A stretch of 33,081 nucleotides of DNA, from contig JAIYBC010000022.1 in NCBI GenBank assembly GCA_027488845.1, forward strand, positions 1 to 33,081, written 5' to 3'. Below the pieces are notes generated by a model. It worked only from the letters and a program-made list of their open reading frames with translations, had not been told where the DNA came from and did not search any database. Below, piece by piece: positions 1 to 33,081 of this stretch (its first letter is position 1; each line of letters begins with the position of its first letter). A program made the position numbers and the translations under genes. Source of the DNA: Verrucomicrobiales bacterium. Its GTDB lineage: Bacteria; Verrucomicrobiota; Verrucomicrobiia; Limisphaerales; UBA9464.

Positions 1-414
<414 letters not shown>

Positions 415-1032
415 AATGATTTTGTTTCTTACTTGTTCCGACCAGTTACCCAGTCGGGGGCTCTTCTTCCATCGTGCATTTCAATTTTCAAAGACCACCT
501 CGGACTACTACTTCATCATCCCGCTTTTCAGCCCAATTTCACGATACATTCGCGAAACCTTGCCGCCACGAGACGACGAAACTTCAACCGATTTCTTAAA
601 TCGGCTGAACTTCACCCGATGCGATTACGATTTCAGTCCACTTCCGCGGACCGCTACGAGGTAGCTCGTAAAGAACGAGGACAGTTAAGCCCGACTCTTC
701 CGTTCCCTCAAGAGCTTTTTAAAAAAATCTTCAAAACATCCCAAAACAGGCCTCCACAAAAACATCTCAACCACCTCAACAACAACGGGATACAGAAGCT
801 CCGAATCTTCACGACCTTTTTGCGACGTTTCCGAGCAGTCTCGGTCCAACCCCGCCACTTTCCTGCTTTGCCCCCCTTCCCCGACCACTTTGAATTGCCT
901 TCCAGTTCTACCGATTCCTCGATTTTCCGAAGGAATCCGCATCCTCCAGGCTTCGCTCCTCCGTTTTCGTCCGGTTCCGCGACCGAGTTCAGCCCGCATT
1001 GCAGTTCCTTCCATAAGTCCCATCCTGCATCC
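415..1032. promoter_or_regulatory. rRNA leader and shared upstream region, no protein gene seen
   Basis: About 620 bp separate the 16S gene (minus) from the divergent M42 peptidase gene (plus). Base composition is less GC-rich than the genes, with A/T tracts near 716-728, as expected for an rRNA promoter and leader. On the minus strand a boxA-like motif lies at 480-496. A hairpin CCGATTT-N3-AAATCGG lies at 588-604, possibly part of a pre-16S processing or leader structure. A weak promoter candidate on the minus strand is TTGAGG (706-711), 17-bp spacer, TTAACT (683-688); this is low confidence. An open frame crosses the region in phase with the peptidase but runs back into the 16S gene, so it is not coding. 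Confidence 0.5.
480..496 (-). promoter_or_regulatory. boxA-like rRNA antitermination motif
   Basis: The minus strand reads GGTCTTTGAAAATTGAA about 70 nt upstream of the 16S 5' end. The core TCTTTGAAAA matches the boxA-type motif commonly found in rRNA leaders just before 16S, where Nus factors bind the nascent transcript. The call rests on motif and position only. Confidence 0.5.
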
Positions 1033-2103
1033 ATGCGTACCGAATCGCTCCAGTTCCTCGAACTTCTCGTCAACACCCCCAGCCCGGTCGGCCATGAGAC
1101 CCGCGGGCTCAGGGCTTGGTTGGACTATGTCTCGCCTTTTGCCGAAGAGACCTTCTCCGATGCCTACGGGAATTCCGTTGCGGTTCTCAACAAGGGCGGC
1201 GGACCGCGCCTGATGCTTGCCGCCCACGCCGACGAGATTGCGATGTCGGTCAACCATGTGACCGCCGAGGGCTTTATTCACGTGCGTCGAATGGGCGGGA
1301 TCGATCCGGCCATCACGAAGGCCCAGCGGGTCACCATCCACAGCCGCTCCGGGCCTGTCTTCGGGGTGGTTGGGAACGTCGCGCCTCACCTGACGCGCGG
1401 GGAGGCGGAGGCCAAGGCGCCCAAGATCCATGAACTGTTCATCGACATCGGAGTTTCCTCGAAGGAGGAGGCCCTGAAGCTCGTGCGGGTGGGTGATCCG
1501 ATCACGCTCAACGATCGGTTTGAGATCCTGCGCGGGGACCTGGCCGTGGCGCGGGCCTTCGACAACCGGATCGGCACCTTCGCGGTCGCCGAGGCGCTGC
1601 GACTGCTCCAGCCGTTTCGGGATCGGCTGAACGTCGAGGTTTGCGCCGTGGCGAACGTGCAGGAGGAAGTCGGCCTGCTGGGTGCCCGTCAGATCGCCTA
1701 TTCCCTGAACCCTTCGGTCGCCCTAGTCGTCGACGTCACCCATGCCACGGACTACCCGACCGTGGATCCACGCCAACATGGGGACATCCATCTCGGGAAG
1801 GGCCCAACCCTGACCCACGGCGGATGCAATCACCCCGCCGTGCTCGAGCGCATCGAGACGGTCGCTTCCGAGAAGGGCATCCCCCTGCAACACGAAGCCA
1901 TGAGTGCGACCAGCGGCACCGACACGGATGTCATCTTCTGGACCCGCGGAGGCATCCCCAGCGGTCTGATCAGCCTTCCAAACCGCTACATGCACTCCCC
2001 GGTCGAGGTGGTGAACCTCCGGGACCTCGAACAGATCCCGGAGCTCATGGCCGGATTCGCCCTCTCCATAGCAAAGGGGGAGGAATTCCGTGTCCGGGTC
2101 TGA
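1033..2103 (+). CDS. M42 family metallopeptidase (glutamyl aminopeptidase-like)
   Basis: A 356-residue cytoplasmic aminopeptidase of the M42 family (tetrahedral TET-type peptidases, often misnamed endoglucanase M). These use two metal ions to remove N-terminal residues from peptides. The expected ligands are visible: H65 and D67 in AAHADE, D177 in RAFDNR, the catalytic pair E211-E212 in NVQEEVGLLG, D234 in VVDVTHA, and H321 in YMHSPVE. Length is normal for the family (about 340-370). The ATG at 1033 was chosen because the protein then starts directly with the family's usual N-terminus (MRTESLQFLELLVNTPSPVGHE, split here only for description); the open frame upstream runs into the 16S gene. 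No partner gene follows in the same direction. Substrate specificity cannot be told from sequence. Confidence 0.93.
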   Translation: MRTESLQFLELLVNTPSPVGHETRGLRAWLDYVSPFAEETFSDAYGNSVAVLNKGGGPRLMLAAHADEIAMSVNHVTAEGFIHVRRMGGIDPAITKAQRVTIHSRSGPVFGVVGNVAPHLTRGEAEAKAPKIHELFIDIGVSSKEEALKLVRVGDPITLNDRFEILRGDLAVARAFDNRIGTFAVAEALRLLQPFRDRLNVEVCAVANVQEEVGLLGARQIAYSLNPSVALVVDVTHATDYPTVDPRQHGDIHLGKGPTLTHGGCNHPAVLERIETVASEKGIPLQHEAMSATSGTDTDVIFWTRGGIPSGLISLPNRYMHSPVEVVNLRDLEQIPELMAGFALSIAKGEEFRVRV

Positions 2104-2104
2104 G

Positions 2105-2125
2105 CCGTCCAATCGGAGAGGACGG
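2105..2125 (+). terminator. GC-rich hairpin just after the peptidase stop codon
   Basis: CCGTCC (2105-2110) and GGACGG (2120-2125) form a perfect 6-bp stem with a 9-nt loop, two bases after the stop codon of the M42 gene. No T-tract follows, so this is only terminator-like. It is followed directly by a copy of the CTCACGCA repeat. Confidence 0.35.
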
Positions 2126-2152
2126 ACCTCACGCAGACACGCAAAGGCGCCA
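2124..2152 (+). repeat. CTCACGCA-family repeat, copy 1 (short)
   Basis: Short copy of an intergenic repeat reading GACCTCACGCA-like sequence followed by GACACGCAAAGGCG. It begins about 25 nt after the stop codon of the M42 gene, in the same direction. Other copies are at 14102-14238, 22287-22431 and 32891-32925. Confidence 0.6.
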
Positions 2153-2291
2153 ACGGGAGGCTGAAGCCGGAGTCAGGGCAAGGCCCGTGGTTCACTCCCT
2201 GAGACTTCTCGGCTCAGAGCATGCGCGTGGGGCCCCTTTGTTTCTTGGGCAAGGACGAAGCGGGTCTCCTACCGAAGTCCCCTTGCCCGGC

Positions 2292-4205
2292 TCACTCCTT
2301 GAACTCGGACTCCATCCGGGCCAATCGGGTCGCGGCGGCCTCCCATTCTGATGTGGCCTTGTCGAGATCGTGGGCCAATGACCGTAGCTGCTGGTTCAGG
2401 GTCAGGGCCCTTCCCGGCGTCGCATAGGTCGTCGGACTCTCGAGTTCGTTCGCCAGGTCGTTCTGCTTCCTCTCCAAGGCGGTCACCTGCCCCTCGAGCT
2501 GGGTGACGTGCTTCCTTTGCGATGCCAGCGCCTTGCGGGCGTCTGCGGCCTGTTGCCTCCGCTCCTTCTGGGAAGCGGTTTCCATGGGACGCGCTTCTCC
2601 GCGCCGGCCGCCGGTGTCGGGACGGGAATTGCTCAACCCGGGCCCGGTGCTCGCCGAGGTCAACGCCACCCGCGCCGAGGACGCCTTGGTCTTCTCCAGG
2701 TAGTAGTCGTAGTCACCGGCGTACGGCGTGAGCACACCGGCGTTGATGTGCAGCACCTTGGTCGCGATGGACCGGATGAAATAGACGTCGTGGCTGATGA
2801 ACACGAGGGTGCCGATGAACTCGCTCAAGGCGGCCACGAGGGCGTCGATGCTCGGGATGTCGAGGTGCGTGGTCGGCTCGTCCATCAGCAGCAGGTTGGG
2901 CGGATCCAGCAGCAGCTTGACCAGCGCGAGCCGGGTCTTCTCACCGCCGCTCAACACCGACACCTTCTTGAACACGTCGTCGTCCCGGAACAGGAAGCAT
3001 CCCAGGAGCGAACGGATGTAGAGCTCGGTCACGCGCGCCGGGGTGTCGCTGGCTTCCTCGAGGACGGTGCGCTGCGGCTGGAGCATCTCGGTCCGATACT
3101 GGGAGAAGTAGCCCACCTTGACCCGCAGGCCGAGGTCGCGTTCCCCGGACTGGGGAACCAGCACGCCCGCGAGCAGCTTGAGCAGGGTGGACTTGCCGGC
3201 GCCGTTGGGGCCAACAAGGACCGTACGGTCGCCGCGCTGCGCCTCGAACTGGAGTCCGCTATAGATGACGTGGTCGCCGTAGGCGAAGTCGACGTCCTTG
3301 ATCGTGATGACGCGCTGTCCGCTCTGTTCGGGCTGGGGAAAGGCGAAGTCGACCGTGGATGCCGCCTGCTCGGGGGCGTTCACCTTCTCCATGCGGTCGA
3401 TCTGCTTGAGCTTGGCCTGCGCCCGGGTGGCGGTGGTGTTCTTCGCGCGGAACCGGTTCACGAAGTCCATCAGGCGGCCGATTTCGCGCTGCTGGTTCTT
3501 GAATGCCGCCAACTGCTGCTCCTGCTGCGCCTCCCTCTGCTCGAGGAACGTGTCGTAGTTGCCGGTGTAGCGGTAGAGGCGCTGGTTGCGGATCTCGACG
3601 ATCCCCGTGACCAGCTGGTTCAGGAACTCCCGGTCATGTGAGATCACGAGGATCGCACCGGCGTAGTTCCGCAGGTAGTTCTGGAACCAGAGCAGCGTCT
3701 CCAGGTCCAGGTGGTTCGTCGGCTCGTCCAGCATCAGGATGTCCGGCTCCTGGACCAGCAACCGCGCCAGATGCGCCCGCATCACCCAACCGCCCGAAAG
3801 CTCCCTCGCCGGCCGTTCGTAATCCGACTCCCGGAAGGCCAATCCCTTCAGCAGCCGCTTGGCCTTCGCGATCGCCGGGCCGTCCGCGTAGAAGTGGTAG
3901 TCGTCCGAGGTCGTCCCCGGATCATGGAAGCTGGTGGCCAGCTCCAGGACGCTCTCCTCGCCGATCGGCGCGCTTTCCTGAGGGAGGAAGCCGACGGTCA
4001 CCCCCCTTTGGAAGGTCACCAAGCCCTCGTCGGGATCCTCCTGCCGCAGGATGAGCTTGAAGAGGGTGGACTTGCCCGCCCCGTTGGGCCCGACCAGCCC
4101 GAGCCGGTCCTGCCGGTTGAATTGGAGCGAGGCGTCCTCGAACAGAGTCCGCCCGCCGTATCCCTTCGCCACGTTCGAAACAGTCAGCATTTCTGGAAGG
4201 AGCAT
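2292..4205 (-). CDS. ABC-F family ATP-binding cassette protein (ribosome-associated)
   Basis: A 637-residue soluble protein with two ABC domains in tandem and no membrane segment, the hallmark of ABC-F translation factors (EttA/Uup/YheS group) that act at the ribosomal E site. Domain 1 has Walker A GPNGAGKST (about 39-47), signature LSGGW and Walker B LMLDEPTNHLD. The linker around residues 230-290 is basic and contains RAQAKLKQIDRMEK, as in the P-site tRNA interaction motif. Domain 2 repeats GPNGAGKST, LSGGEKTRLAL and LLMDEPTTHLD. The last 90 or so residues are a predicted charged coiled coil, as in Uup/YheS. Start: ATG at 4205; an in-frame ATG at 4190 (MLTVSNVAK) is an equally credible start and neither has a strong Shine-Dalgarno. 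The gene is divergent from the cofactor operon and convergent with the M42 gene. The exact ABC-F subfamily is uncertain. Confidence 0.93.
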   Translation of the reverse strand: MLLPEMLTVSNVAKGYGGRTLFEDASLQFNRQDRLGLVGPNGAGKSTLFKLILRQEDPDEGLVTFQRGVTVGFLPQESAPIGEESVLELATSFHDPGTTSDDYHFYADGPAIAKAKRLLKGLAFRESDYERPARELSGGWVMRAHLARLLVQEPDILMLDEPTNHLDLETLLWFQNYLRNYAGAILVISHDREFLNQLVTGIVEIRNQRLYRYTGNYDTFLEQREAQQEQQLAAFKNQQREIGRLMDFVNRFRAKNTTATRAQAKLKQIDRMEKVNAPEQAASTVDFAFPQPEQSGQRVITIKDVDFAYGDHVIYSGLQFEAQRGDRTVLVGPNGAGKSTLLKLLAGVLVPQSGERDLGLRVKVGYFSQYRTEMLQPQRTVLEEASDTPARVTELYIRSLLGCFLFRDDDVFKKVSVLSGGEKTRLALVKLLLDPPNLLLMDEPTTHLDIPSIDALVAALSEFIGTLVFISHDVYFIRSIATKVLHINAGVLTPYAGDYDYYLEKTKASSARVALTSASTGPGLSNSRPDTGGRRGEARPMETASQKERRQQAADARKALASQRKHVTQLEGQVTALERKQNDLANELESPTTYATPGRALTLNQQLRSLAHDLDKATSEWEAAATRLARMESEFKE

Positions 4206-4306
4206 GCCCGCTGCCCCGGCCGAAGTGGATGCCAGATTTCCGAATGTCGCACGGCCGCCATTCCCGCATCGTCATTCCCAAGACCCGGAGCCTAGGATCG
4301 CACGCG

Positions 4307-5626
4307 ATGCTCAACTGGATCTGGCTGGGAATCCTCACCGTGGCCGCCTTGGTGGCGGGTGTCACCGGACGCCTCGCCGGACTGACCGACGGTGTCCTGA
4401 AGGGCGCCGAGAACTCCGTGACGGTGGCCTTCGGGCTGATCGGCGTGATGACGCTCTGGCTGGGGCTGATGCGCCTCGCCGAGCGTTCCGGCATGGTCCA
4501 GTCCGTCGCCTCGCTGCTGCGTCCGCTGCTGCGTCGCCTCTTCCCCGAGGTCCCGGAATCCCATCCGGCCATGGGGAGCATGGTCCTGAACATCGCCGCC
4601 AACGCGCTCGGCCTGACCAACGCCGCCACCCCCCTCGGCCTGCGGGCCATGCGCGATCTCCAGTCGTTGAACCGCCATCCCGACACCGCCTCCGACGCGA
4701 TGTGCACCTTCCTCGCGATCAACACCGGTTCGGTCCAGCTCATCCCCACCACCGCCATCGCCATCCTTGCCGCCAATGGTTCGGCCAACCCCACCGCGAT
4801 CATCGGCACGACCCTGCTCGCGACGACCTGTTCCTCGGCCACCGGACTCGCCGTCGTCCGCCTCACCCGGGGCCTGCGTTGGTTCCGTGCGCCCGATGGG
4901 ACCGTGAACGCCACTCCGGAACCCGATTCCATCGAGGCCGCACCTTCCGACACGCCCCTCCTCACCGCGGCGAACACCGAGCCGCTGTCCGCCGGCCGCC
5001 GCATCCTTTTCGGGCTTCTGGTGCTGGTGTTCGCCGGTTTCGCCGCCCAGATCCTGTTCAATCCCCCGGCGGGCTCCCCAAATGGCCCATTCCTCGTCCG
5101 GTTGATCGAGGCGGTCTCCGTGGTGGCCCTGCCCTTCCTGTTCGTTGCGATCCCGGTCTACGGAACGCTGAAGGGCCTGCGCGCCTACGAGGAGTTCGTC
5201 GAAGGCGCCAAGGAAGGCTTCGCCACCGCCACCCGGATCATCCCCTACCTCGTGGCGATGCTGGTGGCGATCGGTGCCCTGCGCGGCGCGGGCGGGATCG
5301 AATGGATCACCAGGACCCTGGAACCGCTCCTGCGCGGCGTCGGCTATCCGGCGGAACTGGTCCCGATGACCCTCCTTCGGCCGCTCACCGGCAGCGGCAC
5401 CCTCGCTGCCTTCACCGACCTGGTGAAGTCCCACGGCGCCGACAGCCTGTTGGCGCGCATGGGCGGAACCCTGTTCGGCAGCACGGAGACCACCTTCTAC
5501 GTGATCGCCGTCTATTTCGGTTCGGTGGGCGTCCGTCGGACCCGGAACGCGATCCTTGCCGGACTTTCCGCCGACATCGCGGGCTCGATCGCCGCCGTCT
5601 GGGTGTGCCGTTCGATGTTGGGATGA
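4307..5626 (+). CDS. Fused SpmA/SpmB-type nucleoside-recognition (Gate) membrane protein
   Basis: A 439-residue integral membrane protein in which both halves belong to the nucleoside-recognition/Gate domain family. Residues about 1-190 resemble spore maturation protein A (LGLMRLAERSGM, SMVLNIAANALGLTNAATPLG). Residues about 240-439 resemble SpmB (RIIPYLVAMLVAIGALRGAGG, LLRPLTGSGTLAAFTDL, GSTETTFYVIAVYFGSVG). In Bacillus these are two genes; single-chain fusions occur in non-sporulating bacteria. The role outside sporulation is unknown; a transport role is an inference from the family. The ATG at 4307 was chosen because it begins a hydrophobic segment (MLNWIWLGILTVAALVAG); longer in-frame extensions are charged and overlap the divergent promoter region. 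Its stop codon overlaps the nadC start (ATGA), so the genes are probably translationally coupled. Confidence 0.88.
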   Translation: MLNWIWLGILTVAALVAGVTGRLAGLTDGVLKGAENSVTVAFGLIGVMTLWLGLMRLAERSGMVQSVASLLRPLLRRLFPEVPESHPAMGSMVLNIAANALGLTNAATPLGLRAMRDLQSLNRHPDTASDAMCTFLAINTGSVQLIPTTAIAILAANGSANPTAIIGTTLLATTCSSATGLAVVRLTRGLRWFRAPDGTVNATPEPDSIEAAPSDTPLLTAANTEPLSAGRRILFGLLVLVFAGFAAQILFNPPAGSPNGPFLVRLIEAVSVVALPFLFVAIPVYGTLKGLRAYEEFVEGAKEGFATATRIIPYLVAMLVAIGALRGAGGIEWITRTLEPLLRGVGYPAELVPMTLLRPLTGSGTLAAFTDLVKSHGADSLLARMGGTLFGSTETTFYVIAVYFGSVGVRRTRNAILAGLSADIAGSIAAVWVCRSMLG

Positions 5627-6585
5627 CCGCAGTCCCGGGTCACGAAGGCGCGACAACGCCTCGGCCGGGGGGAACCGACCGCGCCTTCTCCGACATTGAT
5701 GGCGACCGGGACCTTCCCCAGCCTCAGGACGTGCCTTCGCTCGACGCCTCCGACATCCGGGCCGCCGTCGTCGCCGCCCTAGCCGAGGATCTCGGCTCCG
5801 GTGACGCGACCACCCTAGCCTGCATCCCGCCGGAAGCGCGTTCCCGGGCCCGAATGAACGCCCGGGAACCGCTGACCTTGGCCGGAATCGAATTCGCCGA
5901 GGCCGCCTTCCGGGAACTGTCACCCGACGTGACGCTGCGCCGTTTCGCCAAGGACGGCGACCGCCTCGGTCCGGGCCAGCCCGTGCTGGAGGTCTCCGGT
6001 CCGTCCCGGGCGTTGCTCTCCGCCGAGAGGGTGGCGTTGAACTACGTCCAGAGGCTTACCGGCGTCGCCACCGCGACCGCCGCCTACGTCGCCGCCGTCG
6101 AAGGCACCCGCACCCGGATCCTGGACACGCGCAAGACGACCCCGGGTTGGCGGAAGTTCGAGAAGTACGCCGTGGCCTGCGGCGGCGGAACCAACCACCG
6201 GTTCGGCCTCCACGACCTGATCCTGATCAAGGACAACCACCTCGCCGCGCTCGCCGGCGAATCGCCGGATCCGATCACCGCCGCCGTCCGCCGCGCCCGC
6301 TCCCTCTATCCCGCGCTCCGGGTCGAGGTCGAGGCCGACACCCCGGAACAGGCGGAACTGGCCGCCGCCGCCGGTGCGGACATCGTCCTGCTGGACAACA
6401 TGGCCCCGGAGGTCCTCCGGGAATCGATCCGTCGCATCGCCGGCCGGAGCCAAACCGAAGCCAGCGGGGGAATCACGCTCGCCACGGTCCGGGCGGCCGC
6501 CGAAACCGGCGTCGACTTCATCTCGGTGGGGGCGGTAACCCACTCGGCCAAGGCCGTCGACCTCGGACTCGACTTCCTGCCCTGA
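5623..6585 (+). CDS. nadC: Nicotinate-nucleotide pyrophosphorylase (carboxylating)
   Basis: Quinolinate phosphoribosyltransferase: converts quinolinate and PRPP to nicotinate mononucleotide, CO2 and PPi in de novo NAD synthesis. Family motifs are intact: RILDTRKTTPG (165-175), the CGGGTNHR segment (186-193), IKDNH with K203, VEVEADT, IVLLDNM, SGGI and ISVGAVTHS near the C-terminus. The ATG at 5623 overlaps the stop of the preceding gene (ATGA). It gives 320 residues with an extra N-terminal stretch of about 36 low-complexity residues. An in-frame GTG at 5731 gives about 284 residues, the usual family length, and may be the real start. No nadA or nadB is seen in the window. The gene is second in a four-gene operon. 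Confidence 0.95.
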   Translation: MTAVPGHEGATTPRPGGTDRAFSDIDGDRDLPQPQDVPSLDASDIRAAVVAALAEDLGSGDATTLACIPPEARSRARMNAREPLTLAGIEFAEAAFRELSPDVTLRRFAKDGDRLGPGQPVLEVSGPSRALLSAERVALNYVQRLTGVATATAAYVAAVEGTRTRILDTRKTTPGWRKFEKYAVACGGGTNHRFGLHDLILIKDNHLAALAGESPDPITAAVRRARSLYPALRVEVEADTPEQAELAAAAGADIVLLDNMAPEVLRESIRRIAGRSQTEASGGITLATVRAAAETGVDFISVGAVTHSAKAVDLGLDFLP

Positions 6586-6586
6586 A

Positions 6587-7567
6587 ATGAATCCCGACGC
6601 CCAGATCCTCCGTTCCCTCCGCGGCGCCGGTGAAGCCGGTGTGTCCGGCGCCGCGCTGGCCAAGTCCCTCGGCGTCTCCCGCGCTGCGGTGTGGGCCCGG
6701 ATCGAGGAGCTCCGCCGCGCCGGATACGACATCGAAGCCAGCCCCCACCACGGCTATCGCCTGCACGGTTCGCCCGACCGGCTCCATGCCGACGACCTTC
6801 TCGCCCGCCTAGGACCGATCAAGGTCATCGGCCGCGACATCCAGGTCTTCAACGAGACCTCCTCCACCAACGACATCGTCGAGAAACTCGCACGCGACCT
6901 CGTCGCCGAAGGCATCGCCGTGTTCGCCGAATCCCAGACCAAGGGACGTGGACGTCTCGGACGCCGTTGGTCCTCGCCCCCCGGGAAGGGCCTTTGGCTC
7001 TCGGTGCTGCTCAGACCGAACCTCGCCCCGGCCGCCGCCACCCAGCTCACCGTCTCCACGGCCGTCGCCGTCGCCCGGGCCATCGAGAAGAACACCGGTC
7101 TCCAACCCGGGATCAAGTGGCCCAACGACATCGTCTTCGGCACGCGGAAATGCGCCGGCATCCTGCTCGAACTCGGTGCCGAACTGGACCACATCAAGCA
7201 TGTGATCCTCGGGATCGGCATCGACGTGAACATCCTCGCCGAGGAGTTCCCCGAGGAATTGCGGCCCATCGCCACCTCCCTCCAGGCCGAGGCGGGGCAT
7301 CCCATCGACCGCCCTTCCCTCGCCACCGCCCTGCTCCAGGAACTCGACGCCGTCTACGCCCGCCTGCGGGCCGGCGACTTCCATGAGATCGGCGACGAGT
7401 GGATGCGCCGCTGCACGACGCTCGGCCAGCGCGTCACGATACGGGTGGCGGATCGCGTGGTCACCGGCCGCGCCGAAGCCCTGGACGAAGACGGCGCCCT
7501 GCTCGTCCGCACCGAGCATGGCCGGCTGGAACACATCATCGGCGGCGACGTGTCGCTCGCGAAGTGA
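6587..7567 (+). CDS. birA: Biotin--[acetyl-CoA-carboxylase] ligase / biotin repressor
   Basis: A 326-residue bifunctional BirA-type protein. The N-terminal 60 residues form a winged helix-turn-helix (GVSGAALAKSLGVSRAAVWA region), the class that also represses biotin genes. The catalytic domain has the biotinoyl-AMP loop KGRGRLGRRW (119-128), followed by LWLSVLLRP and KWPNDI (177-182), and a small C-terminal beta domain. It attaches biotin to the BCCP subunit of acetyl-CoA carboxylase and related carboxylases. The start lies one base after the nadC stop codon, so the two are co-transcribed. No biotin biosynthesis genes are in the window, so any repressor target lies elsewhere. Confidence 0.95.
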   Translation: MNPDAQILRSLRGAGEAGVSGAALAKSLGVSRAAVWARIEELRRAGYDIEASPHHGYRLHGSPDRLHADDLLARLGPIKVIGRDIQVFNETSSTNDIVEKLARDLVAEGIAVFAESQTKGRGRLGRRWSSPPGKGLWLSVLLRPNLAPAAATQLTVSTAVAVARAIEKNTGLQPGIKWPNDIVFGTRKCAGILLELGAELDHIKHVILGIGIDVNILAEEFPEELRPIATSLQAEAGHPIDRPSLATALLQELDAVYARLRAGDFHEIGDEWMRRCTTLGQRVTIRVADRVVTGRAEALDEDGALLVRTEHGRLEHIIGGDVSLAK

Positions 7568-7575
7568 GGGCTCCC

Positions 7576-8328
7576 ATGATGCTTCTGCTCGACGTCGGCA
7601 ACACCCACACCCATGTCGGCCTCGGCGACCCGAGGCGCACCCGCGTGCTCGGCGATTTCCCGACCGAAGCCTGGCGGGCCGGCACGGCGGCCGATTCGTT
7701 GCGGGAACTGCTGAAGTCGACCCGGCCGGACTCCGGCGGATTCTGCAGCGTGGTCCCGGCGGTGAACGGATCCGTCCGTTCCACCCTGACGTCGGAATTC
7801 GGCTTCGAACCCCGGCAACTCTCCTCCGACACCGTCCGGGGCGTCGGAATCCGGTACCCGAAACCCGGGACCATCGGACAGGACCGCCTCGCGAACGCCC
7901 TGGCGGCGAGGCACCGCTTCGGGGCGCCGGTGCTGGTCGTCGACTTCGGCACCGCGGTGACCTTCGACGTCGTCGACCGACACGGCGACTACATCGGCGG
8001 GATCATCGCCCCGGGCCTGTCGGCGATGACCGACTATCTCCACGAGAAGACCGCCCTGCTTCCACGGATCCGCATCCGCGAGCCCCGCAGCGTGGTCGGC
8101 CGCAGCACGGAGCAGGCGATGCTCGCCGGCGCGGTGCATGGGTACCGGGGTCTGGTGCGCGGGCTGATCCAGGAACTCCGGAAGGAACTCGGAGCACGCC
8201 GACTCCCGGTCGTCGCCACCGGCGGCTACGCCCGCCTGATCGCCCGCAAGATGCCGGCGATCGATGAAGTCGTCCCCGGACTCACGTTGGAGGGCGTCCG
8301 GTTGTTTTTGGGTGAGGGAGTGGGTTGA
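7576..8328 (+). CDS. coaX: Type III pantothenate kinase
   Basis: A 250-residue CoaX-type kinase that phosphorylates pantothenate in the first step of coenzyme A synthesis. It belongs to the ASKHA fold. Visible motifs are the N-terminal phosphate loop LLLDVGNTHTHVG with D6, GQDRLANALAA (101-111), VVDFGTAVTFDVVD with D123, and GGIIAPGLS (141-149). Two adjacent ATG codons (7576 and 7579) could both start the protein. It begins 8 bp after birA; birA-coaX adjacency is common in bacteria. The stop codon TGA lies inside the first copy of the 8-nt tandem repeat that follows. Confidence 0.95.
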   Translation: MMLLLDVGNTHTHVGLGDPRRTRVLGDFPTEAWRAGTAADSLRELLKSTRPDSGGFCSVVPAVNGSVRSTLTSEFGFEPRQLSSDTVRGVGIRYPKPGTIGQDRLANALAARHRFGAPVLVVDFGTAVTFDVVDRHGDYIGGIIAPGLSAMTDYLHEKTALLPRIRIREPRSVVGRSTEQAMLAGAVHGYRGLVRGLIQELRKELGARRLPVVATGGYARLIARKMPAIDEVVPGLTLEGVRLFLGEGVG

Positions 8329-8380
8329 AAGGTTGAAAGGTTGAAAGGTTGAAAGGTTGAAAGGTTGAAGCGGTGAAAGG
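8325..8380 (+). repeat. Tandem array of the 8-nt unit TTGAAAGG
   Basis: Five perfect copies of TTGAAAGG (8325-8364) followed by a decayed copy up to 8380. The coaX stop codon is inside the first unit. There are no unique spacers, so it is not a CRISPR. Related arrays are at 8832-8885 and 29199-29254. Confidence 0.9.
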
Positions 8381-8477
8381 GGCGAGGGGTGATGCCGGGA
8401 ATGGGATCCGGCGACTTCATTTGGAGATCGGCTGTGGAACGAGGTGAAGCCGCTGCTCCGACGTCGGGCTCTCTGGG

Positions 8478-8588
8478 GTACGGAGTCCCGGCTTCAGCCG
8501 GCAAGACCTTCACCCACGATGGACCCTGAACGACGCCCACCCGTTTTGGCCGACGGGATTCAGACCAACTGAAGCCGGGACCCCATAC
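8478..8588. repeat. Imperfect inverted repeat, 20-bp arms
   Basis: Left arm GTACGGAGTCCCGGCTTCAG (8478-8497) and right arm CTGAAGCCGGGACCCCATAC (8569-8588) match at 18 of 20 positions when inverted and flank 71 bp. This looks like a small palindromic dispersed element or a large hairpin; no open frame lies inside. Confidence 0.7.
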
Positions 8589-8831
8589 CTCAGATGGCCT
8601 TCGCGCCGTTCGTTGTCAGCGCTTCAGCGTCTCGGCGACTCACCGGTTGTTCATATCCCTGGAAGAGTCCTTACCGTGGGGATGCGGAGGCGGTTCACAA
8701 CCAAGGGTGCCAGGGGTGCCAAGCACACGGTCGCTGGACGCCTTCTTCTGGCGCATTTGCGCTCCTTCGCGTGGCCCACTCACGCTTCCGTTGAACCAGC
8801 GCCCTTCAGCCCAACCGGGCGGCCGAAGCCG

Positions 8832-8885
8832 CTTCAACCCTTCAACCTTCAACCTCAACCTTTTATCCCTTCATCCCTTCGTCCC
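8832..8885 (-). repeat. Degenerate octamer array downstream of the ArsC-like gene
   Basis: On the minus strand this reads as a run of GATGAAGG, GTTGAAG and GTTGAAGG-type units, a decayed version of the TTGAAGGG array. It begins about 20 nt after the stop codon of the minus-strand ArsC-like gene and points in the same direction as that gene. Confidence 0.65.
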
Positions 8886-8904
8886 CTCACCCACCAACCA
8901 CCCC

Positions 8905-9282
8905 TCACCCCACCACGGGCAACCGCTTCCATTCTTCCTCACGGAATCCGACCAGACCGATGTCCGGGCCCAGCAGGAACGGGCGTTTCACGAGGTTCCC
9001 GTTCGCGGCCAGCAGTCCGAGGGCGTCGTCGACGGACATGCCCGGCAGACGCTCGGAGAGTCCAAGGGCACGGTAGTCCTGTCCCGATGTGTTGAAGAGG
9101 CGCCGGAGATCGCCGCCCAGGTGTTCCAGCATCCGCCGCAGTTCCTCCGCCGTCGGAGGGGTCTCGCGGATGGCGAGGACTTCCACCTCGATCCCCCGGG
9201 ACGCGAGGAACCGGAGTGCCTTCCGGCATGTGTCGCAGCCGCTGTAGGCGTAAACACGGATTCCCGTCGGAGCTTTCCTCAT
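8905..9282 (-). CDS. ArsC/Spx family thioredoxin-fold protein
   Basis: A 125-residue protein of the ArsC/Spx/YffB superfamily. The N-terminal YAYSGCDTCRKALRFL carries a CxxC pair (C16, C19) where Spx and glutaredoxin-like ArsC proteins have theirs. The central and C-terminal parts (LFNTSGQDYRALGL, LLAANGNLVKRPFL) match the conserved family pattern around the LVKRP loop. Database names such as arsenate reductase are common for this family, but no arsenic-resistance genes are nearby and a redox or regulatory role is as likely. The ATG at 9282 gives normal family length; the longer frame upstream is not conserved-looking. It stands alone, divergent from the PSD1 gene with 218 bp between the start codons. 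Confidence 0.85.
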   Translation of the reverse strand: MRKAPTGIRVYAYSGCDTCRKALRFLASRGIEVEVLAIRETPPTAEELRRMLEHLGGDLRRLFNTSGQDYRALGLSERLPGMSVDDALGLLAANGNLVKRPFLLGPDIGLVGFREEEWKRLPVVG

Positions 9283-9500
9283 GCGCCCGGAAACTCGCGA
9301 CGCCGCTCCACACCGGCCAGCGGAATCTTCCCGGCCTGGACGCCTCATCGGGAAACCTTCACCGGGTCGGATTCCGAACCCGGCCTTCCATGGAAAGGCG
9401 CCAAACCGGTCCGGTCCAGAAACTACCCGATTCTCCGGTGAAGGACGCTGGCCCGGCGGACGTCTCGGGTTCAGTCTCCCGAAACCCGCCCCATCGTCCC

Positions 9501-12500
9501 ATGTCGACCCCAGCCCTGCTCCGGTTCCTCGCGCGTCTCTGCATCGTGGCCGTCCCGTTCGCGGGGACGGCGGCACCTGCGGTCGACTTCAATCGCGACG
9601 TGCGGCCGATCCTGTCGGACCGATGCTTCGCCTGCCATGGATTCGACGCCAACAAGCGCAAGGGAGGACTCCGTCTAGACACGCGTGAGGGTGCCCTCGC
9701 CGGAGGGAAGTCCGGGAAGCCCGCCTTCGTCGCCGGCAAACCCGACCAAAGCGCCCTCGTCAAACGCATCCGCCACACCGATCCCGAGGAGGTCATGCCG
9801 CCACCGGAACATCCGAGGAGCCTCTCCGGGGAGGAAAAGGACCTGCTCGTCCGTTGGATCGCCGAAGGCGGAAAGTACGCCGACCATTGGGCCTACAGCC
9901 CGGTGCAGCGTCCGTCCGTGCCGCAAGGCGACCGGTCCCAGGTCCATCCCGTGGACGCCTTCATCGCGGATCGCCTGAAGCGCGAGGGCGTGGAACCGCT
10001 GGCGGCCGCGGACAGGAGAACGCTGGTCCGACGCCTGTCCCTCGACCTCCACGGCGTCGCTCCGGACCCGGAGTCCGTCGAGAAGTTCGCCGCCTCGAAG
10101 GATTCCCGGGCCTGGGAGAAGCTGGTGGACCTCTTCCTGGATTCGCCGCGGTTCGCCGAACGGCAGACCCAGATGTGGCTCGACCTCGTCCGCTACGCCG
10201 ATTCGATCGGCTTCCATGGCGATTGCACGGTGAGCGTCTGGCCCTACCGCGACTACGTCCTGCGCGCCTTCCAGGAGAACCGGCCCTTCGACCGCTTCAC
10301 ACGGGAGCAGATCGCAGGCGACCTGCTTCCTGGGGCGACCGACGAGACCCGCATCGCCTCGGGCTACAACCGCCTGAACCGCATGTCCACCGAGGGCGGC
10401 GTCCAGGACAAGGAGTACCTGGCGAAGTACGCCGCGGACCGCGTGCGCACGACCTCCATCACGTGGCTGGGCAGCACCATGGGCTGTGCCGAATGCCACG
10501 ACCACAAGTTCGATCCCATCTCGACCCGGGACTTCTATTCGTTCGCCGCCTTCTTCGCGGACCTCCAGGAGCAGGGCTTCTACGACCGCGGATTCGGCGA
10601 GAACGAGTGGGGCCCGCGACTCCGTCTGCCGTCGCCCGAACAGAAGTCCGAACTGGAACGCCTCGACACGGCCATCGCCCGTGAGAGGGCCGTCCTCGAA
10701 GCCGCTTCCGACGATTCCTTGGCCGGCTCACGGGCCGCCTGGGAAAGCGCGGTGCTCGCGGCGGACGCGGGCAAGTCGCTGGGCTGGGGAATCCAGAAGC
10801 CGGCCGCCTTGTCCACCGTCAACGGTGCGCGGCTCGAGGCCGCCGGGGATTGGGTCCGAGCCTCCGGCCCGAATACCGACACCGAGACCTACATCGTGCG
10901 GCTGCGTCCCGGGACCGGACGTTGGACCGCCTTGCGCCTCCAGACGGGGACCGACGAGGAACTGCCCGGCAACCGGATCGCCCGCAACGGAACCACCTTC
11001 CATGTCTCCGGCGTGGACCTCGAACTCCGCGATCCCGCCGGCAGCCGCGTCGTCGACATCGCCCGCGTGCAGGTCTCCGCCGCGAGCGAGGGCTTCCCGG
11101 GCTCGTCGCTCATCGACCCGGATCCCTCGACCACCTGGGCCGTCGGCGAAGGCCATTCGCGCGACCACCAGGCCGTGCTGCACTTCCGCAATCCCATCGA
11201 AACCGGGTCGGAGACCGAACTGGTGTTCCGCATCCACCACGGGTCCCGCTTCCCACGGACCGCCATCGGAAGATTCCAGGTCGCGCTGTCCTCCTGGACC
11301 TCGCCCGGCCTTGGTTCCGGCGTGCCGGAGGACGTGCTCAAGTCCCTGCGCAAACCGGTCGCCGAACGCGGGAAGGAGGACGTCGAGCGGATACGGAAGC
11401 ACCACCGGACGGTGGCTCCCGAGCTGGCGGGCACCTGGGGCAGGCTCGCGGAGCTCCAGGACCAACGCTCGCTCCTGCTCGGGAAGATCCCGTCGACGCT
11501 CATCAGCGAAGCGCGGAAGGAGCCGCGGGTCATGCGGGTCCTGGCCCGGGGCAATTGGATGGACGAATCCGGTCCGGTCGTCTCGCCGGCCATCCCAGCG
11601 CGTTTCCAGACGGATTCCACGAAAACCGCACCGGAACGTCGGCCCACACGGCTGGACCTCGCGGGCTGGCTCACACACCCGGACAATCCGATGACCGCCC
11701 GGGTGTTCGTGAACCGCCAGTGGAAGAACCTCTTCGGCGCCGGGCTCAGCCGCGTCCTCGACGACGTCGGTTCCCAGGGGGAATGGCCTTCCCACCCGGA
11801 GCTGCTCGACTGGCTCGCCGCCGAGTTCATGTCGCCGTCCCCCGCCCTCGCCCGCCCGGGACGGACGCCGCATGCCTGGGACGTGAAGCACCTCGTCCGC
11901 GTCGTCGTCACCAGCGCGGCCTACCGCCGTTCCTCCGTCGCGACGCCGTCGCTGCTCGAACGGGATCCGGACAACCGGCTGTTGGCCCGTCAGGGACGTT
12001 TCCGGGTGGACGCCGAGACGGTCCGCGACTCCGCGCTCGCCGCCTCGGGGCTGCTCGTGGAGCAGGTCGGAGGACCGAGCGTCCGTCCGCCGCAGCCCGA
12101 GGGCTATTGGGCCGCGCTCAACTTCCCCAAGCGCGAGTACGTGCCCGGCGTCGGCGAAGAGCTGCATCGGCGCTCCCTCTACACGCACTGGCAACGCACC
12201 TTCGTCCACCCGGCGATGGCGGCATTCGACGCGCCGAGCCGGGAGGAGTGCACCGCCAACCGGGTGAACTCGAACACGCCGCTCCAGGCGCTCGTGCTGC
12301 TGAACGACGTGGAGTTCGCGGAAGCCGCGCGGGCCCTCGCTACCGAGGAGTTCCGCAGGAGCGGGAAACGTCCCGAGACCGCCGTCGCCGCGCTCTGGCG
12401 ACGGGTGGTTTCCCGTCCGGCGACGCCGCAGGAGCTCGCGGTCCTGCTCGACCTTTTCCGACAGCAGACGGCCCGCTACGCAACGGCGCCGACGGACGCG

Positions 12501-12623
12501 GCGGAACTGCTCTCCGTCGGCGCCGCGCCGCTTGCCAAGGACCTTCCGCAGGCCGAGTTGGCCGGCGTGACCGCCGTCGCCCGCGCAGTCCTGAACCTCC
12601 ACGAGACCATCACCCGCAACTGA
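9501..12623 (+). CDS. Secreted PSD1 / planctomycete cytochrome c domain protein (DUF1549-DUF1553)
   Basis: A 1040-residue exported protein. It has a signal peptide (residues 1-25, ending near AGTAAPA), then a planctomycete-type cytochrome c domain with one haem motif CFACH (42-46) and MPPPEHP as probable distal region. A DUF1549 domain follows from about 145 (DAFIADRLKREGV, RRLSLDLHGVAP). A variable middle section resembles a carbohydrate-binding beta sandwich. The C-terminal DUF1553/PSD1 domain (LAGWLTHPDNPMTARVFVNR, NTPLQALVLLND) completes it. The family is abundant in Planctomycetes and Verrucomicrobia and is suspected to take part in polysaccharide breakdown or electron transfer, but its biochemical role is not settled. 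The ATG at 9501 was chosen because the signal peptide follows directly. The DUF1501 gene follows after 25 bp. Confidence 0.92.
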   Translation: MSTPALLRFLARLCIVAVPFAGTAAPAVDFNRDVRPILSDRCFACHGFDANKRKGGLRLDTREGALAGGKSGKPAFVAGKPDQSALVKRIRHTDPEEVMPPPEHPRSLSGEEKDLLVRWIAEGGKYADHWAYSPVQRPSVPQGDRSQVHPVDAFIADRLKREGVEPLAAADRRTLVRRLSLDLHGVAPDPESVEKFAASKDSRAWEKLVDLFLDSPRFAERQTQMWLDLVRYADSIGFHGDCTVSVWPYRDYVLRAFQENRPFDRFTREQIAGDLLPGATDETRIASGYNRLNRMSTEGGVQDKEYLAKYAADRVRTTSITWLGSTMGCAECHDHKFDPISTRDFYSFAAFFADLQEQGFYDRGFGENEWGPRLRLPSPEQKSELERLDTAIARERAVLEAASDDSLAGSRAAWESAVLAADAGKSLGWGIQKPAALSTVNGARLEAAGDWVRASGPNTDTETYIVRLRPGTGRWTALRLQTGTDEELPGNRIARNGTTFHVSGVDLELRDPAGSRVVDIARVQVSAASEGFPGSSLIDPDPSTTWAVGEGHSRDHQAVLHFRNPIETGSETELVFRIHHGSRFPRTAIGRFQVALSSWTSPGLGSGVPEDVLKSLRKPVAERGKEDVERIRKHHRTVAPELAGTWGRLAELQDQRSLLLGKIPSTLISEARKEPRVMRVLARGNWMDESGPVVSPAIPARFQTDSTKTAPERRPTRLDLAGWLTHPDNPMTARVFVNRQWKNLFGAGLSRVLDDVGSQGEWPSHPELLDWLAAEFMSPSPALARPGRTPHAWDVKHLVRVVVTSAAYRRSSVATPSLLERDPDNRLLARQGRFRVDAETVRDSALAASGLLVEQVGGPSVRPPQPEGYWAALNFPKREYVPGVGEELHRRSLYTHWQRTFVHPAMAAFDAPSREECTANRVNSNTPLQALVLLNDVEFAEAARALATEEFRRSGKRPETAVAALWRRVVSRPATPQELAVLLDLFRQQTARYATAPTDAAELLSVGAAPLAKDLPQAELAGVTAVARAVLNLHETITRN

Positions 12624-12648
12624 ACCCCGGACCGAAAGGACCCAGTCG

Positions 12649-14082
12649 ATGAACTCCCAGACGATCCCGGACTTCCTGACCCGCCGCCACTTCCTCGGCC
12701 GTTCCGCGCGCGGTCTCGGCACGATGGCGCTGGCCTCGCTGCTCGCCCCATCCCTGTTCGCCCAAGCGGCCAAGCCCCCGATCGGGTCGAAGGGCTTCAT
12801 CCAACCGCTGCACCATCCGGCGAAGGTGCGCCGGGTGATCTACCTCTACATGGCCGGCGGGCCGTCTCACCTGGAGACCTTCGATCCCAAGCCGAAGCTC
12901 GGGGAACTGCACGGCAAGCCGATGCCGGAGTCCTTCACCAAGGGCCAGCAGCTGGCCCAGCTCCAGGGTCAGGAACTGAAGTGTTTCGGTCCGCAATGGG
13001 GCTTCCGGCGCTACGGGAAATCCGGCCTCGAGTTCTCCGAGAACCTGCCGCTGCTCGGCGACCATGCGGACGAGATGTGCCTGATCCGGTCCATGTACAC
13101 CGACCAGATCAACCACGACCCGGCGCACATGCTGATGAACACCGGCTCGATCATCGCCGGCCGTCCGAGCTTCGGCTCGTGGCTGCTGTACGGGCTCGGA
13201 TCGGAGACCGAGGACCTGCCCGGGTTCGTGGTGATGGTCTCGAGCGGGCGCGGCGGCCAGATGCAGCCGATCGCGGCACGGCAGTGGAGTTCCGGGATGC
13301 TTCCCAGCCGGTTCCAAGGGGTGAAGTTCAGCGGCCAAGGCGACCCGGTGCTGTACCTGCAGCCACCGCGCGGCGTGGAACGCGGTGACCAGCGGCAGGT
13401 GATCGACGCCGTCAACCGCCTGAACCGCCTGGAACACGAGCAGGTGGCGGATCCCGAGATCCTGACCCGGATCGCGCAGTACGAGATGGCCTTCCGCATG
13501 CAGGCGAGCGTGCCCGACCTCATGGACACCTCGCGCGAGCCGGCGAAGGTGTTCGAGCTCTACGGCTGCCGTCCGGGAGACGGGTCGTTCGCCTCGAACT
13601 GCCTGCTCGCGCGGCGCCTCGCGGAGCGGGGGACGCGGTTCATCCAGCTCTACCACCGCGACTGGGACCACCACGGGAACCTGAAGAACGACATCCGCCT
13701 GAAGCACGACGAGATCGACCGCGCCTGCCATGCGCTGCTGACCGACCTCAAGGAACGCGGCCTATGGGAGGACACACTGGTCCTTTGGGGTGGCGAGTTC
13801 GGCCGGACCCCGATGAGCCAGAGCGGCAACGGGCGGGACCACCACATCAAGGGCTTCACGACCTGGATGGCCGGCGGCGGCGTCCGCGGCGGCATGGCCC
13901 ACGGCGCCACCGACGAACTCGGCTACGCGGCCGTCGACAGCCCGGTCCACGTGAACGACCTGCACGCCACGATCCTGCACCTCTTCGGCATCGACCACCG
14001 CCGTCTGGCCGTGCGCCACCAGGGGCTCGACGTCCGGCTCACCGGCATCGCCGGCGAGGTCGTGAAGGACGTCCTCGCGTGA
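12649..14082 (+). CDS. DUF1501 protein with Tat signal (sulfatase-like fold)
   Basis: A 477-residue protein with an N-terminal twin-arginine signal, TRRHFLGRSARGLGTMALAS (R12-R13), so it is predicted to be exported folded. The body is DUF1501, related to the alkaline phosphatase/sulfatase superfamily: VIYLYMAGGPSHLETFDPKP near residue 65, DHADEMCLIRSM, and near the C-terminus VLWGGEFGRTPMSQ and GRDHH. The likely metal-binding residues are the Asp/His of HRDWDHHGN and GRDHHIKG, by analogy only. It sits 25 bp after the PSD1 gene with an AAAGGA ribosome site. The pair is a hallmark of Planctomycetes/Verrucomicrobia and probably functions together outside the cytoplasm. Confidence 0.92.
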   Translation: MNSQTIPDFLTRRHFLGRSARGLGTMALASLLAPSLFAQAAKPPIGSKGFIQPLHHPAKVRRVIYLYMAGGPSHLETFDPKPKLGELHGKPMPESFTKGQQLAQLQGQELKCFGPQWGFRRYGKSGLEFSENLPLLGDHADEMCLIRSMYTDQINHDPAHMLMNTGSIIAGRPSFGSWLLYGLGSETEDLPGFVVMVSSGRGGQMQPIAARQWSSGMLPSRFQGVKFSGQGDPVLYLQPPRGVERGDQRQVIDAVNRLNRLEHEQVADPEILTRIAQYEMAFRMQASVPDLMDTSREPAKVFELYGCRPGDGSFASNCLLARRLAERGTRFIQLYHRDWDHHGNLKNDIRLKHDEIDRACHALLTDLKERGLWEDTLVLWGGEFGRTPMSQSGNGRDHHIKGFTTWMAGGGVRGGMAHGATDELGYAAVDSPVHVNDLHATILHLFGIDHRRLAVRHQGLDVRLTGIAGEVVKDVLA

Positions 14083-14101
14083 TCGATCCAAACGGAACGG
14101 G

Positions 14102-14238
14102 GGGAGACCTCACGCAAAATCGCCAAGCCGCGAAGGAACCGGAAGAGAACTACGGTTTGGGCGGCACTTGATCGGCCGCTTCCGGTTGTTGGCAGGTCCC
14201 GCTCCGGATGTGGTTCCGGATTTGCGGCTTTGCTTGAG
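14102..14238 (+). repeat. CTCACGCA-family repeat, copy 2 (long)
   Basis: Starts 20 nt after the DUF1501 stop codon. Positions 14102-14182 match 22287-22367 at 80 of 81 bases. The far end (about 14218-14238, GCGGCTTTGCTTGAG) is a decayed inverted copy of the left arm, so the element has inverted ends, like a small non-autonomous element. It contains no open frame of note. Confidence 0.9.
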
Positions 14239-14255
14239 CTTCCCCCCCAGGCGGT

Positions 14256-15587
14256 TCAACCCGGAGCCCTGGGCCGGACGGGAACCGCCACCTCGACCCG
14301 GAGTCCGTGGGGTTCGACCGCCGAAACCTCGAAGTCGCCGCCGCACTGGCGGGCACGGGCACGCATGCCGGTCATTCCCAGCGAAGGGGATTTCGCGGGG
14401 TCGGCGCCCATGGCGGTCAGTCCCCGGCCGTTGTCCTCGATGCTCAACAGCACGGTCGCGCCGTTCGAGTAGAGCCGCACGACGACGGCGGTCGCCTCGG
14501 AATGTCGGGCGATGTTCGTGAAGGCCTCCTGGGCAATTCGGAAGAGGTGCGTCTCGGTCTCGTCGGAGTAGCGGCCGACGCCGTCCGCCTTGAAGTCGAC
14601 GTCGAGACGCGTCCGCAGGGAGAAGGATTCGGCGAGCCACTGAAGCCCCGCCTCGAGACCGAAGTCGTCGAGGATGACGGGGCGGAGCAGCTGGGAGAGC
14701 TCCCGGACATTGGCGATCGACTGGTCGACGAGCTGCAGGCAGTCGGATCGCAGCGCCTCCAGGTCCTTGGTCCCCTGGCGGGTCAGGTTGGAGCGCACCG
14801 CAGCGAGGGACTGTCCCAGCTCGTCATGCAGCTCGTGGGAGAACCGGCGTGCCGCCTCCTCCTGTCCCTGGAGCATGTGCCACGAGACGCGGTCCAGCTC
14901 GTTGGACTGCCATTTCATCCGTTCGATGCTCTGCCGGACGAAGACGACGGTGGTGCCGGCGCAGGCGACGGCGAAAAGGAAGCTGGCCCCGAGGAGGTAG
15001 GAGGAATTGCGTCGGAGCTTGTCGGACTGGGACTGGATCTCCTCGTCGGCCTCGGCGAGCCGGGTCGAGCTCCACCGGATCAGCTCGTTCACCTGGGCCA
15101 CCATCCGGTTGTTGTGGTCGAACAGCTCCTGGACCTGAGCCGGAGTCGCCGGGGATTCGGAGAGGAGGACCGTCCTGACCTCGGCGGCGAACGACTTCAG
15201 CGTGGACTCCAGCTCGGCCCAAAGCGGGCCGCCGGCCATCGTCCTGACTTCGGCCGTCAGCTGTTCCAGCGGCTGGCTGCTCTCTTCGAGGCCGCGGAGC
15301 AGCTGGAGCGAGGCGTGGGGCTTCTGTCCGGGATCGGCGAGCCTCTGCAGCACCTCCGCCATGGCGTTCTGCGCCGTCTGCACGTCGTGGATGAGCCGGG
15401 CGAGGATGAGGTGGTCGCGGGCGAGCTTGGAGGCGTTCTCGCTGATGACCCGGCTGCGCCAGACGGCCACCCATCCGGAGGCCCCAAGCAGCAGCAGCAC
15501 TAGGAGGAAGCCGAGGACCAGTCCGTTCAGGACGTGGCGGCTTCCAAGGCGCAGGCTGCTCCAAGGCTTCCTCGGGATGGTCTTCAA
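14256..15587 (-). CDS. NarL/DesK-type sensor histidine kinase (HisKA_3)
   Basis: A 443-residue membrane kinase. TM1 is at about 22-42 (LVLGFLLVLLLLGASGWVAV), followed by a helical periplasmic sensor domain of about 150 residues and TM2 at about 197-218. The dimerisation/phosphoacceptor motif is RRFSHELHDELGQSL, with H254 of LHDE the expected phosphorylation site. The ATP-binding domain shows the N-box HLFRIAQEAFTNIARH, G1 box IEDNGRG and G2 box GMTGMRARA. The start is inferred as TTG at 15587: it overlaps the stop of the response-regulator gene (TTGA) and leaves a short basic tail before TM1; no ATG is suitably placed. It is probably co-expressed with the regulator. Lying right after an RND pump operon, it may sense a pump-related stress (inference). 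Confidence 0.9.
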   Translation of the reverse strand: MKTIPRKPWSSLRLGSRHVLNGLVLGFLLVLLLLGASGWVAVWRSRVISENASKLARDHLILARLIHDVQTAQNAMAEVLQRLADPGQKPHASLQLLRGLEESSQPLEQLTAEVRTMAGGPLWAELESTLKSFAAEVRTVLLSESPATPAQVQELFDHNNRMVAQVNELIRWSSTRLAEADEEIQSQSDKLRRNSSYLLGASFLFAVACAGTTVVFVRQSIERMKWQSNELDRVSWHMLQGQEEAARRFSHELHDELGQSLAAVRSNLTRQGTKDLEALRSDCLQLVDQSIANVRELSQLLRPVILDDFGLEAGLQWLAESFSLRTRLDVDFKADGVGRYSDETETHLFRIAQEAFTNIARHSEATAVVVRLYSNGATVLLSIEDNGRGLTAMGADPAKSPSLGMTGMRARARQCGGDFEVSAVEPHGLRVEVAVPVRPRAPG

Positions 15588-16234
15588 TCGACGAGTCCGT
15601 GCCGGATGGCGAACCGCACGAGTTCGTTGCCGGAGTGGAGGTTGAGCTTCTCCATGATGCGTCCGCGATGGGCCTCGACGGTGTACACGCTCAGGCCGAA
15701 GCGGACGGCGAGCTCCTTGTTGGTCTTCCCCTCGGCGATGCCCTGGAGCACCTCCCGTTCGCGGGTCGAAAGCAGGTCGATCGGCTCCGAGACGTGCTTC
15801 CGGTAGTCCTCGAGCACGGCTCCGCCGACATCGGGACTCAGCCACGCCTTGCCGGCGGCCACCTCACGGATCGCTGACACGAGGTCGGTCTCGGTGCATT
15901 CCTTGAGCAGGTATCCGCGGGCGCCGGCCCGGAGCATCTCGCGCACGTACACGCCGTCCTTCTGCATGGAAAGCGCGAGCACGCGGGTCCGCGGAAACTG
16001 CCGGGCGACCTGCCGGGTGGCCTCGATCCCGTTCAGCTCCGGCATGGTCACGTCCATGACGAGCACGTCCGGATGGAACTGGGCGACCATCTCGACGGCC
16101 TGCCGGCCGTTGGAGGCCTCGCCGACCACGATGAACGACGGCTGGCCCTCGAGAATCCGCCGGAATCCCTGGCGGACGAGGCTGTGGTCGTCGGCCAGGA
16201 GGACGCGGATCTTCGCGGTTTCCATGGCGGGCAT
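15584..16234 (-). CDS. NarL/LuxR-family response regulator
   Basis: A 216-residue two-component regulator. The receiver domain has acidic residues D15-D16 (LLADDHS), phosphoacceptor D61 (VLVMDVTMPELNG) and the switch segment LALSMQKD with the conserved Lys in YLLKE. The C-terminal LuxR-type helix-turn-helix is LSTREREVLQGIAEGKTN followed by ELAVRFGLSVYTVEAHRG. The ATG at 16234 is preceded by GGAA at a good distance; a second ATG at 16225 is possible. It overlaps the kinase gene by 4 bases (TTGA), so the two are translated together. It lies 77 bp downstream of the outer-membrane factor gene in the same direction, with a hairpin between them. Confidence 0.94.
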   Translation of the reverse strand: MPAMETAKIRVLLADDHSLVRQGFRRILEGQPSFIVVGEASNGRQAVEMVAQFHPDVLVMDVTMPELNGIEATRQVARQFPRTRVLALSMQKDGVYVREMLRAGARGYLLKECTETDLVSAIREVAAGKAWLSPDVGGAVLEDYRKHVSEPIDLLSTREREVLQGIAEGKTNKELAVRFGLSVYTVEAHRGRIMEKLNLHSGNELVRFAIRHGLVD

Positions 16235-16263
16235 GCTATTCCGTTGGGGTTCTGAAACCAAGC

Positions 16264-16289
16264 CGCCGGCCGAAGGCGGAAGGCCGGCG
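16264..16289 (-). terminator. Strong hairpin between efflux operon and two-component genes
   Basis: Perfect 8-bp inverted repeat CGCCGGCC (16264-16271) and GGCCGGCG (16282-16289) with a 10-nt loop. It lies 22 nt after the outer-membrane factor stop codon on the minus strand. The sequence after it is only weakly T-rich (TTGGTTT), so it may be an attenuating or protective hairpin rather than a full terminator. Confidence 0.4.
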
Positions 16290-16311
16290 ACGCGGCCCGG
16301 ATCGGAGCGGC

Positions 16312-17823
16312 CTACCTCCCGGCGGCGCCGGACTTCGGCGAGTCGGACCGGACGTCGGATGCGGCCTGGGTCTCCACCGTGCCACCGCCCAGCGCCTTGT
16401 AGGCCCTCACCGAAGCCATCAGCTGCGCCTGCCGCAGCTCGACGAGTTCGACGCGGGCCTCGAGCGCCTCGCGCTGGGTCAGGAGCACCTCGGTGTAATC
16501 GGCCCGGGCGGAGTCGAAGAGCTGGCCGGAGATCGAGACCGAGTTGGCCAGGGCGTCGGCCTGGCGGAACTTCAGGTCGTACCCCTGCCCCACGTTCCGG
16601 ATCCGGGAGAGTTCGTTGAGGACCTCGGTGTAGGCACGGAGGACGGTCTGCTGGTAGCGGTAGACCGCGGCCACCTGCTGGGCCGAGGCGCCCTTGAACG
16701 CCGCCTGGATGGCGCTGCGGTTGATGAGCGGACCGACGATGTTGGCCGTCGCGCCATAGGCGAGGTTCTCCTTGGCGAAGATCGGCGAACCGAGCGTGAA
16801 GCTCTCGAGTCCGAGCGCGGCGGAGACGTTGAGGGCGGGATAGAAGCGGGCACCGGCGGCCTTGACCTCGAGGCCCGCGGCCTTGAGGGCGAGCTCGGCC
16901 TGGCGGACGTCCGGGCGGAGACGCAGCAGCTCCGACGGCAACCCGGCCTGGATGGGTGCCAACCGGTCGAGGTCGAACGCCCCGGGCGCCCGTTCCACGG
17001 GCTGCGGGTAGCGTCCGGCGAGGGTGTTCAGGCGGTTCTCCGTCTCGACCACCTGTTGGCGGAGGACGAAGAGCCGGCTGCGGTTCTTGAGCACCTCCGC
17101 CTCGAAGCGGCGGACGGCGAGTTCCGTCACCCGGCCCGCGGACTTCTTGAGGCGGATCGACTCGAGGGCCTTCTCCTGGAGGTCGAGCATCCGCTGGAAG
17201 ATCTCCAGCTGGGCGTCGAGGGAGAGAAGCTCGTAGTAGGACTCGGCGATCTCGGAGACGAGATGGGTGACGGCGAAGCTCCGGCCCTCCTTCGTGGCGA
17301 GATAGCGTTGGACCGCGGCGTCGCGCTGGTTGCGGAGCTTGCGCCAGATGTCGACTTCCCAGTCGAAGTCGGCGGCGACCCCGTAGTTCGGCAGCGGCTC
17401 GGGGAACCGCCGGCCGGGCTGGAGCTCGAGGTTCCCTTCGACGGCGCCGTCGCGGGTGTTCTTGGACGCCTTCTCAGCCCCGGCCTTCCCGCCGAGGCGG
17501 ACGAAAGGGAACAGCTCCCCGCGCCGGGCCTCGGACTCGGCCTTCGACGCGGCGACCTCCTGATGGAGGACGTGCAGCTCCTGGTTGTTGGTGAGCGCCG
17601 TGGCGATCAGCCCGGACAGGACCGGATCGCGGAAGAACTCCCGCCAGCCGAGGACCGCGGTGACGTTGGTGCCCTCGACGCCCGGGTAACGTTCCGGAAG
17701 CGGAGGCGTGGCGGACGGGATCGGTCCGGTCTTCGGCGCGACACACCCCTGGGAGAGGGCGAGGATCGCGGCCGCAAGGACGGTCAGGGAAAGTTTCGGG
17801 ACGTTCATCTTGGACCGGATCAT
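16312..17823 (-). CDS. RND efflux outer-membrane factor (TolC/OprM/NodT family lipoprotein)
   Basis: A 503-residue outer-membrane channel subunit. The N-terminus has a basic start, a hydrophobic stretch and a lipobox-like ALSQGC with C27, suggesting a lipid anchor. Two OEP repeats follow: the first from about 60 (WREFFRDPVLSGLIATALTN) with WEVDIWRKLRNQRDAA, the second from about 285 with LLRLRPDVRQAELALKAA, ARFYPALNVSAALG, and YRYQQTVLRAYTEVLNELS. Long helices typical of the periplasmic barrel are evident. The ATG at 17823 overlaps the stop of the pump gene (ATGA); an in-frame ATG at 17808 is an alternative. It completes a tripartite system with the two genes upstream. Residues after about 490 are a polar tail. 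Confidence 0.93.
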   Translation of the reverse strand: MIRSKMNVPKLSLTVLAAAILALSQGCVAPKTGPIPSATPPLPERYPGVEGTNVTAVLGWREFFRDPVLSGLIATALTNNQELHVLHQEVAASKAESEARRGELFPFVRLGGKAGAEKASKNTRDGAVEGNLELQPGRRFPEPLPNYGVAADFDWEVDIWRKLRNQRDAAVQRYLATKEGRSFAVTHLVSEIAESYYELLSLDAQLEIFQRMLDLQEKALESIRLKKSAGRVTELAVRRFEAEVLKNRSRLFVLRQQVVETENRLNTLAGRYPQPVERAPGAFDLDRLAPIQAGLPSELLRLRPDVRQAELALKAAGLEVKAAGARFYPALNVSAALGLESFTLGSPIFAKENLAYGATANIVGPLINRSAIQAAFKGASAQQVAAVYRYQQTVLRAYTEVLNELSRIRNVGQGYDLKFRQADALANSVSISGQLFDSARADYTEVLLTQREALEARVELVELRQAQLMASVRAYKALGGGTVETQAASDVRSDSPKSGAAGR

Positions 17824-20800
17824 TCGCGTTCGGGGACTTCGCTGAGCGGCAGTTCGTCCTCGTCCGGCAACAGCTTGCGGCGCTCGGAGAGCTTGGCGAA
17901 GACGTAGTAGAGACCGGGGATCACCACGACGCCCATGAGGGTGCCGAGGAGCATGCCGCCGGCGGCGGAGGCGCCGATGGTGCGGCTGGCGATGGCGCCG
18001 GCACCCGTGGCGCGGAGCAGCGGGACCATGCCCGCGATGAAGGCGAAGGAGGTCATCAGGATCGGACGGAACCGGGCCTTCGCGCCCGCGATCGCCGCCT
18101 CGAGGATGTCCGCACCCTGGCTGTGCTTCTGGGCGGCGAACTCCACGATCAGGATCGCGTTCTTGCCCAGGAGGCCGACGAGCATGATGAGGCCGACCTG
18201 GGCGTAGATGTCGTTGTCCAGGCCCATCGACTTCAGGAGGAGGAACGACCCCATGATTCCGACGGGGAGGGAAAGGATCACCGCCAACGGCAGGAGGAAG
18301 CTCTCGTACTGCCCGACCAGGACCAGGTACACGAACATGAGGACGACGAGGAAGATGTAGACCGCCTCGTTGCCGCGGCCGACCTCGTCGAAGGAAAGGC
18401 CGGCCCAGCCGATGTCGTAGCCGCGCGGAAGGGTCTTCGCGGCGACCTCCTGGATGGCCTTGATCGCGTCGCCGGAGCTGTAGCCCTCGGCCGGGGCGCC
18501 CTGGATGGTCGGGGCCGGATAGGCGTTGTAGCGGGTGATCTCGTTGAGACCCAGCCGCGGCTTGACGGTCACGAACGCCGAGTAGGGCACCTGTTCGCCC
18601 TTCTCGTTGGCGACGTAGAGGTCGCCGAGGTCCTTCGGAAGCCTGCGGAAGCGCGGGTCGGCCTGGACGTACAGCTTGAAGAACTGGCCGAACTTGATGA
18701 AGCCCTGCTCGTAGGTGCTGCCGATCAGGATCGACAGGTTGTCCATGGCCTTGCCGATGGACACGCCCTTCTGCATGGCGGCCTTGTTGTCGACCACCAG
18801 CTCGAGCTGCGGGTAGTTGGCGCTGAAGAAGGTGAACAGGCCGCGCAGCTCCTTGCGCTTCTCCAGGGCCTCCATGAAGTCCCGGTTGACCACCTGGAGC
18901 CGGTCGTAGTCGCCGGTCGCGGTCTTGTCGAGGAGGCGCAGGGAGAAGCCGCCCGCGGCGCCGTAGCCCGGGACCGCGGGGGGCTCGTAGAACTCGATGG
19001 TCACGCCCGCGATGGCGCGGCAACGGCGTTCGAGCTCCGCGATGATCTGGGCCGCGGTCATCTTCCGCTTGGACCAGTTCCTCAGGTTGATGAGACACGT
19101 GCCCGCGTTGGATCCGCGGCCCTCGGTGAGCACCTCGTAGCCGGCGAGCGAGGAGACGGACTCGACACCCTCGATGTCCTTCGCGATCTGCTGGAGCTCG
19201 GTGGACTTGGCGAACGTCCGTTCCAGGGTCGATCCCGGCGGGGTCTGGAGGATCGCGTAGATCATGCCCTGGTCCTCCGCCGGGATGAAGCCGACCGGAA
19301 GGCGCTTGCCGACCTCCAGGATCGCGACGAACGCGACGACCAGGGCGACGACCGTGAAGAGCCGGCTCTTGGCGACCTTGCGGAGGACGGCGACGTAGAC
19401 GTTGGTGACGCCGTCGAACCAGCGGTTGAAGTGGCCCAGCGCCCAGCCGATCGGTCCCCTGTGCGCGTCGTGGGACTCGGGCTTCTTCAGGAGCATCCCG
19501 CACAGCACCGGGGTCAGGGAAAGCGCCATGACGCCGGAGAGGACGATCGACACCGCCATGGTGATGGAAAACTCGCGGTAGAAGACGCCGACCGGTCCGC
19601 TCATGAAGGTCACCGGGACGAACACCGCCGTCATCACGAGCGTGATGGCGATGACGGCGCCGCCGATCTCATGGAGCACCTGGCCGGTCGCCCTGTACGG
19701 GGACAGCCCGGTCTCGTGCATCTTCGCGTGGACGGCCTCGACGACGACGATGGCGTTGTCGACGACGATGCCGATCGCGAGGACGAGGGCGAAGAGGGTG
19801 ATGAGGTTGATGCTCACCCCGAACATCTTCATGAAGAAGAAGGTGCCGACCAGGGACACCGGGATCGCCAGCGTCGGGATCAGCGTGGACCGGATGTCCC
19901 CGAGGAAGACGAACACCACGAGCGCAACCAGGAGGAACGCCTCGATGAGCGTGTGGAGGACCTTCTCGAAGGACGCGTCGAGGAAGCTCGAGACGTCGTA
20001 GCTGATCTTGTAGTCCATGCCCGACGGGAAGGACTTCTGCCTGAACTCGGCGAGCTTCGCCTTGACCTGCTTGATGACGTCGTGGGCGTTGGAACCGTAG
20101 CTCTGCTTGATGACGATCGCCGCGGCCGGGCTGCCGTCGAGGTCGGAGTAGAGGTCGTAGAACTCGCTCCCGAGCTCCACGGTGGCGACGTCCTTGAGGC
20201 GGAGCAGCTCGCCCTGTTCGGTGGCGCGGAGGATGACGTCCTCGTACTGCTGGACCTCGTTGAAGCGGCCGAGGTAGGTCAGCACGTACTCGAGGGACTG
20301 GGAGGTCTTGCTGTCGGCGCGGCCAAGTCGGCCCGGCGAGCCGATGACGCTCTGTTCCGCAAGGGCCTTCATCACCTGTTCCGTGGAGATCCGGTAGGCC
20401 CGCATGCGGTCCGGGTTGAGCCACACGCGCATGGCGTACTGGCGGGTGCCGAGGATCTTGGCGGAGCCGACCCCGGGGATGCGGCTCAGTTCGGGGATGA
20501 GGTTGATGTACCCGTAGTTGAACAGGAACTGCTGGTCCGCGTTCTTGTCCGTCGAATACAGGTTCACGTACATCAGCATGTTCGGCGTGAGGTTGTTCAC
20601 GACCACGCCCTCGCGCTGGACCAGCGGCGGGAGGCGGCTCATGACCTGGTTCACGCGGTTCATCACGTTGACCGTGGCCTGGTTGGGATCGGTGCCCATG
20701 TTGAACACGACCTGGATCGTGGCCTCGCCGGCGCTCGTGGCGTCGGAGGTCATGTACTTCATGTTCGGGACGCCGTTGATGGAGCGTTCCAACGGGATGA

Positions 20801-20984
20801 GGCAGGACTCCTCGAGCACCTTGGCGCTCGCGCCCGGGTAGTCGAGGGTCACCATGACCACCACCGGGGCGACGTCCGGGAACTGGGAGATCGGCATGGT
20901 GGCGATCGACAGCCCCCCGAGGAACAGGATCAGCAGGGAGATGACGATGGCCAGCGCGGGCCGGCGTAGGATGCGGTTGAACAT
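17820..20984 (-). CDS. RND efflux pump, HAE1 (AcrB/MexB-like) permease
   Basis: A 1054-residue inner-membrane proton-driven pump of the hydrophobe/amphiphile efflux family. The N-terminus has TM1 (about 9-28) and PISQFPDVAP, followed by large periplasmic loops. TM4 carries GIVVDNAIVVVE: D409 is the conserved proton-relay Asp, while the second position of the usual Asp pair is N410. TM10 has LLGKNAILIVEFA with the conserved Lys (K941). The 12-TM, two-loop layout and length fit the family. It overlaps the outer-membrane factor gene by 4 bases and follows the adaptor gene by 18 bp, forming an adaptor-pump-channel operon. Substrates cannot be predicted. Confidence 0.96.
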   Translation of the reverse strand: MFNRILRRPALAIVISLLILFLGGLSIATMPISQFPDVAPVVVMVTLDYPGASAKVLEESCLIPLERSINGVPNMKYMTSDATSAGEATIQVVFNMGTDPNQATVNVMNRVNQVMSRLPPLVQREGVVVNNLTPNMLMYVNLYSTDKNADQQFLFNYGYINLIPELSRIPGVGSAKILGTRQYAMRVWLNPDRMRAYRISTEQVMKALAEQSVIGSPGRLGRADSKTSQSLEYVLTYLGRFNEVQQYEDVILRATEQGELLRLKDVATVELGSEFYDLYSDLDGSPAAAIVIKQSYGSNAHDVIKQVKAKLAEFRQKSFPSGMDYKISYDVSSFLDASFEKVLHTLIEAFLLVALVVFVFLGDIRSTLIPTLAIPVSLVGTFFFMKMFGVSINLITLFALVLAIGIVVDNAIVVVEAVHAKMHETGLSPYRATGQVLHEIGGAVIAITLVMTAVFVPVTFMSGPVGVFYREFSITMAVSIVLSGVMALSLTPVLCGMLLKKPESHDAHRGPIGWALGHFNRWFDGVTNVYVAVLRKVAKSRLFTVVALVVAFVAILEVGKRLPVGFIPAEDQGMIYAILQTPPGSTLERTFAKSTELQQIAKDIEGVESVSSLAGYEVLTEGRGSNAGTCLINLRNWSKRKMTAAQIIAELERRCRAIAGVTIEFYEPPAVPGYGAAGGFSLRLLDKTATGDYDRLQVVNRDFMEALEKRKELRGLFTFFSANYPQLELVVDNKAAMQKGVSIGKAMDNLSILIGSTYEQGFIKFGQFFKLYVQADPRFRRLPKDLGDLYVANEKGEQVPYSAFVTVKPRLGLNEITRYNAYPAPTIQGAPAEGYSSGDAIKAIQEVAAKTLPRGYDIGWAGLSFDEVGRGNEAVYIFLVVLMFVYLVLVGQYESFLLPLAVILSLPVGIMGSFLLLKSMGLDNDIYAQVGLIMLVGLLGKNAILIVEFAAQKHSQGADILEAAIAGAKARFRPILMTSFAFIAGMVPLLRATGAGAIASRTIGASAAGGMLLGTLMGVVVIPGLYYVFAKLSERRKLLPDEDELPLSEVPERE

Positions 20985-21002
20985 GGTCGTGGAACCGGTG
21001 GG

Positions 21003-22127
21003 TTATTCCGCGCGGAGCTTCAGGTCCTTGAAGGCCTTCGCGGGCTCCAGGAACTCGAACTCGGCCTTCTCGCCGGCCTTCGCCTGCCGGATGCCCTCGA
21101 CGATCATCTTGTCCGTCTCCGTGATGCCGGAGGTGACGATGAAGAGGTCCTCGATCTCCTCGGAGATGTGGATGCGCTGCTGAACGACCTTCCCGTCCTT
21201 GTCGATGAGGAGGACGTAGTGGTGGTCGAGCACCTCGAATGTCGCCTTCTGGGGGACGAGCACCGCGCCGCGGACGAGCTTCCGCATTCGGATGTGGCCG
21301 GTCTCGCCGTGCCGCAGGAGGCCCTTGGGATTGGAGAAGTCGGCCCGGAAGGCGATCGTGCCGGTCTCGTTGTTGAACTCGGCCTCGATCGCGTTGATGC
21401 GGCCGGGCTGGTCGAAGGTCTTCCCGTTCGCCATAACCAGCTCGACCTTCTTGCGTTCCTCGGGCTGGTCCTCGGAGGCGTACTCCAGGTAGTCGCGCTC
21501 CGGCACGTTGAAGTACACCCACACCTCGCTGTTGTCGGAGAGCGTCGTGAGGAGGTCGCCTTCGTCGACGAGGCTGCCGTTCCGCATGTGGAGGCGGTCC
21601 ACGAGCCCGGGAAACGGCGCCTTCAGCTCGGTGAACCCGAGGTGGGCTTGGGCGAGGTTCACGTCGGCCAGCTCCTTCTCGAGCTTCGCCCGGACGATCG
21701 CCAGCTCGGTGTCGGAGACGACCTTCGAATCGGCCAGCCGCTTGGTGTTCTCGTACTCCACCCGCGCCGCCTGGGCCTCGGCCTCGGCATGCTTCAGCTC
21801 GGCCTGATAGACCAGCGGCTGGATCTTGAACATCAGGTCGCCTTCCTTGACCAGCTGGCCCTCGGCCACCTTGACCGCCTCGAGGTAACCCCGTTCCAGC
21901 GCCCGGACCTCGATGTTCCTCGAGGAGTGGATCTGGCAGACGAAATCCCGCGTCACCAGGGTGTCCTGCTTCAGCGGCTGGGTGACGATGAGCTTGGACA
22001 TCTCGGCGCCCTCCTCATGGCCATGACCGGCCGCGGGGCCGTGCCTTTCACAGCCTCCCACAAGCAACGCAGCCGTGAGTCCCCCGCCCAACAACACCCA
22101 GAATCCCTTTGCTCGTTGCAGTTTCAT
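21003..22127 (-). CDS. RND efflux periplasmic adaptor (AcrA/MexA family lipoprotein)
   Basis: A 374-residue membrane-fusion protein. The signal peptide ends in the lipobox LVGGC with C26, so it is a predicted lipoprotein, and a His-rich stretch HGPAAGHGHEEG follows. A lipoyl-like domain (ALERGYLEAVKVAEGQLVKEGD) and a helical hairpin of about 125-185 (AELKHAEAEAQAARVEYENT) come next. A second lipoyl half (FTELKAPFPGLVDRLHMRNG) and beta-barrel and membrane-proximal domains follow (GHIRMRKLVRGAVLVPQKA). It links the inner-membrane pump to the outer-membrane channel encoded just downstream. The ATG at 22127 gives an ideal lipoprotein signal. It is the first gene of the efflux operon. Confidence 0.94.
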   Translation of the reverse strand: MKLQRAKGFWVLLGGGLTAALLVGGCERHGPAAGHGHEEGAEMSKLIVTQPLKQDTLVTRDFVCQIHSSRNIEVRALERGYLEAVKVAEGQLVKEGDLMFKIQPLVYQAELKHAEAEAQAARVEYENTKRLADSKVVSDTELAIVRAKLEKELADVNLAQAHLGFTELKAPFPGLVDRLHMRNGSLVDEGDLLTTLSDNSEVWVYFNVPERDYLEYASEDQPEERKKVELVMANGKTFDQPGRINAIEAEFNNETGTIAFRADFSNPKGLLRHGETGHIRMRKLVRGAVLVPQKATFEVLDHHYVLLIDKDGKVVQQRIHISEEIEDLFIVTSGITETDKMIVEGIRQAKAGEKAEFEFLEPAKAFKDLKLRAE

Positions 22128-22163
22128 CCGCCGGCCAGCCTAGGGGAACGCCTTCCGGACGCG

Positions 22164-22208
22164 GTATCCCCTCCGCAGGGAGGGTCCAGGCCCCCGGAGG
22201 GGGGATAC
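22164..22208. repeat. Inverted repeat upstream of the efflux operon
   Basis: GTATCCCCTCCG (22164-22175) and CGGAGGGGGGATAC (22195-22208) are inverted copies apart from a two-base length difference, with a 19-nt loop. It lies 37-81 bp upstream of the adaptor start codon, in the expected promoter/leader position. It could be an operator, an RNA hairpin, or a small dispersed palindrome. Confidence 0.5.
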
Positions 22209-22286
22209 GACCAGCGGCTCACCCCATTTTCCCTATCCGACAGGGGGTTCGATGGGAATCCGGCGCGGGCCCGGACTCATCCCGGA

Positions 22287-22431
22287 GGGAGACCTCACGC
22301 AAAATCGCCAAGGCGCGAAGGAACCGGAAGAGAACTACGGTTTGGGCGGCACTTGATCGGCCGCTTCTTGAAGTTGGTTGGTCCGCTCCGGATCCGGATC
22401 CTCCTTTGGGGCCTTTGCGTCTCTGCGTGAG
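22287..22431. repeat. CTCACGCA-family repeat, copy 3 (complete, with inverted ends)
   Basis: The most complete copy. Left end CTCACGCAAAATCGC (from 22294) and right end GCCTTTGCGTCTCTGCGTGA (22411-22430) are inverted versions of one another, about 145 bp apart overall. Its first 81 bp match copy 2 at all but one base. Seen from the minus strand, the right end begins 33 nt after the stop codon of the dikinase-like gene. Together with the adjacent hairpin (22164-22208) it fills the 336-bp space between that gene and the efflux operon; no gene is seen there. Confidence 0.9.
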
Positions 22432-22463
22432 TCCCGCCCCCTCTCCCTTCGGACGACTCCGGC

Positions 22464-25400
22464 TCAGGGCAGACGCCGTGTCGATCCGTCGGGGGCGATG
22501 GCCGTGAAGATCCCCTCCGGACCGGAATGCCAGACGTGGAGGATCCGGATCCGCGCCGTCTCCAACGCCTCCACCTCGGCCGCAGACACCCCCGGGTCCA
22601 GCCGCGGCTCGAACAGGAAGTGCTCGGAGAAGTTGTGGTGCTCCGGGCTGTAGGTCTGGGACCAATAACTGGTGAGGACCAGCGGCTCGGGCAGGAGTCC
22701 CTCGATGCGCGTCTCCACGAAACCGATGTTCGGCGCGGTGTAGCCCGCATCGATCCCTCCGGAGCGTTCCGGCCAATGGAACCGCGTCGTCACCCGCATC
22801 GTCCGCGCGGCATTCGTCCAGCGACGCTCCTGAAGCAGGCTCCCGGCGGTGACCGGCTTCGGCGCCACCAGGCGTACGACATCCTCGGTCGTCGTGCCCC
22901 AACGGTCCCATTCCACCTCGGGTTTCGGCGTGGCATGGCGCGCATGGAGCGTCCGCCACAGGTCCGACGGCACGAGGAGCGGCGCCGCCCGGGATGCCAC
23001 GGTCCTCGGGAGGGTCGTGTGCAGGCTCAGGCGGAATCCCGGCGCGGCGTCGAAGGCGTCCACGACGTCCTCCGTTTCCAATCGATAGGACGCCCCCGGC
23101 CAACCGGCCGGTCCGTCCTGCAGCGAGACCCGTCCACCGTCGGTGGACACGGACACCGCCATGCCGCGGTGGGGCGTCTCAACGAGATTCGAGGCGGCGA
23201 CCCGGACCGCACGATGGTCGAGGCGCCAACGGGACTTGAGGCGGTGGATGGCCATGGGATTGCCGAACTCGCCCTGCTCGACCTCGAAGTCGGCCGTTTG
23301 CGGAATGAGGAACGGGGCGATGGGCGCGGCGGCCGGAGGACGCGGCACTTCGCGCACCTGTTTGACCTGGAGTCCGCGCGAGGCGGACTTCTTGAACTCG
23401 AAGTCGAGCGTGAACGAGTTCTTCCCGGTCTGGGTCCGGTACGCGGTCGCCACCCTCAGGAACATGTTGGCGAAATCCCGGTACTCCGACTCCCATCGCA
23501 ACACGCGCGCCCCGAGCGGCAACAGGCCCGAGCCCTCCACGTGTTCCAGGAACGGATTCCCGCCGGAAACGAAGCCGACGACCCGCTCCGGCCGCGCTGC
23601 GCTGTCGGGATTGGTCACCGGCGCCGCTCCGGGCTGGAGGACCAGGTCGAGGTCTCCCCGGACGAACCCGAAGGAGTTCGACCACTCCAGCGTCGCCACG
23701 CCGTTGGCCAATTCGTCCGCGTCCGGGAACGACTCGGCCACCAGCACCGCCATGCCGACCTGGGATTCATCCACGCCGAATCTCCGCCGTTCGAGGAAGG
23801 CGTTCTCGTTGTAGAAGCTGGCGTACACCCGCTGGATGGCCCGGAAGACGCCCCGCTCCTCCCTTTCCGTCGGATCGCAGGCGCTCGGACCGAAGGCGTC
23901 GCCGTCGAGGTCGTCGGTCAGACATCCGCTGTAGCTGTCGTAGAGTCCGGCCCCGGAGAACTGGTCGGTGTCCTCCATGTTGGTCGAGCTTCGGAACCGC
24001 AGCTTGCGATCCAACGGAAGCCCGCTCGCCTGGAGGTGCGCCACCACCGCCGCCTGCTGTGCCGGACTGAACCGTGTCCCGCGACGGAACAGCTCGCGGA
24101 CCTGCTCCAACGCCGGACGCAGCCGCGCCATGTCGGCCGGATAACCGAACCCGCCCAACCGGTGCTCGACCTCCGCGCGCAGGGTCCGACCGGTGGACAA
24201 GGGTTGTGCGAGGAAGTCCTCCCAGAGGTCCAGCGTCAGAACGATCGCCGGAGGGGAGTTCGTCGGAAGCGTGCGCCGGAGGATCCCGTAGTTCGCCGCC
24301 TTGCCGCCGACATGCCGGGTATGGGCCGGCGTCAGGGCGGTGACATTGGTGGCGTACACACCCATGCGGGTCACCGGCGCGATGTCGAGCGGGGCGGGCC
24401 GCTTCAACGCCAACAGTTCCTGCCTGACCGACTCCGGCAAGGAACCCGGCGGGTCGACTGGAATCACCTCCACGCCGAGGGTTCCGACGCGCACGGCGAC
24501 CTCCCGGCCGTCCCAGCCGTGCAACGCCTCCCGGACCGATGCCGAAGCCGGATAGCCAAAGGGCACGCCGTACGAGCGGGCCAAGAGCGCGACGTGGCTG
24601 TTGGGCGTGGCCGGGGTGAGCGTGACGATGCCGGCGACATAGGGGACCTCGGCGGGCACCGCGTCGGTGAGCAGGACATCCCCCGGGAGCAGGCGTCCGT
24701 CTCCGTAGGCGGCCGGGATCTGGGCTGCCGGGATCCAACGCAAACGCCCGAATGCCCAGCCTTCGCTGTAGACCTGATCCCCACGCACCCACCGTGCGGC
24801 GGAAGCGACCTCGATCCCGCGCCGAGCGAATTCGGCGGCCGATTCCTGCGCCGGCACGGTCTGCTCGAAGGTCGGCACGTAGAGCGGTCGCGCCCCCTCC
24901 GGCGCCTGGACCACCGAGGCCACGGTCTCGAACCACCCGGCCACCGATCCGGCCGGCAGGGCGTCCGCCGAGACGAACTGGATCCCGTATTCGTTGCCGG
25001 CGGAGACGGGCGGAATGAGCACCGTGCCCAGGATCGCCCGGCGTCCGGAGTTCCGCAGTGTCACGGCGTCGAACTGCTGCGGATTCATGCCGGAGAACGC
25101 GGGAATCCGAAGGCGGGCGAAGTCCACGTGGAAGGCATGTCGCGCGCTGTCCTGGAACCAGACACGTCCCGGTTCCTCCAGCCGGATCAGGAACTTCACC
25201 CAACGCACCTCGGTCGACGGCAGGAACGGATTCGAGGGGACGTTGGCGAAGGGATCGTCCGGGAGCCGAAGGACGTTCCGGCCGTCGTCGTCGGCCGTCC
25301 GCGACCTCGACCGCGCCCTCAGGAAGAGCGCGTCGGTGGCGGCGGGAACCGGATACCGGAACGGGCCGTCGTGGACGACGGCGAGTTCCGACCACTCCCG

Positions 25401-25571
25401 CAGGTCCGAGGAAACCTCCAGTTGATGGCGCTGCCCCGAGGCGCCTTCCGAGCGGACCCGGGGGACGCTCCTCGGACTGGCCGGATCCATCTCCAACCGC
25501 AGGGGTTGGCCCAGGACCAGCGGACCGGCCAGGGATCCGAGGATCACGAGGAGGCGGATGTAGGCGCTCAT
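22464..25571 (-). CDS. Secreted dikinase-like protein: phosphohistidine domain followed by PPDK-type ATP-grasp
   Basis: A 1035-residue protein with a signal peptide (1-21, MSAYIRLLVILGSLAGPLVL) and so predicted outside the cytoplasm. Residues 45-88 form a short beta module (LEVSSDLREWSEL) seen in Verrucomicrobial secreted proteins. Residues about 290-370 match the PEP-utilising swivel domain: GDVLLTD, GIVTLTPATPNSHVALLARS with candidate phospho-His H326. Residues about 415-745 match the PPDK N-terminal ATP-grasp: HVGGKAANYG, LRFRSSTNMEDTDQFSGAG (R527, E533, D534) and DFEFKKSASRGLQVKQVRE. The last 290 residues are unrecognised. There is no PEP-binding TIM barrel. In PPDK and PEP synthase the ATP-grasp comes first; here the order is reversed, as in plant glucan water dikinase. 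The substrate is unknown, and activity outside the cell would need an ATP source. It starts 103 bp after the HlyD adaptor gene in the same direction. Confidence 0.85.
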   Translation of the reverse strand: MSAYIRLLVILGSLAGPLVLGQPLRLEMDPASPRSVPRVRSEGASGQRHQLEVSSDLREWSELAVVHDGPFRYPVPAATDALFLRARSRSRTADDDGRNVLRLPDDPFANVPSNPFLPSTEVRWVKFLIRLEEPGRVWFQDSARHAFHVDFARLRIPAFSGMNPQQFDAVTLRNSGRRAILGTVLIPPVSAGNEYGIQFVSADALPAGSVAGWFETVASVVQAPEGARPLYVPTFEQTVPAQESAAEFARRGIEVASAARWVRGDQVYSEGWAFGRLRWIPAAQIPAAYGDGRLLPGDVLLTDAVPAEVPYVAGIVTLTPATPNSHVALLARSYGVPFGYPASASVREALHGWDGREVAVRVGTLGVEVIPVDPPGSLPESVRQELLALKRPAPLDIAPVTRMGVYATNVTALTPAHTRHVGGKAANYGILRRTLPTNSPPAIVLTLDLWEDFLAQPLSTGRTLRAEVEHRLGGFGYPADMARLRPALEQVRELFRRGTRFSPAQQAAVVAHLQASGLPLDRKLRFRSSTNMEDTDQFSGAGLYDSYSGCLTDDLDGDAFGPSACDPTEREERGVFRAIQRVYASFYNENAFLERRRFGVDESQVGMAVLVAESFPDADELANGVATLEWSNSFGFVRGDLDLVLQPGAAPVTNPDSAARPERVVGFVSGGNPFLEHVEGSGLLPLGARVLRWESEYRDFANMFLRVATAYRTQTGKNSFTLDFEFKKSASRGLQVKQVREVPRPPAAAPIAPFLIPQTADFEVEQGEFGNPMAIHRLKSRWRLDHRAVRVAASNLVETPHRGMAVSVSTDGGRVSLQDGPAGWPGASYRLETEDVVDAFDAAPGFRLSLHTTLPRTVASRAAPLLVPSDLWRTLHARHATPKPEVEWDRWGTTTEDVVRLVAPKPVTAGSLLQERRWTNAARTMRVTTRFHWPERSGGIDAGYTAPNIGFVETRIEGLLPEPLVLTSYWSQTYSPEHHNFSEHFLFEPRLDPGVSAAEVEALETARIRILHVWHSGPEGIFTAIAPDGSTRRLP

Positions 25572-25674
25572 TGGCTCCGAAATCGGCCGCCCGGCCCCGG
25601 ATCCGGACACGGCACGTCGCCACGGCCGATCCTTCCACCACTGGCCGCAGTAAGCGACCCCGGTTCGCTTCCAA

Positions 25675-26631
25675 TCAAGGGTTCGCCGCAACCGCGGCGG
25701 AGTTCGCCGAGGCCTCGATGAACACGTCCATCTGCTGGCCCGCAAAGAGCCGCAGGTCGCCGCGTTCGACGCGGTACACCGCCTGGAGAACCCGCGTGTC
25801 GACCCGTTCCGTGCTGTCGCCCGTGAGCGACCGCTTGGGCACGACGAACGGTTCGAACCGGACGAAGGAAAGCGGCGAGGAAAGGGCCGCGTTCCCGCGG
25901 ACATGCCCCGTGGCCTTGGCCCCGGGCTGCACCCGCCAGGCCTCGTGTTCGTCGATGTCCACGCGGACGTGCAACGGCGAGAGGTTGCCCAAGAGCACCA
26001 GCGGTGTCGCGGCCACGCCGGCGGCGGCGAACTCGCCGGGGCGGACCTTCAGCTGCAGCACCGTCGCCGCGACCGGGGCGGTCACCGTGCTGCGGGCGAT
26101 CTCGGTCCGCACCGCCGCCACCGCGGCCTCGGCGGCACGGATCTCGGCGCGCACCTCGCCGACCCGCGCCTCGGCGGTCCGGAGGGCGAACTCGATCCGC
26201 ACCAGCTCGTCCTCGCTGATCACCGTCTCGCCGCGCAGCCGCTTCGCCCGTCCGAGACGGTCCGCGAGGTCCGCGGTCGACGCCTCGGCGGTGGACAGGC
26301 GCGCCCGGGCCGCGGCCGACTGCGACTCCTGCACCGCGAGCGACGCCTCGAGATGGCGGGTGTCCAGGCGGAACAGCGGAGCACCGGCCTCCACCGTCTT
26401 CCCGACCGACACCAACACCTCGGAGACGACGGCGGACAACGGGGTGCCGACGCTGATGTTCTCGGTGCTGGCCTCGACCAGGCCGACCGCGGCGACCGTC
26501 TGCGCGAAGGCCGAGGCGGGCGGGGCGGACGGCGGGTTGGTGGTCTCCCGCACGGGCTGGGTGCGGACGACCGAGACGGTGGCGAACAGGGCCGCACCGG
26601 CGGCGACCACGGGGAGCAGGTAGTTCTTCAT
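25675..26631 (-). CDS. HlyD/DevB-type periplasmic adaptor of an ABC exporter
   Basis: A 318-residue membrane-fusion protein. It has an N-terminal membrane anchor (4-22, YLLPVVAAGAALFATVSVV), a first lipoyl half (VGTPLSAVVSEVLVSVGKTV), and a long Ala/Glu/Arg-rich coiled-coil hairpin from about 105 to 200. A second lipoyl half (STVTAPVAATVLQLKVRPGE) and a beta-barrel domain with VRVDIDEHEAWRVQPG follow. It should bridge the inner-membrane ABC exporter to an outer-membrane channel. The ATG at 26631 was chosen because it precedes the anchor directly. It lies 31 bp after the ATPase gene. No outer-membrane channel gene is in this cluster; the only one in the window belongs to the RND operon. Confidence 0.92.
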   Translation of the reverse strand: MKNYLLPVVAAGAALFATVSVVRTQPVRETTNPPSAPPASAFAQTVAAVGLVEASTENISVGTPLSAVVSEVLVSVGKTVEAGAPLFRLDTRHLEASLAVQESQSAAARARLSTAEASTADLADRLGRAKRLRGETVISEDELVRIEFALRTAEARVGEVRAEIRAAEAAVAAVRTEIARSTVTAPVAATVLQLKVRPGEFAAAGVAATPLVLLGNLSPLHVRVDIDEHEAWRVQPGAKATGHVRGNAALSSPLSFVRFEPFVVPKRSLTGDSTERVDTRVLQAVYRVERGDLRLFAGQQMDVFIEASANSAAVAANP

Positions 26632-26662
26632 GGCTGGAGGAAACGGGGATTCGGAAAGCGGT

Positions 26663-27409
26663 TCAGTGGGAGGCACCCGCGGCGGCGGCCTGACGGCCTT
26701 CCACCACCTGGGTTATGCGGCCGTCGTCCATGTGCGCGATGACGTCCGCGAAGTGGAAGACGCGGTTGTCGTGCGTCACCACCACCACGGCGCGGTCGGG
26801 ATGCACGGCGGCCGAGGCGAGCAGCTCCATGACGGACTCGCCGGTCGCATGGTCGAGCGCGGCGGTGGGTTCGTCGCAGACGATCAGCCGGGGCTCGTGG
26901 ACCAGCGCGCGTGCCAGGGCCACGCGTTGCTGCTGTCCACCCGACAGCTGCCGCGGATAGGCGCCGGTCCGTGAACCGAGCCCGAGCCGGTCGAGCAGTG
27001 CGGCCGCGCGGTCCACCGCCTCGCGCCGGCGGACGCCCGCCGCCAGGAGCGGCACCGCCGCGTTCTCGGCCGCGGTGAGCGCCGGGAGGAGGTTGTACTG
27101 CTGGAAGACGAACCCGAGGTTCGCCCGGCGGAAGAGGATCCGCTCGGCGTCGGGCAGCGCGGCGATGTTGCGCCCAAACAAGGTCACTTCCCCGGCGGTC
27201 GTGTCGAGCAGTCCGGCGATGACCGAGATCAGCGTCGTCTTGCCGCATCCGCTCGGGCCGACGAGGAAGCTCAGCTCGCCGCGGCGGGCCGTGTAGTCGA
27301 CGCCGCGCAACACCTCCACCCGCGCGTCGCCTTCGCCGAAGTGCTTGCGGAGGGCGGTGCAGCGGACGGCCGTGGCTTCGGAAGTGTCGGGGTTCTGGGA
27401 GGCATTCAT
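26663..27409 (-). CDS. ABC exporter ATPase (DevA/MacB/LolD type)
   Basis: A 248-residue nucleotide-binding subunit. Walker A GPSGCGKT (51-58), Q-loop FVFQQYNLLPALT, signature LSGGQQQR (155-162), Walker B RLIVCDEPTAALD (D179, E180) and H-loop VVVVTHDNR are all intact, so it should be an active ATPase. The sequence pattern (VLRGVDYTARRGELSFLVGP) is that of ATPases working with MacB/DevC-type permeases and HlyD adaptors. The ATG at 27409 overlaps the stop of the preceding permease gene (ATGA). It is the only ATPase for two permease genes in the cluster. Confidence 0.95.
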   Translation of the reverse strand: MNASQNPDTSEATAVRCTALRKHFGEGDARVEVLRGVDYTARRGELSFLVGPSGCGKTTLISVIAGLLDTTAGEVTLFGRNIAALPDAERILFRRANLGFVFQQYNLLPALTAAENAAVPLLAAGVRRREAVDRAAALLDRLGLGSRTGAYPRQLSGGQQQRVALARALVHEPRLIVCDEPTAALDHATGESVMELLASAAVHPDRAVVVVTHDNRVFHFADVIAHMDDGRITQVVEGRQAAAAGASH

Positions 27410-28539
27410 CGGAAGACGGAGGCGGGTTCGAGTCCGCGGACGTGGCGGAAGCTGGCGAAGATGGCGATGCCGGTGACCGCGGCGAGGGCAAGACAGCTGC
27501 CGATGGCGATTTCCCACGGCAGGTAGAGGCTCCGGAGGAAGGGCTGGCTTCGGACCAGGTCGCAGACCGCCGCGGCGATCCCGCTGCCGAAGCAGGAACC
27601 CAGCAACAAGACGACCGCACCCTGCATCAGGATCATTCGGCCGAGTTGCGCGTCGGTCGTCCCGACCACCTTGAGCATCGCGAGCTGGCGGGCGTTCTCC
27701 TTCACGAACATCAGGAAGGTCTGCCCGGTGATCGCCGCCCCGACCACGAGGCCGATGGTGATGGTGACCATGAACAGCATCGGCACGCCCTGGCTTCCAT
27801 AGAACCACATGGCGTCCGCGGCGAACTGAGCCGTCGTCCGCGCACGAAGCCCTTCGATCCCGTTGATCCTCCGACAGGCCTCCACCGCATCGGTCCCGGG
27901 TGCCGAACGGGCGAGGATGAAGCTGGTCATGTGCTGCTCCCCGCGGTTCAGGGCCGCCGCCGTGGACCGGGACGTGTGCAGCATGGGCAGGCCGGTGAAC
28001 GGCGCGGCGATGTCGGAGATGCCGACGATGCGGATCCGCCGGTCGTGGATGCGCACGGTGCGTCCGGGCCGGAACGGCTCCCCCGGGAAGAAGAGCGCAT
28101 GGCCACCGGGATCGATCACCGCGGTGTCCAGTTCCCGGATCGCATCCGCCCGTCCCACCTTCATCCGGACCGGAAGCCCCGCGAGGCTGGCGTCGTCGAT
28201 CCCCAGCAAGGTGACCGTGTTGAGCTTGCCGCCCTCGGGCCGGCCGATGGCGTCGATCTTCAGCAGCGGTGCGGCCCAGGCGATCCCGGGGATCCCGCGG
28301 ACCCGCTGGAGCTGGATGTCGCGCATCGGCTTCACCTGGTCGAAGCACTCGACGTCCGGCTCGGTGACCCAGATGTCCGCATCCTGCACATCCCGGATCT
28401 GGGCGGCGGTCATCGAGAGCATGGTGGCCAGGATCGCGGCCTGGTTCTGCATGAGGAACACGGCCAGCGCGACCGCGACGACCATCGCGGCGAACTTGGC
28501 GCGGTCGTGCCGCAGCATCTGCAATCCGACCCAGTTCAT
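27406..28539 (-). CDS. DevC/FtsX-like ABC exporter permease, paralogue 1
   Basis: A 377-residue permease of the FtsX/MacB superfamily: TM1 at about 15-37, a periplasmic domain of about 200 residues (ADIWVTEPDVECFDQVKPM), then three TM helices from about 245 to 370, ending GLEPASVFR. TM2 is preceded by TAQFAADAMWFY and followed by ENARQLAMLKVVGTTDAQL, the cytoplasmic coupling-helix region. It is clearly homologous along its length to the other permease at 29258-30394. The ATG at 28539 overlaps the TetR stop codon (ATGA), and its stop overlaps the ATPase start (ATGA), so regulator, permease and ATPase are translated as one block. Confidence 0.93.
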   Translation of the reverse strand: MNWVGLQMLRHDRAKFAAMVVAVALAVFLMQNQAAILATMLSMTAAQIRDVQDADIWVTEPDVECFDQVKPMRDIQLQRVRGIPGIAWAAPLLKIDAIGRPEGGKLNTVTLLGIDDASLAGLPVRMKVGRADAIRELDTAVIDPGGHALFFPGEPFRPGRTVRIHDRRIRIVGISDIAAPFTGLPMLHTSRSTAAALNRGEQHMTSFILARSAPGTDAVEACRRINGIEGLRARTTAQFAADAMWFYGSQGVPMLFMVTITIGLVVGAAITGQTFLMFVKENARQLAMLKVVGTTDAQLGRMILMQGAVVLLLGSCFGSGIAAAVCDLVRSQPFLRSLYLPWEIAIGSCLALAAVTGIAIFASFRHVRGLEPASVFR

Positions 28540-29162
28540 CGGCGGCCTCCCTTCCTGGGGGCCTGGGCGCCGACGGCGTTGCCGATGAACTCGAGGAAGC
28601 CGGTCGCGGCCTCCCGGGCGTCGACGGACGGGTCGTAGGCGACACGCAGGAGCAGGCCGTCGAAGGCGGCGAGGATGAGCCGGGTGAGCAGCTTCGGATC
28701 CGTCGTCGACACGATCCGGCCCTCCCTCTGCGACCGTTCGACGATCCCGGCGAGGCGCGCCTCGCAGTCGCGACAACTGGCGGCGAGCTGACGGGCGACG
28801 ACCGGGTTGCGGGAGGCTTCCGCCGCGGTTTCCACCCACAGGCTGAGGAAGCCCCGCGTCTCAAGGTCGGCCAACCCCTGCTCCGCCAACGCCCGCAGCG
28901 CCGGCAACAGGCCCAGCTCCACCGGCAGGGCGTCCATCGCCGAAAGCCACCGGGCACGGTCGGCCTCGATCAGCGCCGTGATGATGGCGTCCTTCGAGGC
29001 GAAGTAGCGGTACACCGAGCCGGGACTCATCCCCGCCGCGGCGCAGAGATCCTTCATCGAGGCCGCGTGGAACCCGTCACGGATGAAAAGCCCACAGGCC
29101 GCGCGGAGGATCTCCTCCCGCCGATCCCCATGGTTTCTGTTCTTGGCCCCCTTGGTCCTCAT
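28536..29162 (-). CDS. TetR/AcrR-family transcriptional regulator (second in cluster)
   Basis: A 208-residue regulator. The N-terminal DNA-binding domain has the usual pattern RREEILRAACGLFIRDGF, helix-turn-helix MKDLCAAAGMSPGSVYRYF (36-54) and ASKDAIITALI. The C-terminal ligand/dimer domain (about 65-200) is unassigned. The ATG at 29162 was chosen; a TTG 12 bases upstream would extend the frame but overlaps the putative operator. The gene overlaps the following permease (ATGA), so it probably represses its own exporter operon. A 16-bp palindrome and a TATAAA box lie immediately upstream. Confidence 0.92.
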   Translation of the reverse strand: MRTKGAKNRNHGDRREEILRAACGLFIRDGFHAASMKDLCAAAGMSPGSVYRYFASKDAIITALIEADRARWLSAMDALPVELGLLPALRALAEQGLADLETRGFLSLWVETAAEASRNPVVARQLAASCRDCEARLAGIVERSQREGRIVSTTDPKLLTRLILAAFDGLLLRVAYDPSVDAREAATGFLEFIGNAVGAQAPRKGGRR

Positions 29163-29166
29163 AGAT

Positions 29167-29182
29167 GCGAACAACCGTTCGC
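29167..29182 (-). promoter_or_regulatory. Putative operator of the second TetR regulator
   Basis: Perfect palindrome GCGAAC-N4-GTTCGC lying 4-20 bases upstream of the TetR start codon and just downstream of a -10-like TATAAA on the minus strand (29188-29193). A repressor bound here would block transcription start, which fits autoregulation by the adjacent TetR. A possible -35 TTGAAG (29213-29218 on the minus strand, 19-bp spacer) is supplied by the tandem repeat itself. Confidence 0.5.
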
Positions 29183-29198
29183 TCTCATTTATACCACG

Positions 29199-29254
29199 TC
29201 AACCCTTCAACCCTTCAACCCTTCAACCCTTCAACCCTTCAACCCTTCAACCCT
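29199..29254 (-). repeat. Tandem array of the 8-nt unit TTGAAGGG (7 copies)
   Basis: Seven perfect copies of TCAACCCT on the plus strand (TTGAAGGG-type on the minus strand), filling the space between the stop codon of permease paralogue 2 (29258) and the promoter region of the second TetR. The unit differs by one base from the TTGAAAGG array after coaX. There are no unique spacers, so it is not a CRISPR. Confidence 0.92.
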
Positions 29255-29257
29255 TCA

Positions 29258-30394
29258 TCACCGGAACACCGTCGCCGGTTCGAGTGTCACGACACGTCGG
29301 ATGCTGAGCAGGCTGGCGGCGAGGATGACGGCGAGGATGCACGCCCCGGTGAGCGCGACGGATTGCCAGAGCAGGACGATGCCGCGTGTGGCGAGTCCGT
29401 TCAGGGTGGCCTGGAAGAAGACCGCGGCGAGCCCGGTGCCCAGGGCGAAGCCGAGCACACCCACCGTCGCCGCCTGGAGCAGGACCATCCCGGTGAGCCG
29501 GCCGTTGGTCACGCCGATCGCCTTGAGGGCGCCGAACTGCCGGAGGTTCTCCACGGTGAAGAGGTAGAACGTCTGCCCCGCCACCACGGTCCCAACCACG
29601 AGGGCCACACCGATGGTGATGCCGAAATTGACCGGGATCCCGGTGTTCTTGAGGTAGTAGCGGACGCAATCCCAGACGAACTCCCGCGTGGTCCGCGCCC
29701 TCAATCCGGTCTGGGCGGCGATCCTCGCGCACAGCACCGCCTCATCCACGCCGGCCTGCGGACGCACCAGCACATAGGACAGCTCGGTGCGCTGACGCCC
29801 CTGGAACTTCAACGCCGTGGAGTACCGCGTGTGCATCACCGGGAAGCTCACGAACGGCGCCGAGGCGTCCGAGATCCCCACCACCGTCACCTCATGGTCG
29901 TTCAGGTCGAGCTTGCGTCCGACCGCCAGCGGTTCGCCGGGAAAGAGCAGGACGTAGCCGGCCTGGTCGATCACCACCGTGTCCGGCTCGGTCAGGCGTT
30001 CCCAGCTTCCGAGGAGCATCTTCCGAGGCGCCCCGGTGAGCGTGGCGTCGTCCAGTCCCAGGCAGAACGTCGAGGCGAACTTCCCCTGCGGCGTGCGCGC
30101 CACCGGGTTCCCCTTGAACATCCGCACCGCCCACGCCACGCCTTCCACGCCGCGCACCCGGGCGAGGTCGGTCTCCTTCAACGCCTTCGTCTGCTCGAAG
30201 TACTCGGTCTTCGGATCCATCACCCAGATCTCGGCGTCGGTGACGTCCAGGATCTGGTGACCCGTCCGCTTCATGATTCCGGCGAAGATCGAGGTCTGGT
30301 TCTCCAGCAGGAACGTGCAGAACGCGATCGCGAACACGAGGCCGAAGTACTTCGACGGATCCCCCGTCAACATCCGCAACGCCACGAAGTTCAT
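29258..30394 (-). CDS. DevC/FtsX-like ABC exporter permease, paralogue 2
   Basis: A 378-residue permease with the same plan as the one at 27406-28539: TM1 at about 17-36 (LVFAIAFCTFLLENQTSIF), periplasmic domain (DAEIWVMDPKTEYFEQTKAL), then three C-terminal TM helices, ending TLEPATVFR. The two proteins align almost end to end (for example both read ENQ/QNQ, ADIWV/AEIWV, LARVRGVEGVAWA/LQRVRGIPGIAWA and EPA-VFR), so they are paralogues. A good ribosome site (AGGAAGGGAGAG) precedes the ATG at 30394. It lies 73 bp after the first TetR gene, with an operator-like palindrome in between. It probably pairs with paralogue 1 and the single ATPase. Confidence 0.92.
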   Translation of the reverse strand: MNFVALRMLTGDPSKYFGLVFAIAFCTFLLENQTSIFAGIMKRTGHQILDVTDAEIWVMDPKTEYFEQTKALKETDLARVRGVEGVAWAVRMFKGNPVARTPQGKFASTFCLGLDDATLTGAPRKMLLGSWERLTEPDTVVIDQAGYVLLFPGEPLAVGRKLDLNDHEVTVVGISDASAPFVSFPVMHTRYSTALKFQGRQRTELSYVLVRPQAGVDEAVLCARIAAQTGLRARTTREFVWDCVRYYLKNTGIPVNFGITIGVALVVGTVVAGQTFYLFTVENLRQFGALKAIGVTNGRLTGMVLLQAATVGVLGFALGTGLAAVFFQATLNGLATRGIVLLWQSVALTGACILAVILAASLLSIRRVVTLEPATVFR

Positions 30395-30433
30395 CGCTCT
30401 CTCCCTTCCTGCGTTTGAACCGTCGTCATCATG

Positions 30434-30446
30434 TGACCGTTGGTCA
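30434..30446 (-). promoter_or_regulatory. Putative TetR operator, site 2 (before permease 2)
   Basis: Palindrome TGACC-GTT-GGTCA in the 73-bp gap between the first TetR gene and permease paralogue 2. It differs at one central base from the core of the palindrome upstream of the same TetR gene (TGACC-ATT-GGTCA, 31227-31239). The match suggests one repressor controls both its own gene and the exporter. Confidence 0.6.
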
Positions 30447-30467
30447 TTTTCATGTGAAAAAAGGGGA

Positions 30468-31205
30468 TCAGCCGGCGGTGGTGACGGGCTCGCACCAGGT
30501 GGCGGTGGGAAAGATCTCGCGGCGGAGGCGCGCGTCGGTCGCCGAGTAGTCCCAGTCCGCGAGCAGCGGCCGCCAGCCGAGCCCGTCGCACATCAGGTCC
30601 TGGTTCTGCCGGACGGTGCGGATCGGGTCGTCGATGCCGGCGACGAGCTTCATGGCGGGTTCGAGGCTCATGATGTGGCTGCCCACCGTGACGGCGACGA
30701 GTGCGAAGGTGACGCTTTCGGAGGTCATGCGGTCGTGGGGCAGGTCCCCGGCGCGCATGCCTTCCTTGACGATCTCGTGGACGAGGCGGAAGCAGCGGGC
30801 TCCTTCCATCTGATGGGCCTGCCGGCGTGTTTCGGTGGCCTTTTCCCAGAACGAGGCCGACTTCAGCATCAGTTCGACCTTGAAGTAGTCGGGATGCGAA
30901 CAGGCGAACTCGCAGCAGGCGAAGCCGATCGCCCGGATCCGCTCACGGGTCCTGCCGGTGAACCGCGAGGCCCGCTCGAAGAGGTCGGCCCGTTCCCTCA
31001 GGGCCCGGGTGGCGACGGCGAGGCAGAGATCCTCCTTCGACTCGAAGTGGAGGTAGAGCGTGCCCTTGGCGTAGTTCACCGCTCCGGCGAGCTGCTCCAT
31101 GTTCCAGTCCTGGAACCCGCGTCGCAGCAGGAACCCGCGCGCGTGCCCGAGGATCAGTTCCTCCCGGGCCGCCCGCTCCTGCACCTTCCTCTCCGACACG
31201 CTCAT
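30468..31205 (-). CDS. TetR/AcrR-family transcriptional regulator (first in cluster)
   Basis: A 245-residue regulator. The DNA-binding domain reads AAREELILGHARGFLLRRGF, helix-turn-helix MEQLAGAVNYAKGTLYLHF (36-54), then ESKEDLCLAVATRAL. The C-terminal domain is longer than average for TetR and unassigned; it contains the segment ACCEFACSHPDYFKVELM. The ATG at 31205 was chosen over a TTG 9 bases upstream. The gene heads a seven-gene minus-strand series that includes the ABC exporter. A 27-bp perfect palindrome lies 15 bp upstream of its start and a matching site lies after its stop, pointing to autoregulation and control of the exporter. It is not closely similar to the second TetR in the cluster. 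Confidence 0.93.
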   Translation of the reverse strand: MSVSERKVQERAAREELILGHARGFLLRRGFQDWNMEQLAGAVNYAKGTLYLHFESKEDLCLAVATRALRERADLFERASRFTGRTRERIRAIGFACCEFACSHPDYFKVELMLKSASFWEKATETRRQAHQMEGARCFRLVHEIVKEGMRAGDLPHDRMTSESVTFALVAVTVGSHIMSLEPAMKLVAGIDDPIRTVRQNQDLMCDGLGWRPLLADWDYSATDARLRREIFPTATWCEPVTTAG

Positions 31206-31219
31206 CCCAGCCAAGATCC

Positions 31220-31246
31220 CCGATATTGACCATTGGTCAATATCGG
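31220..31246 (-). promoter_or_regulatory. Putative TetR operator, site 1 (27-bp perfect palindrome)
   Basis: Arms CCGATATTGACC (31220-31231) and GGTCAATATCGG (31235-31246) with a 3-nt centre ATT, 15 bp upstream of the first TetR start codon. Size, symmetry and position are typical of a TetR operator. Its inner 13 bp recur with one change at 30434-30446. Confidence 0.75.
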
Positions 31247-31489
31247 ATTCGTGATTTGGGATTCAGGATTTGCTGAGTTTGGACCAGCGGTCCCAAAGCC
31301 CCATCGACGGCCCCATCCCTGCAACACAGGCCGCGACCGAGACGTTCCTTCGATGACACGGATTTCACGGACGGATGGGAGGCTCAAACTCGAGAGCGAT
31401 CCTCAGCAAGGAGGTCGACCGCAGCGGCAATCCGTGAAGTCCGTGTCCCCACAGGAAAGACAGGAATCCAGAATCACAAATCACGAATC
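31246..31489. repeat. Nested inverted-repeat element in the TetR upstream region
   Basis: Outer arms at 31246-31270 and 31465-31489 match at 23 of 25 positions when inverted (core GATTCGTGATTT / AAATCACGAATC). Inner arms at 31355-31372 and 31430-31447 match at 16 of 18 (GACACGGATTTCACGGAC against its inverse). No gene is seen between 31247 and 31549; the element fills most of that 303-bp space and its left end touches operator site 1. Confidence 0.85.
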
Positions 31490-31549
31490 GCCCGGTCTCT
31501 GATCCCTTACCGGACTTGCCCGCGGGCCGATTCTGTCGATGTTGCCCGG

Positions 31550-32857
31550 ATGACTGGATGGTCCCCCTGCCCCGCACTGTTCCGCGCCGCTCGCACCGCA
31601 TGGCTCGCACTCGGCCTGGCCGCGTCGCTGTCCGGCGTGGCGGCGGACTTCAACGCGACGGCGCCGACCTCGATGGACAAATGGATGTACCCGTTCGAGT
31701 TCGGCACCGGCGGGACGCGTCCGGTCGCGCCGACGTTCGCGTCGTTCGATCCCCGGTTCGACACGCGGGATGCGGAGTTCCTGCTGGGCTGGGACACCGC
31801 CACGGTCGTGCCCACCGGCGCCAGTCCCGCCCGCTACGTGCTCCGCAGGGCGCGGCTGCTGCTCCCGGTCGCCGCCGACCGGACGTTCCTCTACGACCCG
31901 ACCCACGATCCGATCCGGACCCATCTCCCCACCAACAATCCCGCGCGTCTGCCGGACGCCGATGCCGGACGCCCGGTGGAGGTCTTCGGCGTCGGATTCC
32001 GCGGCGGCTTCACCGCGGAGACGTACCTCGAGTCCAGCTCCTTCGGACCGGTGGGCGCCTTCACCAGCAACACCATCTCCATCGGCACGCGCAACGCCTT
32101 CGCCGCCCAGTTCGACACCAACGGCGTGCTGGTCGACGTCGCGAACCACGTGGGCCAACTGAACGCCAACTGGACCAACGCCCCGTTCGAGGCCGCGGCC
32201 TGGGCCATCGGAACCACCACCAACGCCGCCCCCGGCGAATTCGTCCCGATCGACAGCGTCTTCGCCTTCGACCTCGACCTGTCGGACCCGCTCGTCCACG
32301 GATACCTCGCCCGCTCCCTGTCCGAAGGCCGACTCCGTCTCATGGTGAGTTCGCTGTCCCCCGCCCAGCAGATCACCCCCGGCGGCACCGGGCTTGGCGG
32401 ACTGGGCTCCTACCCCCAATGGTCCACGCGGGAGAACCTCCTGACCGCGGGTCCCTCGATCGAACTCGAAGGCACCCACATCGGAACGGCCGACACGGAC
32501 GCCGACGGCCTGCCCGACGACTGGGAGCGTCTCCATTTCGGGAACCTCGACGCGACCGCCGCCGGCGATCCCGACGCGGACGGCGCCTCGAACTCCGTCG
32601 AGTTCCAGGCGGGCACCGCCCCCCGTTCCGCGGACTCCGTCCTGCGGGTCGGCGTCTCGGGCGGCGGCAGTCCGCCGGTGCTGGAGTTCGCGGTCATGCC
32701 GGGTCGGGCCTACCGCATCGAGCGCAGCCTTGATCTCGCCACCTGGACCGGGGCCGCGGGCCGGTTGACCTACCCGGCCAAGGGTCGGGCCGCCTGGATC
32801 GGCGGGACCCCGGAAGTCACCGGCTTCTATCGGGTCGTGGTCTCCGAAGCGCCCTGA
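31550..32857 (+). CDS. Secreted protein of unknown function with Ca-binding-type and beta modules
   Basis: A 435-residue exported protein. The signal peptide spans about 1-32 (ARTAWLALGLAASLSGVAA). The main domain (33-310) is unrecognised. It starts with FNATAPTSMDKWMYPF and contains many Asp/Asn and Thr/Ser residues, as in beta-rich surface proteins. Residues 312-356 carry two Asp-rich loops (ADTDADGLPDDWE and GDPDADGASNSVEF) of the thrombospondin-3/calcium-binding type that is frequent at the end of Verrucomicrobial secreted proteins. Residues 384-432 form a small beta module (YRIERSLDLATWTG ... FYRVVVSEAP) like the N-terminal module of the dikinase-like protein. The start ATG at 31550 precedes the signal peptide. 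It is divergent from the TetR/exporter cluster. No function is proposed. Confidence 0.88.
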   Translation: MTGWSPCPALFRAARTAWLALGLAASLSGVAADFNATAPTSMDKWMYPFEFGTGGTRPVAPTFASFDPRFDTRDAEFLLGWDTATVVPTGASPARYVLRRARLLLPVAADRTFLYDPTHDPIRTHLPTNNPARLPDADAGRPVEVFGVGFRGGFTAETYLESSSFGPVGAFTSNTISIGTRNAFAAQFDTNGVLVDVANHVGQLNANWTNAPFEAAAWAIGTTTNAAPGEFVPIDSVFAFDLDLSDPLVHGYLARSLSEGRLRLMVSSLSPAQQITPGGTGLGGLGSYPQWSTRENLLTAGPSIELEGTHIGTADTDADGLPDDWERLHFGNLDATAAGDPDADGASNSVEFQAGTAPRSADSVLRVGVSGGGSPPVLEFAVMPGRAYRIERSLDLATWTGAAGRLTYPAKGRAAWIGGTPEVTGFYRVVVSEAP

Positions 32858-33081
32858 ACCGCGGAGCAGAACGGCTTCACGCCGGGGAACGGACCTCACG
32901 CAAAACCGCAAAGCCGCGGGAGGAACTCGCTGGGGATGCCGATTCCGGTTGAAGCGTTGAAGCCATCGGTGTCCCGGCTTCGTTGAAGTGTGGTGGGCGT
33001 TTGGGCGCATTGCTGAAGCCTGGGAGGGGGCTCCGCGGGTCGGTCTGCGCAGGGTTCCCGGATGGTTCCCATGCGTCTGGA
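32858..33081. other. Intergenic end of window with a repeat copy, no gene seen
   Basis: 224 bp after the secreted-protein gene to the window edge. It contains a CTCACGCA repeat copy near its start and the motif GGTTGAAGCGTTGAAGCC (32948-32965), which resembles the octamer-array unit. No start or open frame of note is seen on either strand. Confidence 0.6.
32891..32925 (+). repeat. CTCACGCA-family repeat, copy 4 (short)
   Basis: Reads GGACCTCACGCAAAACCGCA followed by AAGCCGCGGGAGG. The CTCACGCA core begins 38 nt after the stop codon of the secreted-protein gene, in the same direction. The right end is not recognisable before the window edge. Confidence 0.65.

Follow-up and report, generated by a model that had tools for sequence, protein, structure and literature searches.

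The locus examined here raises the question of why arrays of an 8-nt repeat lie directly behind the stop codons of two convergent genes: do they belong to the gene ends, or to DNA inserted between the genes? The window (the whole stretch analysed, 33,081 nt) is contig C38 of a Verrucomicrobiales metagenome-assembled genome, G000, which comprises 5,390,984 bases in 69 contigs. An earlier note on this DNA had proposed that such arrays are linked to gene 3' ends.

The coaX-ArsC insert and the other arrays of the window

The coaX-type gene (type III pantothenate kinase; 7576..8328, plus strand; PF03309, E 3.6e-53) is followed by an array of five copies of TTGAAAGG, then TTGAAGCG and GTGAAAGG (8325..8380, plus strand), which is directed away from the gene and into the intergenic insert. 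As had been claimed, this left array begins inside the stop codon, the TGA at 8326-8328 lying within the first TTGAAAGG copy. The right array (8832..8889, minus strand) is inverted relative to the left one and lies behind the stop of a convergent ArsC-family gene (8905..9186, minus strand; PF03960, E 5.8e-10); the earlier description of it as decayed, mirrored and situated after that stop was borne out, while the distance is 15 nt and not about 20 nt. The two arrays point toward each other across a 449-bp spacer, which encloses two inverted REP-like units: GGAG plus a palindrome (GGAGTCCCGGCTTCAGCCGG) at 8482..8501 (plus strand) and, as read from the sequence, a slightly decayed inverted unit at 8565..8584 (minus strand) in a REPIN-like arrangement. 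The core of the insert therefore holds the inverted doublet of tagged palindromes that is a feature of REPINs, and the octamers are not part of that doublet. In the close relative G013 the orthologous insert carries both REP-like units exactly (C269:5525 and 5608) and a right array with a run of six units, both arrays being better preserved than in G000. Because arrays in these genomes edge intergenic inserts and point inward (see below), those at 8325-8889 read as the two ends of a single insert, not as two independent 3' arrays; if this is true, the apparent 3'-end signal is the edge of an insert.

The third array consists of seven units (ATGAAGGG followed by six copies of TTGAAGGG) at 29203-29258 (feature range 29199..29258, minus strand) and lies behind an FtsX/MacB-like permease gene (29258..30394, minus strand; PF12704, PF02687) whose stop touches it. 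The earlier note had placed these seven units at 29199-29254, starting 3 nt after the stop; their number and position behind the permease stood, but the first base of the array is the last base of the stop. In G013 this array has at least 11 units (L176, where the contig end cuts it), against seven in G000. On the coding strand of the gene that it follows, each of the three arrays has the sequence TTGAARGG, in agreement with the single direction noted before. A fourth, tiny array, absent from the earlier list, is a remnant (TTGAAGCG TTGAAGC; 32949..32963, plus strand) and adjoins one terminus (32964..33081, plus strand) of an insertion sequence with CATCGGTGTCC ends, inside which the contig stops.

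A 1.46-kb copy of this insertion sequence with both ends present was located in another member of the genus (G005, L309:823-2284). Its gene encodes a DDE transposase (DDE_Tnp_1, E 5.9e-12), for which the best NCBIfam match was IS4, under its cut-off. When 19 genomes of the genus were searched with one end of the IS4-like element, six copies were found (four in G000 and two in G005), five of which abut octamers; the element is thus often found at octamer arrays. Two arrays of G005 are directed outward from the 1.46-kb copy, at a distance exceeding the limit applied to pairs below, and this case runs counter to the inward orientation described there. A tblastn search of plasmids with the C-terminus of the transposase gave no match.

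Array pairs, recurring cores and length variation

The octamer arrays of the window are not chance occurrences, since TTGAARGGTTGAA (at most one mismatch) was matched 14 times within the window, far above a shuffle mean of 0.02, and the TTGAARGG dimer TTGAARGGTTGAARGG was matched 173 times (89 + 84) genome-wide in G000, where the backwards control was empty (0 + 0). Arrays of TTGAARGG were designated strict, and those containing any NTGAANNG dimer broad. At least 52 strict and at least 68 broad arrays were present in the fetched stretches of G000, which were selected for carrying arrays among the matches listed; mixed A/G dimer-only arrays beyond C38 may have been missed. The units vary around one scheme (TTGAAAGG, TTGAAGGG, CTGAAGGG, TTGAAGCG and ATGAAGGG) and the period is mostly 8.

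Neighbouring arrays no more than 800 bp apart were scored as close pairs and, of 35 such pairs in four genomes, 29 were inward, two outward and four tandem (inward/outward/tandem: G000 14/0/3; G013 4/0/1; G023 1/0/0; G063 10/2/0). The genome G073 gave 5/0/0, while the few stretches of G029 and G005 gave no pairs. An inward partner within 800 bp was present for only 28 of the 68 listed G000 arrays. Spacer lengths recurred: five pairs of G000 and two of G013 are 54-55 bp apart, and seven pairs of G063 are 175-180 bp apart. Copies of the 54-bp core were found in G000 (five, with 89-97% identity to the query), G013 (four, 73-89%), G012 (two) and G005 (one); elsewhere in the genus there was one weak partial match in the array-free G015 and none in the other 14 members. 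The two arms of one G063 element are predicted to form one hairpin with a stem of more than 30 pairs (z -11.2). The arms in G000 often differ in unit (TTGAAAGG against TTGAAGCG) and show partial pairing, and the corresponding values were -6.4 for one G000 core element, with its mismatched arms, and -5.8 for the window insert.

We consider it somewhat probable that the arrays, which vary in length, form the inward-directed ends of short inverted-repeat elements that are non-coding, situated between genes and similar to MITEs or foldback elements and in some cases holding REP-like hairpins. Units would be gained or lost within an array by slippage or recombination. A possible though doubtful alternative is that slippage is the entire explanation, the arrays being plain microsatellites, never mobile, in which octamer seeds grow by replication slippage where selection permits, that is, between genes. 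Their homogenised units are as expected from such growth. It does not, however, predict 29 inward against two outward pairs, nor the recurring core with near-constant spacers of 54 bp and 175-180 bp, nor the terminal repeats around arrays of G073 and G063 described below.

Length variation itself would suit either explanation. A comparison of copy number between close strains had been put forward as a check with the earlier note; compared with the close relative G013, copy number was found to vary: the longest unit run differed between G000 and G013, as assembled, at 11 of 12 orthologous array places, with one array having seven units in one genome and five in the other between identical flanks. 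These are short-read assemblies, in which assembled repeat lengths may be wrong. Of the 14 array loci retrieved from G013, ten correspond to array loci of G000, identity being 94-99% for the most part and 88-94% in a few stretches, and the remaining four have no counterpart among the G000 stretches compared. As the loci of G013 are largely at G000 places, which is also what slippage would give, the comparison showed no element that was present in one genome and missing from the other. Nine G000 contigs (L031, L032, L037, L038, L042, L054, L057, L060 and L061) end approximately 80-160 bp past an array, and array length in this assembly is therefore probably cut short by read length. Should the arrays be element ends of this kind, they would provide a length-variable marker for verrucomicrobial populations and would help to explain the positions at which assemblies break.

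The distribution of the arrays is patchy, a further point in keeping with slippage. Strict trimers were present in six of 59 genomes including G000, and within the genus in four of 19 (G000, G005, G012 and G013). The broad trimer was present in 11 of 50 family genomes including G000, with the highest counts in G063 (329) and G000 (328); its backwards control was non-empty in six genomes (G010, 14; G004, 12; G014, G017, G023 and G063, 1-3), and the forward pattern was absent from G010 and G004 despite their having the highest backwards counts. These two array-free genomes may carry a different repeat with the same period.

Exact TTGAARGG x4 was found in MAGs as well as isolates from many phyla (L156-L259, at least 104 stretches), and the occurrence of one octamer in records so diverse is likewise in favour of slippage. 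Of the 104 loci listed, 80 were examined, and after 23 had been grouped apart and six duplicates dropped, 51 loci were left, in which the close pairs numbered nine tandem, five inward and one outward. Seven of the nine tandem pairs are in records of Bacteroidetes groups or Flavisolibacter, and all five inward pairs and the outward pair are in records of Verrucomicrobia, Chthoniobacterales or Kiritimatiellae, one of the inward pairs (L208) being the G063 genome again. Since the octamer also occurs without such elements, the repeat unit alone is no marker of this kind of element.

Arrays at gene ends

The relation of arrays to genes was assessed with a codon-usage gene caller, a non-standard tool, and one of 24 G013 arrays, which lay inside a called gene, was excluded. 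Of the stop codons facing the 5' end of an array, 26 of 33 were within 30 nt of it in G000, as were 13 of 15 in G013 and, in G063, 21 of 32, compared with two of 30, one of 12 and none of 26, respectively, at the 3' end (Fisher P = 4e-9, 7e-5 and 4e-8). The stop overlapped the array in 11 of the 33 cases in G000 (one by a single base and ten wholly inside), five of 15 in G013 and three of 32 in G063. Among tandem repeats of other kinds in these G000 stretches, seven of 24 had a facing stop within 30 nt. A general G-rich tract after stops was considered and rejected, being absent at genes without nearby arrays.

The consistent direction relative to stops which the earlier note had expected genome-wide was therefore found, but the link is not specific to 3' ends. 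A start codon faced the array 5' end in 28 cases in G000 (against the 33 with a stop), five in G013 and ten in G063, so that gene 3' ends are not the sole location. In G073 no stop bias was observed, six arrays facing a stop and 11 a start. The arrays are thus not 3'-end specific; what is more constant is that they border an intergenic insert and are directed into it.

The sequence of the unit may offer a reason for the fit to stops. TGA recurs every 8 nt in (TTGAARGG)n, which closes all three frames within 24 nt, and the complementary strand, (CCYTTCAA)n, is free of stops in all frames. An inward-directed array carries a stop in every frame, and any gene entering it is consequently always closed. 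We infer from the sequence that this may explain the tight, one-sided fit of arrays to stop codons. An element end might lie against the final codons of a gene or take their place, and the TGA in each frame would still close the gene, which would account for the tolerance of elements at gene ends. If true, a stop in every frame represents a simple route by which repeated DNA may persist at the ends of genes.

The last 10 codons of genes hugging an array lose the codon-usage signal (27 vs 186 genes, P = 2e-4). In CoaX the ending LTALAHC..., present in seven of eight array-free relatives, is replaced by LFLGEGVG in G000, whose C-terminus differs from those of all eight readable array-free relatives (five further array-free loci were unparsed). 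In the alignment none of the array-free relatives extends past residue 243, while the G013 protein covers 1-250. At dnaG two units are joined to the gene in G000, whereas G013 has a six-unit run with the stop 12 nt before it; both proteins nevertheless end in Glu-Gly-stop, which upholds the earlier suggestion, made for coaX, that an array can vary in length without harm to the protein. The loss of codon-usage signal, the coaX and dnaG ends and the length changes fit with element ends working into gene ends. On that reading coaX and dnaG would be natural cases of a repeat supplying the end of a housekeeping protein.

A broader form of this proposal, in which such foldback-like inserts are widespread and compatible with gene ends, take over those ends and rewrite C-termini, act perhaps as length-tuned bidirectional terminators and offer their arms as landing sites for insertion sequences, appears unlikely to us. 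The idea that the arrays are primarily a functional 3'-UTR or bidirectional terminator module, in which the far array and core hairpins close each convergent gene before the next gene, we regard as quite improbable. The one-directional stop hugging in three genomes, hairpins stronger than shuffles and the location of 23 of 43 G063 arrays between convergent genes are all in its favour, and the C-rich, G-free transcript (CCCUUCAA)n of a far array could act as a Rho loading site. A promoter and terminator scan of 8200-9000 gave nothing above shuffles (one terminator-like site against a shuffle mean of 1.1), and an Rfam search of the same interval matched no family up to E 0.1. A terminator is difficult to reconcile with the 28 G000 arrays facing a start codon, with the 15 of 19 genus members that lack strict trimer arrays, and with the absence of stop bias in G073.

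Terminal repeats, mobility and comparison with known systems

The preferred reading, that arrays are the ends of inverted-repeat elements, was examined further in two genomes outside the genus, G063 and G073 (a MAG titled Lentisphaera araneosa), where many arrays lie just inside a 13-bp terminal inverted repeat, CTARAAACSGCAG. An 18-mer pattern of this terminal repeat, CTARAAACSGCAGTTRAA, was matched 57 times in G073, 45 times in G063 and not at all in G029, with a backwards control of 0. Of 14 elements with two ends in G073 and G063, ten hold octamer arrays, and L260-L263 have a different body. The CTARAAACGGCAG ends in L261-L263 (G063) were also observed to enclose another symmetric body, built on CCACAGATGGACACAGATTCACACAGATGG.

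Direct flanking repeats of 5-8 bp were present in nine of the 14 elements (six of the ten with octamer arrays) and none was seen in five. At thresholds of at least 5, at least 6 and 8 bp the counts were 9, 8 and 2 of 14, compared with 46, 29 and 3 of 182 in a control that joined the left flank of one element to the right flank of another; boundary shifts of at most 2 nt were permitted. The control is only moderately below the observed values, and TTGAA-like flanks therefore supply part of the direct repeats by chance; target duplication at the G073 and G063 elements nonetheless appears likely from these flanks. Outside the 14 elements, L195 has GCTTGAAT on both sides, as judged by eye. In G000 and G013 neither an empty site nor a transposase nor, beyond the arrays, a terminal inverted repeat was seen, and there was no sign of a target duplication, the G000 contigs with core copies ending within or just past the right array.

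Past spread of the elements by a transposase acting in trans may be supposed, and is the least certain step of the proposed mechanism; no transposase for the octamer elements was found in these fragmented assemblies. The sole candidate examined as an autonomous copy, on contig C9 of G063, where two inward-directed CTARAAACSGCAG ends are separated by 1.5 kb, was rejected as being two elements. The open frame between them, of 279 codons, had no Pfam match.

A REPIN/RAYT system, in which a Y1 transposase (RAYT) would move REP doublets and the octamers would be an extension of these, is very improbable: GGAG-tagged inverted palindromes do lie inside the window insert and G063 elements, REP pattern matches were more numerous in G000 (25), G013 (20) and G063 (77) than in G029 (1), the array-free G003 (0) or G073 (0), and all 11 REP copies in G063 stretches, chosen for octamers or terminal repeats, were within 100 bp of an array, but the distribution of Y1_Tnp genes does not follow that of the arrays (one in G000, two in G005, one in G012 and none in G013, against 1-12 in 15 array-free genus members), the 20 Y1 loci listed had no octamer dimer or REP within the 2.1-3.4 kb examined, a dimer in the vicinity of the G000 Y1 gene is approximately 4.6 kb away from it, and of four exact REP matches (of 25) examined in G000 stretches only that of the window lies between an array pair. 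A RAYT was rejected as the driver on the ground that copy numbers do not track the arrays. The low number of Y1 transposase genes (0-2) in the array-bearing genus members, next to 1-12 in the array-free ones, is recorded as an observation in its own right.

Several known systems bear comparison with the inverted-repeat elements proposed here. REPIN/REP-RAYT systems share with them intergenic inverted palindrome doublets with predicted hairpins (PMC3116915, PMC3733652), and one such doublet is inside the window insert. The arms made of octamers, however, differ from REPs, and Y1 transposase genes are not distributed with them. BrickBuilt of Porphyromonas gingivalis is a MITE containing a minisatellite and, like the elements here, is intergenic, non-coding, multi-copy and of inverted-repeat form with a short tandem repeat (PMC4596501). 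BrickBuilt has a tandem 23-nt unit between a leader and a tail and, according to the abstract, lies 49-591 nt from coding sequence, whereas here two inward inverted 8-nt arrays form the ends and often abut stop codons (PMC4596501).

Passages on lake bacterioplankton report slippage-type deletions at intergenic tandem repeats and continue to Planctomycetes; unit, direction and element are not described in those passages (PMC9426551). The verrucomicrobium Methylacidiphilum fumariolicum SolV has 54 tandem repeats, which hampered assembly, and is similar in that respect, but its G+C content is low (27.9%) and the passages available mention no octamer, direction or element (PMC4210602). A text search found two array 16-mers, their complements and two terminal-repeat 18-mers in none of the papers covered, and nothing about these octamer arrays was found in the titles or starts of abstracts listed.

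Eukaryotic foldback transposons have long inverted ends composed of short tandem subrepeats and are far longer than the elements here; the comparison is one of likeness. The STRR heptamer repeats of filamentous cyanobacteria are also short tandem units dispersed between genes, with a unit of 7 where it is 8 here, and to our knowledge no rule of inward pairs applies to them. In G000 several further tandem repeats between genes (L039, L040, L048, L056 and L059) have a 7-nt unit (AACGGAC, ACCACTG and AGATGCC, among others), as though unit lengths of 7 and 8 had been preferred in this genome.
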